In this document: positions 1-64,000 of the stretch, one piece after another
Position numbering within the stretch: position 1 is the stretch's first letter
How the letters are laid out: every line of letters starts with the position of its first letter
Assembly: GCF_001425665.1 (NCBI RefSeq)
Contig: NZ_LMCX01000002.1
Location: forward strand, 310,001-374,000
Length of the DNA: 64,000 nucleotides
Origin: Yonghaparkia sp. Root332
Lineage (GTDB): Bacteria; Actinomycetota; Actinomycetes; Actinomycetales; Microbacteriaceae
Direction: 5' to 3'
Notes under the pieces: generated by a model
Told to the model about the DNA's origin: nothing
Seen by the model: the letters and a program-made list of their open reading frames with translations, nothing else
Database searches by the model: none
Position numbers and translations under genes: made by a program

Positions 1-2
1 TG

Positions 3-461
3 CAGCAGGTCATCGACAAGCTCGGCCCCGACCCGCTCATCGACGACGCCGACGCGGGGGAGGAGCGCATGCTCGCGCGCATCCGCCGCCGGCGCGTGCC
101 GATCGGGCTGCTGCTCATGGACCAGTCGGTCGTGAGCGGCATCGGCAACGTCTACCGCGCCGAGATCCTGTTCCGCGCGCGCCTCGACCCGCACGCGCTC
201 GGCGCGAACCTGCCGGAGGACGTCATCCGGGGGCTCTGGCGCGACTGGCGCTACCTGCTCGGCGTCGGCGTCGACACCGGCCAGATGCTCACGATGGACG
301 GCCTCGATGAGGAGGCCCGTCGCCTCGCCCTGCGCAACCGCGCCGACCGGCACTGGGTCTACAAGCGCGAGGGCCTGCCGTGCCGCGTGTGCGGCACGCA
401 CATCGTCATGGAGATCGCCGCCGGCCGGAAGCTCTACTACTGCCCGAGCTGCCAGGTCTGA
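3..461 (+). CDS. Fpg/Nei-family DNA glycosylase, C-terminal part
   Basis: The reading frame is open from base 3, so the gene begins before the window and only its last ~152 codons are seen. The visible part has the helix-two-turn-helix region (around DQSVVSGIGNVYRAEIL) and the closing zinc finger, two CxxC pairs (CRVC and CPSC) near the C-terminus. These are hallmarks of formamidopyrimidine-DNA glycosylase / endonuclease VIII, which excises oxidised bases and nicks abasic DNA in base excision repair. The catalytic N-terminal Pro/Glu lies outside the window, so Fpg and Nei cannot be told apart with certainty; the zinc-finger spacing and the GMDQSV-like region lean towards an actinobacterial Nei. 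The next gene starts 7 bases after the stop, suggesting one transcript. Confidence 0.88.
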   Translation, partial: QQVIDKLGPDPLIDDADAGEERMLARIRRRRVPIGLLLMDQSVVSGIGNVYRAEILFRARLDPHALGANLPEDVIRGLWRDWRYLLGVGVDTGQMLTMDGLDEEARRLALRNRADRHWVYKREGLPCRVCGTHIVMEIAAGRKLYYCPSCQV

Positions 462-468
462 GGTCGTC

Positions 469-1104
469 ATGCGCCACAGCCCGAACTTCCTCATGACCGA
501 CCCCGACGAGGTCCGTCGACTCGTGCGCGGGAACCCGTGGGCGACGATCGTGTCGCACGTGCCCGACCGCGGTCTCGTCGCCTCGCACTACCCGTTCCTC
601 CTCGACGAGGAGGCCTCGACCGGCGACGACATCGTGCTCGTCAGCCACGTCGGCCGCCCCGACGAGCAGCTGCACGAGCTCGGCAGCCGCGAGGTGCTCG
701 TCATCGTGCAGGGCCCGCACGGCTACATCTCCTCCTCCTGGTACTCCGAGGGCGACTTCGTGCCGACCTGGAACCACGTCACCGCCCACCTCTACGGCAC
801 GCCGGAGATCCTGAGCGACGTCGAGAACCTGCGCGTGCTCACGCACCTGACCGACCACTTCGAGCAGCACGTCGACGCCCCGCGCGGCCTCCACCTCGAC
901 CTCGAGAAGAGCGCGCGCATCGCGAAGGGCACGGTGGGCATCCGCCTGCGCGTGACCCGCTTCGACGCGCGCGCGAAGCTCAGCCAGAACAAGACCCCCG
1001 AGGTCGTCGACCGCATCGTGGGCGAGCTCGAGGGCGACGGCCCGTACGCCAGCACGGGCCTCGCCCGAGAGATGAGGAGACTCCATGATCCGCGCCATCC
1101 GTGA
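469..1104 (+). CDS. PaiB-like FMN-binding negative regulator family protein
   Basis: A 211-residue protein starting MRHSPNFLMTDPDEV. The pattern of an N-terminal HxPxxF segment, a split-barrel core with SHYPFLLDE and VSHVGRPDEQ, the central ISSSWY and PTWNH motifs and a C-terminal KLSQNK segment matches the PaiB / FMN-binding negative transcriptional regulator family. Members have the flavin-reductase-like split barrel; PaiB of Bacillus was described as a repressor of sporulation and protease genes, but most homologues have no proven role and may simply bind FMN or haem. The ATG at 469 was chosen because homology begins there; the same frame is open further upstream inside the previous gene. 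Its last 20 bases overlap the next gene, so the two are probably translated together. Confidence 0.88.
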   Translation: MRHSPNFLMTDPDEVRRLVRGNPWATIVSHVPDRGLVASHYPFLLDEEASTGDDIVLVSHVGRPDEQLHELGSREVLVIVQGPHGYISSSWYSEGDFVPTWNHVTAHLYGTPEILSDVENLRVLTHLTDHFEQHVDAPRGLHLDLEKSARIAKGTVGIRLRVTRFDARAKLSQNKTPEVVDRIVGELEGDGPYASTGLAREMRRLHDPRHP

Positions 1105-2572
1105 CGCTCGCCCGCTCGGAGGCCACGCGCCGATCGACGTGACGATCAGCGACGGCGTCATCACGGGCATCCACCCCGCCGGCACGATCGCCGCTGGCGA
1201 GGGCGTCATCGACCTCGAGGGCCGCTTCCTGCTGCCGGGCCTGTGGGACGAGCACGTGCACCTCACCCAGTGGGCGCAGCACCGCCGCCGGCTCGATCTG
1301 TCAGGCGCGTCGAGCGCGCGCGAGGTCGCCGATCGGGTGGCGGATGCCCGTTCCCACGCCGCGCCCGGCGACACGATCGTCGGCGGAGGCTTCCGCGACG
1401 GCCTGTGGCCCGACGCCCCCAGCGCCGCACTGCTCGACACCGCGGCTCCGGATCATCCTGTCGTCCTCGTGAGCGCCGACGTGCACTGCGCCTGGCTGAA
1501 CTCGGCCGCCCTCGACCGCTTCGGCGCCGGGCTGCCGGCCGCCGAGCTCGAGGGCGCGCGCACGTCGGGGCTGCTCCGCGAGGAGGCCGCGTTCGCCGTC
1601 ACCCGCCAGCTCGACGCGGCGCCCGACGACGTGCTCGACGAGTGGGTCGCTGAGGCGGCGCGCGAGGCCGCGGCGCGCGGCGTCGTCGGCGTCGTGGATC
1701 TCGAGATGCGCTGGAGCGTCGACGACTGGCGCCGTCGCACCGCCGCAGGCTTCGACTCGCTGCGCGTCGAGTTCGGCGTCTACCCGCAGCATCTCGATCG
1801 CGCGATCGAGGCGGGCCTGCGCTCGGGTGCGGTCGTGAGCGAGACGGTGTCGGTCGGCCCGCTCAAGGTCATCACCGACGGCTCGCTCAACACCCGCACC
1901 GCCTACTGCTGCGACCCCTACCCGGAGGAGGCCGAGCACCCCTACGGGCTCCTCACCGTCCCGCCGTGCGACCTGCACCCCCTGCTCGCCCGCGCCTCGG
2001 AGGCGGGGTTCGAGCTCGCCGTCCACGCGATCGGCGACGGCGCCAACAAGGTCGCTCTCGATGTCTTCCAGAAGCTCGGGCGCGGCGGCCGGATCGAGCA
2101 CGCCCAGCTGCTGCACGACTCGGACCTCGCTCGCTTCGCCGCCCTCGGCGTGATCGCGAGCGTCCAGCCCGAGCACGCGATGGACGACCGCGACGTCGCC
2201 GAGCGCTTCTGGCCCGGCCGAACGCGCCGCTCGTTCGCCCTGCGGTCGCTGCTCGACGCGGGCGCGACGATCGTGCTGGGCTCCGACGCCCCCGTCGCGC
2301 CGCTCGACCCGTGGATCGCGATCGCCGCGGCGACGACGCGGTCGCGCGACGGCCGCGAGCCGTTCCACGGCGAGCAGGCGATCACGCCTGCGGAGGCGCT
2401 CGCGGCGTCGACCCGCTCGCTCGTCGCGGTGGGCGCGCGCGCGGATCTGATCGCCGTCGACACCGATCCGCTGTCGGCATCGGGGGATGCCCTGCGCACG
2501 ATGCCCGTCGCCCTCACGCTCCTCGGCGGCCGCGTGACCCACGCCGCGCTGCCGCAGCTCGCGCGCTCCTAG
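1085..2572 (+). CDS. YtcJ-like metal-dependent amidohydrolase
   Basis: A 495-residue enzyme of the amidohydrolase superfamily (amidohydrolase 3 / YtcJ group). Metal-site motifs appear in order: DEHVHLTQW near residue 60, LKVITDGSLN in the middle, AVHAIGDGAN, RIEHAQLL, and LGSDAPVAPLDP near residue 400. An N-terminal and C-terminal beta-sandwich flank the TIM barrel, as usual (the C-terminus ends with the typical VTLLGGRVTH strand). Members hydrolyse N-acyl or cyclic amide bonds; the substrate cannot be deduced. The ATG at 1085 follows a good ribosome site (GATGAGGAGA) inside the end of the PaiB-like gene, so translation is probably coupled. A bidirectional hairpin closes the unit. Confidence 0.88.
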   Translation: MIRAIRDARPLGGHAPIDVTISDGVITGIHPAGTIAAGEGVIDLEGRFLLPGLWDEHVHLTQWAQHRRRLDLSGASSAREVADRVADARSHAAPGDTIVGGGFRDGLWPDAPSAALLDTAAPDHPVVLVSADVHCAWLNSAALDRFGAGLPAAELEGARTSGLLREEAAFAVTRQLDAAPDDVLDEWVAEAAREAAARGVVGVVDLEMRWSVDDWRRRTAAGFDSLRVEFGVYPQHLDRAIEAGLRSGAVVSETVSVGPLKVITDGSLNTRTAYCCDPYPEEAEHPYGLLTVPPCDLHPLLARASEAGFELAVHAIGDGANKVALDVFQKLGRGGRIEHAQLLHDSDLARFAALGVIASVQPEHAMDDRDVAERFWPGRTRRSFALRSLLDAGATIVLGSDAPVAPLDPWIAIAAATTRSRDGREPFHGEQAITPAEALAASTRSLVAVGARADLIAVDTDPLSASGDALRTMPVALTLLGGRVTHAALPQLARS

Positions 2573-2579
2573 ACGCACG

Positions 2580-2610
2580 ACGGCCGCGACCCCGTGGGGG
2601 CCGCGGCCGT
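2580..2610. terminator. GC-rich hairpin between convergent genes
   Basis: Arms ACGGCCGCG (2580-2588) and CGCGGCCGT (2602-2610) are perfect reverse complements, with an inner CCCC/GGGG run. It lies between the stops of the amidohydrolase and the reverse-strand dps, and could terminate both. There is no U-tract, common in high-GC actinobacteria. Confidence 0.6.
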
Positions 2611-2640
2611 CGCGCGCGCAGGTCGGTGAGGTGCCCGGTC

Positions 2641-3129
2641 TCAGGCCTCCGCGATGTGCGAGAACAGGAACCAGCGGTCCTTCTCGAGGTCGGCGGTGAT
2701 CGCGATCGCGAGGTCCTGGCTCACGGGGTCGATCTCCTCGAGTCCTTCGATCGCCGCGCGAAGGCTCACGAGAGCGGCGTCGATGCCCGCGATGACGTCG
2801 GCGATGAAGTCGTCGGTCTGCGCGAAGCCGGCGCGGACGGGCGGCACGGTCGTCTTCTTGGCGATCGACTTGGTGCGCGCGTCGAGCGGGAGGCCGAGGG
2901 CGACGATCCGCTCGGCGGCGTTGTCGCCGTAGTCGCGGGCGTGCTCGACGAGCGTGTCGAGGAGCTCGTGGACGCCGATGAAGTTGCGGCCCCGCACGTG
3001 CCAGTGCGCCTGCTTGCCCTCGAGGGCGAGGGCGTTGAGGTCGATGACGACGGGCTCGAGGTACTGGGCGACGCCCGAGACCATCTCGGCGTCCGTCGTC
3101 GCTTCGGGGGCGGAGGTCACGTCCGTCAT
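2641..3129 (-). CDS. dps: Dps-family ferritin-like DNA-protection protein
   Basis: A 162-residue protein of standard Dps length. The ferroxidase-site pattern is visible: the HWHVRGRNFIGVHELLDTL segment supplies the two histidines, followed by HARDYGDNAAERIVALG with the acidic ligands. Dps dodecamers bind and oxidise iron with peroxide and coat DNA in starvation or oxidative stress; the protein is cytoplasmic or nucleoid-bound. The ATG at 3129 has AAAGGA seven bases upstream. A possible -10 (TACCGT, 3198-3193 on the reverse strand) lies about 65 bases upstream, and a CGTGGAT / ATCCACG inverted repeat (3155-3161 and 3189-3195) sits in the leader. No OxyR- or IdeR-type box was recognised. Confidence 0.95.
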   Translation of the reverse strand: MTDVTSAPEATTDAEMVSGVAQYLEPVVIDLNALALEGKQAHWHVRGRNFIGVHELLDTLVEHARDYGDNAAERIVALGLPLDARTKSIAKKTTVPPVRAGFAQTDDFIADVIAGIDAALVSLRAAIEGLEEIDPVSQDLAIAITADLEKDRWFLFSHIAEA

Positions 3130-3267
3130 GGCGTGGTCCTTTCGTGTCGTCGATCGTGGATGAGTCGCGCTCGTGGCGCGCGCTCGTGATCCACGGTAGG
3201 CCGATCGCGAGCCGCGTGGAGGCGACTCCCACCGCGCTCCCAGGGCGGACCCGATGCTCGGCTGCGC

Positions 3268-6200
3268 TCAGCGCAGGTCGCGGATCTGGCGGACGAGGTC
3301 GCGCGCATTCTGAAGACGTCGTTCGTAGCGAGCGGCGATCGCGACCACGACCACGCCGGCGAGACCGAGCCACAGCCACCACTCGACGGCGCGCCCGATG
3401 TCCTCCAGCAGCGGCCAGCTCTGCACGAGCAGGTGGACGAGCAGGACGATCGCGCCGATGAGCAGGGGCGCCTGCAGGCGGCGGATCGCGCCCCCGACGG
3501 CGACGGCGGTGGCGACGACGCCCAGGGCGACGACGCGCCAGAGAGCGGGGTCCTGATCGACGGCGACGAGCGACGGCACGAGGAGGAGGATGAGACCGGG
3601 GGTGAGCCACACGGCGCTGCGGGCGCGCTCGTCCCGCTCGAGGCGAAGCGTGCCGATCGCGAGGAGCGCGAGCGCGATCGGGAGGCTCACGAGCTCCACG
3701 GGGTCGGCCGCGCCGCCCGCACCGAGGATGCCCGCCGCGAGCGCTCCGAGACCCGCCGACCCCGCCGACACCATGTCGCGCTCACGTCCCTCCGGCGCGA
3801 GCCAGGCTCCGACGGCGACGGCCGCGAGCACGATCACGAGGAGGATCCCGCGCATCTGCTCCGCGATCGGAAGGCCGCCGGCGCCGGCCGAAGCGGCCGG
3901 GTCGACGGACTGGACCACGGTGAGCACCCCCAGCACGACGAGCGTGGCCGCCGCGAGGGTCGAGGCCAGCCCGGGGATGCGCGCGTCGAGCTCACGGGCG
4001 CGCCACGCGACGGCGAGGGCGACGACGCTCGCGATCACGCCGACCGCGAGGGCTCGAAGGAGCGGGCCCTCCGCGCTCGCCAGCGCGAGGGGAGCGCCGG
4101 CGAGCAGCGCGGCGAGGGCGATGAGCGGCGCGACCGCATGGCTCGGCGCCCCCTCGTCGCCGCGTCGGACGACGGCGAGGCGCGCCGCGACCAGGAGCAC
4201 GATGCCGGCGACGGGGAGGACGAACGGCTCCGGTGCGTTCTCCCCAGTGGTCGTCAGCTGGGTCCAGAGCGCGAGCGAGCCGAGCGCCAGGGCGCCCCAG
4301 CCCAGGTGGCGGCGGCGCGAGTGCGACCCGACGAGCCCATCCCGGTCGATCGCCAGCAGCAGGAGGAGTATCGCGCCCGCCAGCAGCAGGAGCGCCCCGT
4401 CGCCACCGTCGAGCGCTGCCGTCGACCCGCTCGTGGCCGAGCCGAGCAGGACGAGCGCCCCGAGAGCCGCGGTGACGGAGTCCGTCACTGCTCGACGCCG
4501 GGAGTCGGGCGCCCGGAGCGCGTGCGCGGCGAGGCTCGTCGTCGCGACGACGATGAGCGCGAGCAGCGCCACAGCTCCGCTCACGTCGGACGGCACCGAG
4601 CCCGGGGTCGCGTCGAGCAGCGTCGCGCCGGCGAGGACGACCGCGAGGCCGGGGAGCAGCCCCGCGGCGATGAGCCCGTCCAGGCGCCGCTCGTCAGGAG
4701 AGACCGCCGAGTGATGCGCGCCGCGCCGCGATCGGATGAGGACGATCACGAGAGCACCCAGGCCGATGGCCGCCGCGAGCGCCGCACCGAGGGCAGGGGC
4801 GCGCAGGTCGAGCGCGGCGAGCGCGCCCAGCAGCACGGCGACCACGGAGGCCGCCCGACGCTCAGTCCGCTGCACCCGACCGAGCTGGGCGGCCAGGAGG
4901 ACGACGCCCGACAGGGCGAGAGCGAGGGTGGAGGGCGCGATCGTCGGCGACGAACCATCGCCGCCGATCGTGCCGTCGAGGAGCCCCGCTCGTGCGACGT
5001 CGTCGGCGAGGGGGATGCTCGCGAGGATGACGATCGCCGAGGCGGTCGCGACGGCGATCGCGGTGACGATCGGATGAGCCGGGAGCGACCGGCAGATGGC
5101 GACGGCGGTGACCGCGACCGCCGTGCCGATGATCCATCCGCCGGTCACGGCGGGCGCGATCAGCATCACGAGAACGGCGGAGCCCACGGCGAGCGGTGCC
5201 AGGAGGTCCTGCACAGCGCGGCGATCGTCGTGAGAGTCGATGCGTCCCGAGGCGTGGAGGAGCAGGCTCGCGCCGATCGCGAGAACGGAGAGCACGACGA
5301 TGATCGCGATCCACGTCCCCAGCAGCGGCACGGCGGCGACGGCAAGGACGCCGCCGACGGCCGTCAGCGCGCGTGCCCGCGCGCGGAGGACCCCGAGCGC
5401 CGCCCAGCCCGCCGCGACGAAGCCGAGCGCCAGGAGCAGGCCCGCGAGCGCGGCCGGAATGACCGGCTCGGGGTCGACGATCGTGCTCGTGGTCAGCGTG
5501 CCGAGCGGCGACGTCGCGGCGAGCGCCGCCTCCGCCGCGGCGCCGAGACCGACGATCGCCGCGATTCCCGCGAGCGCCGCGGCGAGCGCGGCGGCCGTGA
5601 TCAGAGCGGTGCGCAGCGCGACGGCTCTCGGGGAGGGCTCTCGTCGCGCGACACCGAGCTCGAGGACGACGGCAATGCCGGTCGCGACCAGGAGCGGAAG
5701 CCACACGGCCGTATCACCCGCCGGCAGTCGGGCGGCGCCGATCGCCGACCCCGCAACCGCGGCGAGGACCGCGAGCGCGCCCGTGGCGGCGGCGAGCCAC
5801 CGCTCGATCGAGTGCCCGGCGTCGGCGACCCGGGCGACCAGTGCCGCGTGGGCCAGGGCGACCAGGGCGAGTGCGATGCTCAGCACGAGCGTCGCGGTCG
5901 CATCGTCGAGCCCGAGAGTGATCGCGCTCGCCGCGACCGTGCCGAGGCCGATCGCCGTCAGCACGGCGATGAGCCGCGCGCCGCGGGCGATGCCGGGCGT
6001 CTCGCGGCTCGTCAGCACCGGGTGGGCGAGCGCGGCCGCCGCTCCGACGATGCCGCCGACCGCGGTGCTCGCCCCGGCGATGATCGTCGACCCCCACTGC
6101 GCGTCGAGGGGCTCGGCGAGGTGGGTCGCGAGCATGGCCGCGCCGAGCGGCACGAGCAGTGCGGCACCGAGTGCGGGAGCGTGCAGCCGCCCGAGCCGCG

Positions 6201-6963
6201 ACCACAGGACGCAGATGAGGCCGACGACGATGAGGGCGGCGCCCCAGTAGGCGAGCTCGGGCTGCGTGCCGAGACCGCGCGGGTCGTTCTCTCGCAGGGC
6301 CCACGCGTCGAGCACGAGCACCACGGTGCCGAGAGCGGCGATGCCCTCGGCTGTCGCACTGAGCCCGCGCCGCGACAGGGCGGCCGCGGCCGCGAGGGTC
6401 GCGAGGGTCCCTGCCGCGACGATGAGCATCCGCACCGCCTGCCCGTAGGTCAGGAAGGCGTAGACGAGCCCGAAGACCGCGAAGACCGACAGCAGGCTGA
6501 TGCCGATGATGATGAGCGCGATCTGGATGCTCGATCTCCCCGATCGCGGAGAGGTCGGCGCCGGCATCCCCGGAAGCGCGAGTGAGGGGGGCGGCGCGAC
6601 GGCGGACTCCGCGGGAGCGGGCGAGGCGGGTGCGGCGCTCGCCGACGCGCCAGGCACGGCGACCGCGGCGGCGCCCTCGCGACGGATGCGGCCGATGAGG
6701 GCGACCCGGGCATCCAGGAGGTCGGCGGCCTGCTGCGAGACGCGCGCGAGCTCGATCGCGGAGGGCTGCGTGAGGTCGAGGCCGCAGCGGGCGCAGCGCG
6801 CGTCACGCAGGGGAGCGAGGCACGCCGGGCACGTCGTCGTCGACCGCAGCTCGACCGGTGAGCGCGGGAAGGTCACGGGGCCGGCGAGGGCCACGTCGGC
6901 GGCGGTCGAGCGACCCGGGCTCGCGGGGTCGGCGGGCGGACTGAGGGGCGGCACGACGCTCAT
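3268..6963 (-). CDS. Very large zinc-ribbon polytopic membrane protein (SCO7613-like)
   Basis: A 1231-residue protein. After a disordered N-terminus come two cysteine pairs (C45/C48 and C57/C60, CPAC and CARC), a short predicted helical stretch, an Ala/Pro linker, then from about residue 155 to the end some thirty or more hydrophobic segments separated by very short loops, ending in a basic tail. This layout matches the actinobacterial membrane proteins known after SCO7613 of Streptomyces; their function is unknown. No catalytic motif was recognised. The ATG at 6963 was preferred over upstream in-frame starts because TAGGTT lies seven bases before it (leaderless start) and the family-like sequence begins there. 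It is divergent from the sigma factor gene, sharing a 112-base control region. Confidence 0.82.
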   Translation of the reverse strand: MSVVPPLSPPADPASPGRSTAADVALAGPVTFPRSPVELRSTTTCPACLAPLRDARCARCGLDLTQPSAIELARVSQQAADLLDARVALIGRIRREGAAAVAVPGASASAAPASPAPAESAVAPPPSLALPGMPAPTSPRSGRSSIQIALIIIGISLLSVFAVFGLVYAFLTYGQAVRMLIVAAGTLATLAAAAALSRRGLSATAEGIAALGTVVLVLDAWALRENDPRGLGTQPELAYWGAALIVVGLICVLWSRLGRLHAPALGAALLVPLGAAMLATHLAEPLDAQWGSTIIAGASTAVGGIVGAAAALAHPVLTSRETPGIARGARLIAVLTAIGLGTVAASAITLGLDDATATLVLSIALALVALAHAALVARVADAGHSIERWLAAATGALAVLAAVAGSAIGAARLPAGDTAVWLPLLVATGIAVVLELGVARREPSPRAVALRTALITAAALAAALAGIAAIVGLGAAAEAALAATSPLGTLTTSTIVDPEPVIPAALAGLLLALGFVAAGWAALGVLRARARALTAVGGVLAVAAVPLLGTWIAIIVVLSVLAIGASLLLHASGRIDSHDDRRAVQDLLAPLAVGSAVLVMLIAPAVTGGWIIGTAVAVTAVAICRSLPAHPIVTAIAVATASAIVILASIPLADDVARAGLLDGTIGGDGSSPTIAPSTLALALSGVVLLAAQLGRVQRTERRAASVVAVLLGALAALDLRAPALGAALAAAIGLGALVIVLIRSRRGAHHSAVSPDERRLDGLIAAGLLPGLAVVLAGATLLDATPGSVPSDVSGAVALLALIVVATTSLAAHALRAPDSRRRAVTDSVTAALGALVLLGSATSGSTAALDGGDGALLLLAGAILLLLLAIDRDGLVGSHSRRRHLGWGALALGSLALWTQLTTTGENAPEPFVLPVAGIVLLVAARLAVVRRGDEGAPSHAVAPLIALAALLAGAPLALASAEGPLLRALAVGVIASVVALAVAWRARELDARIPGLASTLAAATLVVLGVLTVVQSVDPAASAGAGGLPIAEQMRGILLVIVLAAVAVGAWLAPEGRERDMVSAGSAGLGALAAGILGAGGAADPVELVSLPIALALLAIGTLRLERDERARSAVWLTPGLILLLVPSLVAVDQDPALWRVVALGVVATAVAVGGAIRRLQAPLLIGAIVLLVHLLVQSWPLLEDIGRAVEWWLWLGLAGVVVVAIAARYERRLQNARDLVRQIRDLR

Positions 6964-6970
6964 GCGGCAC

Positions 6971-6976
6971 AACCTA
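6971..6976 (-). promoter_or_regulatory. -10 box of a leaderless promoter for the large membrane protein
   Basis: On the reverse strand TAGGTT ends seven bases before the ATG at 6963. No ribosome-binding site is present, so the transcript probably begins at or next to the start codon. Confidence 0.5.
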
Positions 6977-7075
6977 TCGGCCGGGGCGCGACGAGGGGGG
7001 ACCCTCGAACGGGATGTGCGAACACGCGCCGCCCGGTGCGCTAGGGACGAGCCGCGACGAGGGCAGACTGTCGCC

Positions 7076-7603
7076 ATGCCGCCCGTGACGCCCGACGAGT
7101 TCGCGGCCGTCTACGCCCGGCACCTCCCCGCCGTGAGCGCGTACCTCGCCCGCCGCGTCGAGCGCGACGCCGTCGACGACCTCGCGGCCGACGTGTTCGC
7201 GGTCGCCTGGCGCAAACGCGAGTCGGTCACGGAGGGCGAGGAGCTCCCGTGGCTCTACCGCATCGCGTCCTACCTCGTCGCCAATCACCGGCGCCGTCAC
7301 GCCGCCCGCACGAGCGCCCTCGCGATCCTCGCCGCCCCCGACTCCGCGCCCAGCACGGAGGACATCGTGCTCGGCGACCTGGCTCTCGCCCGCGCCTGGG
7401 AGGAGCTGCGCCCCCGCGACCGCGAAGTGCTCGCCCTCGCCGTGCTCGAGGACATCCCGGTGAGCGCCATCGCCGTCGCGCTCGCGATCACCCCCAACGC
7501 CGTGAGCGTCCGGCTGCACCGCGCGAAGAAGGCCCTCGCCGAGGCGCTCGAGCGCGCCCAGGCGCGCGATGCGGGGGATGCCCCCGCCGCGCCCCGAGAC
7601 TGA
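7076..7603 (+). CDS. ECF-type RNA polymerase sigma factor
   Basis: A 175-residue sigma-70 family protein with only regions 2 and 4. Region 2 spans about residues 5-75 (AVYARHLPAVSAYLARRV, then LPWLYRIASYLVANHRRR), and region 4 with its helix-turn-helix spans about 110-165 (LRPRDREVLALAVLEDIPV to SVRLHRAKKALAEAL). Such factors redirect RNA polymerase to a small stress or envelope regulon. The start ATG at 7076 is six bases after CAGACT, a weak leaderless -10. The following gene, 69 bases downstream, encodes a single-span membrane protein that may be its antagonist. A classical zinc-binding anti-sigma motif (HxxxCxxC) is absent from the neighbours. Confidence 0.92.
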   Translation: MPPVTPDEFAAVYARHLPAVSAYLARRVERDAVDDLAADVFAVAWRKRESVTEGEELPWLYRIASYLVANHRRRHAARTSALAILAAPDSAPSTEDIVLGDLALARAWEELRPRDREVLALAVLEDIPVSAIAVALAITPNAVSVRLHRAKKALAEALERAQARDAGDAPAAPRD

Positions 7604-7663
7604 CCCCCCGATCGCGCGGCCCCATCCGCGACGCCCGCGAAAGATCCGACCGCTCTTCGACAT

Positions 7664-7674
7664 ATACCGGGTAT
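7664..7674. promoter_or_regulatory. Palindrome covering the start codon of the sigma-partner gene
   Basis: ATACC-G-GGTAT is a perfect inverted repeat that includes the first two bases of the ATG at 7673. TATACC just upstream could also be read as a -10. Either a repressor site or part of the promoter; no ribosome site is seen. Confidence 0.3.
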
Positions 7675-9214
7675 GAGCAGCGAACAGCACGACGACGCAG
7701 CCGCCCGCCTCCGCCGGGCGATCGACCAGGGCGCCGCCCCGGTCCTGTCCTCCGACATCGTCACGCAAGCCCCGGGTCGTCGCGCCCCGCGCCTCGTCAA
7801 CCACGGCCGCGTCGCGCGCACGGCCGGTGGCTCCGTGCTCGCCATCGCCGCCGTCACCGCGGCGTCCCTCGTCATCACCCAGCCGTTCGCCCCGCGCGCG
7901 CCGCTCTTCACCGCGGCCGGCGGCGCAGCCGAGCAGTCGGCGTTCGGCGCCGCCGCCGAGTCGAGCGACCTGCGTATCGGCGTCTGGAAGCAGTACGAGT
8001 ACGTCGCCGGCGACGGCCTCGCGACCTCCGGCGGCTCGGGCGCCGCCTACGCGCTCGAGCGCACCGGAGCCCCCGAGGCGACCCTCGACGGGCTCGCCGA
8101 CGTCTTCGACCTCGTGGGCGAGGCGGTGCGTGCGAGCTACTTCGACGAGAGCTACCCCTCGTACATCGTCGGCCCGGAGGACGGCTCGGCGCCCGCGCTC
8201 ACGATCACCTGGGCCGGCACCGCCAGCTGGTGGTACAGCGACCCCGCCGCGAGCGGGTGGACGAGCTGCGCGGTCCCGGGCGACGTCGGGGCGGACGGGA
8301 CCGCCGGAGAGGCTCCGGCTGACGAGCCGCTGCCCGAGATCGCGCCCGAGATCTGCGAGCCCGTGCCGCCCACCGGCGGCGCGATGCCGAGCGAGGATGA
8401 GGCGCGCGACGAGGCCGCCGCGATCCTGACCGCGACCGGGCTCGACGTCGATGCGGAGGACATCCGCGTCACCGCCGACGACTGGCAGACCGTCGCGAGC
8501 GCGAACCTCGTCGTCGACGGCGTAGAGACCGCCCTCGACTGGGCCGTCGCGTGGGGCCCCGGCGGCGAGATCGCGTGGGCCTACGGGCACGCCGTCGACA
8601 TCGTGGGCCGGGGCACGTTCGGCACCGTCTCGGAGCGCGACGCCGTCTCCCGACTCTCCGACGGCCGCTGGTTCGGCGCGGCGGGCCCCGAGTTCCAGGG
8701 CGGAGGCGTCGGCATCGCCGAGATGGCCGGCGACGCCGCCTTCGAGCAGGGGATGCCCGGCACCGACGGCGACGGAGCCACCGGATCGAGCGGCGCGGCC
8801 GTCGACCCCGGCACCGAGCCCGCTCCGGCGCCGACCGACTCGGCCCCGCCCGCGGAGCCCGTCCCGAGCGAGCCCGCGCCCGAGCCTGCACCGGTCGACC
8901 CGGTCGAGCCCGCGCCGACCGAGCCGGAGCCCGTCGCGCCGACCCCGATCGACCCGAGCGAGCCGCCCGTCGTCGAGCCCGAGCCTCTGCCCGAGCCGAC
9001 CCCCGAGGTCGAGATCGTCACGGTGAACGAGGCCGAGGCGACGCTCCTGCTCATGTGGGACTCGGAGGGCGACGCGTGGCTCGTCCCCGGCTACGCCTAC
9101 CGGCAGGCCGAGGGCTGGTGGAGCTCGGTGGTCTCGCTCGTCGAGGGCGTCATCGCCCTCCCCGAGCCGATCGAGTACCGCATCGAGCCGATGCCGCTCC
9201 CCGCTGAGGAGTAG
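7673..9214 (+). CDS. Single-span membrane protein with Pro/Glu-rich linker, possible anti-sigma partner
   Basis: A 513-residue protein of unrecognised family. Residues 1-48 are polar and would be cytoplasmic, 50-70 form one hydrophobic span (SVLAIAAVTAASLVITQ), and the rest would be outside the cell. The outer part has a mixed globular region (about 100-340, with DLRIGVWKQYEYVAG and a DEARDEAAAILTATGLD segment), then a ~90-residue linker of PEP/PAP/EPT repeats (about 365-450), then a short C-terminal domain with LLLMWDSEGDAWLVPGY. Its position right after an ECF sigma gene and its one-span topology suggest an anti-sigma or signal-sensing role; this is inference, since the short cytoplasmic part shows no known anti-sigma motif. 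Confidence 0.75.
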   Translation: MSSEQHDDAAARLRRAIDQGAAPVLSSDIVTQAPGRRAPRLVNHGRVARTAGGSVLAIAAVTAASLVITQPFAPRAPLFTAAGGAAEQSAFGAAAESSDLRIGVWKQYEYVAGDGLATSGGSGAAYALERTGAPEATLDGLADVFDLVGEAVRASYFDESYPSYIVGPEDGSAPALTITWAGTASWWYSDPAASGWTSCAVPGDVGADGTAGEAPADEPLPEIAPEICEPVPPTGGAMPSEDEARDEAAAILTATGLDVDAEDIRVTADDWQTVASANLVVDGVETALDWAVAWGPGGEIAWAYGHAVDIVGRGTFGTVSERDAVSRLSDGRWFGAAGPEFQGGGVGIAEMAGDAAFEQGMPGTDGDGATGSSGAAVDPGTEPAPAPTDSAPPAEPVPSEPAPEPAPVDPVEPAPTEPEPVAPTPIDPSEPPVVEPEPLPEPTPEVEIVTVNEAEATLLLMWDSEGDAWLVPGYAYRQAEGWWSSVVSLVEGVIALPEPIEYRIEPMPLPAEE

Positions 9215-9241
9215 GCGCTCCGACTCGCCCCGTCGCGCGCA

Positions 9242-9287
9242 GCGCGCTGCGCCGCAGGAGCGGCGGCGCAGCCAGGAATGAACACAG
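9242..9287 (-). repeat. tRNA-trailer stem-loop repeat, copy A (3' of tRNA-Gly)
   Basis: A 42-base unit (9242-9283) plus 4 bases abuts the tRNA-Gly gene on its 3' side. It contains a perfect 10-bp stem, GCTGCGCCGC (9246-9255) with GCGGCGCAGC (9263-9272), loop AGGAGCG, then CCAGGAATGAAC. Two more copies lie beside tRNA-Arg at 45527-45615 with the same spacing. In the tRNA transcript it would form a 3' hairpin, perhaps a terminator or processing signal; a dispersed repeat that targets tRNA 3' ends is the alternative. Confidence 0.85.
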
Positions 9288-9358
9288 AGGGGATGACGGG
9301 AATCGAACCCGCACCATCAGTTTGGAAGACTGAGGCTCTACCATTGAGCTACATCCCC
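9288..9358 (-). tRNA. tRNA-Gly (anticodon UCC)
   Basis: A 71-base cloverleaf on the reverse strand. The acceptor stem pairs GGGGATG with CATCCCC, the D arm is GCTC-AATGGTA-GAGC, the anticodon stem TCAGT/ACTGA carries loop CTTCCAA giving anticodon UCC, and the T arm contains GGTTCGATTCC-type pairing. CCA is not encoded. A stem-loop repeat follows its 3' end after four bases. Confidence 0.96.
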
Positions 9359-9438
9359 ACGAGGCCGAACCGGCCGCGTGCGGGAGCCAGCGTATCGCAT
9401 CCCGATCTGCTCTCGGCGGCGGTGCCCCGCGGCTCGGC

Positions 9439-9444
9439 TAGACT
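9439..9444 (+). promoter_or_regulatory. Possible -10 box upstream of tRNA-Pro and tig
   Basis: TAGACT in the 149-base gap between the divergent tRNA genes could serve tRNA-Pro, with transcription starting around 9451. No convincing -35 was seen. Nothing else was recognised in this gap. Confidence 0.3.
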
Positions 9445-9507
9445 TGCCGAGGCCGTTTTGCAGAGACCCCGTGTCTTCCGCCCAACTGGTCGATGGTCGC
9501 CAGTCAT

Positions 9508-9585
9508 CGGGGCGTAGCTCAGCTTGGCTAGAGCGCCCGCTTTGGGAGCGGGAGGCCGCAGGTTCAAATCCTGTCGCCCCGACCA
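9508..9585 (+). tRNA. tRNA-Pro (anticodon UGG)
   Basis: A 78-base gene including an encoded CCA (9583-9585). The acceptor stem pairs CGGGGCG with CGCCCCG, the anticodon stem CCCGC/GCGGG carries loop TTTGGGA giving anticodon UGG, and the T arm is CAGG-TTCAAAT-CCTG. It ends 37 bases before the trigger factor start, so tig may be read from the tRNA promoter. Confidence 0.96.
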
Positions 9586-9622
9586 GACCCATCAGCCCCG
9601 AAAACCTCAGGAGAATCCCCAA

Positions 9623-10984
9623 TTGGTCCAGTCCACGGTTGAGAAGCTCAGCGCCACCCGCGTCAAGATCGCCATCACGGTGACGCCCGACGAGCTCAAG
9701 CCCAGCATCGATCACGCGTACAAGCACATCGCCGAGTCGGTGAACATCCCGGGCTTCCGCAAGGGCAAGGTGCCGCCGCCCATCATCGACCAGCGCGTCG
9801 GCCGGGGCGAGGTCATCAACCACGCCGTGAGCGAGGGGCTCGACAAGTTCTTCCGCGACGCTGTGCAGGAGCAGAAGCTCCGCACGCTCGGCCGCCCCTC
9901 TGCCGACGTCACCGAGTGGCCGAACGAGAAGGACTTCTCCGGCGACCTCAAGGTCGAGATCGAGGTGGATGTCCGCCCCGAGTTCGAGATCCCCGCCTAC
10001 GAGGGCGTCGAGATCACGGTCGACGCGGCCGAGGTCTCCGACGAGGAGGTCCAGTCGGAGCTCGAGAACCTGCGCGGCCGCTTCGGCACGCTCGTCACCG
10101 TCGACCGCCCCGCCACGTCGGGCGACTTCGTCCAGATCGACCTCGTCGCCACCGTCGGCGGCACGACCGTCGACACCGCGAGCTCGATCTCGTACGAGGT
10201 CGGCTCGGGCGAGCTCATCGAGGGCATCGACGAGGCGCTCGACTCGCTCAGCGCGGGCGAGACCACGACCTTCGAGTCGGTCCTGCTCGGCGGCGACCAC
10301 GAGGGCGAGACCGCCCAGATCGAGGTCACCCTCCAGTCGGTCAAGGAGCGCGAGCTCCCCGAGGCCGACGACGACTTCGCGCAGATCGCGAGCCAGTTCG
10401 ACACGATCGGCGAGCTGACCGACGACATCCGCGAGCAGGTCAAGCGCCAGAAGGCCTTCGGCCAGGGCGCGCAGGCCCGCGACCTCCTTCTCGAGAAGCT
10501 GCTCGAGCAGGTCGAGATCCCCGTGCCCGAGGCGCTCGTCGAGACCGAGGTGCACCGCCACCTCGAGAACGAGAACCGCCTCGAGGACGACGTGCACCGC
10601 GCCGAGGTCACCGAGTCGACGCAGAAGACGTTCACGAGCCAGATCTTCCTCGACGCTCTCGCCGAGAAGGAGGAGGTCAAGGTCAGCCAGCAGGAGCTCA
10701 CCCAGTACCTGATCCAGGGCGCGGCGCAGTACAACATGGAGCCGGGCGAGTTCATCAAGGTCCTCGACCAGAACGGCCAGATCCCGCAGATGGTCGGCGA
10801 GGTCGCCCGCTCGAAGGCGCTCTCGATCGCCCTCAGCAAGGCGAAGGTCGTCGACAGCAGCGGCGAGGCCGTCGACCTGTCGGCGTTCACGGCCGCCGCG
10901 ACAGCTCCCGTCGCCGACTCGGTCGTCACCGACGACGAGGGCGACGACCACGCCGGTCACGACCACGAGGGCCACGACCACTAG
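9623..10984 (+). CDS. tig: Trigger factor (ribosome-associated chaperone)
   Basis: A 453-residue protein of normal trigger-factor length. It folds nascent chains at the ribosome exit tunnel and has peptidyl-prolyl isomerase activity. The N-terminal ribosome-binding signature GFRKGKVP is at residues 44-51; the FKBP-type domain spans about 155-245 (SGDFVQIDL to VKERELPE); the long helical C-terminal chaperone domain follows. The start is TTG at 9623, chosen because AGGAGA lies eight bases upstream and family homology begins with VQSTVEKLS. The last 15 residues are unusually rich in His and Asp ([13 protein letters not shown]), a possible metal-binding tail. A hairpin follows the stop. Confidence 0.97.
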
Positions 10985-11003
10985 TCGTCCCCGCAGTCAC
11001 GCC

Positions 11004-11034
11004 GACGGGCCCGGAGCATCTCGCTCCGGCCCGT
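11004..11034. terminator. Hairpin after tig
   Basis: GACGGGCCCGGAGC (11004-11017) pairs with GCTCCGGCCCGTC (11022-11034) with one bulged C. It lies between tig and a convergent reverse gene, so it may end both transcripts. Confidence 0.6.
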
Positions 11035-11041
11035 CGTCCGT

Positions 11042-11452
11042 TCACCCGAGCCGCAGCTCCAGAACTCGCTCGTGGCGGGCGAGCCGTCTGCGTTCGCGGC
11101 CGAAAGTCCAGGCCGCCGCCCCGGCCGCCGCGAGACCCACGCTCGCGACCGCGAGCATCGAAAGGGTAAGGTCCGGCTCCACGACGGTCGTGCCGCCGTC
11201 GACGGCGGGGAAGACGCACCGCAGCCCGAGCGGCCACGCGCTCGGCTCGCCGATCGGCATCGCCGTCTCGCTCGCGAGCGCGCCCGGTCCTGCGCCGACG
11301 CTGAGGCATGTCGCCTGCGCGGCGCCAGCGTCCGAGTACCGCATCATTGCGCCCGCCACGCTCGCCGCGAGCACAAGCGCGAGTGCGCCGGAGATGAGAG
11401 CTGCGACGAGGGCGGACGTTCCAACGAACTGCAGGCGGCGGGAAGGGCGCAT
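11042..11452 (-). CDS. Small two-span membrane protein of unknown function
   Basis: A 136-residue protein, family not recognised. Residues about 10-38 form one hydrophobic span (ALVAALISGALALVLAASVAGA), residues about 95-118 a second (LSMLAVASVGLAAAGAAAW), and the tail is basic (FGRERRRLARHERV). The loop between them would be outside and holds two cysteines (ATCLSVG and GLRCVFP) that could form a disulphide. The ATG at 11452 is preferred to a GTG at 11470 because GAGGAAG lies nine bases upstream of it. It sits between tig and a GNAT gene on the reverse strand, 69 bases after the latter; co-transcription is possible. Confidence 0.6.
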   Translation of the reverse strand: MRPSRRLQFVGTSALVAALISGALALVLAASVAGAMMRYSDAGAAQATCLSVGAGPGALASETAMPIGEPSAWPLGLRCVFPAVDGGTTVVEPDLTLSMLAVASVGLAAAGAAAWTFGRERRRLARHERVLELRLG

Positions 11453-11521
11453 GACTGTAGTCTTCCTCACTTACCGCGGCGCGTGTGGCTCACGCGTCGA
11501 GGTGGCGCCATGTGAGGCAGT

Positions 11522-12118
11522 TCACCCGAGCCGCAGGCCGAGGATGAGCCCGCCGTCGTCCTCGACGGCGACCTCCGTGAATCCGAGGTGCCAGTAGAAC
11601 CCGATCGCGGGGGCATTCGCGGGCTCGACCCCGAGGTGCACGCCGCTCGCGCCGCGCTGCTCAAGCCGCTCGATTAGCCGCTCGATGAGCATCCGCCCGA
11701 TGCCCTGCCCCTGCGCGCGCGGCAGGAGGTCGATGTGGAAGTGGGCGGGGAACGGCCCGGTGATCGTCAGCGGCGTGAGATCGGGGCGGTGGATGCTCCG
11801 CACGAGCTCCGCGTCGGCCTCGCGTCGCTCCACGCCGAGTCGGTACCGCTCGCGCAGCGCGGGCCACCACTCGCGCCCGCACCACTCCTCGAAGTCGGAG
11901 GTCGACGCGACTCCCACGAGGTACCCGGCGAGACCCGCGTCGTCCTCGACGACCTCGCACATGGCCGGGTCGTGCACCGACTGCGGCCCGGCCCAGTGGT
12001 GTCCGAGCAGGTCGGGGTCGTCGTGCAGCGCCGACGCATCCGAGCCCGCGTCGCCGGTCAGCAGGCACACGCGGTAGAGGGCCGGGAGGTCGGCGGGGGA
12101 GGGCCGCCGGAATCGCAT
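11522..12118 (-). CDS. GNAT-family N-acetyltransferase
   Basis: A 198-residue protein beginning MRFRRPSPADLPALYRVC. The acetyl-CoA-binding signature is clear: LLPRAQGQGIGRMLIERLIERL around residues 125-145, followed by LGVEPANAPAIGFYWHLGFTEV, the classic GNAT C-terminal half. These enzymes transfer acetyl groups to amines; substrate unknown. The long insert with SDFEEWCGREWWPALRERY resembles the OGA-like / eukaryote-like GNAT branch in actinobacteria. A GTG at 12121 directly before this ATG is an equally good start, because TACCGT lies six bases before it (leaderless). It is divergent from clpP1. Confidence 0.85.
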   Translation of the reverse strand: MRFRRPSPADLPALYRVCLLTGDAGSDASALHDDPDLLGHHWAGPQSVHDPAMCEVVEDDAGLAGYLVGVASTSDFEEWCGREWWPALRERYRLGVERREADAELVRSIHRPDLTPLTITGPFPAHFHIDLLPRAQGQGIGRMLIERLIERLEQRGASGVHLGVEPANAPAIGFYWHLGFTEVAVEDDGGLILGLRLG

Positions 12119-12127
12119 CACGGGGCC

Positions 12128-12133
12128 ACGGTA
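12128..12133 (-). promoter_or_regulatory. -10 box of a leaderless promoter for the GNAT gene
   Basis: TACCGT on the reverse strand ends six bases before a GTG at 12121 and nine before the ATG at 12118. No ribosome site is present. Confidence 0.45.
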
Positions 12134-12196
12134 GCGACCCGCGCGACGCGTTCTCTGCCCACGGCGAACACGGCCGGGCTCGCGGGTTGGCTTCTG

Positions 12197-12202
12197 TAGA
12201 TT
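12197..12202 (+). promoter_or_regulatory. -10 box for the clpP1-clpP2 operon
   Basis: TAGATT lies 31 bases before the clpP1 ATG, giving a leader of about 25 bases that contains AGGAG (12220-12224). No consensus -35 or clear ClgR box was recognised. Confidence 0.4.
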
Positions 12203-12233
12203 CGAACCACGAGACGAACAGGAGCTCAACCCC

Positions 12234-12818
12234 ATGGCCGAACCGGCAATGCCCAACAGCGTTTTCGATCGACTCCTCAAGGACCGCATCATCTGGCTCG
12301 GTTCCGAGGTGCGCGACGACAACGCCAACGAGATCGCGGCGAAGCTGCTGCTCCTCGCTGCGGAGGACCCGCACAAGGACATCTACCTGTACATCAACTC
12401 GCCCGGCGGCTCGATCACGGCCGGCATGGCGATCTACGACACCATGCAGTTCGTGCCGAACGACATCGTCACGGTCGGCATCGGCATGGCGGCGTCGATG
12501 GGCCAGCTGCTGCTGACCGCGGGCACGAAGGGCAAGCGCTACATCACGCCCAACGCGCGCGTGCTGCTGCACCAGCCGCACGGCGGCTTCGGCGGCACGG
12601 CGAGCGACATCCAGACGCAGGCCCAGCTGATCTCCGACATGAAGCACCGTCTCGCGGCGATCACCGCCGAGGCGACGGGCAAGTCGGTCGAGCAGGTCAA
12701 CGCCGATGGCGACCGCGACCGCTGGTTCAACGCCGAGGAGGCCCTCGCGTACGGCTTCGTCGACCACATCCGCTCCTCGGCCACCGACATCGTCGGCGGC
12801 GGCGGAACCCAGGCCTAG
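12234..12818 (+). CDS. clpP1: ATP-dependent Clp protease proteolytic subunit 1
   Basis: A 194-residue serine peptidase subunit. The catalytic serine is Ser88 in GMAASMG, the histidine His113 in LLHQPHGG, and the aspartate falls in the [14 protein letters not shown] region. The [14 protein letters not shown] oxyanion segment is intact. In actinobacteria two different ClpP rings assemble into one ClpP1P2 barrel, fed by ClpX or ClpC, which degrades SsrA-tagged and misfolded proteins and is usually essential. AGGAG lies nine bases before the ATG. clpP2 follows after 29 bases, so they form one operon. Confidence 0.97.
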
Positions 12819-12847
12819 GCATCCGCGAGTACGAGAGAGAGACCCCC

Positions 12848-13510
12848 ATGGAGACCCCGAACCTCGGCGGCACCCCGCTCGCGATGCCGAGCAGCCGCTA
12901 CATCCTGCCCAGCTTCGAGGAGCGCACGGCCTACGGCTACAAGCGCCAGGACCCGTACGCGAAGCTCTTCGAGGACCGCATCATCTTCCTCGGTGTGCAG
13001 GTCGACGACGCGTCGGCCGACGACGTCATGGCCCAGCTGCTCGTCCTCGAGTCGCAGGACCCGGACCGCGACATCGTCATGTACATCAACAGCCCCGGCG
13101 GCTCGTTCACGGCCATGACGGCGATCTACGACACGATGCAGTACATCCGCCCGCAGATCCAGACGGTCGTGCTCGGCCAGGCGGCCTCGGCCGCCGCGGT
13201 GCTGCTCGCGGCGGGCTCGCCCGGCAAGCGCCTCGCGCTGCCGAACGCGCGCGTGCTCATCCACCAGCCGGCGACGGGTGACGCGGGCCGCGGCCAGGCG
13301 TCCGACATCGAGATCCAGGCGAAGGAGATCGCGCGCCTCCGCGAGTGGCTCGAGCACACGCTGTCGAAGCACTCGAACCGCACGGTCGAGCAGGTCAACA
13401 AGGACATCGATCGCGACAAGATCCTCATCGCCTCGGAAGCGCTCGAGTACGGCCTCATCGACCAGGTCCTCACGAGCCGCAAGACGCTCCCGGCGCTCAC
13501 CGCGAGCTGA
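12848..13510 (+). CDS. clpP2: ATP-dependent Clp protease proteolytic subunit 2
   Basis: A 220-residue ClpP with an N-terminal extension of about 25 residues (a propeptide-like stretch before [14 protein letters not shown]). Catalytic Ser114 sits in GQAASAAA, His139 in VLIHQPATG, and the Asp in [13 protein letters not shown]. It partners ClpP1 in a hetero-tetradecamer. The differing text after the catalytic histidine ([10 protein letters not shown] instead of PHGGFGGTA) is the usual ClpP2 mark. A purine-rich GAGAGAGA stretch precedes the ATG. A long perfect hairpin follows the stop and separates it from the reverse-strand copper cluster. Confidence 0.97.
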
Positions 13511-13540
13511 GCATCCGGCCGCGCCGACAGGCGGACGACC

Positions 13541-13576
13541 GCGGGCCCCGCATCCGATTCAGGATGCGGGGCCCGC
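13541..13576. terminator. Perfect 15-bp hairpin between clpP2 and the copper cluster
   Basis: GCGGGCCCCGCATCC (13541-13555) and GGATGCGGGGCCCGC (13562-13576) with a 6-base loop. It can terminate both convergent units. Confidence 0.75.
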
Positions 13577-13591
13577 GTCGTTCTCGCGCGT

Positions 13592-14215
13592 TCAGTCGCC
13601 CGCGGGGCGGCGCCGGTTCGCGAGCACGATGATCGTCGCGATGGCGGCCGCGGCGAGCAGCCCGCCGCCGATCCAGGCGACGCCGGCGAGCACGGTCGCG
13701 CTCTCGTCGGAGGCCGCACCGTCGCCGCGCGCGTCGTCGTCCCCGCCCGCGCCGGCCGCAGGCTCGCCGCCGCACTCGGGCGCCGTGGTCGAGCCCTCGG
13801 TGACGGGCTCGTCGCCCTCGGGCGCGTAGGTGAACGCGTACGTCTCCGACAGCGTGTGACCGTCGCTCGAGACGTACTGGAAGGTCATCGCGTACTCGCC
13901 CGGCTCGCCGAGCGCGGCGGGCGCGGCCATGGTCGCGCCGGTGACCTCGACGCACCCGTCGCCGTAGTAGAGCCCGTCGGCGTCGGTGACGACGATCGCG
14001 AAGGCGCCGTCGTTGCCCTCGAGCGTGAGGAGCGGGTTGTTCGCGGTGACCGTCCACGCCTCCGGCAGCGCGGTGATCGTCGCGCCGTCGGAGGGCGTGG
14101 AGTCGACGACGTAGTCGTGCGCGGCGGCCGGGGCCGCGAGCCCGAGGACGAGCGCGGCGGAGGCCGCGAGGGTCGCGACGCCGGCGCGGGCGACGCGCGC
14201 GATTGCGCGGCTCAC
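13592..14215 (-). CDS. CopC-domain copper-binding membrane-anchored protein
   Basis: A 207-residue secreted protein. The signal peptide ends after AAPAAA, leaving mature His as the first residue (HDYVVDSTPSDGA), which is the typical copper ligand of CopC proteins; a second ligand pattern SSDGHTLSE lies near residue 125. The CopC beta-barrel spans about 34-135, then an acidic Gly-rich linker, then a C-terminal membrane span (VAWIGGGLLAAAAIATIIVLA). CopC proteins bind Cu(II) outside the membrane and hand it to CopD-like importers. Its ATG overlaps the stop of the YcnI-like gene by four bases, so the two are co-translated. Confidence 0.92.
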   Translation of the reverse strand: MSRAIARVARAGVATLAASAALVLGLAAPAAAHDYVVDSTPSDGATITALPEAWTVTANNPLLTLEGNDGAFAIVVTDADGLYYGDGCVEVTGATMAAPAALGEPGEYAMTFQYVSSDGHTLSETYAFTYAPEGDEPVTEGSTTAPECGGEPAAGAGGDDDARGDGAASDESATVLAGVAWIGGGLLAAAAIATIIVLANRRRPAGD

Positions 14216-14973
14216 GAGGAGGCCCCGCGGCGACGCACGAGCGCGAGAGTGAGGGCGGCCGTCCCGGCGACGAGGCCGAGGGCGCCGAGGATGCGCGCGA
14301 TGAGGTCATCGCCTCCGCCGCTCGCCTCGCGCGTCGCGCTCGTGAGAGTCGCGGAGTCGTCGGCCTCGCTGTGCCCACCGGCGTCGGCGGAGTCGTGGTC
14401 GTCCTCCGCCGCGCCGTCGGTGAGGGTCACGACGGGCGCATCCTCGCCCGTCCAGGCGGCCGTGCCGACCTCGCACGTCTGCGTCGTCGGGAACTCGATG
14501 CGCTCGCCCGGCTCGCCCTCGGGCAGCGTCACCTGCAGGTCGAAGGCGGCGCGGTAGCCGTCGGCGAGCGGCGCGTCGGTCGCCGTGTAGACGATCTGCC
14601 CGACGCGCTCGGTGAGCGTGTCGTACTCGGTCTCGATCGGCGCGTCGAGCGGCACCATGACCTTCTCGACGCTCCAGCCGGCGTAGACGGTCGGCGCGAC
14701 CGTCGGGATGCTCTCGGGGATGTCGATCGTCACGACGGTCGTCGACGACCCCTCGCAGCCGTGCGACATCGAGAAGGTGACGAGCGCGCGGCCGCCGGGG
14801 GCGGTCGAGTCGCTCGAGGCGCTCACATGGGCGAAGGCGGCGGTCGGGCCGGCGATCGCGAGGCCGGCGCCCGCCGCGAGCGCGAGGGCGGCGATGCCCG
14901 CGCGGCGGGCGCGCGGAGCGCCAGCCGGAGCGGCAGCGGGGGCGGGGGCGGTGGACAGGGTTCGTGCGGTCAT
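14212..14973 (-). CDS. YcnI-like (DUF1775) copper-binding protein
   Basis: A 253-residue exported protein. A signal peptide ends at AAFA, so the mature chain again begins with His ([13 protein letters not shown]). The DUF1775 domain runs to about residue 175 with [30 protein letters not shown] and [11 protein letters not shown] His/Asp-rich linker and a C-terminal membrane span ([19 protein letters not shown]) follow. YcnI of Bacillus binds Cu(II) through its N-terminal His, an acidic residue and a Trp (brace site); the family occurs with CopC/CopD importers. GGAAGA lies about nine bases before the ATG. It is transcribed after the polytopic membrane gene and before the CopC gene. Confidence 0.92.
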
Positions 14974-15061
14974 GGTCGTGCTTCTTCCGTGCGGGTGCGC
15001 CGGGCGCCCGGAGGCGGATCGACGGCGCGATGAATGTGGGGTCGCGGGATGCCCGGCGCGA

Positions 15062-15736
15062 CTAGCGCGCGAGCGCGACCGCGGGCGGCCCGCGCCGCCC
15101 CGAACCGCCGAGCACGACGACGGCCGGAAGGAGGCGCCGACCGGCGCCGCCGAGCGGGGCGCGACCGACCACGGGAGCCGCGGCCGCGACGACCGGCTCG
15201 AGCAGGCGCGCGAGCGCCAGCCCGAGCGCGTGCAGGGCCGCGGCGACGGCCTCCGAGCCTCGGCGCAGCAGCGCGTACGAGGTCAGGGCGGCGACGGCGT
15301 GGTGCAGCCCCATGAGCGCGGTCGCGCCGGCGAGCGGCGCGGCCGCCTCGACGGGGATGCCCGCGGGCGCGATCGCGACGGCGGCCGCCTCGATCGCGCC
15401 GTGCGCCGGGTGGCCGGCCGGGGCATCCGCGCCCGTGGCGACGGCGGCCCCGCCCGCCGGGCCCAGCAGCGAGAAGACGAGGTGAAAGACGGTCTGGTCG
15501 AGCGCGACGACGGCCGCGAGGCCGAGGCGCGACAGGCGGCCGGCACGGAGGGCCGAGAGCGCCGTCATACCGAGGAAGCCGGAGGCGCCGACGCCCACGA
15601 GAAGGGCGAGGGCGTGCGGTGCCGCGCCGCCCGCGAGGGTGTGGGCGGAGGCCGCGACGACCGTGGTGACGAGGGCGACGATCCACGACGCGGCGACGCG
15701 CGAGCGTCGGGCGGCCAGGTCGGCGTGCATCCTCAT
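15062..15736 (-). CDS. His-containing polytopic membrane protein of the copper cluster
   Basis: A 224-residue protein, family not named with confidence. It has about five hydrophobic segments; histidines fall inside or beside them: SAHTLAGG near residue 30, FHLVFSLLG near 85, GHPAHG near 110 and GLHHAVAAL near 140. The C-terminal ~70 residues are Ala/Pro-rich and may be disordered. It is the first gene of a unit with the YcnI-like and CopC genes, so a role in moving or sensing copper in the membrane is a fair inference. It takes the place where a CopD domain would be expected, but no CopD motif is visible. Starts at 15736 or 15730 are both possible; GGAAGGG precedes them. Confidence 0.65.
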
Positions 15737-15745
15737 GTCCCTTCC

Positions 15746-15751
15746 AGGGTA
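15746..15751 (-). promoter_or_regulatory. -10 box for the copper cluster
   Basis: TACCCT on the reverse strand lies 9 to 15 bases before the two candidate starts, so the leader is at most a few bases and contains the ribosome site GGAAGGG. Confidence 0.35.
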
Positions 15752-15848
15752 CGCCCGCGGCGGCGGGTCGAGCTGTGTTCGGAGCGGGGCCCGCGAGCGA
15801 CGGGCGCGCGGGGGAGCGCGGCGCGTCACGAACGTCGGCTCGTCGGGC

Positions 15849-15854
15849 TAGGCT
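15849..15854 (+). promoter_or_regulatory. -10 box for clpX
   Basis: TAGGCT lies 26 bases before the clpX ATG. The short leader holds GGGAGGAGGG as ribosome site. No clear -35 or ClgR site was recognised. Confidence 0.4.
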
Positions 15855-15880
15855 CGGGGTCAACCAGGGAGGAGGGCGCA

Positions 15881-17158
15881 ATGGCCCGCATCGGAGAAAG
15901 CGCCGACCTGCTCAAGTGCTCGTTCTGCGGCAAGAGCCAGAAGCAGGTCCAGCAGCTCATCGCCGGCCCCGGCGTCTACATCTGCGACGAGTGCGTCGAG
16001 CTCTGCAACGAGATCATCGAGGAGCGTCTCGCCGAGTCGAACGAGCAGGCCACGGCCGAGTTCGAGCTCCCGAAGCCGAAGGAGATCTACGCCTTCCTCG
16101 AGGAATACGTGATCGGCCAGGTCGCGGCGAAGAAGTCGCTCTCGGTCGCCGTCTACAACCACTACAAGCGCATCCGCGCCCGCCAGACCCTCACCGCGGC
16201 CGACCAGCTCGCCGACGACGTCGAGATCGCCAAGAGCAACATCCTGCTCATCGGCCCGACCGGCTGCGGCAAGACCTATCTCGCCCAGACGCTCGCGAAG
16301 CGCCTCAACGTGCCCTTCGCCGTCGCCGACGCCACCGCTCTGACCGAGGCCGGCTACGTGGGGGAGGACGTGGAGAACATCCTCCTGAAGCTCATCCAGG
16401 CCGCCGACTACGACGTCAAGCGCGCCGAGACGGGCATCATCTACATCGACGAGGTCGACAAGATCGCCCGCAAGGCCGAGAACCCGTCGATCACGCGCGA
16501 CGTCTCGGGCGAGGGCGTGCAGCAGGCGCTGCTGAAGATCCTCGAGGGCACCGTCGCGAGCGTCCCGCCGCAGGGCGGTCGCAAGCACCCGCACCAGGAG
16601 TTCATCCAGATCGACACGACGAACGTCCTGTTCATCGTCGCGGGCGCCTTCGCCGGCCTGGAGGACATCATCAGTCAGCGCGCGGGCAAGCGCGGCATCG
16701 GCTTCGGCGCCCCGCTGCACGACAAGGCGCAGGAGAAGAACATCTTCAGCGAGGTCCTGCCCGAAGACCTCCACAAGTTCGGCCTCATCCCCGAGTTCAT
16801 CGGCCGCCTCCCCGTCGTCACGACGGTCTCGCCGCTCGACCGCTCGGCCCTCATCGACATCCTCACGACGCCGCGCAACGCGCTCGTGCGCCAGTACCAG
16901 CGCATGTTCGAGATCGACGGCGTCGAGCTGGAGTTCGAGCAGGACGCCCTCGACGCGATCGCCGACCTCGCCGTGCTGCGCCAGACCGGCGCTCGCGGCC
17001 TGCGCGCGATCCTGGAGGAGGTGCTCGGCCCGATCATGTTCGAGGTGCCCTCGAACGACCAGGTCGCGCGCGTCGTCGTCACCCGGGCCGCCGTGCTCGA
17101 GAACGCCGCGCCGACGATCGTGCCGCGCCGCCCCGTGCGCCGCGAGAAGAGCGCCTAG
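15881..17158 (+). CDS. clpX: ATP-dependent Clp protease ATP-binding subunit ClpX
   Basis: A 425-residue AAA+ unfoldase of standard length. The N-terminal zinc-binding domain has C13, C16, C35 and C38 (CSFC and CDEC). Walker A GPTGCGKT lies near residues 126-133, Walker [11 protein letters not shown] near 190, and the pore loop and RKH-type loop follow. ClpX recognises tagged substrates, unfolds them with ATP and threads them into ClpP1P2. The ATG at 15881 follows GGGAGGAGGG. In many actinobacteria clpX follows clpP2 directly; here the copper cluster lies between on the other strand. Confidence 0.98.
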
Positions 17159-17178
17159 CCCGCCCGCACCTCTGCGCC

Positions 17179-17201
17179 GCGCGCGTCGACTGGGCGCGCG
17201 C
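17179..17201 (+). terminator. Weak hairpin after clpX
   Basis: GCGCGCG (17179-17185) and CGCGCGC (17195-17201) with a 9-base loop, 20 bases after the clpX stop. Alternating GC makes the pairing register uncertain. Confidence 0.3.
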
Positions 17202-17233
17202 ACGCGCTCTCGCCGTGCGCAGGATGCCCGGTC

Positions 17234-17239
17234 TACGCT
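17234..17239 (+). promoter_or_regulatory. -10 box of a leaderless promoter for the PNPOx-fold gene
   Basis: TACGCT ends six bases before the ATG at 17246; there is no ribosome site. Confidence 0.5.
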
Positions 17240-17245
17240 GACGCC

Positions 17246-17770
17246 ATGATCGAGTCCCAGCGCGACCGCCTGCGAGCACTGCCCGACTTCCCCGCCGAGC
17301 TCCCGAGCTTCGACCCGGACTCCGCGCCCGCCGACCCGCAGCAGCTCTTCGTCGGCTGGCTCGACGACGCCCTCGCCCACGGCGTGCACCAGCCGCACGC
17401 CTTCACGCTCTCGACCGCGGGCCCCACCGGCCATGTGACGGCGCGCACGCTCATCCTCAAGGATCTCGTCGACGGTCTGTGGGTCTTCGCGGGCGCTCGC
17501 TCGACCCGCAAGGGGGTCGACCTCGCCGCGAACCCGTTCGCCTCCATGACCTTCTACTGGCCGGCCCGCGGTCGCCAGGTGCGCGTCACGGGCGAGGTCG
17601 AGGAGCTCTCGAGCGACGTCGCCGCGGCCGACTGGCGCGCCCGCCCCGCGAGCACGGGCGACGCCAACCCCGACTGGGCCGCGTGGGCGCTGAGCCCGAC
17701 CGAGATCGAGTTCTGGCAGGCGCGGCACGACCGTGACCACGTGCGCCACTGGTACCGCTTCGGCGGCTGA
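17246..17770 (+). CDS. Pyridoxamine 5'-phosphate oxidase-family flavoprotein
   Basis: A 174-residue split-barrel protein. The motif order of PdxH is present: an N-terminal LPDFPAELPSFDPD, PHAFTLSTAGPTGHVTARTLILKDL (FMN phosphate-binding arginine), LWVFAGARSTRKGVDLAANPFASMTFYWPARGRQVRVTGEVEEL, then EFWQARHDRDHVRHWYR at the end. It is shorter than PdxH (about 215) and its C-terminus lacks the full WxxxRLHDR motif, so it may oxidise another substrate or bind F420/FMN only. Its ATG follows a leaderless -10 by six bases. It sits alone between clpX and the MFS gene. Confidence 0.87.
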   Translation: MIESQRDRLRALPDFPAELPSFDPDSAPADPQQLFVGWLDDALAHGVHQPHAFTLSTAGPTGHVTARTLILKDLVDGLWVFAGARSTRKGVDLAANPFASMTFYWPARGRQVRVTGEVEELSSDVAAADWRARPASTGDANPDWAAWALSPTEIEFWQARHDRDHVRHWYRFGG

Positions 17771-17821
17771 TCGGCGGCGGCATACCCCGGGGAGAGGCCG
17801 GCGACGGGAATGACTCAGCCG

Positions 17822-17842
17822 ATCGAATCGTTTCGATAGGAT
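17822..17842 (+). promoter_or_regulatory. -10 box with overlapping inverted repeat before the MFS gene
   Basis: ATCGAA (17822-17827) and TTCGAT (17832-17837) form a perfect inverted repeat with a 4-base centre, ending on the first base of TAGGAT (17837-17842), the likely -10. A repressor bound here would block transcription. No regulator gene lies next to it. Confidence 0.45.
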
Positions 17843-17871
17843 GTCCGGGTCCCCGATCGCGAAGAGGTCCC

Positions 17872-19152
17872 GTGAGCTTCCCCACCGCCCCTGTGCCCGT
17901 CGTCGACCAGGACGAGTCCTTCGTCGCCCGTGATCGGCACGGCAGCCCGCTGAGCCGTCGCCGCGTCATCGCGGCGCTGCTGGCCCTGAGCCTCGGCGGG
18001 TTCGGCATCGGCTCGACCGAGTTCGTGGCGATGGGGCTGCTGCCCGAGCTCGCGATCGACCTGCTGCCGGGCATCCATGCTCAGGACCCCGATGTCGCGA
18101 TCGCGCAGGCCGGCCTTCTCATCACCGCCTACGCGCTCGGCGTCGTCGTCGGCGCGCCGACGATCGCGGCGTTCGCGGCGCGCGTGCCTCGGCGCACCCT
18201 GCTGCTGTGGCTCGCGGCGGCGTTCACGCTCGGCACGATCGCCTCGGCGACCCTCCCGACCTTCGAGACGGTTCTCGCCGCGCGCTTCGTCGCGGCGCTG
18301 CCGCATGGCGCCTACTTCGGCGTCGCGGCCCTCGTCGCCGCCGACCTCATGGGGCCGGGCAAGCGCGGGCAGGGCGTCGCTCTCGTGCTCTCGGGTCTCA
18401 CGGTCGCGACCGTCATCGGAGTCCCGATCATCACGTGGGTCGGCCAGCACGCCGGCTGGCGACCGGCCTACCTGCTCGTCGCCGCGCTGTTCGCGGCGAC
18501 CTTCGTGGCGATCCGCGCGCTCGTGCCCCGGCAGCCGGGCGACCCGACGTCGACGGTCCGCTCCGAGCTCAGCGCCTTCGCCCGGCCCCAGGTCTGGATC
18601 TCCCTCGGCGTCGGCGCGGTCGGCTTCGGCGGCTTCTTCGCGATGTACACCTACATCGCCCCCATGATCACCGAGCTCGCCGGCCTGCCGGCAGCGGTGG
18701 TACCGGTGATCCTCATCTCCACCGGCATCGCGATGACGATGGGCAACCTCGTCGGCGGGCGCCTGGCCGACGGCGGCACGGTGCGCGCGATGTTCCAGGG
18801 CTTCGCGGCGCTCATCGGCTCCCTCCTGCTGCTGGGCGTCGTCGGCGGCACCGTCGTCGGGCTGTTCGTCGCGACATTCCTCGTCGGCTTCGCGGCGGCG
18901 ACCGTGAGCCCGATCATCCAGACCCGATTGATGGATGTCGCGGGGCGGGCGCAGACGCTCGCGGCGGCCCTCAACCACTCGGCCCTGAATCTCGGCAACG
19001 CGAGCGGGGCGTTCCTCGGCGGGCTGGTCGTGGCCGCGGGCTGGGGCTATCTCGCGCCGGCGTGGGTCGGGCTCGCTCTCGCGGTCGGCGGCGCGGTGCT
19101 CGCCGTCGTGAGCGTCGCGATGGAGCGCCGCGCCCCGGCGGGGGACTCCTAG
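17872..19152 (+). CDS. MFS transporter of the DHA1 (AraJ/YdhP-like) group
   Basis: A 426-residue, 12-span major facilitator. The first span carries the GFGIGSTEFVAMGLLP signature typical of AraJ/YdhP/arabinose-efflux-type drug or sugar exporters, and the loop 2-3 region has GAPTIAAFAARVPRR. Spans alternate with short loops, with a longer central loop near residues 215-235. Likely an exporter of small molecules in exchange for protons; substrate unknown. The GTG at 17872 follows GAAGAGG by four bases. A 6-6 inverted repeat over its -10 suggests repression. Its stop overlaps the stop of the response regulator on the other strand by two bases. Confidence 0.92.
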   Translation: MSFPTAPVPVVDQDESFVARDRHGSPLSRRRVIAALLALSLGGFGIGSTEFVAMGLLPELAIDLLPGIHAQDPDVAIAQAGLLITAYALGVVVGAPTIAAFAARVPRRTLLLWLAAAFTLGTIASATLPTFETVLAARFVAALPHGAYFGVAALVAADLMGPGKRGQGVALVLSGLTVATVIGVPIITWVGQHAGWRPAYLLVAALFAATFVAIRALVPRQPGDPTSTVRSELSAFARPQVWISLGVGAVGFGGFFAMYTYIAPMITELAGLPAAVVPVILISTGIAMTMGNLVGGRLADGGTVRAMFQGFAALIGSLLLLGVVGGTVVGLFVATFLVGFAAATVSPIIQTRLMDVAGRAQTLAAALNHSALNLGNASGAFLGGLVVAAGWGYLAPAWVGLALAVGGAVLAVVSVAMERRAPAGDS

Positions 19153-19820
19153 GCGGTGAAGGTGCCGGGCGCGTCGACGAGGATGCCGTCGGCGATCGCC
19201 TGCTTGCGCAGCCCGACCTTCGTGCCCACGTCGATGCCCGCGATGCGGTACTTCTCGCGGATGCGCTTGAGGTAGCTCTTCGCGGTCTCCTCCGAGATGC
19301 CGAGCTGGTAGGCGACGGCCTTCACGGGCTCGCCCGCGCCGTACAGCGCCATGACGCGGCGCTCCTGCGCGCTCAGGCGCGGCGAGCCGCCGACGTCGGC
19401 GGCGTTGAGGGCGAGGTCGAGCTCGGCCGAGATGAACGATTCGCCGGCCTTCGCCGCGCGGATCGCCTCGACGATCATGCCCGCGTCCTCGCTCTTGACG
19501 AGGTAGCCGAGCGCGCCGGCGTTGAGTGCCTCGCGGACCACGTTCGGCTCCGAGTAGGTGCTCATGAGCACGACCGAGACGCCCGTCGCGCGCAGGGTCT
19601 GGATCTTCAGCGAGACGGGGATGTTGTCCTTGAGGTCCAGGTCGAGCAGGACGACCTCGACGGGGAACTCGGGGTGGGCGAGCAGCTCGGGCCAGCTGGC
19701 GACGGCCGCGACCATCGAGATGTCGTCGGCGGCCTGGCGGATCCACTCGGTCAGGGCGCCGAGGAGCATGCGGTGGTCGTCGACGAGCGCCAGACGGATG
19801 GGGTCGCTTCCAGATGCCAT
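19149..19820 (-). CDS. LuxR/NarL-type response regulator
   Basis: A 223-residue regulator. The receiver domain (about 7-125) has the acidic pair DD in ALVDDHR, phospho-acceptor Asp60 in VVLLDLD, Ser87 in VLMSTYS and Lys109 in YLVKSED. The output domain is a helix-turn-helix (about 155-205: LSAQERRVMALYGAGEP to KSYLKRIREKYRI), slightly divergent from the LuxR consensus. It should be phosphorylated by the HisKA_3 kinase two genes upstream. The ATG at 19820 has GGAGGA eight bases before it. It is the last gene of the kinase, membrane protein, regulator set. Confidence 0.93.
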   Translation of the reverse strand: MASGSDPIRLALVDDHRMLLGALTEWIRQAADDISMVAAVASWPELLAHPEFPVEVVLLDLDLKDNIPVSLKIQTLRATGVSVVLMSTYSEPNVVREALNAGALGYLVKSEDAGMIVEAIRAAKAGESFISAELDLALNAADVGGSPRLSAQERRVMALYGAGEPVKAVAYQLGISEETAKSYLKRIREKYRIAGIDVGTKVGLRKQAIADGILVDAPGTFTA

Positions 19821-19905
19821 AACTCGGGTCCTCCGACTCGGTGAGCAGGTGCTGCGGTGCTTCTGCTGCGGGCTCGCGCGCTTCGGGTGCGCTGCTCGCC
19901 CTCGC

Positions 19906-21177
19906 TCAGGTCGTGCGGCCCGCGTCGACAGGATTCTCGACGGGGCAGTCGATCTCGATGCGGACGATGCTCGATGCCGTGCTGTCACTGTACCGGCCGA
20001 CCCGGTCCAGGGCCTCCCACACACCCGGATCGACACGATTCCGGCGCAGGCCTGCGATCTCCAGCCGGATGGGGATGATCGAGCGGCCCTCGGCGTCGAC
20101 ACGGCCGCTCGTCATGGGGCCGAGCTCGACGGTGACCGACTCGGCGGGCGTGGATCCGAGCGGGTCGGCCCCGAGCATCCACAGCGCCGCCAGGAGGGCG
20201 TCTCGCTGGACGTCGTCGAGGAGCCCCGCGAGGGTTCCCGGGTCGCTGATGGTGACGCGCCGGCCCAGCTGCTCCGACTCCGCGACGGCGTGGAAGAGCC
20301 AGGTCTCGCGGCGGCCCTCCAGCAGGTGCAGGCGCAGCTCGGTCGCGAGCGTCGCCGCGCGCGAGGAGTACTCCGGCGGGAGCGGGAGCGGGGTGCCGCC
20401 GACGGCGACGGCGTCCAGCAGCTCCTCCGCGGCGAGGTCGAGGCGCGCGAGCTCCTCCGAGGCGAGCATGCCCACCGCGAGGCGGGGCGCGGTGACGGTC
20501 GACTGGACGAGGACGCGGTCGAGCTCGCGCTTGAGCATCCGCTCGAATCCGGCGACGAGCAGCACGCCGGTGATGCCCGGGGCGACGGCGAGGGCGACCG
20601 TGACGATCTGGTGGGGGATGGTGACGGGCGTGAGCGGCGTGGTGAGCATGATCGCGACGAGGAAGGCCGCGCCGAGCGCGGCCGTCGCGACGAGCACCTC
20701 CCACCCCGCGCGCAGGGTCACCACGATGAGCAGCACGAACCCCGCGCTCACCGATGCCGTGGCGTAGCGGCCGATGTCGCCGAGCGGCGCGATCGTCATG
20801 AAGTCGAGCCACACGACGGCGGCGAGAGCGGCGAGGAAGAAGCCGTAGAGCCAGTCGGGCAGGCGCTCTCCCGTGGCCGAGATGGTGACGATGAGCCCCA
20901 GGAAGGTCACGAGCAGCAGCAGCCACGCCCCGAGGCCGGGCAGCAGGCTCGGGTACTCCTCGGCCCGCAGGAAGAACAGGCCGACGCCGAGGATCGACTG
21001 CAGCGCCGCGATGATCGCCATCCCGATGCCCAGGAACCCGGACCCGAGGGCGGAGGCGTGCGTGGAGCCCGCCGAGCCGCGGCGCACCGACGAGCGGGCG
21101 CCGGCGCGGCGGATGCTGCCGCCGAGCGTGCTCTCCTCCGGGAGCGTGTAGCGGGGGTTCGTGCGCGAGGAGCTCAT
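19906..21177 (-). CDS. Multi-span membrane protein between kinase and response regulator
   Basis: A 423-residue protein of unrecognised family. Residues 1-45 are basic and disordered; about six hydrophobic segments lie between 48 and 215 in three close pairs (from LGIGMAIIAALQSILGVGLFF to IVTVALAVAPGITGVLLVAG). The cytoplasmic half begins with a charged helix (MLKRELDRVLVQSTV) where a kinase would have its dimerisation helix, then ~190 residues with LHLLEGRRETWLFHAVAES and ALLAALWMLGA, but no H-box and no HATPase N/G boxes. It looks like a kinase relative without catalysis, acting as accessory sensor or scaffold; this is inference. Its ATG overlaps the kinase stop by four bases. Confidence 0.7.
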   Translation of the reverse strand: MSSSRTNPRYTLPEESTLGGSIRRAGARSSVRRGSAGSTHASALGSGFLGIGMAIIAALQSILGVGLFFLRAEEYPSLLPGLGAWLLLLVTFLGLIVTISATGERLPDWLYGFFLAALAAVVWLDFMTIAPLGDIGRYATASVSAGFVLLIVVTLRAGWEVLVATAALGAAFLVAIMLTTPLTPVTIPHQIVTVALAVAPGITGVLLVAGFERMLKRELDRVLVQSTVTAPRLAVGMLASEELARLDLAAEELLDAVAVGGTPLPLPPEYSSRAATLATELRLHLLEGRRETWLFHAVAESEQLGRRVTISDPGTLAGLLDDVQRDALLAALWMLGADPLGSTPAESVTVELGPMTSGRVDAEGRSIIPIRLEIAGLRRNRVDPGVWEALDRVGRYSDSTASSIVRIEIDCPVENPVDAGRTT

Positions 21178-22340
21178 CGCCGCGGCACCTCCAGCATCAC
21201 GGTCGTGCCGGCTCCTGGAGTGGAGAAGACGCGGGCGCTGCCGCCGACGTTGCCGAGGCGCGCGACGACGGACTCGCGGAAGCCGAGGCGGTCGGGGCTG
21301 ATCGACTCGGGAGAGAAGCCGACGCCGGCATCGGTGACGACCGCGCGGACGATGTCGTCGCTCTCGGTGATCGTCACGTCGGCCTCCTCGACGCCCGCGT
21401 GCCGGCGGACGTTCTCGAGGCACTCGGCGAGGGCGAGGAGGAAGGCGTCGAGCACGTCGTTGGGCAGCAGCACGTGGCCGGTGCCGTGCCAGCGCACCGT
21501 CAGCCCCATGCGCAGGAAGCGCTGCTTGACCGACTCGAGAGTCGTGCCGAGCGTCGTCTCGCCGACCGGCTCGAGGCTGTACGAGCCCGAGAACCGCGGC
21601 ATGGGCGTCGAGCCGAGCCGCAGCTGGCGCAGCAGGCGCGCGTCCTCCTCGGCCTGCTGCCGAAGGGCGTCCTCGCTCACGCCGACGCCGGAGTGCGCCA
21701 GCAGGGTGAGCGTCGCGAGCACGGTGTCGTGGAGGAGGCGAGCGCCCTGGCGGCGCTGCGCCTCGAGCTCGCTGGCCTGGCGCTCGGCCTGGTGCGAGCG
21801 GCCGATCTGCTCGATGCGGCGCATCGCGCGCTGCACGCCCGCGGTGACCCAGATGCCGATGATGAGCGTGATGACCCAGCCGGCGAGGGTGGCGATCGCC
21901 GGAACGGAGACGAGCCCGCGCGTGGGGCCGGCCGTCGCGACCAGGACGCTCGAGCCGAGCGCGCCGAGCGCCCAGAGGATCCAGCGGCCGGTGCGCTCGC
22001 TCAGCACCATGCCGACCGCGCCGAGGCCGGCGGCGCCGAGCGGCGCGAGCGAGACGGGCAGGGCGACGTTCGCCGACTCGCCCCACGGGAGCTGAGCGAG
22101 CGCGAGCGCCCCGCAGCCGAGCACGATCGACAGGATCACCCAGCCGAGGTTCCCCGAGCGGCCCACCATGACCAGAGCGGCGGCCTGGCCCGCGAGCACG
22201 ATGAGCACCGATGGCAGCACGTCGGGGTCGACGATCCCGGGCAGCGCGACGCAGATCGCCGTCAGGGCGACGCCGGCGAGCCCGAAGGCCCGGGCGGCGC
22301 GCTGGAGGAGCGTGCGGCGCTCCTTCGCGATCAGGTCCAT
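21174..22340 (-). CDS. Sensor histidine kinase, HisKA_3 type
   Basis: A 388-residue membrane kinase. Five to six hydrophobic segments fill residues 18-168, a coiled coil follows (RRIEQIGRSHQAERQASEL), His204 in ARLLHDTVLATL is the predicted phospho-site, and the ATPase domain has the N box ECLENVRRH (Asn310), G1 DAGVGF (Asp337) and G2 GAGTT near 378. It should sense a membrane or cell-wall signal and phosphorylate the NarL-type regulator. GGAG lies a few bases before the ATG. A 17-base palindrome lies about 30 bases upstream of the start. Confidence 0.93.
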   Translation of the reverse strand: MDLIAKERRTLLQRAARAFGLAGVALTAICVALPGIVDPDVLPSVLIVLAGQAAALVMVGRSGNLGWVILSIVLGCGALALAQLPWGESANVALPVSLAPLGAAGLGAVGMVLSERTGRWILWALGALGSSVLVATAGPTRGLVSVPAIATLAGWVITLIIGIWVTAGVQRAMRRIEQIGRSHQAERQASELEAQRRQGARLLHDTVLATLTLLAHSGVGVSEDALRQQAEEDARLLRQLRLGSTPMPRFSGSYSLEPVGETTLGTTLESVKQRFLRMGLTVRWHGTGHVLLPNDVLDAFLLALAECLENVRRHAGVEEADVTITESDDIVRAVVTDAGVGFSPESISPDRLGFRESVVARLGNVGGSARVFSTPGAGTTVMLEVPRR

Positions 22341-22371
22341 GCTTCTCCGTCGAGGAGCGTCGGGTCGCTCC

Positions 22372-22388
22372 GGTGACAGTCTGTCACC
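22372..22388. promoter_or_regulatory. 17-base palindrome upstream of the histidine kinase
   Basis: GGTGACAG-T-CTGTCACC is a perfect 8-8 inverted repeat between the lipoprotein stop and the kinase start. It could be the binding site of the NarL-type regulator (autoregulation) or, read as RNA, a short terminator stem. Confidence 0.5.
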
Positions 22389-22399
22389 TGCGGTGCGCG

Positions 22400-23371
22400 T
22401 CAGTCATTCGCGGCGCACGACGCGGTGAGGGCCGCGTAGAGCGCCTCCTTCGTCGCGTCGTCCGAGACGATCGTGACGGTGCCCGTCCGCTCCCCGAGCG
22501 CGACCCCGACGCGGAACAGCGTGCCCTGCTTGTCGTCGGCGATCGCGTGGGCATCGCACCGGTTGGGAGAGAAGCGCAGCGGCACGACGATCGGCGCGAC
22601 GGTCGGGCTCGCGGGGTCCACGACGACATCGAGGGGGATGCCCTCCGCGCGCTCACCGGCGGCGTCGAGCGCGCCCAGCAGCACGGTGCCGCTCACGCTC
22701 ATCAGGCGCACGACCTCCGCGCCGCCGCGGTCGCCGACCGGACCCTCCCGGGGCCGCACGACGAGCTCGACGCCGATCGTCCCGCCCGCGCCGCCGTCCG
22801 CCCGCACGCTCAGCTCCACCCGCTCGGCGACGGCCTGCGCGAAGCACGCGCTCTCGACCCAGGCCGCCCACTGACCGATGCGGTCGGTCGTCGGCACGCG
22901 CAGCTCGGTGACCGAGCCGTCGGCGAGCGGGACGAGCAGTACCGCCTCGGGGGCGTCGGGCGCGCGGCCCTCGGGCGAGGCGGGGCACCGGGGCTCGACG
23001 AGGGTCATCGGAAGATCCCGGGTGGCGCCGGCGGGGATGACGGCGTCGTCGATCCGCTCGAGCGCGGCGCTCAGGAGGGGCGATTCGAGTCGGGCTCCAT
23101 CGAGGGCGAGCGCGGCATCCCCCTCATTGGTCACCGAGAGCTGGATGCCGTCGCGCGCGGCGTCGATGCGCGTGCGGTAGACCTCCGCCTCGACGGCGAT
23201 CGCGTCGGTCGAGGCGGGGAGCGCCTCGACCGGGGCCGGGCGGGGCGGGGAGTCCGAGCCGGTCGCACCCGCGCATCCGGTCAGGCCGGCGGCGGCGAGG
23301 GCCGCCGAGAGGGCCGCGACCGCGACCCGTCCCGCCGTGCGCGCGGCAGGACGGGGCGGGCGCGCGCGCAT
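22400..23371 (-). CDS. Secreted lipoprotein of unknown function
   Basis: A 323-residue protein with a lipoprotein signal: basic N-terminus, hydrophobic stretch and lipobox LTGC with Cys33, followed by a Ser/Pro-rich tether. The rest reads as beta-rich extracytoplasmic domains with four further cysteines (EPRCPAS, ESACFAQ, PNRCDAH, TASCAAND) that may pair. No known family was recognised. Its start is one base after the metX stop, so translation is coupled to metX, although a link to methionine synthesis is not obvious. The two-component locus follows on the same strand after a palindrome. Confidence 0.75.
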   Translation of the reverse strand: MRARPPRPAARTAGRVAVAALSAALAAAGLTGCAGATGSDSPPRPAPVEALPASTDAIAVEAEVYRTRIDAARDGIQLSVTNEGDAALALDGARLESPLLSAALERIDDAVIPAGATRDLPMTLVEPRCPASPEGRAPDAPEAVLLVPLADGSVTELRVPTTDRIGQWAAWVESACFAQAVAERVELSVRADGGAGGTIGVELVVRPREGPVGDRGGAEVVRLMSVSGTVLLGALDAAGERAEGIPLDVVVDPASPTVAPIVVPLRFSPNRCDAHAIADDKQGTLFRVGVALGERTGTVTIVSDDATKEALYAALTASCAAND

Positions 23372-23372
23372 G

Positions 23373-24584
23373 TCAGCTCGCGAGCAGCGCGGTCAGGCGG
23401 GGGCCGACGAGGTCGTCCTCGATGAGGAAGGCGTCGTGGCCGAAGGGGGAGGAGATGACGACGGCCTCCCGGCCGTGGATCGTCGAGGGCAGCGCGGCGG
23501 CGATCGCCTGCTGCTGCTCCACGGGGAAGAGGCGGTCGGTGTCGATGCCGAGCACGAGCGCGCGCGCTGTGACCCCCGCGAGCACCTCCGCGAGCGAGCC
23601 GCGGCCGCGCGTGATGTCGTGCGAGTTCATCGCCTCCACCAGGCGCACGTAGCTGTTGGCGTCGAAGCGGCGCGTGAACTTGTTGCCGTGGAAGTCGAGG
23701 TAGCTCTCGATGGCGAACCGCCCTCCGCCGCCGAGCGGGTCGAGCACGCCCTGCCACGACCGCTCGAAGCGCTCGTTGAGCTCGTCGGGAGAGCGGTAGT
23801 TGAGCAGGGCCATTCGCCGGGCGAGCGCGAGACCGCGGTACGGCCCCTCGGCCTCGTCGTAGTAGTCGCCGCCGCGGAAGGCCGGGTCCATCCGGATCGC
23901 CTCGAGCTGCACCGAGTTGAGGGCGATCTGGTCGGCGCTCGAGATCGCGGGCGCGGCCAGCACGGCCAGGCGCGCGACGCGCTCCGGGTGGGTGACGGCC
24001 CACTCGAGCGCGTGCATCCCGCCCATCGACCCGCCGATGACGGCGAAGAAGCGGTCGATGCCGAGCTGGTCGACGAGCAGGCGCTGCGCCGCGACCTGGT
24101 CCCGCACCGTGACGTACGGGAACCGCGAGCCCCACTCGGCGCCGTCGGGCGAGAAGGATGCGGGGCCCGTGGAGCCCTGGCAGCCGCCGAGCATGTTGGG
24201 GGCGACGACGAAGTAGCGGTCGGTGTCGATCGCGAGCCCGGGGCCGACGATGCCGCTCCACCATCCGGCGGTCGGATGCCCGCGCCCGGGTCGCCCGGTC
24301 AGGTGGCTGTCGCCCGTGAGCGCGTGGCAGACGAGGATGGCGTTGCTGCCGTCATCGTCCAGCTCGCCCCACGTCTCGTAGGCGAGTCGCACGTGCGGCA
24401 GCCGCGCGCCCGACTCCAGCGGGAGCGGCCCGAGGTTCGCGAACAGCCGATCGCCCGCGTCGTCGCCCTCGCGCCACGCCCCCGTGACCGGCGGTGTCCC
24501 GCGGAGGGCGCGCCGGTTCGCCTCGGTGATGAACGCCGAGGGCACGGTGTCTTCGGAGGTCTGCCAGTCCATGTCGACTCTCAT
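23373..24584 (-). CDS. metX: Homoserine O-acetyltransferase
   Basis: A 403-residue alpha/beta-hydrolase-fold acyltransferase. It acetylates homoserine with acetyl-CoA, the first committed step of methionine synthesis in this group. The nucleophile is the Ser in GGSMGGM, the acid the Asp in LVLGIDTDRLFP and the base the His in SSPFGHDAFL; substrate-binding motifs NALTGDSH-like (CHALTGDSHLTG) and PNMLGGCQGSTGP are intact. The start at 24584 fits, with another ATG four codons in. It lies downstream of metY on the same strand, but a very strong hairpin separates them. Confidence 0.97.
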   Translation of the reverse strand: MRVDMDWQTSEDTVPSAFITEANRRALRGTPPVTGAWREGDDAGDRLFANLGPLPLESGARLPHVRLAYETWGELDDDGSNAILVCHALTGDSHLTGRPGRGHPTAGWWSGIVGPGLAIDTDRYFVVAPNMLGGCQGSTGPASFSPDGAEWGSRFPYVTVRDQVAAQRLLVDQLGIDRFFAVIGGSMGGMHALEWAVTHPERVARLAVLAAPAISSADQIALNSVQLEAIRMDPAFRGGDYYDEAEGPYRGLALARRMALLNYRSPDELNERFERSWQGVLDPLGGGGRFAIESYLDFHGNKFTRRFDANSYVRLVEAMNSHDITRGRGSLAEVLAGVTARALVLGIDTDRLFPVEQQQAIAAALPSTIHGREAVVISSPFGHDAFLIEDDLVGPRLTALLAS

Positions 24585-24598
24585 TCTGGCGCAGACGA

Positions 24599-24635
24599 CG
24601 CCGGGCCCCCGCCACTCGGTGGCGGGGGCCCGGCG
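24599..24635 (-). terminator. Perfect 17-bp hairpin between metY and metX
   Basis: CGCCGGGCCCCCGCCAC (24599-24615) pairs perfectly with GTGGCGGGGGCCCGGCG (24619-24635) around a 3-base loop. Lying 21 bases after the metY stop and 14 before the metX start, it should cut or attenuate read-through. Confidence 0.7.
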
Positions 24636-24656
24636 AGAGCGGGCGGATGCCCGGTG

Positions 24657-25973
24657 TCAGTCCTCGCGGTTGGCCGCGACGACGGCGCGCGCGGCCGCGA
24701 ACCCTGCCTCGAGGTCGGCGATGATGTCGTCGATGTGCTCGAGCCCGACCGAGAGCCGCACGAGCCCGGGCGTGACGCCCGCCGTCAGCTGCTGCTCGGG
24801 GGTGAGCTGCGAGTGCGTCGTCGACGCCGGGTGGATGATGAGGCTGCGCACGTCGCCGATGTTGGCGACGTGGCTGAACAGCTCGACCGAGTCCACGAGC
24901 GTGCGGCCGGCGTCGACGCCGCCCTTGAGCTCGAACGACAGCACCGCGCCGACGCCGCGCGGGGCGTACTTCTGGGCGGCCGCGTGCCAGGGGCTCGAGT
25001 CGAGCCCCGAGTAGTCGACCGTCGCGACATCGGGGTGGGCCTCGAGCCAGCGGGCGACCGCGAGCGCGTTCTCGACGTGGCGCTCGATGCGCAGGCTCAG
25101 AGTCTCGATGCCCTGGATGAGCGCGAAGGCGTTGTCGGGCGAGACGGCCGCGCCGATGTCGCGCAGCAGCTGCACGCGCGCCTTGATGATGTACGCGATG
25201 CCGTCGCCGAGCACGCCCGTGTAGCTCGCTCCGTGGTACGAGGGGTCGGGCTCGGTGAGGCCGGGGAACTTCTCGGCGTTCTGCGACCACGCGAACTTCC
25301 CGCCGTCGACGATCACGCCGCCGAGGACGGTGCCGTGACCGCCGAGGAACTTCGTCGCCGAGTGGACGACGATGTCGGCGCCGTGCTCGAAGGGGCGGAT
25401 CAGGTACGGGGTGGCGATCGTGTTGTCGACGATGAGCGGGAGGCCGTTCTCGTGCGCGACCGCCGCGACGCTCTCGATGTCGAGGATGTTCACCTTGGGG
25501 TTGCCGACCGTCTCGCCGAAGAACAGCTTCGTGTTCGGGCGCACGGCGGCGGCCCACGCCGCGGGGTCGTCCTGGTCCTCGACGAACGTCGTCTCGATGC
25601 CGAGCTTCGCGAGCGTGTACTTGAAGAGGTTGTAGGTGCCGCCGTAGATGCTCGAGGACGACACGATGTGGTCGCCCGCCTGCGCGATGTTGAGCACCGC
25701 GTACGTCGTCGCGGCCTGGCCGGAGGCGAGCAGCAGGGCGGCGGTTCCGCCCTCGAGCGCGGCGACGCGCTGCTCGACGACGTCCTGGGTGGGGTTCTGG
25801 ATGCGCGTGTAGATGTTGCCGAACTCGGCGAGCGCGAAGAGGTTCTTGGCGTGCTGCGCGTCGTCGAAGACGTAGGCCGTCGAGCGGTAGATCGGCGTCG
25901 CGCGCGCCTTCGTGGTCGGGTCGGGCTGGGCGCCGGCGTGGATCTGCAGCGTCTCGAACTGGTAGTCGCTCAT
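24657..25973 (-). CDS. metY: O-acetylhomoserine aminocarboxypropyltransferase (sulfhydrylase)
   Basis: A 438-residue PLP enzyme of the Cys/Met metabolism family. It converts O-acetylhomoserine and sulfide to homocysteine. PLP Lys208 sits in VVHSATKFLGGHG, the phosphate-cup residues in LASGQAATTYA and SSIYGGTYNLF, and the N-terminal ETLQIHAGAQPDPTTKARATPIYRSTAYVF is diagnostic. Length (about 430) separates it from the shorter cystathionine gamma-synthases. MSDYQF at 25973 was chosen over an upstream in-frame start because GAGGAG lies eight bases before it. A TTGACC / TAGCGT promoter with 18-base spacing lies just upstream. Confidence 0.97.
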   Translation of the reverse strand: MSDYQFETLQIHAGAQPDPTTKARATPIYRSTAYVFDDAQHAKNLFALAEFGNIYTRIQNPTQDVVEQRVAALEGGTAALLLASGQAATTYAVLNIAQAGDHIVSSSSIYGGTYNLFKYTLAKLGIETTFVEDQDDPAAWAAAVRPNTKLFFGETVGNPKVNILDIESVAAVAHENGLPLIVDNTIATPYLIRPFEHGADIVVHSATKFLGGHGTVLGGVIVDGGKFAWSQNAEKFPGLTEPDPSYHGASYTGVLGDGIAYIIKARVQLLRDIGAAVSPDNAFALIQGIETLSLRIERHVENALAVARWLEAHPDVATVDYSGLDSSPWHAAAQKYAPRGVGAVLSFELKGGVDAGRTLVDSVELFSHVANIGDVRSLIIHPASTTHSQLTPEQQLTAGVTPGLVRLSVGLEHIDDIIADLEAGFAAARAVVAANRED

Positions 25974-26028
25974 CGGGGTTGCTCCTCGTGGGGTCGCGGG
26001 CCGGACGGTCGGCGCCCGGTGCACGCCC

Positions 26029-26058
26029 ACGCTACGGAGGCCGGCATCCGACGGTCAA
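26029..26058 (-). promoter_or_regulatory. Promoter for metY
   Basis: On the reverse strand TTGACC (26058-26053) and TAGCGT (26034-26029) are 18 bases apart, placing the start near 26022 and giving a leader of about 48 bases, too short for a SAM riboswitch. Confidence 0.5.
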
Positions 26059-26111
26059 TGGCACCGACACACGCCGTAACGCGCTCGGCCGGGCGCTCGA
26101 CCCGCGCGCCG

Positions 26112-27245
26112 TCAGCGCCGGCGCGCGCCCGTCGGATCGGTGCGCGACGGGCCGATGCGCAGCGGGCCGGTCCTGGTCTCCTCCGCCGGGCGGAAGATCC
26201 ACGACGGCTTCGGCTCGATGATCGGGCGGGTGACGCGCCGCACCCACGGGCTCGCGAGCAGCACCGTGATCGCGACGCTCGCGAACAGCAGCCCGAGCAG
26301 CCACGTGAGGGACGAGTTCTCGCCGCCGATCACTCCCGACTCCCGGATCGGCCACAGGACGAACGAGTGCAGCAGGTACACGTACATCGTCGACTGGCCG
26401 AACGCCGTCATCCACGTCTCGTGCCGCGGCACGAGCACGAACACGGCCGCGGTCAGCAGCATCGCGAGCGCGATGAGCAGCAGCCGCACCGCGCCGGCCC
26501 ACCACTGGTCCTCGCCGAGGCCCTCGTAGGAGTCGTCGTAGAAGAACCAGAAGCGGAGGTCCATCGCGCGCCACACGTCGATGAAGGCCACGAGCACGGC
26601 GCCCCACGCCACGAGCACACCGGCGGCGATGAGGCGAGCGGGCACCGTCTGCCGCTCGACGAGGCGCCAGCGGTCGACGAGGCCCCACTCCTTGAGCTTC
26701 CAGCCCAGGACGAAGAACGGCAGGATCCCGATCGCGCGCGAGAGCGAGAAGGTCGAGTCGACGTTCGTGAGGTACCCCACGCCGACCGAGAAGACGATCG
26801 CCCACAGCAGCGGCCAGCGGACGAGCGCGAGGTAGGGCAGCACGAGCCGGAAGATGCCGAGCGCGAGGAGGAACCACAGGGTCCACGACGGCGTCGTCGG
26901 GTTGAGCGCGAGCGTGCCGGAGGCCGCGAACTGCAGCAGGGTCCAGATCGTCTCCATGATCACGTAGGGCAGGAGGATGTCGGTGATCACGCGCTGCATC
27001 TGGCGGGCGGTCGGCGGCCCGGACTTCGAGAAGTACCCGCTGATGATCGCGAACGCCGGCATGTGGAAGGCGTAGATGAAGAGATAGACGACGAGCGCGT
27101 TGTCGCTCTCGTAGGTGAGCCGCTGGATGGCGTGACCGGCGACGACGAGTGCGATGCACACGAAGCGCGCGTTGTCCCAGAACGGGACCCGCTCGCGCGG
27201 GGGTCGGGCCCGGGCTGGCGCGATCGCCGTCGTCGTGGTGCTCAT
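26112..27245 (-). CDS. Acyltransferase-3 / OpgC-like polytopic membrane protein
   Basis: A 377-residue membrane protein with about ten spans. The N-terminal FWDNARFVCIALVVAGHAIQRL carries the conserved His of acyltransferase-3 proteins, and FAFHMPAFAIISGYF-like text (FIYAFHMPAFAIISGYFSK) is the second conserved block. Such proteins O-acylate cell-surface sugars or glycans. The C-terminus is an Arg/Pro-rich cytoplasmic tail. The start at 27245 follows TAGCCT by six bases (leaderless). It is divergent from an SDR gene, with only 47 bases between the start codons. Confidence 0.88.
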   Translation of the reverse strand: MSTTTTAIAPARARPPRERVPFWDNARFVCIALVVAGHAIQRLTYESDNALVVYLFIYAFHMPAFAIISGYFSKSGPPTARQMQRVITDILLPYVIMETIWTLLQFAASGTLALNPTTPSWTLWFLLALGIFRLVLPYLALVRWPLLWAIVFSVGVGYLTNVDSTFSLSRAIGILPFFVLGWKLKEWGLVDRWRLVERQTVPARLIAAGVLVAWGAVLVAFIDVWRAMDLRFWFFYDDSYEGLGEDQWWAGAVRLLLIALAMLLTAAVFVLVPRHETWMTAFGQSTMYVYLLHSFVLWPIRESGVIGGENSSLTWLLGLLFASVAITVLLASPWVRRVTRPIIEPKPSWIFRPAEETRTGPLRIGPSRTDPTGARRR

Positions 27246-27251
27246 CCGCCC

Positions 27252-27257
27252 AGGCTA
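27252..27257 (-). promoter_or_regulatory. -10 box of a leaderless promoter for the acyltransferase
   Basis: TAGCCT on the reverse strand, six bases before the ATG at 27245. Confidence 0.5.
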
Positions 27258-27280
27258 GGGCAGGGGCGCGAGCGCGGGGG

Positions 27281-27286
27281 TAGCGT
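27281..27286 (+). promoter_or_regulatory. -10 box of a leaderless promoter for the SDR gene
   Basis: TAGCGT, six bases before the ATG at 27293. The -35 region would overlap the opposing -10 at 27252-27257. Confidence 0.5.
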
Positions 27287-27292
27287 TGCCCC

Positions 27293-28084
27293 ATGACCGA
27301 CTCCACCACCGCCCCGACCCTGCGCGCCGTCGTCACGGGGGCGAGCTCCGGCATCGGCGCCGCCACCGTCCGCCTCCTGCGCTCCCACGGCTGGGAGGTG
27401 ACCGCCGTCGCTCGCCGGGCCGACCGGCTCGCGGCGCTCGCCGAGGAGACCGGGTGCTCGGTCGTCGTCGCCGATCTGACCGTCGCGAGCGATGCGGATG
27501 CCCTGGCCGAACGGGTGCGCGCGGCCGGCCCCCTGCACGCTCTCGTCGCCAACGCGGGCGGAGCCATCGGCGCCGACCCGGTCGAGTCGGTCTCCGCCCA
27601 GGTGCTCGCCGACTCCTTCGCCCTGAACGTCCTCACCGCGCACGCCGCCATCGCGGCGCTCCTGCCCTCGCTGCGGCAGGGCGCGGCCGAGCGCGGATCG
27701 GGCGACATCGTCGCGGTCACCTCCACGGCCGGCCAGGTCGCCTACGAGGGCGGCGGCGCCTACAACGCCGCGAAGTTCGCCCTCCGCGGGCTGCTGGGCG
27801 CGCTGCGGCTCGAGCTCGCGGGCGAGCCCCTGCGAGTCGTGCAGATCGCGCCGGGAATGGTGCGCACGGAGGAGTTCGCGATCAAGCGCCTCGGCGGCGA
27901 CACGGCGAAGGTCCAGGCCCTCTACGCCGGGGTCGAGCATCCGCTGCTCGCGGAGGACATCGCGGAGGCCATCGTCCACGCCATCGAGCTGCCCGGCCAC
28001 GTCAACCTCGACGAGGTGACCATCCGTCCCGTCGCGCAGGCCGCGCAGCACAAGCTCGTGCGCGAGCCGCTGCGGGTGCGCTAG
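27293..28084 (+). CDS. Short-chain dehydrogenase/reductase
   Basis: A 263-residue classical SDR. The nucleotide-binding motif [14 protein letters not shown] is at residues 13-26, NAGG near 85, the catalytic Ser in [11 protein letters not shown] and the YNAAK catalytic pair near 165. The first basic residues after strand 2 (AVARRADRL) suggest NADP(H) preference. The segment [16 protein letters not shown] resembles serine / 3-hydroxy acid dehydrogenases of the YdfG type, so NADP-dependent oxidation of a hydroxy acid is possible. The start is leaderless. The ung gene follows closely, beginning six bases after the stop. Confidence 0.92.
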
Positions 28085-28089
28085 CAGAG

Positions 28090-28767
28090 GTGCGTGGCCC
28101 CCTCGACGGCCTCGTCGCGCCCGACTGGTCCGACGCGCTCGCCCCTGTCGCCGACCGCGCCGTCGCGCTCCTGGCCGAGCTCGAGTCCGAGTCCGCCGCC
28201 GGCTCGCCCTTCCTGCCCGAGGCGCCCCTCGTGCTGCGCGCCCTCCGCACGCCGCTCTCCGACGTCCGCGTGCTGATCCTGGGGCAGGACCCGTACCCGA
28301 CCCCCGGGCACCCGATCGGCCTGAGCTTCGCCGTCGACCGCGATGTGCGCCCGCTCCCGCGCAGCCTCGTGAACATCCACCGCGAGCTGCGCGACGACCT
28401 CGGCATCGCCACCCCCGAGCACGGCGACCTCTCGGCCTGGCAGAGGCAGGGCGTGCTGCTGCTCAACCGCGTCCTCACGGTGCGACCGGGCTCGCCGGGC
28501 TCGCACCGCGGGCGGGGCTGGGAGGAGGTGACGGGATGCGCGGTGCGCGCGCTCGCGGAGCGGGGAGGCCCGCTCGTGGCCATCCTGTGGGGCCGCGATG
28601 CGCAGTCGGCGCTGCCGCTGCTCGGCGACGTCCCCGTCGTCGGGAGCGCGCATCCCAGCCCCCTGTCGGCGCGCACGGGATTCTTCGGCTCCCGCCCGTT
28701 CTCGCGCGCGAACGCGCTCCTTCTCGCGCAGGGCGGCGCCGCGGTCGACTGGTCGCTGCCCGCCTAG
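28090..28767 (+). CDS. ung: Uracil-DNA glycosylase, family 1
   Basis: A 225-residue enzyme that removes uracil from DNA. The water-activating motif is [20 protein letters not shown] with Asp67, and the minor-groove / leaving-group motif AHPSPLSAR holds the catalytic His. The Pro after GQDPY (instead of His) is usual in actinobacteria. LLLNRVLTV is also conserved. The GTG at 28090 is the most plausible start because it gives normal family length and no better one lies downstream of the SDR stop. Its TAG stop codon is at the same time the first half of the -10 of the next gene. Confidence 0.95.
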
Positions 28768-28770
28768 ACT
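28765..28770 (+). promoter_or_regulatory. -10 box made from the ung stop codon
   Basis: TAGACT, six bases before the GTG at 28777; its TAG is the ung stop. Leaderless start. Confidence 0.5.
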
Positions 28771-28776
28771 GGGCGC

Positions 28777-29361
28777 GTGCTGGAGGAGGAGTACCAACCG
28801 CGACGCGTGCTGCCGCCGCACCTGCGCAAGCAGCCGGAGCCGGAGGCGCCGTTCGCGTACACGATCCGCGAGGCGACCGAGGCCGACCTGCCCTGGGTGC
28901 GCGAGATCTACAACCACTACGTCGCGAACTCGACCGTCACCTTCGATGAGAAGCCGTGGACCCTCCGGGCGCTCAAGACGAAGTTCGCGAAGGTGCGCTC
29001 GCTCGGCCACCCCTTCCTCGTCGCCGAGTCGCCCGCGGGCGTCATCCTCGGCTTCGCCTACGTGTACCCGTGGAAGGAGAAGGCCGCCTACCGCTTCACG
29101 GTCGAGAACTCGATCTACCTCGGCCCGGCGTCCACCGGCAAGGGGCTCGGGCGGTCGCTGCTCGGCGAGCTGCTCGAGCGCTCGCGCGCCGCGGGCATCA
29201 AGGAGGTCATCGCGGTCATCGCCGACCGCGGGGCGGAGGCGTCGATCGCCCTCCACGAGAGCTTCGGGTTCCGGAAGACCGGCGAGATGGCGCGCGTCGG
29301 CTTCAAGTTCGAGCGCTGGCTCGGCATCGTGATGCTGCAGAAGTCGCTCAAGAAGCGCTGA
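28777..29361 (+). CDS. GNAT N-acetyltransferase, phosphinothricin-acetyltransferase-like
   Basis: A 194-residue protein. After a 28-residue polar lead comes the Pat/YncA-like core: IREATEADLPWVREIYNHYVANSTVTFDE, GFAYVYPWKEKAAYRFTVENSIYL, the acetyl-CoA loop TGKGLGRSLLGELLERS, VIADRGAEASIALHESFGFRKTGEMARVGFKFERWLGIVML. This pattern is that of the YncA / phosphinothricin or methionine sulfoximine acetyltransferase group. The natural substrate is unknown. It starts with GTG at 28777 right after a leaderless -10. Convergent with a lipoprotein gene 24 bases downstream. Confidence 0.93.
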   Translation: MLEEEYQPRRVLPPHLRKQPEPEAPFAYTIREATEADLPWVREIYNHYVANSTVTFDEKPWTLRALKTKFAKVRSLGHPFLVAESPAGVILGFAYVYPWKEKAAYRFTVENSIYLGPASTGKGLGRSLLGELLERSRAAGIKEVIAVIADRGAEASIALHESFGFRKTGEMARVGFKFERWLGIVMLQKSLKKR

Positions 29362-29385
29362 CGCGCCGGCGAGGCCGTGAGCCGA

Positions 29386-30009
29386 TCAGTTGTAGACGAC
29401 GTCGAGGATGTCGCCCGCGATCACGACGGCCTCCTCGTAGAAGACCTCGCCGCCCAGAAGAGTGATGACCGAGATCCAGGCGTCGTCGGTGATGACGTGA
29501 TGCACGGCGCCGGGGCCCTCCTCGTCTCCGAGGACCCAGAAGGTCGCATCGCCGTTCTCGGTCGCTCCCGTGTTGAGCCCCTGCGAGGTGAGGTCGGTCA
29601 CGATCTGCGCGCGCGTCGCCGTCGAGACGGGGGCGACGCTGAGGGTGAAGGCGGCGATGTTGGGCCGGGCCTCGTCCTCGTAGAAGCAGCTGATGCCGCC
29701 CGCGGCCTCCTCGCGCGTCGGCTCGGGCAGGTAGGTCGCGCCGATCTCCGTGCCCGGACCGCCGACGAGCACGATGCCCTGGTCGAGGAAGGACGCGACG
29801 CGCGCCTCGGGGAGGATCGTCGTGCAGTCGGTCGGCATCGCGAACGTCTCCACGACCGGCTCGGGCTCGGCGGTCTCGACCGGCTCGGGCGACGTCGTCG
29901 GCTCGGCCGTCTCGACCGCCGCCGGCTCCTCCGGCTCGCTCGCGCAGCCGACGAGGCCGAGGGCGAGGACGAGCGCCGTGGCGCTCGAGAGCAGGCGGAT
30001 CGGGGTCAT
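29386..30009 (-). CDS. Small secreted lipoprotein of unknown function
   Basis: A 207-residue protein with lipobox LVGC (Cys22) after a hydrophobic signal, then a ~35-residue Glu/Pro/Thr tether (EPEEPAAVETAEP), then a globular part with CTTILPEARV and GGISCFYED, whose two cysteines probably pair. The arrangement resembles small lipoproteins of unknown role common in Microbacteriaceae; the C-terminal domain has the look of a DUF3558-like fold, but that is only an impression. ATG at 30009 follows AGGAG by four bases. Divergent from the amidase gene. Confidence 0.75.
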   Translation of the reverse strand: MTPIRLLSSATALVLALGLVGCASEPEEPAAVETAEPTTSPEPVETAEPEPVVETFAMPTDCTTILPEARVASFLDQGIVLVGGPGTEIGATYLPEPTREEAAGGISCFYEDEARPNIAAFTLSVAPVSTATRAQIVTDLTSQGLNTGATENGDATFWVLGDEEGPGAVHHVITDDAWISVITLLGGEVFYEEAVVIAGDILDVVYN

Positions 30010-30136
30010 GGCACTCCTAGGCTGCGAGATCGTCGGCGCGAATCTAACAGTCGGCGCACCGCCGGAACTCCGACCGGGCACGTGCGAGAGGCGGGGACGG
30101 GCCTTCGTTGCCGAATCGTTGCACGGGTGCCGTCGC

Positions 30137-30142
30137 TAGGCT
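30137..30142 (+). promoter_or_regulatory. -10 box of a leaderless promoter for the amidase
   Basis: TAGGCT, seven bases before the GTG at 30150; no ribosome site. Confidence 0.5.
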
Positions 30143-30149
30143 CGCGAGG

Positions 30150-31580
30150 GTGTTCGAACTCCACCATCTGACCGCCCTCGAGCAGTGGGAATGGCTGCAC
30201 GCGGGACGCGTCTCGCCGAGCGAGCTGCTCGAGCACTACCTCGCGCGCGTCGAGCGGCTCAACCCGGCCGTCGGCGCCCTCACCGTCGTCGAGCCCGAGC
30301 GCGCCCGTGCCCGCGCGCGCGAGGTCGAGAGCTCCGTGCCGCCCACCGCGCCGCTGTGGGGGCTCCCGATCGCCGACAAGGAGCTCGTTCCCCGCGCGGG
30401 TCAGCGCACGAGCTACGGGTCGCGACTGCACGCGGACGCGATCGCGACCGACTCGCACGAGCTCGTCGAGCAGCTGGACGCGGCCGGTGCGGTGAGCGTC
30501 GGCGCGAGCGCGGCGCCCGAGTACGGTCTCGCCTCGTACACGGAGTCGCTCATCGCTCCTCCCGCGCGCAACCCGTACGACCTCGCGCGCGGCGCCGGCG
30601 GGTCGAGCGGGGGAGCCGCCGCGGCGGTCGCGGCCGGGCTCCTCCCCGTCGCGCCGGGCAGCGACGGCGGCGGCAGCATCCGCATCCCCGCCGCCGCCTG
30701 CGGTCTCGTGGGGCTCAAGCCCTCGCGGGGCAGGCTGCCGGGGGGCAGCGGGCTCGACCGGCTCGCGGGCCTCGTCGTCCCCGGCCCCATCGCGCGAACG
30801 GTGGCGGATGCCGCCCTCCTGCTCGACGCCCTCGCGACCGCGACGCCCTGGGAGTTCGCGACGCGCGCGCCGAGCCCGCACGACGGCCCGTTCCTCGGTG
30901 CGGCGGTGCGCGGAGAGGGCCGCTTCCAGCTCGGCGTAATGACGAGCTCCCCGTGGGACGCGTGGACGGACATCGGCATCGCCCCCGAGGCCCGAGCCGC
31001 CCTCGAGGAGGCGGTCACCGAGCTCGCGGCGCTCGGCCACGGCGTCGAGGAGATCTCGCTCGACGCGGAGCCCGACTACGGCCCCCATTTCCGCACGGTG
31101 TGGATGGCGGGCGCCGCGGGGATCCCCGCCCGCACCGACGCCGAGCTCGCGCTGCTCGAGCCGCTCACCGCGTGGCTCGTCGAGCGCGGGCGAGCGCTGC
31201 CGGTCGATCGGCTCCTCGAGTCGCTCGCCTGGCTCACGGGCTTCGAGCGCCGGGTCATCCGCCGCTTCTCGAGCGTCGACGTCGTCGTGACGCCCGCCGT
31301 CGCGATGACGCCGCGCCCGCTCGGCTGGTACGACGCCGGGGATGCGGAGCGCAACTTCGAGCAGCAGGTGCAGTACACGCCGTGGACGAGCTTCGTGAAC
31401 GTCAGCGGACTCCCCGCCCTCACCCTCCCCGTCGGCCTCACGTCGGGCGACTCGGCGGAGCCCGGGCTCCCGATGGGCATCCAGCTGATCGGCCGGCCCG
31501 GCGGCGAGGCCGACCTGCTCGCCCTCGGCGCGCAGTGGGAGCGCCGTCGGCGGGTGCGGCTCCACCCGCCGCAGTGGTGA
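30150..31580 (+). CDS. Amidase-signature family enzyme
   Basis: A 476-residue Ser-cisSer-Lys hydrolase. Lys77 is in PIADKEL, the glycine/serine loop is AGGSSGGAAAAVAAG with the cis-Ser near 153, and the nucleophile is Ser176 in SDGGGSIRIPAA. It hydrolyses amides, possibly an amino-acid or nitrile-derived amide; similarity to GatA is limited to the signature and the length fits stand-alone amidases. The GTG at 30150 was chosen because a -10 lies seven bases upstream and the N-terminus FELHHLTALEQWEWLHAG matches family starts. A hairpin lies beyond the stop. Confidence 0.92.
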   Translation: MFELHHLTALEQWEWLHAGRVSPSELLEHYLARVERLNPAVGALTVVEPERARARAREVESSVPPTAPLWGLPIADKELVPRAGQRTSYGSRLHADAIATDSHELVEQLDAAGAVSVGASAAPEYGLASYTESLIAPPARNPYDLARGAGGSSGGAAAAVAAGLLPVAPGSDGGGSIRIPAAACGLVGLKPSRGRLPGGSGLDRLAGLVVPGPIARTVADAALLLDALATATPWEFATRAPSPHDGPFLGAAVRGEGRFQLGVMTSSPWDAWTDIGIAPEARAALEEAVTELAALGHGVEEISLDAEPDYGPHFRTVWMAGAAGIPARTDAELALLEPLTAWLVERGRALPVDRLLESLAWLTGFERRVIRRFSSVDVVVTPAVAMTPRPLGWYDAGDAERNFEQQVQYTPWTSFVNVSGLPALTLPVGLTSGDSAEPGLPMGIQLIGRPGGEADLLALGAQWERRRRVRLHPPQW

Positions 31581-31581
31581 T

Positions 31582-31608
31582 CCCGCACGCGGCCGCGATC
31601 GGTGCGGG
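31582..31608. terminator. Hairpin between the convergent amidase and SDR genes
   Basis: CCCGCAC (31582-31588) pairs with GTGCGGG (31602-31608) around a 13-base loop. It fills the 28-base gap between the two stops. Confidence 0.5.
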
Positions 31609-32436
31609 TCAGCGCTCGACGGCCGCCGGCACGTCGATGCGGCGCGCGACGGCCTGCCACAGCTCGTCGGCGAGGCGCGCGTCGCCCGCGCTGGGGTGCG
31701 TGGCGCCGAGCGGGTCGAGCCCGTCGAAGTAGGTGCCGTTCGGCACCCCGAGCTCGGGCGTGTCGACGAGGTGCACGAGCGGCGCGGCGCCCGCCTCGGG
31801 CGAGATCTGCATCGACCCGCTCAGAAGCTGCAGCAGCCGCGCCGAGCGCGACTCGGCCCCGAAGCCGCTGCGGACGTAGCCGGGGTGGAAGGGGTGGGCC
31901 TCGAGCCCGGTGCGCGCCGCGAGCGATCGCGCGTAGAGGATCGTCGCGAGCTTGCTCGCCCCGTAGGCCCGCCAGCCCGCCCCGTAGCGGCGGCTCGCGA
32001 AGTCGAGGTCGTCCAGCCGCAGCCCGCCGAGCCGGTTGAGCACGCTCGAGGTGAGGACGACCCTGCCCGTCTCGCGCCCGGCCCGCAGGCGCGGCGCGAG
32101 CATCTCGGTGAGCAGGGCCGCGGCGAGCACGTTGCGCTGCAGCGTCGTCTCGTTGCCGTCGACGGTCACGGTGCGGCGGCTGACGATGCCTCCGGCGTTG
32201 TTCACGAGCGCGTCGATGCGGGGGAACCGTGCGAGCAGATCGGTCGCGAGCGCGCGCACCTGGTCGAGCTCGTCGAAGTCGGCGGTGAACGGGATGCCCC
32301 CCGCGCGCGCGGCGACGGCGGCGGTCCGTTCCGGATCCCGGCCCACGACCGCGACCTGCCAGTCGCGGCGCGCGAGCTCGACGACCGCGGCGGCGCCGAG
32401 GCCGGAGCTCGCCCCCGTGACGACGACCGTGCGCAT
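31609..32436 (-). CDS. Short-chain dehydrogenase/reductase
   Basis: A 275-residue SDR of the retinol-dehydrogenase-like type. [15 protein letters not shown] is at residues 5-19, LVNNAGG near 82, the catalytic Ser in VLTSSVLNRLGG and YGASK near 155; VGRDPERT after strand 2 suggests NADP(H). The C-terminal PNGTYFDGLDPLGATHPSAGD is as in protochlorophyllide-reductase-like actinobacterial SDRs. Its ATG shares one base with the stop of the HExxH membrane gene upstream on this strand (TGATG), so the two are coupled. Confidence 0.92.
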   Translation of the reverse strand: MRTVVVTGASSGLGAAAVVELARRDWQVAVVGRDPERTAAVAARAGGIPFTADFDELDQVRALATDLLARFPRIDALVNNAGGIVSRRTVTVDGNETTLQRNVLAAALLTEMLAPRLRAGRETGRVVLTSSVLNRLGGLRLDDLDFASRRYGAGWRAYGASKLATILYARSLAARTGLEAHPFHPGYVRSGFGAESRSARLLQLLSGSMQISPEAGAAPLVHLVDTPELGVPNGTYFDGLDPLGATHPSAGDARLADELWQAVARRIDVPAAVER

Positions 32437-32852
32437 CAGACGTACCCGCCCGATCGCAGGCCCGCCGCGATCTCGAAACGGTTGCGCAGCGGGTCGCGCC
32501 CCGCCGCGAGATAGAGGGGGATCATCGCGAGCCCGTATCGGCGCCACTGCGCGCGGTGCACGGCCTCATGCTCGAGAACCCGCGGGCTCACGGCGTCGCG
32601 CGTGAGGTACACGGCGCCCAGGGTCGTGCCGCCGCGGCCGAACGCCCAGCGGGGCAGCCCCGCGCACACGACGACCCCGCCGCGCCGCGACACGCGGAAC
32701 CCCCCGAGCACGGCGCCCCAGACCAGTGCGATCGCGGAGACGAGGGCGTAGCCGGTAAGGGCGACGACGGGGTGCAGGCCGACGCGACGCAGCCAGCGCA
32801 CCCTCGCGAGCGCGGCGATGGCGCGCGCGGAGCGGGGCCGGACGTCGGTCAT
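32436..32852 (-). CDS. Small membrane protein with an HExxH motif
   Basis: A 138-residue protein. Residues about 22-50 form a hydrophobic hairpin (GLHPVVALTGYALVSAIALVWGAVLGGF). The second half has VYLTRDAVSPRVLEHEAVHRAQWRRYG, a perfect HExxH zinc-peptidase motif, then a short hydrophobic stretch and RNRFEIAAGL with a possible third ligand Glu. It would be among the smallest zincin-like proteins; whether it cleaves anything is unknown, and similar short proteins are usually left unnamed. The start follows TAGGAA by six bases (leaderless). The SDR gene follows with a one-base overlap. Confidence 0.75.
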   Translation of the reverse strand: MTDVRPRSARAIAALARVRWLRRVGLHPVVALTGYALVSAIALVWGAVLGGFRVSRRGGVVVCAGLPRWAFGRGGTTLGAVYLTRDAVSPRVLEHEAVHRAQWRRYGLAMIPLYLAAGRDPLRNRFEIAAGLRSGGYV

Positions 32853-32858
32853 GCCCCA

Positions 32859-32864
32859 TTCCTA
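32859..32864 (-). promoter_or_regulatory. -10 box of a leaderless promoter for the HExxH protein
   Basis: TAGGAA on the reverse strand, six bases before the ATG at 32852. Confidence 0.4.
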
Positions 32865-32903
32865 GCAGGTGCGCGTGTCGCGGCGGGGAGGTGATGCCGG
32901 TGC

Positions 32904-34385
32904 TCAGCCGCGGCGCTGGGCCCGATCGATCTCGAGCAGCCGCAGCCAGACCTCGCTCATCGTGGGGTAGGAGGGCACCGCGTGCTGCAGCCGAGCGACC
33001 GGCACCTCGCCCACGATCGCGATCGTCGCCGCGTGCAGGAGCTCGGCGACGTCGTCGCCCACGACCGTGAAGCCGATCACGACGTCCCGCTCGTCGTCGA
33101 TCACGAGCCGGGCGCGGCCGCGGTAGCCGTCGGCGTGCAGGCTCGCCCCCGCGACGTGCCCGAGCTCGTAGTCGGCGACCCGGGTCGCGAGCCCGCGCTC
33201 GGCGGCGCCTGCGGCGGTCATCCCGACCGATGCCACCTCGGGGGAGGTGAAGGCGACCGCGGGGACGGCGTCGTGATCGGCCGTCGCGACGTACGGCCCC
33301 CACGCGGCCTCGTCGACCTGCTCGCCGCGCGCGCGGGCGGCGATGACGTCGCCCGCCGCGCGCGCCTGGTACTTGCCCTGGTGGGTCAGCAGCGCGCGGT
33401 GGTTGACGTCGCCGACCGCGTAGAGCCAGTCGTGGCCCTCGACGCGGAGGGTGTCGTCGACGTGCAGCCACTCGCCGGGTTCGAGACCCACGCTGTCGAG
33501 CCCGAGCCGCTCGGTGCGGGGGCGGCGTCCGGTCGCGACGAGCACCTCGTCGGCGGTCACGGGGTCGGCACCGCCCTCGAGCGCGATCGTCACGGTGCCG
33601 TCGGCGGCGCGGTCGACCCGCGCAGGGGACGCGCCCGTGAGAACCGTGACCTCCTCCTCGCGGAGCCGCTCGGCGACCAGCTCGCTCGCGAACTCCTCCA
33701 GACCCGACAGCAGGCGGCCGCGGCTGATGAGGGTCACCCGCGCGCCGAGTCCGGCGAACGCGGTCGCCATCTCGCAGCCGACGACGCCGCCGCCGATGAT
33801 GGCGAGCCGCTCGGGCACGCGCTCGGCGCTCGTCGCCTCCCGCGAGGTCCACGGCTCCGCCTCGGCGAGGCCCGGGATGCCCGGGATCGCCGCGTCGGAT
33901 CCGGTGCAGATCGCGACGGCGGTGCGCGCGACCACGACCCGCTCGCTCCCGTCGGGGGAGGTCACCACGACCCGCTTCGCGCCGTCGAGCCGGGCCTCGC
34001 CGCGCACGAGGTCGATGCCCGCGCTCTCGAGCCAGCGCACCTGCCCCGAGTCGTCCCAGTGGCTCGCGACGTCGTCGCGGCGGGCGAGCACCGCGGCGAC
34101 GTCGAGCGGACCGCTGACCGCCTCGCGGGCGCCCGCGACCGCGCGGGCCGCGCGCAGCGCCGAGACCGAGCGCACGAGCGCCTTCGACGGCATGCACGCC
34201 CAGTACGAGCACTCGCCGCCGACGAGCTCGCTCTCGATGACGACCGCGGTCAGGCCGCCCTGCACGGCGCGGTCGGCGACGTTCTCGCCCACTGCGCCCG
34301 CACCGATGACGATGAGGTCGTACTCCTCCGCCGTCGGCGCGCTCGTCGCGGCGGTGGCGGTGAGGGGGCGGGGCGGGTGCGTCAT
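32904..34385 (-). CDS. FAD-dependent pyridine-nucleotide disulfide oxidoreductase, MerA/Lpd-like
   Basis: A 493-residue flavoprotein. FAD-binding IVIGAGAVGENVADRA lies near 25-40, the redox pair C59/C64 in GGECSYWACMPSKAL, the NAD(P) motif AIIGGGVVGCEMATAFAGLG near 190, and YAVGDVNHRALLTHQGKYQ. In lipoamide dehydrogenase the partner subunit supplies a catalytic His in HPTxSE; here the text is YPTMSEVW, with Tyr as in mercuric reductases, so it is unlikely to be a true Lpd. It probably reduces a disulfide, quinone or metal. The ATG at 34385 is ten bases after the stop of the enoyl-CoA hydratase-like gene. Confidence 0.9.
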   Translation of the reverse strand: MTHPPRPLTATAATSAPTAEEYDLIVIGAGAVGENVADRAVQGGLTAVVIESELVGGECSYWACMPSKALVRSVSALRAARAVAGAREAVSGPLDVAAVLARRDDVASHWDDSGQVRWLESAGIDLVRGEARLDGAKRVVVTSPDGSERVVVARTAVAICTGSDAAIPGIPGLAEAEPWTSREATSAERVPERLAIIGGGVVGCEMATAFAGLGARVTLISRGRLLSGLEEFASELVAERLREEEVTVLTGASPARVDRAADGTVTIALEGGADPVTADEVLVATGRRPRTERLGLDSVGLEPGEWLHVDDTLRVEGHDWLYAVGDVNHRALLTHQGKYQARAAGDVIAARARGEQVDEAAWGPYVATADHDAVPAVAFTSPEVASVGMTAAGAAERGLATRVADYELGHVAGASLHADGYRGRARLVIDDERDVVIGFTVVGDDVAELLHAATIAIVGEVPVARLQHAVPSYPTMSEVWLRLLEIDRAQRRG

Positions 34386-34395
34386 GGTGCGGCTC

Positions 34396-35217
34396 CTATC
34401 GGCCGACGAAGCGGGGGATCTCGCGACGGAGGAAGGCCTCCATGCCGATGGCGGCATCCTCTGTCTGCATCAGGCGGACGAGCTCGCCCTGCAGGCGAGC
34501 GGCCGCGACCGCCGGGCCCTCGGCGACGGCGAGGCGGGCGTTCTCGAGGGTGGCCTGCACGGCGAGCGGCGCCTGGACGGAGATGCGGTGCGCGAGCTCG
34601 ACCGCCCGCGCGAGCTGCTCGCCGGGCTCGACGATCTCGGAGACGATGCCCATGCGCGCGGCCTCGACGGCGTCGAAGCGGTCGCCCGTGAGCATCCAGC
34701 GCATCGCGCTGCTCCAGCCGGCGACGGCCGGGAATCGCAGCGTCGCGCCGCCGAACGGCAGGATCGCGCGCGCGACCTCCAGCTGCGAGAACGAGGTGTC
34801 GCTCGCCGCGACGACGACGTCGCTCGCGAGCGCGAGCTCGATGCCGAGCGTGAGGCACGTGCCCTGCACGGCGAGCACGACGGGCTTGCGCACGCGCGGG
34901 CCCTGCACGCCCCACGGATCGATGCCGCCGTCGGGCACCATGACGAGGCCCTCGGGGCCGACGCGCGGGGCGATGTCGCCCAGATCGAGGCCGCCCGTGA
35001 AGTGGTCGCCGTGCGCGAAGACGACGCCCGCGCGAGCCTCCTCGTCGCGGTCGAGCTCGCCGTAGGCGAGAGCGAGCTGCTGCAGCATCGCGAGATCGGC
35101 GGCGTTGCGCTTGTCGACGCGGTCGAGGCCGATCAGCAGGAGGTGGCCGTCGCGCTCGACGGTCACGCGGCGCGGAGCGGAGCCGTCGCCGGCGGGGGAG
35201 GCGGAGGAGTCGGACAT
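34396..35217 (-). CDS. Enoyl-CoA hydratase/isomerase-family (crotonase-fold) protein
   Basis: A 273-residue crotonase-fold protein. LLLIGLDRVDKRNAADLAML is the typical first strand-turn, FTGGLDLGDI the oxyanion-hole loop with the first acidic position changed, VLAVQGTCLTLGIELALASDVVVAA the second oxyanion hole, and SFSQLEVARAILPFGGATLRFP carries Glu in the usual catalytic region. It hydrates or isomerises an acyl-CoA, perhaps in fatty-acid breakdown. The start at 35217 follows TAGAGT by seven bases (leaderless). The flavin oxidoreductase follows after ten bases and shares its transcript. Confidence 0.9.
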   Translation of the reverse strand: MSDSSASPAGDGSAPRRVTVERDGHLLLIGLDRVDKRNAADLAMLQQLALAYGELDRDEEARAGVVFAHGDHFTGGLDLGDIAPRVGPEGLVMVPDGGIDPWGVQGPRVRKPVVLAVQGTCLTLGIELALASDVVVAASDTSFSQLEVARAILPFGGATLRFPAVAGWSSAMRWMLTGDRFDAVEAARMGIVSEIVEPGEQLARAVELAHRISVQAPLAVQATLENARLAVAEGPAVAAARLQGELVRLMQTEDAAIGMEAFLRREIPRFVGR

Positions 35218-35224
35218 GCGCGCC

Positions 35225-35230
35225 ACTCTA
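35225..35230 (-). promoter_or_regulatory. -10 box of a leaderless promoter for the enoyl-CoA hydratase-like gene
   Basis: TAGAGT on the reverse strand, seven bases before the ATG at 35217. Confidence 0.5.
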
Positions 35231-35273
35231 GTCACCGGGTCCGCGGGCGCGGCGAGCCCGTCGACAGCGGCGC

Positions 35274-36107
35274 TCAGCCCGCCGAGGGCGCGTCCGCGGC
35301 GGCCGCCGGGGCGGGTTCGGGCCGGGTGAGCGCCGAGATCACGCGCAGGATGCTCGGCAGGTCGTCGCCCGCGGCCGCGGCGCTCGCGGGGGCGAACTCG
35401 GTGACGCCCGCGCCGGAGAGCGGGAGCGCGGCGCGCGCCGCGCCGATCGCGCCGACGAGCTCGGTGATCGTCGTGCCGAACGGCGTGGGGAAGCCCACGC
35501 CGGCGAACTCCGACGGGTCGATGACGTCGAGGTCGACGTGGACGTAGAGCTCCGTCGCGCCCTCGGCGGCGCGCTCGGCCACCGCGGCACCGACCTCCCC
35601 GATCGCGACGAGGGCGATGCCGAGGGACTCGACGGCGTGCTCCTCCGCGGGGTCGAGATCGCGCGCGCCGACGAGCAGCACGTCGGCCGGAGCGACGATC
35701 CCGTGGTCGATGATCGAGCGCAGCACCATGCCGTGGAAGGCGCCCGATGGCGAGCTCGTCGGCGTGTTCAGGTCGGCGTGGGCGTCGGCCCAGACCAGCA
35801 CCGTGCGGCCGGCGCGTGCGACGTGCTCGACGGCCGCGAGCTCGACGCCGCAGTCGCCGCCGATCGTGATCGCCGGGCTGCCGATCGCGGCGAGAGCGGC
35901 CGTCTGGCGCTCGCGGACGATGCGCAGCGAGCTCCAGCGGTGGACCCCCGTCTGCTCGGCGTCGCCGGCCTCGAGCGGCACCTCGACGAGCGTCGTCGCG
36001 CTCGCCGGCAGGTCGCCGCGGATCGCCTCGGCGCCGTCGACGAGCCGCATCGCTCGCTCGGCGCCCGAGCCCTGCCACTGGGGGACCACCACGAAGTGCG
36101 CTGCCAT
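35274..36107 (-). CDS. Arginase/agmatinase-family protein
   Basis: A 277-residue ureohydrolase-fold protein. Metal motifs in order: ITIGGDCGVELA near residue 85, VWADAHADLN near 108, and HVDLDVIDPSEFAG near 190, then GVTEFAP. The DAHAD and DLDVIDP motifs are intact, but the first, normally GGDHS, reads GGDCG, putting Cys where His binds manganese. It may use a different metal or substrate than arginine or agmatine. The C-terminus is an Ala/Pro tail. The start at 36107 follows AAGACT by seven bases, so it could be leaderless. It lies directly after the DUF418-like gene. Confidence 0.85.
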   Translation of the reverse strand: MAAHFVVVPQWQGSGAERAMRLVDGAEAIRGDLPASATTLVEVPLEAGDAEQTGVHRWSSLRIVRERQTAALAAIGSPAITIGGDCGVELAAVEHVARAGRTVLVWADAHADLNTPTSSPSGAFHGMVLRSIIDHGIVAPADVLLVGARDLDPAEEHAVESLGIALVAIGEVGAAVAERAAEGATELYVHVDLDVIDPSEFAGVGFPTPFGTTITELVGAIGAARAALPLSGAGVTEFAPASAAAAGDDLPSILRVISALTRPEPAPAAAADAPSAG

Positions 36108-36112
36108 GCCGG

Positions 36113-37225
36113 TCAGTCTTGCACTCGCGCCGGTCGGAAGGGGAGGGCCGCAAGACCCGAGAGCGCCGCCTCGAGCGGGCCGCGCCGCCCGAGAGCCTCG
36201 CACGCGAGGCCGACGGCCACGCCCGCGACGGAGAGCAGGATGAGGATGCCCCACCCGACGAGGCCCTCGAAGCGACCCGCTCCGCCGAGCGGCGAGAGCG
36301 CGGCGATCACGAGCACGTGGCCGACGTACACGGTGAGCGCGACGCGGCCGAGCGCGCGGAGCGGCTCGAGAATGCGGCGGAGGACGACGATCCTGCGGCC
36401 GCGCCGGACGCCGACCCCCGCGCCGCGGCCGACCGGGTCGAGGGCGAGCAGCAGCAGCCCGAGGATCACCGCGGCGAGTCCGCCCGAGCCGAGCAGCTCG
36501 GCGACCGTGCCGGAGTGCGCCTCCGCCGTGACGGCGTCGAGGTCGAGGCCCGCGCTCGCCGGCAGCCGGGGGAGGAGGGCGCCCGCACCGTAGCCGGCGA
36601 GGCTCGCAGTCGCGCCGCCCAGCACGAGCGCGATTCGCACGCGCGGTCGAGCCAGCCCGGAGCGCGCAGCGAGGAGGCCCGCGACGAGCACCGGCACCCA
36701 CAGCAGCGCCGGGTACCAGCCCGTGAGCAGGTAGTCGACGAGGGTCGCGGCCGGCTCCTGCGCGGGGGCGCCGGCGCGCACGACGGCGTCGCGGAGCGCG
36801 GGGGCGAGCACGAGGGTCGCGACGCCGAGGATCGCGAGGGCCGCGCGAGGGAGGAAGAGCAGAGGCACCATGAGCAGGAACATCACGCCGTAGTAGTCGA
36901 GGATGACGGCGATGCCGTGCGGCAGCAACCACAGGAGCGACCCCGCGGCCACGAGCGCGAGCGCCCGGATCACGAGGCGCAGTCGCGGCTCGGAGCGCGC
37001 CCCGGCGGGAGGCGGGGCATCCTGCCCGGTCATCAGGCCCAGCGAGACGCCCGCCACGAGCGCGAACAGCAGCGACGGGCGGCCGTCGACGACGAGCTCC
37101 TCGGCGCCGAGCCCGCCCGGGCGGGGAACGGTGTGCGCGGCGATCATGCCGAGGACGGCGAGACCGCGCGCGGCATCGACCCCCGCCCAGCGCGGACGGG
37201 GGTCGATGACGGGGCGCTCGATCAC
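36113..37225 (-). CDS. DUF418 / heparan acetyltransferase-like polytopic membrane protein
   Basis: A 370-residue membrane protein with about ten spans. RWAGVDAARGLAVLGMIAAH near residue 12 carries the conserved Asp/Arg and His of the DUF1624/DUF418 acyltransferase-related families, and LLFALVAGVSLGLM and LALTVYVGHV-like text (RVALTVYVGHVLVIAAL) are also conserved. It likely transfers an acyl group or transports a small molecule at the envelope; function not established. It starts with GTG at 37225, 26 bases after pspA on the same strand, and ends six bases before the arginase-family start, so a four-gene unit with TPM and PspA is possible. Confidence 0.85.
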   Translation of the reverse strand: MIERPVIDPRPRWAGVDAARGLAVLGMIAAHTVPRPGGLGAEELVVDGRPSLLFALVAGVSLGLMTGQDAPPPAGARSEPRLRLVIRALALVAAGSLLWLLPHGIAVILDYYGVMFLLMVPLLFLPRAALAILGVATLVLAPALRDAVVRAGAPAQEPAATLVDYLLTGWYPALLWVPVLVAGLLAARSGLARPRVRIALVLGGATASLAGYGAGALLPRLPASAGLDLDAVTAEAHSGTVAELLGSGGLAAVILGLLLLALDPVGRGAGVGVRRGRRIVVLRRILEPLRALGRVALTVYVGHVLVIAALSPLGGAGRFEGLVGWGILILLSVAGVAVGLACEALGRRGPLEAALSGLAALPFRPARVQD

Positions 37226-37251
37226 GCGGCGCCAGGAGGCGGTCAGCGGCG

Positions 37252-38001
37252 TCAGCCCTCGATCGCCGAGGGCGGAGTCGACCCGGAGGACGAGCCGAGC
37301 TTGAGCGCCGCGAGCCGCGCCTCGATCTCGGCGGACTCGCTCGCGTCCTCCAGGCTCTCGAACTGGGCGTCGAGGCTCGAGACGGCGAGCTCCTGCTGGC
37401 CCATCACGCGGGCCTCCTCGCGGCGCACCTTCTCCTCGAAGCGGCCGAGCTCGCTCGTCGGGTCGAGGATGTCGATGCTCTTCACGGCGTCCAGCACCTG
37501 CGACTGCGCATCGGCGATGGTCGAGCGCGCCACGAGCTCGTCCCGCTTGGCGGCGAGCTCGTCGAGCTTGCCGCGCATCTGCTCGAGCCCCGTCTTGAGC
37601 TTCGCGACGATCTCGGTCTGCGCCGCGATCGTCGGCTCGACGCCCTTCGCCTCGTTCTCCGCGGCCAGCTGGCGGCCGAGCGCGACCTTCGCGAGGGTGT
37701 CGAACCGGTCGGCGTCGGCCGTGTTCGCGCTCGCCCGCAGCTCATCCGCTTTCGCGCTCGCGGCCGCGGCCTTGCGCCCCCAGTCCTGCGCGGCGGCGAC
37801 GTCCTCCGCGTGGTCCTGCTCGAGCAGGCGCAGGTTGCCGATCGTCTGCGCGATCGCGGCCTCGGCCTCCTGGATGCTCGAGGAGTAGTCGCGCACCATC
37901 TGGTCGAGCATCGTCCGCGGGTCCTCCGCCGCGTCGATGAGGGCGTTGATGTTCGCCCGTGCGAGCTGGGCGATGCGGCCGAAGATCGATTGCTTCGTCA
38001 T
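37252..38001 (-). CDS. pspA: PspA/IM30-family membrane-stress protein
   Basis: A 249-residue protein that is almost all coiled-coil helix. The N-terminus MTKQSIFGRIAQLARANINALIDAAEDP is diagnostic: an amphipathic helix then the NxL/AEDP motif. The last ~15 residues are a Ser/Pro-rich tail. PspA/IM30/Vipp1 proteins form ESCRT-III-like rods on the inner membrane face and protect it from leakage. It follows a TPM-domain gene by 73 bases. AAAGG lies about ten bases before the ATG. No PspC or PspF-type regulator is nearby. Confidence 0.95.
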   Translation of the reverse strand: MTKQSIFGRIAQLARANINALIDAAEDPRTMLDQMVRDYSSSIQEAEAAIAQTIGNLRLLEQDHAEDVAAAQDWGRKAAAASAKADELRASANTADADRFDTLAKVALGRQLAAENEAKGVEPTIAAQTEIVAKLKTGLEQMRGKLDELAAKRDELVARSTIADAQSQVLDAVKSIDILDPTSELGRFEEKVRREEARVMGQQELAVSSLDAQFESLEDASESAEIEARLAALKLGSSSGSTPPSAIEG

Positions 38002-38074
38002 TCTCGTGCTGCCTTTCTGTCGGGGATGCCCGTGATCGATCGATCGGGGCCGTGGATGCCGTAAGGGGTGCCGC

Positions 38075-40207
38075 TCAGAATCGTCCGCCGCCGCTGCGTC
38101 GTCCGCTCGAGCGCGATCCGCCGCTGAAGCCGCCGCCTCCGGAGCGTCGGGACGAGCCGAAGGTGGGGGAGCCCCCGCCGAATCCGCCGCGCAACCCGCC
38201 CCCGCCGAACCCGCCCCGCGATCCTCCGCCGCTCAGCAGGCCCCCGATGAGGCCGCCGATGATCGCCTCGCCGAGGCCGCCCCCGGAGCGCCCGCCGCCC
38301 AGGAGCCCGCCGGGGAAGCCGGGGAGACCGACCGGGGCGCCGCCGCTCATGGTGGAGGAGACGTCGGCCTCGGCCTGACGGAGGGCCTGGGCCGCGAGCT
38401 CGGCGGCCCGCTGCGCCGCCTGGACGGCCTGCTCCGGCTGGTCCGCCGGTGCGCGGACGGCCGCGTCGAGCTGGGCCTGCGCCTCGGCGAGAGTCGATCG
38501 CGCGGTCGCGCCGACGCCGCCGCGGTGGGCGGCGACGTACTCGGCGGTGCTGAGGATCCGGCTGCGCGCCGCCGCGAGGCTCCGGTCGAGCGCGGCCGCC
38601 GCGGCCTGCCGTCGCTCACCCGCCTCGCGCGCGGTGGCCAGGAGCTCGTCGAGCCGCCGGTCGGCGACGACGAGCGCCTGCAGTGCGTCGACGGGATCGG
38701 ACTCCCCGCCCTCGCTCACGCGCAGAGCCTCCTCGGCCGCCGCAGCCGCGGCGCCCACGGCGGCGTCGCTCGGGAGGCCGGCGGCGGCCTGCAGCCCGGC
38801 GCGCAGGTCGGTGCGCTGGGCGGCGAGATGGCTCCTGGCCGTCGCGAGCTCGTCGGCGAGCCGATCGACCGCGTCGAGGGAGCCGCTCAGCTGCCCGGCG
38901 GCGAGCTGACCGGCCCGGACGGCGACGGCGGCCTCGCCGGTGGCGCCCGTGGAGGACTTGGCCTCGGCGTCCAGCACCTCCTCGCGCACGAGCGAGAGCA
39001 GGCGCGCGGTCTGATCGGGAGTCCCGCTGACAGCGGCGATCGCGTCGAGGGCGTACTCGCTCCGCAGCCTCTCGACGGTCGCTGCGGCCGTCGCGGCGCG
39101 CGCCTCGAGGGCGACCTCGGCGGCGCGCAGCGCGGCCAGAGCCTCCGGCAGCGACTGCTCGACGTCGCGCAGGGCGTCGAAGGCCTCCTCCTGCTCCTCC
39201 AGCAGGTCGTCGGCCTCGTCGAGCAGCGCGCCGATGCGCCCGAGCGACGCGCGCCGCTCGGCCTCGGCGCGCGGCTCCGCGCCGTCGAGGGTGCGCCGCA
39301 GTCGGAACGACTCGGTGACGCGCTCGCGGGCGGCGAGGAGCGCCGTGCGGAAGCCGGCCACCGTCTCGGCGCCGAACTGCGCCTCCGCGAAGCCGAGATC
39401 CTGCTCGCTCGTGGTGAGGGCGTCGTCGAGCTCGACGAGGCGTCGGGCGACGGCGCTGTCCAGCTGCTCCAGGCTCGGAGCGGGCGGGCCGGCGGGCTCG
39501 CCGGGCCGCGCGCCGCCGGGCAGCGCGCCGCCCGCGCCGCCCGTGCCGCGGGAGCGGCGTCGAGCGCGCACGACGATCCACACCAGCAGAGCGATGACGG
39601 CCAGCCCCGCGACGATCGCGACGATCGGGATCCCGCCGCCGGGGGCATCCCCGCCGGAGCCACCGCCGCCCGAACCGCCGCTCTGGCCCCCGGTCGATCC
39701 GCCGGAGGCCCCCTCGTCGACGAGGGCGTCGGCGTAGGAGACGATCGCATCGGCGAAGCGGTCGTCGCGCAGCGCCGGGACGAGCCGGTCGACCTCGGCG
39801 CGATCGGCGACCGACGGGTCCACCGGCCAGTCGGGGCCGTACGAGAAGGCGTAGGCGCGGTCGTCGACCGCGATCGCGAGCAGGGTGTCGCGATCGCCGA
39901 GGGAGGACATCACGGCCGACCTCTCGGCCCAGTCGAAGCTGTCGGCGGCGCCGTCGAACCGGTCGGTGACGACGACGAAGAGGCCCGCGCCAGTCTCCTC
40001 GAACAGCGCGTCGAGCGCGCGCTCGACGCGAGCGGCGTCGGCGCCGAGCGCTCCCGCGGAGTCCAGGACGTACGCCCCCTCGAGGTCGAGAGGCTCGGAT
40101 GCCGTCGCCGGCACCGCGAGCGAGACCGACAGTGCGGCCCCCGCGATCGCCACCACGGCCAGCGCCGCGCGACTCGATCGTCGGCGCGACCGGTCGATCA
40201 CGCTCAT
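38075..40207 (-). CDS. TPM-domain (YgcG-like) membrane protein with Gly-rich tail
   Basis: A 710-residue protein. A signal peptide (AALAVVAIAGAALSVSLAVPATA) leads to the TPM domain (about 35-165: LEGAYVLDSAGALGADAARVE to VPALRDDRFADAIVSYADAL), a Gly/Ser linker, a membrane span (GIPIVAIVAGLAVIALLVWIVV) near 185, then ~400 residues of cytoplasmic coiled coil and a tail very rich in Gly, Ser, Arg and Phe. TPM-domain proteins are linked to photosystem repair (Psb32) or have unknown roles. MSVIDR at 40207 was chosen because GGAGGG precedes it by four bases. It precedes pspA on the same strand, suggesting a joint envelope function. Confidence 0.88.
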   Translation of the reverse strand: MSVIDRSRRRSSRAALAVVAIAGAALSVSLAVPATASEPLDLEGAYVLDSAGALGADAARVERALDALFEETGAGLFVVVTDRFDGAADSFDWAERSAVMSSLGDRDTLLAIAVDDRAYAFSYGPDWPVDPSVADRAEVDRLVPALRDDRFADAIVSYADALVDEGASGGSTGGQSGGSGGGGSGGDAPGGGIPIVAIVAGLAVIALLVWIVVRARRRSRGTGGAGGALPGGARPGEPAGPPAPSLEQLDSAVARRLVELDDALTTSEQDLGFAEAQFGAETVAGFRTALLAARERVTESFRLRRTLDGAEPRAEAERRASLGRIGALLDEADDLLEEQEEAFDALRDVEQSLPEALAALRAAEVALEARAATAAATVERLRSEYALDAIAAVSGTPDQTARLLSLVREEVLDAEAKSSTGATGEAAVAVRAGQLAAGQLSGSLDAVDRLADELATARSHLAAQRTDLRAGLQAAAGLPSDAAVGAAAAAAEEALRVSEGGESDPVDALQALVVADRRLDELLATAREAGERRQAAAAALDRSLAAARSRILSTAEYVAAHRGGVGATARSTLAEAQAQLDAAVRAPADQPEQAVQAAQRAAELAAQALRQAEADVSSTMSGGAPVGLPGFPGGLLGGGRSGGGLGEAIIGGLIGGLLSGGGSRGGFGGGGLRGGFGGGSPTFGSSRRSGGGGFSGGSRSSGRRSGGGRF

Positions 40208-40267
40208 GGGTGCCCTCCGACTCGCCGTCACCGCCCCGGTCGCCCGGCGGCGCCGATGGTGCCGGCG

Positions 40268-40273
40268 AGTCTA
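40268..40273 (-). promoter_or_regulatory. -10 box for the TPM-pspA unit
   Basis: TAGACT on the reverse strand, 60 bases before the ATG at 40207, giving a leader of about 54 bases with the GGAGGG ribosome site. Confidence 0.4.
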
Positions 40274-40304
40274 GCGATGCTCGACGACGGCGCGTCGAGA
40301 GCGC

Positions 40305-42164
40305 TCAGTCGGCCAGGCGGCGGCGCAGCAGTTCCAGCTGGCGGTCGAGCTCCGCGGGCATCCGGTCGCCGAACGTCGCGAAGAACGTCTCGATGTCGTC
40401 GGCCTCGACGCGCAGAGCCTCGCGGTCCTGGGCGAAGAGCTCGCCCAGGCGGCTCTCGTCGATGTCGAGGCCGTCGAGGTTGAGTCCGTCGGCGGTCGGG
40501 ATCGAGCCGAGAGGCGAGTCCACGGCGCCCGCGGTGCCGTCGAGGCGCTCGACCATCCACTGCAGCACGCGGGCGTTGTCGCCGAAGCCGGGCCACAGGA
40601 AGGAACCGTCGGCGCCCTTGCGGAACCAGTTGACCTGGAACACGCGCGGCACGCGGGCGGAGCGGCGCAGGCGACGACCGAAGTCGAGCCAGTGGGCGAA
40701 GTAGTCGCCCATGTTGTAGCCGCAGAAGGGCAGCATCGCGAACGGGTCGCGACGCAGCTCGCCCACAGTGCCTTCGGCGGCCGCCGTCTGCTCCGACGCG
40801 ATCGTGGCGCCCAGGAAAACGCCATGATCCCAATCGCGCGCCTCTACCACCAAGGGCACGTTCGTCGCTCGGCGGCCGCCGAAGATGATGGCGTCGATGA
40901 CGACGCCCTCCGGGTCCTCCCAGGTGCTCGCGATGGACGGGCACTGGCGGGCGGACACGGTGAAACGGGAGTTGGGGTGCGCGGCCGGGACGCCGGAGTC
41001 GGGCGTCCAGGCGTTGCCGCGCCAGTCGGTGAGGTGCGCAGGCGGGGTGGAGGTCATGCCCTCCCACCACACATCGCCGTCCTCGGTCCTGGCGACGTTG
41101 GTGAAGACGGTGTTGCCCCACAGGGTGTCCATCGCCGTCGGGTTGGTCTTCGCGCTCGTGCCGGGGGCGACGCCGAAGAAGCCCGCCTCCGGGTTGATCG
41201 CGCGCAGGCGGCCGTCGGCGCCGATGCGCAGCCACGCGATGTCGTCGCCGATCGTCTCGACCTTCCAGCCGGGGATGCTCGGCGAGAGCATGGCGAGGTT
41301 GGTCTTGCCGCACGCGCTCGGGAAGGCGGCGGCCAGGTGGTACGCCCGGCCGGTCGGCGCGGTCACCTTGATGAGCAGCATGTGCTCGGCGAGCCAGCCC
41401 TCGTCGCGCGCCTGGACGGAGGCGATGCGCAAGGCGAAGGCCTTCTTGGCGAGGATGGCGTTGCCGCCGTAGGCGGAGCCGTACGAGAAGATCTCGCGGG
41501 TCTCGGGGAAGTGGACGATGTACTTCGTGTCGTTGCACGGCCACGCGACGTCCTTCTCGCCCGGGGCGAGCGGCGCGCCGACGGTGTGGATCGCGGGGAC
41601 CCACTCGGCGCCCGCGGCGATCTCCTCCAGGGCGGCGGTCCCCATGCGGGTCATCGAGCCCGTGCTCACGACCACGTACGGCGAGTCGGTGACCTGCACG
41701 CCGAGCTTCGCCATCGGCGAGCCTACGGGGCCCATCGAGAAGGGCATGACGTACATCGTGCGGCCGCGCATCGACCCGCGCATGAGGTCGGTCAGCTCGG
41801 CGCGCATGCGCGTCGGCTCCGCCCAGTTGTTCGTCGGGCCGGCGTCGATCTTCTCGGCCGAGCAGATGAAGGTGCGCGACTCCAGTCGGGCGACATCGGC
41901 TTCGTGGGAGCGGGCGAGGAAGGAGTAGGGGCGGAGCTCGGGGTTGAGCTGCTCGAGGGTTCCGTTGGCGACGAGGAGCTGCAGGAGCTCGTGGCGCTCG
42001 CGCGTCGATCCGTCGCACCAGTGGATGTCGGCGGGCTGCATCAGCTCGGCGAGCTCGGCGACCCAGTCGATGACGGCGGCGGGATGCACCGTCGGCGCAT
42101 CGGGAGCGGATGCGGGAGCGTCCTCGAGGGGGGAATCGGCGCGCGGGTGGTCAAGCAGCGTCAT
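40305..42164 (-). CDS. pckA: Phosphoenolpyruvate carboxykinase (GTP)
   Basis: A 619-residue enzyme of the GTP-dependent class (about 610 residues; the ATP type is shorter and unrelated in detail). It converts oxaloacetate to phosphoenolpyruvate for gluconeogenesis. The P-loop [14 protein letters not shown] lies near residue 280, the metal and substrate motifs [18 protein letters not shown] and [14 protein letters not shown] flank it, and the guanine-pocket region [10 protein letters not shown] is present. MTLLDHP at 42164 was chosen because GGAGAG lies a few bases upstream and the N-terminus fits. It is divergent from a RamB-like regulator gene, likely its controller. Confidence 0.97.
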
Positions 42165-42181
42165 GATCGTCTCTCCGTCCT

Positions 42182-42194
42182 GGGAAGAATTCCC
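42182..42194. promoter_or_regulatory. Palindrome in the pckA leader
   Basis: GGGAA-GAA-TTCCC, a perfect 5-5 inverted repeat 18 bases upstream of the pckA start. Possible operator; the factor is unknown. Confidence 0.35.
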
Positions 42195-42250
42195 TGTTAC
42201 GACCATGATGTCCCCCCAGAAGGCGGGGTTACGCGCCGTCAAGGATGTAA

Positions 42251-42274
42251 GAAAAGGCGATCTTTCGGTATTGT
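42251..42274 (+). promoter_or_regulatory. Leaderless promoter and AT-rich operator candidate for the RamB-like gene
   Basis: TATTGT (42269-42274) is six bases before the ATG at 42281. Just upstream, GAAAAGGCGATCTTTC (42251-42266) has GAAA/TTTC symmetry in an unusually AT-rich pocket. On the other strand TTGACA (42278-42273) could be a -35 for pckA. Confidence 0.45.
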
Positions 42275-42280
42275 CAAGGC

Positions 42281-43720
42281 ATGAGCGACCTCGTCACCCT
42301 CGGCCAGCGCATCCGTCATTTCCGGTCGGCCGCCGGGCTCACCCTCGATCAGCTCGGCGAGCGGGTCGGCGTCGCCGGCAGTCAGCTCTCGCTCATGGAG
42401 AACGGCCGCCGCGAGCCGCGCATCACGCTGCTGACGGCCATCGCCGAGGCGCTCGGTGTGGCGCTCGCCGATCTGCTGGAGGAGACCCCGCCCTCGCACC
42501 GCGCGGCGCTCGAGATCGAGCTCGAGCGCGCCCAGCGCTCGACCCTCTACGCCTCGCTGGGTCTGCCCGCCGTGCGCGCGTCGCGCTCGATGAGCGACGA
42601 GGTGCTCGAGGCGCTCGTCGGCCTGCACCGCGAGCTCGTGGAGCGCGAGAGCCAGACGATCGCGACCCCCGAGGAGGCCCGCAGGGCCAACACGGAGCTG
42701 CGCCACCGCATGCGGACGCTCGACAACTACCTTCCCGACATCGAGGAGCTCGCCGAGCGGACCGTCCGCGAGACGGGCCACACGACGGGAGCCCTCACGC
42801 ACCGCGAGGTCGGCCTCATGGCCAAGAAGCTCGGGTTCGAGCTCGTCCACGTCGGCGACCTCCCGCACTCGGCGCGATCGGTCATCGACCTCGAGAACGG
42901 CCGCATCTACCTGCCCCCCGCCTCGATCCCCGGGGGCCACGGCCTGCGCTCGATGGCGCTGCAGGCGATCGCGCACCGGCTTCTCGACCACGAGGTGCCG
43001 CGCACCTACGCCGAGTTCCTGCGCCAGCGGCTGGAGATCAACTACTTCGCCGCCGCCTGCCTCATGCCGCGCGAGCAGTCCGTCGCCTTCCTCTCGCAGG
43101 CCAAGAGCGATCGGAACATCGCCGTGGAGGACTTCCGGGACGCCTTCGGCGTCACGCACGAGGCCGCGGCCCTGCGTCTGACCAACCTCGCGACCTCCCA
43201 CCTCGACCTCACCCTGCACTTCCTGCGCGTCGGCGACGACGGCGCCGTGTACAAGGCGTACGAGAACGACGGCCTGCGCCTGCCGGTCGACGTGACCGGC
43301 TCGGTCGAGGGCCAGCTCGTGTGCCGGAACTGGAGCGCGCGCGTCGCCTTCACGCGCACCAACAGGACGACGGAGTTCTACCAGTACACCGACACGCCGG
43401 AGGGCACCTTCTGGGAGTCGACGCAGACCGGCACGAGCGCGAGCGACGAGTTCTCGATCACCGTCGGCGTGCCCTTCGCGCAGTCGAAGTGGTTCCGCGG
43501 TCGCGAGACCACCAACCGCCGCGTCTCGACCTGCCCCGACCCCGCATGCTGCCGCCGCCCCTCGGGCGATCTCGCGAGCCGCTGGCGGGGCAAGGCGTGG
43601 ACGAGCGCCAAGCTGCACGCGCACATCCTGTCGCCGCTGCCGAGCGGGACCTTCCCCGGCGTCGACGACCAGGAGCTCTACCGCTTCCTCGAGGCGCACG
43701 CCGAGCGCGTCGACGACTGA
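42281..43720 (+). CDS. RamB-like transcriptional regulator (HTH + IrrE-like + short-chain fatty acyl domain)
   Basis: A 479-residue regulator. Residues 7-62 form an XRE-type helix-turn-helix ([22 protein letters not shown] to [15 protein letters not shown]). The middle has an ImmA/IrrE-like stretch without a full HExxH ([14 protein letters not shown], then [18 protein letters not shown]), and the C-terminal ~170 residues match the DUF2083 part of RamB, with a cysteine cluster ([12 protein letters not shown]). RamB of Corynebacterium controls acetate and glyoxylate genes. Divergence from pckA suggests control of gluconeogenesis and of itself. The start is leaderless. Confidence 0.92.
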
Positions 43721-43723
43721 GGC

Positions 43724-43789
43724 CGGTCGACCGGGCCCCGCCGATCGGGCCCGGCCGATCGGGCCCGCCGGGCGAGGCGCGGTCGACGG
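43724..43789. terminator. GC-rich region of overlapping hairpins between convergent genes
   Basis: The 14-base unit CCGATCGGGCCCGG occurs twice almost in tandem from 43741, and several CGGGCC / GGCCCG stems are possible; outer GTCGAC copies flank them. It separates the RamB-like gene from the reverse rimK-like gene and likely terminates both. Confidence 0.45.
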
Positions 43790-43806
43790 GTCGTCCGCGC
43801 GACGCG

Positions 43807-45015
43807 TCAGGAGTCGGCGGACGTGCCCTGCGCGCCGCTCGTCGCGCCCTTGGGCAGTCGACGCACGGATGCCCGGCGCCGGCGCCGCGGCGTCATCGAG
43901 CGCATCTCGTCCATCTTGCCGAAGCACAGCAGCCGGTCCTCGGCGAGCAGCTCCTGCCGAGCGCGAGGATTCGGGATGACGGTCGTGCCGCGGTTCAGGG
44001 TGAGCACCGTGATGTCGCGGTCGAGGATGCCCGACTCGCCGAGGGTCTTGCCGACGATGTCCGCGCCGGCGTGGACGACGAGCTCGGCCACGCCGTAGCC
44101 CGTCGACACCGAGAGGCGCTGGCGCACGTCGATGTCGGGGAAGGCGACCTCGTGGGCGATGTAGTCGATGATCGCGCCCGCGACGTCGAGCTTGGTCGCC
44201 GACTCGATGCCCTGCAGCCCGGGGGAGGAGTTGACTTCCATGACGAGCGGCCCGTCGTTGCCCTCGAGCATGTCGACGCCCGCGACGCGCAGGCCCATGA
44301 TCTGCGCCGAGCGCACCGCCGCGCGCTCGTACTCGGGCGTCAGCGACACCGCCTCGACCGAGCCGCCGCGGTGCACGTTGGAGCGGAACTCGTCGCCCTC
44401 CGCCGTGCGGCGCATGGCCGCGACGACGCGGTCGCCGACCACGAGGGCGCGGATGTCGCGGCCGCGGCTCTCGGCGATGAACTGCTGGATGAGCACGTTC
44501 TGGTTCGTCGAGTGCAGCGTCTCGATGATCGCCTCGGCGACCTTGGCCTGGGGAGCGAGGATCACCCCGATGCCCTGCGTGCCCTCGAGGAGCTTGATGA
44601 CGACGGGGGCACCGCCCACGCGCTCGATGGCGGGGCGCACGTCGGCGCGGTTGCGCACGAAGGCCGTCGCGGGCATCCCGATGCCGTGGCGGCTGAGGAT
44701 CTGGGTGGCCCGCAGCTTGTCGCGGGCGTTGCTGATGCCGTTGGCGGTGTTGGGGGTGAAGACGTCCATCTGCTCGAACTGACGCACGACGGCGGTGCCG
44801 AAGTAGGTGATCGAGTTGCCGATGCGCGGCAGTACCGCGTCGTAGGTCGACAGCGGTCGACCTCGGTAGTTCAGGTCGGGCTCGGGGCCCGTGAGGTCGA
44901 CGGCGAAGCGCAGCGTGTTGAGGACCTTGACGCGGTGACCGCGCTGCTCGGCGGCGGCGCGGAGGCGCTGGGTGGAGTACGAGTGCGGGGCACGCGAGAG
45001 GATGGCGATTTTCAT
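43807..45015 (-). CDS. rimK: RimK-family ATP-grasp glutamate ligase fused to a TrkA-C-like domain
   Basis: A 402-residue protein, about 100 longer than E. coli RimK. Residues 1-290 are the ATP-grasp ligase: ILSRAPHSYSTQRLRAAAE, VLPRIGNSITYFGTAVVRQFE, PVVIKLLEGTQGIGVILA, IQQFIAESRGRDIRALVVGDRVVAAMRR and VMEVNSSPGLQGIE. RimK adds glutamates to the C-terminus of ribosomal protein S6. Residues about 305-375 (GYGVAELVVHAGADIVGKTL, ITVLTLNRGTTVIPNP, EDRLLCFGKMDEM) read as a TrkA-C/RCK-C regulatory domain. The ATG at 45015 begins the family match. It is divergent from a RimB-like protease gene with 25 bases between the start codons. Confidence 0.9.
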   Translation of the reverse strand: MKIAILSRAPHSYSTQRLRAAAEQRGHRVKVLNTLRFAVDLTGPEPDLNYRGRPLSTYDAVLPRIGNSITYFGTAVVRQFEQMDVFTPNTANGISNARDKLRATQILSRHGIGMPATAFVRNRADVRPAIERVGGAPVVIKLLEGTQGIGVILAPQAKVAEAIIETLHSTNQNVLIQQFIAESRGRDIRALVVGDRVVAAMRRTAEGDEFRSNVHRGGSVEAVSLTPEYERAAVRSAQIMGLRVAGVDMLEGNDGPLVMEVNSSPGLQGIESATKLDVAGAIIDYIAHEVAFPDIDVRQRLSVSTGYGVAELVVHAGADIVGKTLGESGILDRDITVLTLNRGTTVIPNPRARQELLAEDRLLCFGKMDEMRSMTPRRRRRASVRRLPKGATSGAQGTSADS

Positions 45016-45040
45016 GGGGCGCCCCTGACAAGATGAGGGT

Positions 45041-45517
45041 GTGACGGAGTCCGCCCATTCAATCACCATCGCCGGATGGCGAGAGTGGATCGCTCTGCCC
45101 AGCGCCGGCATCCCCTGGATCAAGGCCAAGCTCGACACCGGCGCCCGCACCTCCTCGGTGCACGCGTTCGACGTCGAGCTCGTCGGGGAGGGCGAGGACG
45201 AGCGCGTGCGCTTCCGGATCCACCCCTGGCAGGAGTCGGCGGCGGACGCCGTGCTCGTCGAGTGCCCCGTGCACGACCGCCGCAGCGTGCGCAGCTCGTC
45301 GGGCCATGTCGAGGAGCGCCTCGTCGTCCTCATGGACGTCGCCATCATGGGGCGCCCCGTCACGACGGAGGTCACGCTGAGCAATCGCGACACGATGGGC
45401 TTCCGGATGCTCATCGGTCGTCAGGCGCTGCGCCACGGCTTCGTGGTCGACTCGGCCCGGTCGTTCCTCGGCGGCCGCGCGCCCAAAGAGGTGCGTCGGG
45501 CCAACCGCGGCCGCTAG
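45041..45517 (+). CDS. RimB-like retropepsin-fold protease
   Basis: A 158-residue protein of the putative ATP-dependent zinc protease / RimB family, which has the pepsin-like aspartic fold. The active-site motif is WIKAKLDTGARTSSVHAFDVE with DTGA, and the second half has RPVTTEVTLSNRDTMGFRMLIGRQAL. In Pseudomonas, RimB acts on S6 that RimK has glutamylated. The GTG at 45041 may be leaderless (CAAGAT six bases upstream, a weak -10). The next features are the tRNA-trailer repeats. A palindrome GGGGCGCCCC (45016-45025) lies in the shared control gap. Confidence 0.9.
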   Translation: MTESAHSITIAGWREWIALPSAGIPWIKAKLDTGARTSSVHAFDVELVGEGEDERVRFRIHPWQESAADAVLVECPVHDRRSVRSSSGHVEERLVVLMDVAIMGRPVTTEVTLSNRDTMGFRMLIGRQALRHGFVVDSARSFLGGRAPKEVRRANRGR

Positions 45518-45526
45518 CCGCGCGGA

Positions 45527-45569
45527 GCGCGCTGCGCCGCAGGGGCGGCGACGCGGCCAGGAATGAACA
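45527..45569 (-). repeat. tRNA-trailer stem-loop repeat, copy B
   Basis: A 42-base copy (45527-45568) differing from copy A at a few positions: loop AGGGGCG, and 3' arm GCGACGCGGC, which leaves one mismatch and one G-U pair in the stem. It stands in tandem with copy C at a 43-base period. Confidence 0.85.
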
Positions 45570-45615
45570 GCGCGCTGCGCCGCAGGAGCGGCGGCGCAGC
45601 CAGGAGTGAACGCAG
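45570..45615 (-). repeat. tRNA-trailer stem-loop repeat, copy C (3' of tRNA-Arg)
   Basis: The 42-base unit 45570-45611 equals copy A except for one base (AGTGAAC instead of AATGAAC) and is followed by four bases before the tRNA, exactly as at the tRNA-Gly locus. The perfect 10-bp stem and AGGAGCG loop are conserved. Confidence 0.85.
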
Positions 45616-45688
45616 CGCCCCCGACAGGATTCGAACCTGCGGCCCTCAGTACCGGAAACTGATGCTCTATCCCCTGAGCTACGGAGGC
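45616..45688 (-). tRNA. tRNA-Arg (anticodon CCG)
   Basis: A 73-base cloverleaf on the reverse strand: acceptor GCCTCCG with CGGGGGC (one G-T pair), D arm GCTC/GAGC, anticodon stem TCAGT/ACTGA with loop TTCCGGT giving CCG, T arm CAGG-TTCGAAT-CCTG. CCA is not encoded. Two stem-loop repeats follow its 3' end. Confidence 0.95.
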
Positions 45689-45742
45689 GAGAGTCAGCCT
45701 AGCGGGTTCCCCGGGGCCGTGGCGCCGTGCCAGCATGTGGCC

Positions 45743-46579
45743 ATGACGCCGGCCTCGGTCCGCACTCAGCTCGTCCGGGAGGTCGGGTGCGCGCTCGACG
45801 GGGTCCTCGGCGAGCCGACCGCGCTCGTGCTCGCGATCGCCGTCGCCGACGCGGAGGGCCTGTCGCGATCGGAGCGCCTCCGCGTCGCGGTCGACGGCCG
45901 ATCGCTCGCGGCGGCCGAGCATCCCGGGCCGGCGGGCACTCGCTGGCACACGGTCGACGCGCCCGCGGGGCGACTGCGGATCGAGTACGAGGCGACGGTG
46001 CGCGGCCGAGCGCGGCCGGCGGCGGTCTCGCCGCTGGACCGGATCCTCGATGTGCGCCCGAGCCGCTACGTGCAGAGCGACATCGTCCCCGCCCTCATCC
46101 ACGGGGAGGTGGTGCGAGCCTTCGCGACGCTGCCGCCGCTCGAGCGCATCGGCGCGGTGCGCGACGCGGTCGGCGGCGCCCTCGAGTACTCGTGGGCGTC
46201 CACACGCCCCACCGACGGCATCGCGGAGCCGCTCGAGGCGGGGCAGGGTGTCTGCCGGGACTTCGCGCACGTCGTCGCCGGCATCCTGCGGGCGACCGAT
46301 CTGCCGGCGCGCGTCGTCTCGGTCTACGCTCCTGGGCTCGAGCCGATGGACTTCCACGCCGTCGTCGAGGTCGCGGTGGGCGAGGAGTGGCTTCTCGTGG
46401 ACGCGACCGGTCTCGCGCCGCGGCGGACGATGCTCCGCATCGCGACGGGGCGGGATGCCGCGGACACCGCGTACCTCGCCAGCGACGGCTCGGCGCTCGC
46501 CCTGACCTCCGTGCGCGTGCGGGCCGCGGCGAGCGAATGCGGGCCGGAGCTGCCCGAGGAGCTGCTCGCCCTCGGCTGA
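45743..46579 (+). CDS. Transglutaminase-like domain protein
   Basis: A 278-residue cytoplasmic protein of the transglutaminase-like superfamily. A beta-rich N-terminal half (to about 115: RLRVAVDGRSLAA, LRIEYEATVRG) precedes the core. The catalytic triad is visible: Cys in GQGVCRDFAHVVAGILRA near 170, His in PMDFHAVVEVAV near 205 and Asp in WLLVDATGLAPRR. Bacterial members act as proteases or amide-bond formers, often undefined. MTPASV at 45743 was taken as start; the ORF frame is open further upstream across the tRNA, so a later GTG or ATG is not excluded. The argS gene follows after 31 bases. Confidence 0.88.
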   Translation: MTPASVRTQLVREVGCALDGVLGEPTALVLAIAVADAEGLSRSERLRVAVDGRSLAAAEHPGPAGTRWHTVDAPAGRLRIEYEATVRGRARPAAVSPLDRILDVRPSRYVQSDIVPALIHGEVVRAFATLPPLERIGAVRDAVGGALEYSWASTRPTDGIAEPLEAGQGVCRDFAHVVAGILRATDLPARVVSVYAPGLEPMDFHAVVEVAVGEEWLLVDATGLAPRRTMLRIATGRDAADTAYLASDGSALALTSVRVRAAASECGPELPEELLALG

Positions 46580-46598
46580 TCGCCCCGGTGCGCCTCGG

Positions 46599-46604
46599 TA
46601 GGAT
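46599..46604 (+). promoter_or_regulatory. -10 box of a leaderless promoter for argS
   Basis: TAGGAT, six bases before the GTG at 46611; no ribosome site. Confidence 0.55.
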
Positions 46605-46610
46605 TCGAGG

Positions 46611-48275
46611 GTGAATCCCGACCTCCTCGCCTCGTCTCTGCTCGCCGCCGTCACCGCCGCGGTCGAGCGACGCGACGCGGAGGCGGCCGGCTCGCTCTCG
46701 GTCGGCGACATCGCGCTCGAGCGCCCGCGCAACCGGGACCACGGCGACTGGGCGACGAGCGTCGCGCTCAAGCTCGCGAAGCGCATCGGGCTCGCGCCGC
46801 GCGCGCTCGCGGAGGAGCTCGCGACCGCGTTCGGCGCGATCGAGGGCGTCGCGAGCGTGGAGATCGCCGGTCCCGGGTTCCTCAACATCCGGCTCGAGGC
46901 CGGCGCGGCCGGGGCGCTCGCCGCGGCGATCGTCGCCGCGGGCGAGGGCTACGGGGGCAACGACGCTCTCGCGGGCCAGTCGATCAACCTCGAATTCGTC
47001 TCCGCGAACCCCACGGGGCCCCTGCACATCGGGCACACCCGGTGGGCGGCGCTCGGCGACTCGCTCGCGCGCGTGCTGAAGGCCGCCGGTGCGGCGGTCA
47101 CGAGCGAGTTCTACATCAACGACGCCGGCGCGCAGATGGACACCTTCGGGGAGTCGGTCCTCGCGGCCGCGCTCGGCGACCCGGCTCCGGAGAACGCCTA
47201 CCCGGGCCAGTACATCGCCGACCTCGGCGCGCGCGCTCTCGCTGAACGGCCCGACCTCGCCCACCTCCCGCGCGCGGACGCCGTCGCGGTCGCCCGGGAG
47301 CTCGCCTACGGCTGGCAGCTCGCCGAGATCCGCGAGTCGCTCGAGCGCTTCAACGTCCGCTTCGACGTCTGGTTCAGCGAGCGCACGCTGCACTCCGCGA
47401 CCGACGGGACGCGCAGCGCGATCGATGAGGCGGTCGACCGCCTTCGCGCTCAGGGGCACGTCTTCGACGAGGAGGACGCGATCTGGGTGCGCACGACCGA
47501 CTTCGGCGACGACAAGGACCGCGTGATCCGGCGCGGCAACGGCGTCCACACCTACTTCGCCGCCGACGCCGCCTACTACCTCTCCAAGAAGGATCGGGGC
47601 TTCGGGCGCACGATCTACCTGCTCGGCGCGGACCACCACGGCTACGTGCATCGTCTGAAGGCGCTCGCGGGTGCCGCCGGCGACGACCCCGAGACCGACA
47701 TCGAGGTCCTCATCGGGCAGCTCGTCAGCATCAACGGGGCGCGGCTCAGCAAGCGCGCGGGCAACATCATCGAGCTGAACGACCTGCGCGAATGGCTCGG
47801 CACGGATGCCCTGCGCTACTCGCTCGCCCGGTACCCGGCCGACTCGCCGCTGACTCTCGACCCGGAGCTGCTGCAGAAGCGCACCAACGACAACCCGGTC
47901 TTCTACGTCCAGTACGCCCACGCCCGCACGCACCAGGTCGCGCGCAACGCGGACGCGGCCGGGGTGGACGGCTCCCGCTTCTCGGCCGAGCTGCTGACCG
48001 AGGAGACGGAGAGCATCCTGCTCGGCGCCCTCGCCGAGTTCCCGCGCATCGTCGCCCAGGCGGCGAGCTTGCGCGAGCCGCACCGCGTCGCGCGCTACCT
48101 CGAGGAGCTCGCGGCGTCCTTCCACCGCTGGTACGACGCCTGCCGCGTGACACCGGTCGGCGACGACCCGGTCGAGCCGGTCCACCACTCCCGCCGCGTG
48201 CTCGCCGACGCGACCGGTCAGGTGCTCCGCAACGGCCTGGGCCTCCTGGGCGTCTCCGCTCCGGAGCGGATGTAG
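46611..48275 (+). CDS. argS: Arginyl-tRNA synthetase
   Basis: A 554-residue class I synthetase that charges tRNA-Arg. The N-terminal Add1 domain (residues 1-100) is followed by the HIGH box in NPTGPLHIGHTRWAALGD near 133-150, the KMSKS-like loop in RLSKRAGNII near 378, and the C-terminal anticodon-binding helical domain ending SAPERM. The start is GTG, six bases after TAGGAT. Its position before the lysA-hom-thrC-thrB block is the usual actinobacterial order, though a reverse gene lies between here. The LmeA-like gene follows three bases later. Confidence 0.97.
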   Translation: MNPDLLASSLLAAVTAAVERRDAEAAGSLSVGDIALERPRNRDHGDWATSVALKLAKRIGLAPRALAEELATAFGAIEGVASVEIAGPGFLNIRLEAGAAGALAAAIVAAGEGYGGNDALAGQSINLEFVSANPTGPLHIGHTRWAALGDSLARVLKAAGAAVTSEFYINDAGAQMDTFGESVLAAALGDPAPENAYPGQYIADLGARALAERPDLAHLPRADAVAVARELAYGWQLAEIRESLERFNVRFDVWFSERTLHSATDGTRSAIDEAVDRLRAQGHVFDEEDAIWVRTTDFGDDKDRVIRRGNGVHTYFAADAAYYLSKKDRGFGRTIYLLGADHHGYVHRLKALAGAAGDDPETDIEVLIGQLVSINGARLSKRAGNIIELNDLREWLGTDALRYSLARYPADSPLTLDPELLQKRTNDNPVFYVQYAHARTHQVARNADAAGVDGSRFSAELLTEETESILLGALAEFPRIVAQAASLREPHRVARYLEELAASFHRWYDACRVTPVGDDPVEPVHHSRRVLADATGQVLRNGLGLLGVSAPERM

Positions 48276-48278
48276 CCG

Positions 48279-49079
48279 ATGAGCGCCTCCGCTCCCGCCG
48301 ACCGGCCCGTCGCGAGCCGCCGTCGCGGCGGTCGCCGAGCGGTCATCATCGTCGGCGTGACGGCCGCCCTCCTCGGCGTGCTCGCGCTCGCCGCGATCGT
48401 CGCCGACGGCGCCGTCCGGGGAGTCATCCGCGACGAGGTCGCCGATCGGGTGCGCACCGCCCTCGAGCTCGACCCCGAGCATCCTGTCGCAGTCGACATC
48501 GCGGGCCGATCGGTGCTCCTTCAGCTCGCGTCGGGGCGCTTCGAGCGCGTCGACGTCGACGCCGGTGAGATCTCGGCCGGCGACCTGACCGGCACTCTGA
48601 CCATGTCGGCCACGGGCATCCCCGTCGACAGCACGCGGCCGACCGAGCGCGTCGATGCCCGCTTCGTCGTCCAGGAGGGCGACATCGCCGCGATCGCGGG
48701 CGCTCTCTCGGGTGCGTCGATCGAAGAGGTGGCGCTCGAGGGCGGCCAGATCCGCTTCCGCTCGACTCTCGACCTGCTGGGGATCCCTCTCGAGGTCGGC
48801 GTGGGGCTCCTGCCGGAGGCGGCGGACGGCGCCCTGACCTTCACCCCCGCCTCGCTCGTCCTCGGCGAGGAAGAGATCGACCTGCAGCGCTTCGCCGAGC
48901 AGTTCGGCGGGCTCGGCGACGGCCTGCTCTCGGCGCAGTCGGTGTGTGTCGCCGAGCACCTGCCGAGCGGTCTCCTCCTGGAGAAGGTCGACGTCGAGGA
49001 GGACGCTCTCGTGATCGCGCTCGGCGCCGACGACGTCGCGCTCGACGGGCCGGCGCTCTCTCAGCGCGGCACGTGCTGA
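48279..49079 (+). CDS. LmeA-like (DUF2993) lipid-binding membrane-anchored protein
   Basis: A 266-residue protein with a basic cytoplasmic N-terminus, one signal-anchor span (AVIIVGVTAALLGVLALAAIVA, about 22-43), and an outer beta-rich domain of the DUF2993 type (VDVDAGEISAGDLTGTLTMSATGIPVDST and FRSTLDLLGIPLEVGVGLLPE). LmeA of mycobacteria binds phospholipid and is needed for lipomannan maturation; a role in lipoglycan or lipid transfer is therefore likely but inferred. It starts three bases after the argS stop and is probably co-transcribed. It ends four bases before the convergent beta-CASP gene. Confidence 0.82.
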   Translation: MSASAPADRPVASRRRGGRRAVIIVGVTAALLGVLALAAIVADGAVRGVIRDEVADRVRTALELDPEHPVAVDIAGRSVLLQLASGRFERVDVDAGEISAGDLTGTLTMSATGIPVDSTRPTERVDARFVVQEGDIAAIAGALSGASIEEVALEGGQIRFRSTLDLLGIPLEVGVGLLPEAADGALTFTPASLVLGEEEIDLQRFAEQFGGLGDGLLSAQSVCVAEHLPSGLLLEKVDVEEDALVIALGADDVALDGPALSQRGTC

Positions 49080-49083
49080 CCCG

Positions 49084-50460
49084 CTAGATCTCCACCTGCT
49101 CGCCCTGCTCGGGCACTCGCGCGCGCACGCGGAGCTCGCGCTCGATGCGCCCGCGCAGCACGTCGGCGGCGTCCGGCTCGCCATGCACCACGTAGGCGTG
49201 CTCGACGCTCGCGTCGCGCATCCAATCGAGGATCTGCTCCGCGTCGGCGTGCGCCGACATGCTCTGCAGCTGCACGACCTCGGCCGCGATCCGAATCTCG
49301 CGGCCGAAGATCCGCAGCGACTCCGCGCCCCCGGCGAGAGCGGCCCCGCGCGTCCCGCCCGCCTGGTACCCCGTGAGCACGATCGCGTTGCGCGCGTCCC
49401 CGCCGTATGCGGCGAGGTGATGAAGAATCCGCCCGCCGGTGAGCATCCCGCTCGCGGCGACGATGATCATCGGCCCGCCGCGCAGGTTCAGCAGCTTCGA
49501 GTCGTCCACCGTGCGGACCATCGTCGCGAGGTCGTACAGGTCGGCGAGGTCGTCGCCGGTCACGCGGTGCTCGTCCGGGTGCGCGCGGTAGAGGGCCGTC
49601 GCATCCACCGCCATGGGGCTGTTGAGGTAGATCGGCGCGTTCGGGATCCTGCCCGCGCGCCGCAGTCTCGACAGGTGCAGCAGAAGGGCCTGCGCGCGCC
49701 CGACCGCGAACGCCGGGATCATCACGACGCCGCCCCGCCCGAGCACGCGTTCGAGCACGGGAGCGAGCTCCTCCGCCGGGTCGGTGACCGGATGCGCGCG
49801 GTCGCCGTACGTCGACTCGACGAGCAGCGCGTGCGCGGGTGACAGGGCGGAGAGCGGCTCGGGCGCGATCATGAGTGCGTCGTCGGCACGGCCGAGGTCG
49901 CCGCTCACGTGCAGCTCGCGTCCGCTCGCCCGGAAGCGGACGTGCGCGGCGCCGAGGATGTGCCCGGCGTGATGCAGCTCCGCCTCCACGCGCCCGGGGA
50001 GGGTGATCGTCTCGCCGAACCGCCGCGCGCTGACGCTCTCGAGCGCCCGCTCGGCGTCGACGGTCGTGTAGAGCGGGGCGGGGGAGTCGTGCTTGGAGTA
50101 CCCCTTCCTCGCCGCGAAGCGCGCCTCCTCCTCCAGCAGGTGGGCCGAGTCGGGCCACAGGAGCCCGACGAGCGACGCGGTGCCCGACGAGCAGATGATC
50201 GGCCCGCTGAACCCGTCGCGCACGAGCGCCGGCAGGTAGCCGGAGTGGTCGAGGTGCGCGTGCGTCACCACGACCGCGTCGATCGACGACGGCGGCACCG
50301 GGAACGGCGCCCGGTTGCGCAGCCGCAGCTGCTTGTACCCCTGGAACAGGCCGCAGTCGATGAGAATGCGCGCGCCGTTCGACTCGAGCAGGAACCGGGA
50401 CCCCGTCACCGTTCCCGTCCCGCCGAGGAACCGCAGCGTCGGGTGCTCGTCGTGGGCCAT
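49084..50460 (-). CDS. Metallo-beta-lactamase / beta-CASP RNA exonuclease-like protein
   Basis: A 458-residue beta-CASP hydrolase. THAHLDHSGYLPAL near residue 60 is the HxHxDH zinc motif, HHAGHILGAAHV carries the third His, VSGDLGRADD the Asp, and SAHADAEQILDWM the C-terminal His; the RMMBL tail (ESLRIFGREIRIAAEV) is present. The group comprises RNA-processing nucleases of the YSH1/CPSF-73 type. MAHDEHP at 50460 is the usual start. It sits in reverse between argS/LmeA-like and lysA, an interruption of the common order. It is divergent from lysA across 193 bases holding a palindrome. Confidence 0.92.
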   Translation of the reverse strand: MAHDEHPTLRFLGGTGTVTGSRFLLESNGARILIDCGLFQGYKQLRLRNRAPFPVPPSSIDAVVVTHAHLDHSGYLPALVRDGFSGPIICSSGTASLVGLLWPDSAHLLEEEARFAARKGYSKHDSPAPLYTTVDAERALESVSARRFGETITLPGRVEAELHHAGHILGAAHVRFRASGRELHVSGDLGRADDALMIAPEPLSALSPAHALLVESTYGDRAHPVTDPAEELAPVLERVLGRGGVVMIPAFAVGRAQALLLHLSRLRRAGRIPNAPIYLNSPMAVDATALYRAHPDEHRVTGDDLADLYDLATMVRTVDDSKLLNLRGGPMIIVAASGMLTGGRILHHLAAYGGDARNAIVLTGYQAGGTRGAALAGGAESLRIFGREIRIAAEVVQLQSMSAHADAEQILDWMRDASVEHAYVVHGEPDAADVLRGRIERELRVRARVPEQGEQVEI

Positions 50461-50477
50461 CTCCGCATCCCTTCTCG

Positions 50478-50495
50478 CGAGACGGCGCCGTCTCG
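50478..50495. promoter_or_regulatory. 18-base perfect palindrome in the lysA / beta-CASP control region
   Basis: CGAGACGGCGCCGTCTCG reads the same on both strands. It lies 18 bases upstream of the beta-CASP start and ~160 before lysA, and may be an operator for the beta-CASP gene. Confidence 0.45.
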
Positions 50496-50532
50496 TCGCC
50501 CGCCCAGTGTGCTCCGCATCCGCGACCCGGCC

Positions 50533-50568
50533 CAGGGGCGAAAGGCCCCTGTCGGCGCACGGTAGAAT
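50533..50568 (+). promoter_or_regulatory. Hairpin and -10 box upstream of lysA
   Basis: A 7-bp stem CAGGGGC / GCCCCTG (50533-50539, 50545-50551) with GAAAG loop is followed by TAGAAT (50563-50568), the best -10 in the gap. A start near 50575 would give a leader of about 80 bases. No T-box or lysine riboswitch is recognisable. Confidence 0.4.
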
Positions 50569-50653
50569 TCCCCTGGCTTCAGGGACCAATCCGGGTTCGC
50601 TCGCCTCACTCCCGTGCAGAGACTTCCGTGCAGATCCCCGTGAGGTGCGTTCC

Positions 50654-52108
50654 GTGTCCGTCAACCCGCTCGCTCCGGCGTGGCTCCGCCACCCCGACGA
50701 CGCGAACGCGCTGCCCGCGCACGTCTGGCCGTCCTCGGCCGAGCGCGGCGCCGACGGCTCCCTCCTGATCGGCGGCGTTCCGGCCCCGGCGCTCGCCGCC
50801 GAGTTCGGCACCCCCCTGTACGTGGTCGATGAGGCGGATGCCCGCTCGCGCGCCGCCCGCACGCTCGACGCCTTCCGCACCGCCTTCGCGAGCCTCGACG
50901 CCGACGCCGTGGTCTACTACGCCGGCAAGGCCTTCCTGTGCACAGAGGTCGTCCGCTGGATGCTCGACGCGGGCCTCAACATCGACGTCGCGAGCGGCGG
51001 TGAGCTCGCCGTCGCGCTCGCGGCGGGAGCGGACCCCGCCCGCCTGGGCCTCCACGGCAACAACAAGTCGCTCGCCGAGATCGACCGCGCGGTCGGCGTC
51101 GGCGTCGGGGCGATCGTCGTCGACTCGCTCGTCGAGATCGAGCGCGTCGCCGAGGCCGCCGTGCGGCACGGCCGCACCCAGTCGGTGCGCGTGCGCATCA
51201 ACTCGGGCGTCCACGCCCACACCCACGAGTACCTCGCGACGGCGCGCGAGGATCAGAAGTTCGGAATCCCGCTCGCGGAGGCGGCCGACGCGGTCGCCCG
51301 CATCCGCGCGCACGCCCCGCACCTGCGGCTCCTGGGCCTGCACTCTCACATCGGCTCGCAGATCTTCGTCGTCGACGGCTTCCTGGAGGCCGCGCGCCGC
51401 CTGCTCGCCGTCCACGCCGAGCTGCTCGCGGGCGGCGACGTGCCCGAGCTCAACCTCGGCGGCGGCTTCGGCATCGCCTACCTCGACTCCGACGAGGCGC
51501 CCGCGATCGAGAGCATCGCGACCCATCTCGCCGAGGCGATCGGGTCCGTGTGCGCCGAGCTGGGCATCCCGGTGCCGCGCATCGCCGTCGAGCCGGGCCG
51601 CACGATCATCGGCCCCGCGGGCGTGACCCTGTACGAGGTCGGCACGACGAAGGACGTCGTCGTGACGACGGACGACGGCGGGAGCGCCGTGCGCCGCTAC
51701 GTCAGCGTCGATGGCGGCATGAGCGACAACGCCCGCCCCGCGCTGTACGGCGCCGACTACGGCGTCCGCCTCGCCGGGCGCTCCTCGAGCGCCGAGCCCG
51801 CGCTCGTCCGCGTCGCCGGAAAGCACTGCGAGAGCGGCGACATCGTCGTCCAGGCCGACTACCTGCCCGGAGACGTCGCCCCGGGCGATCTCGTCGCCGT
51901 CCCCGCGACGGGCGCCTACTGCTTCTCGCTCGCCAGCAACTACAACTACCTCGCCCGCCCCGCCGTGGTCGCCGTCCGCGACAGCGCCTCCCGCGTGATC
52001 GTGCGCGGCGAGACCGAGGCCGATCTGCTGCGTCGCGACGTCGGCATCTCCGAGCCCGCCGCTCCCCACGACCCCGCTGCCCGACCCGAGAGGATCACCC
52101 GCCCGTGA
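50654..52108 (+). CDS. lysA: Diaminopimelate decarboxylase
   Basis: A 484-residue fold-III PLP enzyme for the last step of lysine synthesis. PLP Lys92 is in YYAGKAFLC; the phosphate-binding and substrate motifs LGLHSHIGSQIF and LNLGGGFGIAY follow, EPGRTIIGPAG is near 315, and the cross-subunit Cys in GKHCESGD is near 398. GTG at 50654 was chosen because GTGAGG lies eight bases upstream; an in-frame GTG three codons earlier lacks spacing. Its stop overlaps the hom start (GTGA), so the pair is co-translated, tying lysine and threonine branches together. Confidence 0.97.
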   Translation: MSVNPLAPAWLRHPDDANALPAHVWPSSAERGADGSLLIGGVPAPALAAEFGTPLYVVDEADARSRAARTLDAFRTAFASLDADAVVYYAGKAFLCTEVVRWMLDAGLNIDVASGGELAVALAAGADPARLGLHGNNKSLAEIDRAVGVGVGAIVVDSLVEIERVAEAAVRHGRTQSVRVRINSGVHAHTHEYLATAREDQKFGIPLAEAADAVARIRAHAPHLRLLGLHSHIGSQIFVVDGFLEAARRLLAVHAELLAGGDVPELNLGGGFGIAYLDSDEAPAIESIATHLAEAIGSVCAELGIPVPRIAVEPGRTIIGPAGVTLYEVGTTKDVVVTTDDGGSAVRRYVSVDGGMSDNARPALYGADYGVRLAGRSSSAEPALVRVAGKHCESGDIVVQADYLPGDVAPGDLVAVPATGAYCFSLASNYNYLARPAVVAVRDSASRVIVRGETEADLLRRDVGISEPAAPHDPAARPERITRP

Positions 52109-53433
52109 TCGAGTACCGCAACCTCCGCATCGCCCTGCTGGGAGCCGGCAGCGTCGGCGCCCAGGTGGCCGACCAGCTGCTGACCCACGCCGACGAGCTC
52201 GCCGCGCGCGTGGGCGCCGGCATCGAGCTCGTCGGCGTCGCGGTGCGCGATGTGGATGCTCCGCGCACGACCGACATCCCGCGCGAGCTGCTCACCGCCG
52301 ACGCCGAGTCCCTGATCCTCGGCGCCGACATCGTCGTCGAGCTCATGGGCGGGCTGGAGCCGGCGCGCACGCTCATCCTCCAGGCTCTGAACTCGGGCGC
52401 CGACGTCATCACGGCCAACAAGGCGCTGCTCGCCACGCACGGTCCCGAGCTCTTCGAGGTGGCCGAGCAGGTCGGGGCGCAGCTGTACTACGAGGCCGCG
52501 GTCGGGGGGGCGATTCCGATCATCCGCCCGCTGCGCGACTCGCTCGCGGGCGACCGCGTCACGCGCATCCTCGGAATCGTCAACGGCACGACGAACTTCA
52601 TCCTCGACCGCATGGACCGGCACGGCGAGACCATGGAGCAGGCGCTCGCCACGGCGACCGAGCTCGGTTACGCGGAGGCCGACCCGACCGCCGACGTCGG
52701 CGGCTACGACGCGGCGCAGAAGGCCGGCATCCTCGCGAGCCTCGCCTTCCACACGCTCGTGCCCGCCGACGCGGTCTACCGCGAGGGCATCACCGAGGTG
52801 ACGCTCGACGACGTGCGCGCCGCCCGGAAGGCCGGCTACGTCGTCAAGCTGCTCGCGATCTGCGAGAAGATCGTCGACCCCGAGACCCTCGCCGAGGGCG
52901 TCTCGGCCCGCGTCTACCCGGCGCTCGTCCCCGAGGATCACCCGCTCGCGGCGGTCCACGGCGCCAACAACGCCGTCTTCGTCGAGGCTGAGGCCGCCGG
53001 CCCCCTCATGTTCTACGGCGCGGGCGCGGGCGGCATCCAGACCGCCTCGGCCGTGCTCGGCGACGTCGTCTCGGCGGCGCGCCGCCACGTCGTCGGCGGC
53101 CCCGGCGTCGCGGAGTCGACGCACGCGAATCTCCCGGTGCTGCCCATCAGCGCCGTCACCACCCGCTACCAGATCACCCTCCAGGTGGCGGACCAGCCCG
53201 GCGTGCTCGCGATGATCGCGACCCTCTTCAGCGAGCACGGGGTCTCCGTCGAGACGGTCGAACAGTCCGTCGTGTCGATCCGCGAGGGCGAGGGAGCGAC
53301 CGCTCCCGCCGCTACTCTGGTGATCGGCACCCACGAGGCCTCGGAGGCCGATCTCGCCGCAACGGTCGCGGCACTGACCACCAGCACGGTCGTCCACAGC
53401 GTGACCGGCGTGCTGCGAGTAGAAGGACTGTAG
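52105..53433 (+). CDS. hom: Homoserine dehydrogenase
   Basis: A 442-residue oxidoreductase converting aspartate semialdehyde to homoserine. The nucleotide motif IALLGAGSVGAQVADQL lies near residue 8, NGTTNFILDRM and the catalytic-lysine region GYDAAQKAGILAS in the middle, and an ACT domain (about 360-440: TRYQITLQVADQPGVLAM to VTGVLRVEGL) at the end, which in this family mediates feedback by threonine. It begins with GTG inside the lysA stop and ends directly at the thrC ATG, with GAAGGA inside its own 3' end as the thrC ribosome site. Confidence 0.97.
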   Translation: MIEYRNLRIALLGAGSVGAQVADQLLTHADELAARVGAGIELVGVAVRDVDAPRTTDIPRELLTADAESLILGADIVVELMGGLEPARTLILQALNSGADVITANKALLATHGPELFEVAEQVGAQLYYEAAVGGAIPIIRPLRDSLAGDRVTRILGIVNGTTNFILDRMDRHGETMEQALATATELGYAEADPTADVGGYDAAQKAGILASLAFHTLVPADAVYREGITEVTLDDVRAARKAGYVVKLLAICEKIVDPETLAEGVSARVYPALVPEDHPLAAVHGANNAVFVEAEAAGPLMFYGAGAGGIQTASAVLGDVVSAARRHVVGGPGVAESTHANLPVLPISAVTTRYQITLQVADQPGVLAMIATLFSEHGVSVETVEQSVVSIREGEGATAPAATLVIGTHEASEADLAATVAALTTSTVVHSVTGVLRVEGL

Positions 53434-54516
53434 ATGGCGAAGCAGTGGCGCGGCGTTCTGCGCGAGTACGCCGACCGACTGGACATCAGCGACGCGACCC
53501 CGGTCGTCACGCTCGGCGAGGGCGGCACGCCGCTCATCCCCGCCCGCTACCTCTCCGAGCGCACGGGCGCCGAGGTGTGGGTCAAGTTCGAGGGCATGAA
53601 CCCCACGGGGTCGTTCAAGGACCGCGGCATGACGATGGCGATCTCGAAGGCCGTCGAGCACGGCGCGAAGGCCGTCATCTGCGCCTCGACCGGCAACACG
53701 TCCGCCTCCGCGGCGGCCTACGCGACGCACGCGGGCATCACCGCCGCCGTGCTCGTGCCCGAGGGCAAGATCGCGATGGGCAAGCTCAGCCAGGCCGTCG
53801 CGCACAAGGCCGAGATCATCCAGATCCAGGGCAACTTCGACGACTGCCTCGACATCGCGCGCGAGCTCGCCGCGAACTACCCCGTGCACCTGGTGAACTC
53901 GGTCAACCCCGACCGCATCGAGGGTCAGAAGACGGCGGCGTACGAGGTCGTCGAGGTGCTCGGCGACGCTCCCGACTTCCACATCCTGCCCGTCGGCAAC
54001 GCCGGCAACTACACCGCGTACCACCGCGGCTACCGCGAGGAGCTCGCGCGCGGCGTCGCGACGACGCTGCCGCGCATGTTCGGCTTCCAGGCCGCCGGCT
54101 CGGCCCCGCTCGTCACGGGCGAGGTCGTCCGGAGGCCCGAGACGATCGCGAGCGCCATCCGCATCGGCAACCCCGCGTCGTGGGAGCTCGCCCTCGCGGC
54201 GCACGCCGACAGCGACGGCTACTTCGGCGCGATCGACGACGCCGGCATCCTCGAGGCGCACCGCCTCCTGTCGCAGGAGGTCGGCGTCTTCGTCGAGCCC
54301 GCCTCGGCGATCTCGGTCGCGGGTCTCCTGGAGCGCGCCGAGGCCGGGGTCATCCCGCGCGGCGCCCGCGTGGTGCTGACGGTCACCGGCCACGGCCTCA
54401 AGGACCCGCAGTGGGCGCTCAAGCGCGCCGACGGCAGCGAGGTCGCCCCGACCGTCGTCCCCGTCGATACCGCGGAGGTCGCCGACGTTCTCGGCCTCGT
54501 CAAGGGCGCGCACTGA
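53434..54516 (+). CDS. thrC: Threonine synthase
   Basis: A 360-residue PLP enzyme converting O-phosphohomoserine to threonine. PLP Lys62 is in [14 protein letters not shown], the phosphate loop in [15 protein letters not shown], and [14 protein letters not shown] is the substrate-binding loop. Length and motifs fit the short (class II-like bacterial) threonine synthases. It starts with no spacing after hom and its stop shares one base with the thrB start (TGATG). The set is one operon under the lysA promoter unless internal starts exist. Confidence 0.97.
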
Positions 54517-55466
54517 TGGCGCTCGATCCGCGACTCGCCGGCCGCCGCGTGCACGTGAAGGTGCCCGCGACGACCGCGAACCTCGGGCCGGGCTTCGACA
54601 CCCTGGGGCTCGCCCTCTCGGTCTACGACGAGCTCGAGGTCGCCGTGCGCGAGGCCCCGGGGGCGACCGTGCGCGTCGTGGGCGTGGGGGAGGGGGAGGT
54701 CCCGACCGACGAGTCGAACCTCATCGTCCGCTCGATCCGTCACACCTTCGACCACTACGGGGTCGAGATGCCGGGGCTCGAGCTCGTGGCGCACAACGTG
54801 ATCCCGCACGGCCGCGGCATGGGCTCCTCCGGCGCCGCGATCGTCGGCGGCATCATGGCGGCCAAGGGGCTCCTGGAGGGCATCGTCGAGATCGACGCCG
54901 ACGGGCTCCTCGCCCGCGCGACCGAGCTCGAGGGCCACCCCGACAACGTCGCTCCCGCGCTCTTCGGCGGGCTCACGATCGCCTGGATGACCCCGCAGGG
55001 TCCGCAGCACAAGCGCCTCACCGTGCATCGCGGCGTCTCGCTGCTGGTGTGCGTGCCCGAGTCGACCACGATGTCGACGGCGCTCGCCCGCTCGCTGCAG
55101 CCGGAGTCGGTGCCCCACGAGGACGCGATCTTCAACGTCTCGCGCTCGGCGCTGCTCATCGCGGCGCTCATCCAGAGCCCGGAGCTGCTGTTCGCGGCCA
55201 CGGAGGACAAGCTCCACCAGAATTACCGGGCGAGCGCGATGCCCGAGACGGATGCCCTCATCCAGGTGCTCCGCGCGAACGGCTTCGCGGCCGTCGTCTC
55301 CGGCGCCGGCCCGTCCATCCTGGTGCTCTGCGGCGACCCCGCGCAGCGCCTCGCCGCCGCCGAGGTCGTCGCGCAGAACGCCGCCACACCGTGGCAGTCG
55401 CACATGCTGGCCGTCGATTTCAAGGGTGCTACAGTGGTGGCGCATCCGGTCGAGGCCGCGGCTTAG
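54516..55466 (+). CDS. thrB: Homoserine kinase
   Basis: A 316-residue GHMP-family kinase that phosphorylates homoserine. KVPATTANLGPGFDTLGLAL at residues 10-30 and the ATP loop IPHGRGMGSSGAAIVGG near 90-105 are typical, as is VVSGAGPSILVL in the C-terminal half. It begins one base inside the thrC stop, giving tight coupling. A 171-base gap with no gene follows before rho. Confidence 0.97.
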   Translation: MALDPRLAGRRVHVKVPATTANLGPGFDTLGLALSVYDELEVAVREAPGATVRVVGVGEGEVPTDESNLIVRSIRHTFDHYGVEMPGLELVAHNVIPHGRGMGSSGAAIVGGIMAAKGLLEGIVEIDADGLLARATELEGHPDNVAPALFGGLTIAWMTPQGPQHKRLTVHRGVSLLVCVPESTTMSTALARSLQPESVPHEDAIFNVSRSALLIAALIQSPELLFAATEDKLHQNYRASAMPETDALIQVLRANGFAAVVSGAGPSILVLCGDPAQRLAAAEVVAQNAATPWQSHMLAVDFKGATVVAHPVEAAA

Positions 55467-55637
55467 GCCCACCTCCCCGGGCATCCCCAAGCAGCTATCG
55501 CTTTTCCACCGGCTCGTACCGCGGCACCGCGTTGCGCCCGTTTTCCCGGTTCATCATCACCGCCTCCCGTGCGGTCGGTCCGAAGCGATCAGCATCCTCC
55601 GCGGCACCATGCCCGGAGTCGAAAGGACACCACCTCC
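55467..55637 (+). promoter_or_regulatory. Leader / control region of rho
   Basis: No gene is seen in these 171 bases. Several short C-rich, G-poor stretches (for example around 55500-55560) would suit Rho loading, consistent with the known autoregulation of rho, and AAAGGA lies ten bases before the GTG start. No confident promoter or hairpin was identified. Confidence 0.3.
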
Positions 55638-57722
55638 GTGACTGACATCACCGATCGCGCCTCGGGCGCGACCGCATCCGACCTGACCTCCCTCAAGCTC
55701 CCGCAGCTGCAGCAGCTCGCGACCGAGCTCGGCATCACCGGGGTCTCCAAGCTCCGCAAGGGCGACCTGCTCGCGGCGATCGTCGCCGTTCAGAGCGGCG
55801 GGAGCGTCGACGTCGACGCCGACCTGTCGACCGAGACCGCGCCGGCCGAGGCGCCCGAGGCGCCCGACGCTCCCGCGGCCCGCACCGAGGCGCCCGCGCG
55901 CCGCGGCTCGCGTCGCGTCACGAGCGGCACCGTCACCGCGGCCCCCACCGAGCCCGCCGCGACCGAGCCCGCCGCGACCGAGGCGGCACCGGCCGTGGCA
56001 GCGCCGACCGCGTCCACCGGCGGAGGCGACGCCGCCGCCGAGGGCGACGAGTCGCCCGCTGCCCGTCGTTCGGGCCGCCGCTCCGCTCGCGAGCACGCCG
56101 CCGGCGCCGCTGCGGGCGTCGAGGTCGCGCCCGCCGATGCGTCCGTCGACACCGACCGCTCCAGCGACGCCGAGACCGCAGACGACGACCCCGACAGCGC
56201 GGGCGGACGCGGTCGAAACCGCAACCGCAACCGCCGCAACCGCGACCGCAACCAGGGAGGTCAGCAGGCCGAGCAGGGCGACGCAGCCCCCGCCGGACGC
56301 CAGAGCGCCCGCGGCCAGGACGCCCAGAACGGACAGCAGTCCCAGGGCGGCCAGCAGAGCCAGAACGGCCAGCAGAACCAGCGCGGCCAGCAGGCCCAGA
56401 ACGGCCCGCAGAACGAGCGCGGCCAGCAGAACCAGAACGGCCCGCAGAGCGAGCGCGCCGACCAGGACGCCGATGGCCGCGGCCGCGGCCGCGGGCGCGA
56501 CCGCAAGCGCGGTCGGGGTCCCGCGGGCGACGACTTCGAGCCCGAGGTCGGCGAGGACGACGTCCTCATCCCCGTCGCGGGCATCCTCGACGTGCTCGAC
56601 AACTACGCCTTCGTGCGCACGACGGGCTACCTGCCCGGACCGAGCGACGTCTACGTGTCCCTCGGCCAGGTGAAGAAGTACCACCTGCGCAAGGGCGACG
56701 CCGTCGTCGGCGCGATCCGGCAGCCGCGCGAGGGCGAGAGCCAGGGCCGCCAGAAGTACAACGCGCTCGTCTCGATCGACTCGATCAACGGCCAGACCGT
56801 CGAGGAGGCCGCCGCGCGCGTCGAGTTCGGCAAGCTCACGCCGCTCTACCCGCAGGAGCGCCTGCGCCTGGAGACCGAGCCGCAGAAGCTGTCGACGCGC
56901 ATCATCGACCTCGTCGCCCCGATCGGCAAGGGCCAGCGCGGCCTCATCGTCTCGCCCCCCAAGGCGGGCAAGACCCTCGTGCTGCAGGCCATCGCCAACG
57001 CCATCGCGAAGAACAACCCCGAGGTCCACCTCATGGTCGTGCTCGTCGACGAGCGTCCCGAGGAGGTCACCGACATGCAGCGCTCGGTGAAGGGCGAGGT
57101 CATCGCCTCGACCTTCGACCGCCCCGCCGAGGACCACACGACCGTCGCCGAGCTCGCCATCGAGCGCGCGAAGCGCCTCGTCGAGCTCGGTCACGACGTC
57201 GTCGTCCTCCTCGACTCGATCACGCGGCTCGGTCGCGCGTACAACGTCACGGCGCCCACGAGCGGGCGCATCCTCTCGGGCGGTGTCGACTCGGCCGCCC
57301 TCTACCCGCCGAAGCGCTTCTTCGGCGCCGCGCGCAACATCGAGGACGGCGGCTCGCTGACCATCCTCGCGACCGCGCTCGTGGAGACCGGCTCGAAGAT
57401 GGACGAGGTGATCTTCGAGGAGTTCAAGGGCACCGGCAACATGGAGCTCCGCCTCTCGCGCCAGCTCGCCGACAAGCGCATCTTCCCCGCCGTCGACATC
57501 TCCGCCTCCGGCACGCGCCGCGAGGAGATGCTGCTCGGCTCGGAGGAGGTCAAGGTCACCTGGCGCCTGCGCCGCGCCCTCGCCGGCCACGACACGCAGC
57601 AGTCGCTCGAGGTCGTCCTGGGCAAGCTGAAGGAGACCGCGTCGAACGTCGAGTTCCTCGTGCAGATCCAGAAGGCGCTGCCGCAGGCCGACCGCACCCA
57701 GCCCGCCCACAAGGAGGACTGA
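55638..57722 (+). CDS. rho: Transcription termination factor Rho with long Q/N/G-rich insertion
   Basis: A 694-residue Rho, far longer than E. coli's 419. Residues 12-50 are the Rho N-terminal helix domain ([20 protein letters not shown]). Residues ~55-300 are a low-complexity insertion: first Ala/Pro/Glu, then Arg/Asn-rich, then Gln/Asn/Gly repeats (about 205-280), then an [14 protein letters not shown] patch. The primary RNA-binding domain follows (~310-370: [20 protein letters not shown]), then Walker A SPPKAGKT near 442 and the Q/R loops. Rho is the RNA-dependent helicase that ends transcripts. GTG at 55638 gives the expected VTDITDRAS start. Confidence 0.97.
56312..56460 (+). repeat. Imperfect tandem repeat inside rho
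   Basis: Units built on GGCCAGCAG and AACGGCC(A/C)GCAG recur about ten times with periods of roughly 15-30 bases, coding for QNGQQ-, RGQQ- and NGPQ-type steps. Such in-frame DNA can change length by slippage without breaking the gene. Confidence 0.7.
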
Positions 57723-57724
57723 TC

Positions 57725-57745
57725 GCGGGGGCCCGAAGCCCCCGC
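57725..57745 (+). terminator. Hairpin between rho and prfA
   Basis: GCGGGGGC (57725-57732) and GCCCCCGC (57738-57745) with loop CCGAA, three bases after the rho stop and 17 before prfA. It could attenuate or end transcription, or protect the rho 3' end. Confidence 0.5.
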
Positions 57746-57762
57746 CCCACGAGGGAGTACCC

Positions 57763-58845
<1,083 letters not shown>

Positions 58846-58867
58846 GCCCGGCCACGGGCATCCGCTC

Positions 58868-59725
58868 ATGACGACGATCGACGCGCTGCGGCGCGAGGCG
58901 ATCGACGCCCTCGCGGCCGGAGGGGTGCCCGCCCCCGAGGTCGACGCCGACCTCCTCATCGGTCACGTGCTGGGCCTCTCGCGCGGGGGAGTCCAGGCCC
59001 GCGCGCTCATCTCCTCCGTCGTCGCCGACGATGCCGCGGCCGCCATCCGCGCGGCGGTCACGCGTCGCGCCGCGCGCGAGCCGCTCCAGCACATCACGGG
59101 CCTCGCCCCGTTCCGCTCGCTCGAGCTCGAGGTCGGCCCCGGAGTCTTCACCCCGCGCCCCGAGACCGAGTTCGTCGTGCAGTTCGCGATCGACGCGCTC
59201 GCGCTCGTGCCGAGCCCTGATCCGCTCGCGGTCGACCTGGGCTCCGGCAGCGGCGCGATCGCCCTCGCGATGGCGACGGAGGTGCCGCACTCCCGGGTCG
59301 TCGCGGTCGAGAAGTCGGCGGATGCCCTGCCCTGGACCGCTCGCAACATCGAGCGCCACGGCGACGGCCGCGTGCGCCTCGTCGAGGGCGACCTCGCCGA
59401 TGCGCTGCCCGAGCTCGACGGCCTCGTCGACGTCGTCGCCTCGAACCCTCCGTACATCCCTCTCGGCGCGGTGCCACGCGACCCCGAGGTCCGGCTGTTC
59501 GATCCGGCCGCGGCGCTCTACTCCGGCGAGGACGGCCTGGATGCCGTGCGCGCGCTCTCCCGGACGGCCCGCCGTCTGCTCCGCCCCGGCGGCGCGCTCG
59601 TCATCGAGCACGGCGAGCTGCAGGCGGCCGACATCGGCGCGATCCTCCGCGCCGACGGCTTCTCGGCGATCGCCTGCCACCGCGACCTGCTCGGCCGCGA
59701 CCGCGCGACGACCGCGCGCCGCTGA
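58868..59725 (+). CDS. prmC: Peptide chain release factor N5-glutamine methyltransferase
   Basis: A 285-residue SAM-dependent methyltransferase that modifies the GGQ glutamine of RF1 and RF2. A helical N-terminal substrate domain (to ~75, with ARALISSVVADD) precedes the Rossmann domain: VDLGSGSGAIALAMA near 120 and the catalytic NPPY at 193-196 in VASNPPYIPLG. RPETEFVVQFA is also conserved. It directly follows prfA. Convergent with the reverse gene 59730-60893, whose stop is four bases away. Confidence 0.97.
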   Translation: MTTIDALRREAIDALAAGGVPAPEVDADLLIGHVLGLSRGGVQARALISSVVADDAAAAIRAAVTRRAAREPLQHITGLAPFRSLELEVGPGVFTPRPETEFVVQFAIDALALVPSPDPLAVDLGSGSGAIALAMATEVPHSRVVAVEKSADALPWTARNIERHGDGRVRLVEGDLADALPELDGLVDVVASNPPYIPLGAVPRDPEVRLFDPAAALYSGEDGLDAVRALSRTARRLLRPGGALVIEHGELQAADIGAILRADGFSAIACHRDLLGRDRATTARR

Positions 59726-59729
59726 CCGC

Positions 59730-60893
59730 TCAGGCGAGCGCGTGCGGGTACTCCGCCGACCGTCCCTGGAACGCCAGGATCGCGGGATTGCGCACGCGGC
59801 CGTCCTCGATCTCGATCGCGCGGCCGATGGTGTCGGACGCCGCCCACGACGCCGGGCCCTCCATGACGGTGCGGAGGAACGGCATGAGCGCCTCGCTGAT
59901 CTCCCACGTCGTCGAGTTCCACAGCAGCGACGGGCTGTGGTCGACGGCGTAGTAGTTCGTCGAGTCGCCGATCGTGAGCATCGGGTCGGCGAACGAGGTC
60001 GGCCGCGCCCAGCTGAAGCCCATGCCCTCGTCGATCGACACGTCGATGATGAGGCTGCCGGGGCGGAATGCGCCGAGGTCGTCCTCCCGCAGGTACGTGA
60101 GCGGGGCGTTCGGGTCCTGCAGCGTGCAGTTGACGACGATGTCGTTGGCGGCGAGGAACTCGGGCAGGGCGACGGGTCCGTCGTCGGTGTTGACGGTGCT
60201 CGCGAACGGCGACGCGGCGTCGTGCTCGAACTGCACGATGTCGACCGACGGGATCGGCGAGCCGACCGCGGCGATGTCGCGGTTCGTGAGCACGCGCACA
60301 TCGTGGATGCCGTGCGCATTGAGCGCGGTCACGGCGCCGCGGGCGGTGGCTCCGAATCCGATCACGACCCCGCTGAGGCGGCGGCCGTAGTCGCCCGTCG
60401 AGCCGCACAGCTGGAGGGCGTGGATGACGGAGCAGTAGCCGGCGAGCTCGTTGTTCTTGTGGAACACGTGCAGCCCGAACCCGCCGTCGGAGCGCCAGTG
60501 GTTCATCGCCTCCCAGGCGATGAGGGTCAGGCGCCTGTCGATCGCGAGCTGGGTGATCGCGCGGTCCTGGACGCAGTGCGGCCAGCCCCAGAGCGCCTGG
60601 CCCTCGCGCAGCTCCGCGAGGTCGGCGGCCTGCGGCTTGGGCAGCAGCACGATGTCGGCCTCGGCGATGACCTCGGCCCGGTCGGCCATGGCGCCCACGA
60701 GCGGCTCGAGCTCCGCATCCGCGATGCCGAATCGCGCCCCGTATCCGCGCTCGAGCGTCATGCGCGCGCGCAGATCGGCGTCGATGCGCTCGAGGTGCCC
60801 GGGGTGGATCGGCAGGCGGTGCTCGTCGGGCTTGCGCGAGCTCGCGACGACGCCGAGGCGCAGAAGGCCGGGCGCGGGGGAGGGGGAGGTCAT
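59730..60893 (-). CDS. N5-(carboxyethyl)ornithine synthase-like / alanine dehydrogenase-family enzyme
   Basis: A 387-residue protein of the alanine dehydrogenase / PNT superfamily. The N-terminal domain begins RLGVVASSRKPDEHRLPIHPGH, with the ExR-type substrate region and MTLERGYGARFGIADAEL; the Rossmann motif is LSGVVIGFGATARGAVTALNAHG near 165. Actinobacterial members of this length are annotated as N5-(carboxyethyl)ornithine synthase, which condenses ornithine and pyruvate; whether that is the reaction here is uncertain. The start follows TACAGT by five bases (leaderless). It and the HAD gene upstream interrupt the usual prmC-sua5 adjacency. Confidence 0.8.
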   Translation of the reverse strand: MTSPSPAPGLLRLGVVASSRKPDEHRLPIHPGHLERIDADLRARMTLERGYGARFGIADAELEPLVGAMADRAEVIAEADIVLLPKPQAADLAELREGQALWGWPHCVQDRAITQLAIDRRLTLIAWEAMNHWRSDGGFGLHVFHKNNELAGYCSVIHALQLCGSTGDYGRRLSGVVIGFGATARGAVTALNAHGIHDVRVLTNRDIAAVGSPIPSVDIVQFEHDAASPFASTVNTDDGPVALPEFLAANDIVVNCTLQDPNAPLTYLREDDLGAFRPGSLIIDVSIDEGMGFSWARPTSFADPMLTIGDSTNYYAVDHSPSLLWNSTTWEISEALMPFLRTVMEGPASWAASDTIGRAIEIEDGRVRNPAILAFQGRSAEYPHALA

Positions 60894-60898
60894 ACCCC

Positions 60899-60904
60899 AC
60901 TGTA
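60899..60904 (-). promoter_or_regulatory. -10 box of a leaderless promoter for the alanine dehydrogenase-family gene
   Basis: TACAGT on the reverse strand, five bases before the ATG at 60893. Confidence 0.45.
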
Positions 60905-60909
60905 GAGGG

Positions 60910-60928
60910 GGCGCTCCGGCCGAGCGCC
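60910..60928 (-). terminator. Hairpin between the HAD gene and the alanine dehydrogenase-family gene
   Basis: GGCGCTC (60910-60916) and GAGCGCC (60922-60928) with a 5-base loop, just after the HAD stop. It supports separate transcription of the following leaderless gene. Confidence 0.45.
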
Positions 60929-60935
60929 GGGGCCG

Positions 60936-61559
60936 CTAGGCCGCCTGGGCCTCGGCGGCGAACTCCTCGATCGCCGCGCGCAGCCCGGCCGCGTCGCGGT
61001 AGAGGTGCGCGGTGATGCCGATCGAGGCGGCGCCCTCGATGTTCTCGGGCCGGTCATCCGCGAAGAAGGCGCTCTCGGCGGCGACGCCGTAGTGCTCGAG
61101 CACGCGCGCGTAGACGAGCGGGTCGGGCTTGCGCGCCCCGAACGCGGCGCTCGCGTGCATGTTCTCGCGGCCCATGATGGGCACGAGCTCGGGCGCGACG
61201 ACGTGCAGCTGATCGTGGATCAGGATGCCGTTGTTGGTCAGGAGCGCGACGCGCCCCAGCTCGCTCGCCCGACGCACCGCACTGAGGGCGTCCGGCCGCG
61301 GTCGCGTCGCCTCCGCGCGGATCCGCACCCACTCCGTCACGGGGATGTCCGCGCCGATCGACGCGTTCACCGCGGCCAGGTACGCCTCGGGCGTCGCCGG
61401 TGTCCCCGCCTCGGCCTGCCACTCCAGCCCGGAGATCCACCACCGGCGCCGCAGCTCGTGCAGGTCGTGCCCCGTGATGGCCGTGAGGTCGGCCATGCGG
61501 GTGCGCCAGTCGTAGTCGTACAGGACGTCGTCCATGTCGAAGAGGAAGAGCAGGCTCAT
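60936..61559 (-). CDS. HAD-superfamily hydrolase
   Basis: A 207-residue phosphatase-like protein. Motif I LFLFDMDDVLYDYDW gives nucleophile Asp8 and Asp10; motif II is the Thr in ALLTNNG near 112; motif III Lys is in FGARKPDP near 148; motif IV is FADDRPENIEG near 168. The cap is the small helical type (class C1). HADs of this kind dephosphorylate sugar phosphates or nucleotides; substrate unknown. MSLLFLF at 61559 begins the fold, so upstream in-frame starts were rejected. Divergent from sua5. Confidence 0.9.
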   Translation of the reverse strand: MSLLFLFDMDDVLYDYDWRTRMADLTAITGHDLHELRRRWWISGLEWQAEAGTPATPEAYLAAVNASIGADIPVTEWVRIRAEATRPRPDALSAVRRASELGRVALLTNNGILIHDQLHVVAPELVPIMGRENMHASAAFGARKPDPLVYARVLEHYGVAAESAFFADDRPENIEGAASIGITAHLYRDAAGLRAAIEEFAAEAQAA

Positions 61560-61629
61560 GCGCGTCGGGATCCCGTTCGGTCGACTGGGGGAGGAGCCGC
61601 GCCAGGGCGGCCCTCCAAGCATGCCCCAC

Positions 61630-61635
61630 TACGAT
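61630..61635 (+). promoter_or_regulatory. -10 box for sua5
   Basis: TACGAT ends nine bases before the ATG at 61645, giving a leader of about two bases. It would exclude the upstream in-frame ATG at 61621 as start. Confidence 0.4.
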
Positions 61636-61644
61636 GAACGCATC

Positions 61645-62322
61645 ATGACCACCGTGTTCGACTGCTCCGTCGAGGCCGAGCTGCTCGCCGGTCTGCGCGC
61701 GGCTCGAGGCGCCATCGGGCGCGGCGAGCTCGTCGTCCTCCCGACCGACACCGTCTACGGCGTCGCCTCCGACGCGTTCCGCCCCGAGGCCGTCCAGCGG
61801 CTGCTCGATGCGAAGGAGCGCGGGCGCGACGCTCCGCCTCCCGTGCTCATCCCGGGCATCCCGACCCTCGCCGCCCTCGCCGAGAGCGTGCCGCCGGAGG
61901 TCGAGGCCCTCGTCGCCGAGTTCTGGCCGGGCGGGCTCACGGTGATCGTCGAGGCGCGCGAGTCGCTCGTGTGGGATCTCGGCGAGACGCGCGGCACGGT
62001 CGCCCTGCGCATGCCCGACAACCGCCACGCGCTGCACCTGCTCGCCGACACCGGACCGCTCGCCGTCTCGAGCGCCAATATCAGCGGGCAGCCCGCCGCG
62101 CGGACCGCGCAGGAGGCGCTCGACATGCTCGGCGACCGGGTCGCCGTCTACCTCGACGGCGGCGCCGTGGGGGAGGGGCGCGACCCCGCGCGCGACCCGG
62201 GCTCGACGATCGTCGACGCGACGAGCCTCCACCTGCCCGACGGGCGGCTGCGCATCGTGCGCCACGGCGTCATCCCCGACGATGAGATCGCCCGCGTCGT
62301 CGGCGCGGAGCGCATCGCGTGA
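61645..62322 (+). CDS. L-threonylcarbamoyladenylate synthase (Sua5/YrdC family)
   Basis: A 225-residue YrdC-domain enzyme that makes threonylcarbamoyl-AMP from threonine, bicarbonate and ATP, for t6A37 of tRNAs reading ANN codons. GELVVLPTDTVYGVASDAF near residue 30, KERGRDAPPPVLI near 68 and PLAVSSANISGQPAA near 150 are the family motifs. It lacks the Sua5 C-terminal domain. Position before the wecA-like gene is the standard order upstream of the ATP synthase operon. Its stop overlaps the next start (GTGA). Confidence 0.95.
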   Translation: MTTVFDCSVEAELLAGLRAARGAIGRGELVVLPTDTVYGVASDAFRPEAVQRLLDAKERGRDAPPPVLIPGIPTLAALAESVPPEVEALVAEFWPGGLTVIVEARESLVWDLGETRGTVALRMPDNRHALHLLADTGPLAVSSANISGQPAARTAQEALDMLGDRVAVYLDGGAVGEGRDPARDPGSTIVDATSLHLPDGRLRIVRHGVIPDDEIARVVGAERIA

Positions 62323-63575
62323 CCTTCTACGCCCTCGTCGCTCTGATCGCCGCGATCGCGAGCTTCGCGGTCGGATCGGCGGTGCTGGCTCTCAGCCACC
62401 GATTCAAGCTGTACCCGGGCATCCGGGACCGGGACGTGCACACGCGCCCCACCCCCCGCCTCGGCGGCATCGGCATCGTGCTCGGGGTCGCGATCGCCCT
62501 CGCGGTCGCCTCGCAGATCAGCTGGTTCGAGCGGGTGTACTCCGACCCCTTCCCGATCCTCGCGATCGTGGCGGCGGCGGCGGTCATGCTCGTCGTGGGC
62601 GTCGCCGACGACCTATGGGACCTCGACTGGATGACCAAGCTGGCCAGCCAGATCCTCATCGCCGGCTTCCTCGCCTGGGCCAGCCTGCAGATCGTCTCGC
62701 TGCCCATCGGCCCGGAGAACGGCATCACGGTGCTCTCGCCGACCCTGTCGCTCATCGTGACGGTCCTCGCGATCGTGCTCGTGATGAACGCCGTCAACTT
62801 CATCGACGGCCTCGACGGTCTCGTCGCGGGAGTCACGCTCATCGCGGGCGGCGTCTTCTTCATCTACAGCTACATCCTGTCGATCACGACCAACCAGTCG
62901 GCGTTCAACCTCGCCTCGCTCACGATGGCGGTGCTCCTGGGGGCGACGGCCGGCTTCCTGCCCCTCAACTGGCACCCGGCGAAGATGTTCATGGGCGACG
63001 GCGGGGCGCTCGTGGTGGGCATGCTGATGGCGATCTCGACGATCACCGTCACCTCGCAGATCAACCCGAGCTCGATCGATCGCAGCCAGCTGCTGCCGGC
63101 CTTCATCCCGCTCCTGCTGCCGTTCGCGGTCCTCGTGGTGCCCCTGCTCGACTTCGGGCTCGCGGTGCTGCGGCGCCTGCGGGCGGGCAAGTCCCCCTTC
63201 AGCGCCGACCGCCTCCACCTGCACCACCGCCTGCTCGACATGGGGCACAGCCACTTCCACGCCGTGCTGATCTTCTACGCCTGGACGGCCGTCATCGCGA
63301 TCGGCACCCTCCTGTTCATGTTCGTGCCGTGGGGATGGGCGCTCACGGCGGTCGTCCTCGGGCTCATGGCGTGCACGGTCGTGACGCTCGCGCCCCTGAG
63401 TACCCGGAAGCGCGCCGAGGCCGCGGCGCAGTCGAGCCACGACGCCGACGGTCCCCTCGCGCGGTTCGACCCGCTCGACGCCGCCGCGCCCCCGATCGAC
63501 GCGGAGTTCGACGAGAACGACCCCGTCTTCGACACCCTGACCCGATCCCGTCGCCTGCCGGAGGAGACCCGATGA
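62319..63575 (+). CDS. wecA: Undecaprenyl/decaprenyl-phosphate GlcNAc-1-phosphate transferase (WecA/TagO-like)
   Basis: A 418-residue polytopic membrane enzyme with about eleven spans that links GlcNAc-1-P to a lipid carrier, the first step of cell-wall polymer (arabinogalactan-like, teichoic or other glycan) synthesis. Cytoplasmic catalytic motifs: VGVADDLWDLDWMTK near 88, NAVNFIDGLDGLVAG near 160, WHPAKMFMGDGGAL near 220 and RLHLHHRLLDMGH near 305. A polar C-terminal tail of ~50 residues follows. GTG at 62319 overlaps the sua5 stop; its own stop overlaps the AtpI-like start (ATGA). Confidence 0.94.
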   Translation: MTFYALVALIAAIASFAVGSAVLALSHRFKLYPGIRDRDVHTRPTPRLGGIGIVLGVAIALAVASQISWFERVYSDPFPILAIVAAAAVMLVVGVADDLWDLDWMTKLASQILIAGFLAWASLQIVSLPIGPENGITVLSPTLSLIVTVLAIVLVMNAVNFIDGLDGLVAGVTLIAGGVFFIYSYILSITTNQSAFNLASLTMAVLLGATAGFLPLNWHPAKMFMGDGGALVVGMLMAISTITVTSQINPSSIDRSQLLPAFIPLLLPFAVLVVPLLDFGLAVLRRLRAGKSPFSADRLHLHHRLLDMGHSHFHAVLIFYAWTAVIAIGTLLFMFVPWGWALTAVVLGLMACTVVTLAPLSTRKRAEAAAQSSHDADGPLARFDPLDAAAPPIDAEFDENDPVFDTLTRSRRLPEETR

Positions 63576-64000
63576 CCGCCGCCGACCGCCCCCGATCCTC
63601 CGCCGCCCCCGCGCTGCGGCTCTCCCTCGTCTACGGCGCCTCCCTGAGCGTCGCGATCGCGGTCGTCGGCAGCATCGTCGGAGCGCTCGTCGCCGAGCTC
63701 CCCGGTCTCCTCAGCGGACTCATCGGCGCCGGCATGGGCTTCGTGTTCCTCGCCGTGACCGCCGGCAGCATCCTGCTCGCCGACCGGGTGACGAAGGGCG
63801 ACCTGCTCTCGCCCGCCTACTTCGGGATCGTGCTCGGAGCCTGGCTGCTGAAGTTCGCGCTCTTCCTCGTGCTCGTCTTCACCCTGCGCGATGCGCCGTT
63901 CGTCGAGCCCGCAGTGCTCTTCGTCACCCTCGTCATCGCCGTCCTCGGCGGGCTCGTGGTCGACCTCGTCGCGGTGGCGCGAGCGCGCGTCCCGTACGTG
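63572..64000 (+). CDS. AtpI-like membrane protein, N-terminal part (runs off the window)
   Basis: 143 codons are visible and no stop is reached. Four hydrophobic segments are seen (LVYGASLSVAIAVVGSIVGA, GAGMGFVFLAVTAGSILLA, YFGIVLGAWLLKFALFLVL, AVLFVTLVIAVLGGLVVDLV). Position directly after the wecA-like gene and the topology match the small AtpI-like protein that opens the F1Fo ATP synthase operon in actinobacteria, where it helps c-ring assembly. GGAGGAG lies five bases before the ATG. The atpB gene is expected just beyond the window. Confidence 0.82.
   Translation, partial: MTAADRPRSSAAPALRLSLVYGASLSVAIAVVGSIVGALVAELPGLLSGLIGAGMGFVFLAVTAGSILLADRVTKGDLLSPAYFGIVLGAWLLKFALFLVLVFTLRDAPFVEPAVLFVTLVIAVLGGLVVDLVAVARARVPYV

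Follow-up and report, generated by a model that had tools for sequence, protein, structure and literature searches.

The window, by which we mean the whole 64,000-nucleotide stretch of DNA analysed (73% G+C), carries three copies of a 42-base unit directly 3' of two tRNA genes, tRNA-Gly(TCC) and tRNA-Arg(CCG). Copy A (9242–9283) and copy C (45570–45611) differ at one of 42 bases, and copy B (45527–45568) stands in tandem with copy C at a period of 43 bases. Hairpin 1 of the unit is built by a 10-bp stem and a loop that reads AGGAGCG on the plus strand (CGCTCCT in the tRNA sense), with the tail CCAGGA(A/G)TGAAC beside the stem. The stem-loop repeat described in the initial annotation is therefore real in its stem, loop, tail and tandem period. 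The four-base gap that it gave between unit and tRNA depends slightly on the program: copies A and C stop 4 bases short of the Rfam tRNA 3' ends (9288 and 45616) and 3 bases short of those placed by ARAGORN. On the far side of each locus, the end of the convergent reading frame 7673–9214 (+) overlaps the remnant of hairpin 2 in copy A, and a frame encoding a Zn_protease domain ends just beyond copy B (Table 1).

The whole unit behaves as a true repeat, as had been claimed: a 38-base core with at most 3 mismatches matches the window three times, while 100 shuffles average 0.00 matches. In the whole 2.63-Mb genome the same search returns three matches, which are copies A, B and C only, and the backward control pattern returns none; a swarm of copies at this threshold is ruled out. 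A 19-base core with at most 2 mismatches gives 5 genome matches, three of them the known copies, versus 8 for its backward control. The fold energy of copies A and C is not unusual against a GC-rich background (z −0.74 and −1.07). The spacer of copy A type is also found 3' of other tRNAs.

Table 1. Features at the two repeat loci (window coordinates)
Feature	Position	Strand	Basis or detail
Copy A, remnant of second hairpin	9207–9245	−	two-hairpin model match spans 9207–9281
Copy A, hairpin 1	9246–9272	−	10-bp stem 9246–9255/9263–9272, loop 9256–9262
Copy A, spacer from tRNA-Gly 3' end to hairpin	9273–9286	−	TGTGTTCATTCCTG in tRNA sense; 14 nt
tRNA-Gly(TCC)	9287–9358	−	ARAGORN, Rfam
Convergent reading frame	45041–45517	+	158 aa from GTG; Pfam Zn_protease PF05618
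Copy B, hairpin 1, in tandem with C	45531–45557	−	sequence, core match
Copy B, spacer	45558–45570	−	sequence, two-hairpin model
Copy C, hairpin 1	45574–45600	−	sequence, core match, fold
Copy C, spacer beside tRNA-Arg 3' end	45601–45614	−	sequence
tRNA-Arg(CCG)	45615–45688	−	ARAGORN, Rfam

Architecture and range of a two-hairpin element

The 42-base units are remnants of a two-hairpin element of ~75 bp. The element as observed is thus broader than first described, the 42-mer corresponding only to its first part, the 5' spacer and hairpin 1. In genus copies the order is spacer, hairpin 1, a linker around GCTTCCGCG, and hairpin 2. Hairpin 1 has five variable pairs on a GCCGC/GCGGC core, hairpin 2 has a variable stem on a CGA-GCGCGG-TCG tip, and the loops, CGCTNCT and GCGCGG, are nearly fixed across copies. 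Within the window, the two-hairpin model finds hairpin 2 decayed in copy A and not recognisable in copies B and C.

Of 398 family genomes screened by pattern search, 7 matched, and five of these belong to the same genus. A covariance model built from 11 copies, ten tRNA-linked and one SRP (R1), finds relatives in 26/26 genus genomes. The two-hairpin model (R2) was built from R1 matches, a seeding that favours tRNA and SRP contexts; the best 100 of 127 R1 matches and all 134 R2 matches were classified. With 150 candidates scored per genome, R2 yields at least 134 matches in 26/26 genus genomes and at least 1–14 in each. At least six lie in this genome: behind tRNA-Ala, tRNA-Gly(TCC), tRNA-Ser(GCT) and tRNA-Arg(CCG), as copy B, and behind the L1 gene. 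Across the family, under strict filters and with few candidates scored per genome, the element occurs in at least 27 of 398 genomes and at least 12 of 85 genera, including this one (E ≤1e-6). Rfam at gathering thresholds reports only tRNA in the window and only tRNA and SRP RNA in 18 loci; at relaxed E, six loci gave only tRNA-overlapping or weak unrelated matches. In the accessible portions of the literature searched, we found no account of the two-hairpin element. A scan of public genomes for an exact 18-mer returned 24 stretches that we rejected as unrelated, the hairpin being absent around every match; 10 of them (eight Stutzerimonas and two Pseudomonas records) share one conserved region.

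Both stems covary. In an alignment of 44 distinct copies (19 pairs, 836 pair cells), whose members are related and partly found by the structure model so that the figures lean towards structure, standard pairs fill 94.9% of cells, and doubly changed cells number 110 versus 32.2 in shuffles, a value reached by 0/500. Sliding the stem partners abolishes the pairing signal. Changes on both sides affect 10 of the 19 pairs versus 7.7 when shuffled (15/500 shuffles reach 10), and further pair types show no excess (20 versus 19.5). G-U pairs occupy only 6 of 793 paired cells in the element; in the stems that ARAGORN assigns to 66 distinct tRNAs of the same genus the figure is 79 of 1382. Such a scarcity of G-U suggests a constraint acting on the DNA strands, or template-switch repair of the palindrome, no less than it suggests pairing in RNA, and we count it against a simple RNA reading. 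One position of stem 2 (alignment columns 52/65) is unpaired in 28 of 44 copies though its flanking pairs covary; the mismatch seems to be tolerated or kept.

Copies at transcript 3' ends

Common to the element sites is a transcript 3' end and a fixed orientation. In the genus, 66 of the 134 R2 matches immediately follow an intact tRNA, on its strand, and only seven tRNA genes are used: Ile-GAT (17), Arg-CCG (13), Ala-TGC (9), Gly-TCC (8), Ser-GCT (7), Arg-TCT (6) and Gly-CCC (6). The reverse-strand control places 0/134 behind a tRNA, and if every genome had 45 tRNAs like this one, ~0.05 would be expected by calculation. The distance from the tRNA 3' end to the match start is −1 to +5 nt in 65 of these 66 cases and 13 in the remaining one, and the stem begins 9 nt after the match start. 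Another 11 matches lie behind a tRNA 3'-end fragment by script, or 15 with four judged by eye. The others stand behind another copy in tandem (14), behind a reading-frame stop (30, e.g. rplA) or elsewhere (13, including the four assigned by eye). The initial annotation had proposed a tRNA-specific element, expecting nearly every copy behind a tRNA and naming many copies far from tRNAs as the finding that would speak against it. The association survives, since other tRNAs carry the element at a similar short distance. Specificity does not: only 66/134 copies, or 77 with the scripted fragment class, stand at a tRNA 3' end, and copies away from tRNAs occur to some extent both in the genus and in other genera.

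At the 30 reading-frame sites the stops lie mostly at −2 (7), −1 (12), +7 (6) and +8 (1) relative to the match start (26 of 33 stops). A stop also lies in range for 38/134 placements on the reverse strand; taken by itself, the stop class is therefore unspecific and reflects nearby convergent genes. Among the best 100 of 127 R1 matches, 15 of 37 usable non-tRNA matches have a stop 0–12 nt before the stem, as do 344 of 7400 placements made at random; in another seven matches the stop abuts the stem. These sites are not independent, because they fall in few gene families and are mainly orthologues; Pfam confirms ribosomal protein L1, 6-phosphogluconate dehydrogenase, IspDF and UvrD helicase in the genus. 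A second GC hairpin stands after the element behind rplA. Tandem arrays of the whole element, repeating every 79 and 72 bp, occur at G007:C1:1530390-1530702 (L301/L337) and G009:C1:2186626-2186843 (L116), behind tRNA-Ala and behind a gene with a C-terminus matching IspDF.

Outside the genus, 41 of 50 matches were read. In 25 of the 41 the stop of a frame of at least 100 codons lies within −40 to +20 nt of the match start, a count that has no control, and 20 of these stops fall at −1 or +7/+8, although for two of the 20, the tandem copies L256 and L276, the frame may be spurious. NusG is confirmed by Pfam for one site; at others we take the C-termini to be those of DnaE, ProB and aconitase. One copy stands behind tRNA-Ile and one behind tRNA-Ala, and in a genome of another genus (G154) an SRP RNA, confirmed by Rfam, ends at the element. 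Two copies break the orientation rule, L264 (G296) and L267 (G099), which lie on the strand opposite to tRNA-Ala and abut its 5' side; in this variant the second hairpin looks reversed.

Patchy presence and probable gain behind tRNA-Arg(CCG)

To follow a single site, tRNA-Arg(CCG) was fetched from 26/26 genus genomes by tRNA similarity and not via the element. The element is present in 13/26 and absent or decayed in the other 13, where the tRNA is followed by a brief trailer of unrelated sequence, by palindromes of another kind (G005, G006, G012, G018) or by what may be remnants (G009, G010). Within the genus, decayed copies occur in G000, G001, G004 and G015, the one in G001 behind tRNA-Gly. 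In G012 (L179) and G018 (L181) a different inverted repeat, of the GTTTGGTG..TTTCTCG type, fills the trailer that holds the two-hairpin element in relatives.

Element presence is hardly clustered on the tree of the convergent gene. The tree holds 24/26 rows, with the element-bearing G007 and G015 left out and with G009 and G010 entered as element-free after the motif script missed their tRNA (read later, both lack hairpin 1 and may retain remnants). At least 7 presence/absence changes are required on it, and well supported branches impose 3 of these; the mean for shuffled labels is 8.2, and 132–139 of 500 shuffles get by with as few. G001 and G025, at 94–96% identity in the convergent-gene protein, are the nearest relatives, and their tRNA-Arg trailers, which resemble each other and somewhat those of G024 and G011, carry no element. 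Behind tRNA-Gly the element is intact in G025 and decayed in G001. The element-free trailers of the nearest relatives and the patchy presence make a recent gain in this genome probable, in keeping with the recent copying suggested by the initial annotation. In the simplest account, drawn from comparison with relatives, the ancestral copy behind tRNA-Gly(TCC) was probably copied behind tRNA-Arg(CCG) and then duplicated in tandem.

Known relatives and possible roles

REPs are the closest known kind of repeat. GTAG-tagged REPs, with their BIMEs and REPINs, are described in the consulted parts of two papers as short palindromes rich in GC that mostly follow coding regions, can supply a stop codon, lie between convergent genes and form compound arrangements (PMC3733652, PMC2817692). 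The element resembles them in these respects and is itself a short GC-rich extragenic palindrome behind genes. It differs in four others. Near the 5' foot of stem 1, the GTAG head occurs in 0/64 copies and GTGG in 1/64 (5 of the 64 have no tail to test). REPs usually exceed 100 copies per genome, compared with at least 1–14 here. The Y1/RAYT profile (PF01797) finds no match in 26/26 genus genomes and is positive in 5/14 control genomes. Finally, tRNA 3' ends are a main site of the element, unlike REPs. Because it combines the lack of a GTAG head with low copy number and no Y1/RAYT gene, we call the element REP-like and not a REP. The hosts listed for GTAG REPs are Proteobacteria, Cyanobacteria, Chloroflexi and the PVC group, and the main text of that paper does not contain the word "Actinobacteria" (PMC3733652). 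CGTC-tagged REPs, as far as that source describes them, are also palindromic and have no dedicated transposase (PMC3733652), but CGTC or its complement lies near the stem foot in only 13/64 element copies, so that the tag is not constant, and the element has two hairpins with the nearly fixed loops CGCTNCT and GCGCGG.

A palindrome of Methanopyrus kandleri likewise stands at a constant short distance behind many tRNAs, according to the part of the report consulted (PMC5217627). It belongs to an archaeon, has another sequence and follows about half of the tRNAs, whereas the element follows seven tRNA genes and also protein genes. Intrinsic terminators are similar in being GC-rich hairpins directly behind a gene; they carry a U-tract, which is missing at the window loci, and the element differs further in its conserved loops, spacer and second hairpin. 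A terminator scan of both window loci gave 0 terminator-like sites and no U-tract, so the canonical terminator considered earlier finds no support there. The element-bearing tRNA-Arg(CCG) loci that were read have no run of four T within 110 nt. T-runs are missing from the element-free tRNA-Arg trailers read as well, and hence the element is not a simple stand-in for a terminator.

The reading we prefer, with confidence that is about evenly divided, is that the two-hairpin element is a low-copy REP-like palindromic repeat that is retained where transcripts end and may serve there as an RNA 3' cap. Copies would spread between gene 3' ends by some copying process. Once transcribed, the hairpin would close the RNA 3' end and block 3'-to-5' exonucleases after Rho-type or run-on termination, might also pause RNA polymerase, and copies would be tolerated or kept at 3' ends through this end-closing effect. 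The roles hypothesised for REPs include mRNA stabilisation (PMC3733652), and RNA ends made by Rho are removed by exonucleases (PMC9927376), both as stated in the parts of these sources consulted. We take as support for a 3'-end repeat the sense orientation behind tRNAs, SRP RNA and protein stops, the covariation of the stems and the element-free tRNA-Arg trailers of the nearest relatives. Against the cap we count the scarcity of G-U pairs, the two unremarkable covariation measures, the 38/134 reverse placements at stops, the seeding of R1 and R2, the second GC hairpin behind rplA, the lack of T-runs in element-free trailers, and the dispensability of the element, an intact copy being absent from tRNA-Arg(CCG) in 13/26 genomes. 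If the reading is right, a high-GC bacterial family harbours REP-like repeats and copies them with no RAYT, the enzyme to which their making is ascribed, and such repeats can follow not just mRNAs but also tRNA and SRP RNA genes. Species matched for filled and empty sites at the same tRNA would then offer a natural experiment on a hairpin without U-tract at an RNA 3' end. A stronger version, in which a RAYT-unrelated enzyme copies the element specifically onto mature 3' ends (tRNA, SRP RNA, stop codons), perhaps via RNA ends, and the copies then become a host 3'-end module, we regard as unlikely. Insertion at tRNA 3' ends, raised by the initial annotation, is possible and would need a mechanism not found here.

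The strongest competitor, appreciably less probable than the 3'-end repeat with a cap and still deserving weight, is a purely selfish, non-autonomous palindromic repeat of REP or MITE type that inserts or survives at gene 3' ends and has no host function. Patchy presence at one tRNA (at least 7 tree changes, 3 forced, with 132–139/500 shuffles needing as few), tandem copies (14/134), the decayed copies in G000, G001, G004 and G015, and covariation nearly without G-U all agree with it. It accounts less well for the low copy number of at least 1–14 per genome, for the recurrence of the element at the same seven tRNA genes throughout the genus, and for the failure to find a Y1/RAYT transposase in any of the 26 genomes. 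Rather improbable is a dedicated tRNA terminator or 3'-processing signal, even though 66/134 copies are directly behind tRNAs, 65 of them starting within −1 to +5 nt of the tRNA end, and the Methanopyrus palindrome, which lies ~10 bp behind tRNAs, is a suggested maturation signal according to the part of that report consulted (PMC5217627). Copies behind protein genes already largely refute tRNA specificity (30/134 behind stops in the genus, and 25/41 with a stop close by outside it); in addition, only 7 tRNA genes are used, the window loci have 0 terminator-like sites, and the same tRNA does without the element in 13/26 genomes. We assign a similarly small probability to a DNA-level site between convergent genes, acting in protein binding, supercoiling control or as a cruciform. 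The near absence of G-U pairs would fit such a site, as would the position of both window loci between a tRNA and a convergent reading frame and the convergent stop at the far end in 38/134. The fixed orientation in the genus, with 66 copies behind a tRNA on its strand versus 0 in reverse, argues against it, L264 and L267 outside the genus being the exceptions.

Least probable by a wide measure is that the element is what remains of integrase attachment sites located at tRNA 3' ends. What speaks for it is that several genomes have the tRNA 3' end (T arm and acceptor) repeated in front of the element, in G019 twice in series, and that a tyrosine integrase gene (PF00589) ends ~10 bp before tRNA-Arg(TCT) in G007 (L229) and G002 (L230). 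At both loci, inverted tRNA 3'-end fragments and the hairpin element lie on the other side of the integrase gene, and in G002 a phage holin gene (PF16945) follows. We infer that the fragments are scars of elements that integrated at the tRNA and displaced the old tRNA end with its trailer hairpin downstream; such a shift explains the fragments, and the hairpin need not be an attachment site. Moreover, 30/134 copies lie behind a reading-frame stop, and the 66/134 behind an intact tRNA suggest an element with no history of integration at that tRNA. A separate repeat is seen behind tRNA-Arg(TCT) at G006:C1:1857500-1857850 (L228), where five near-perfect 62-bp tandem copies consist of the 3' half of that tRNA and its spacer.
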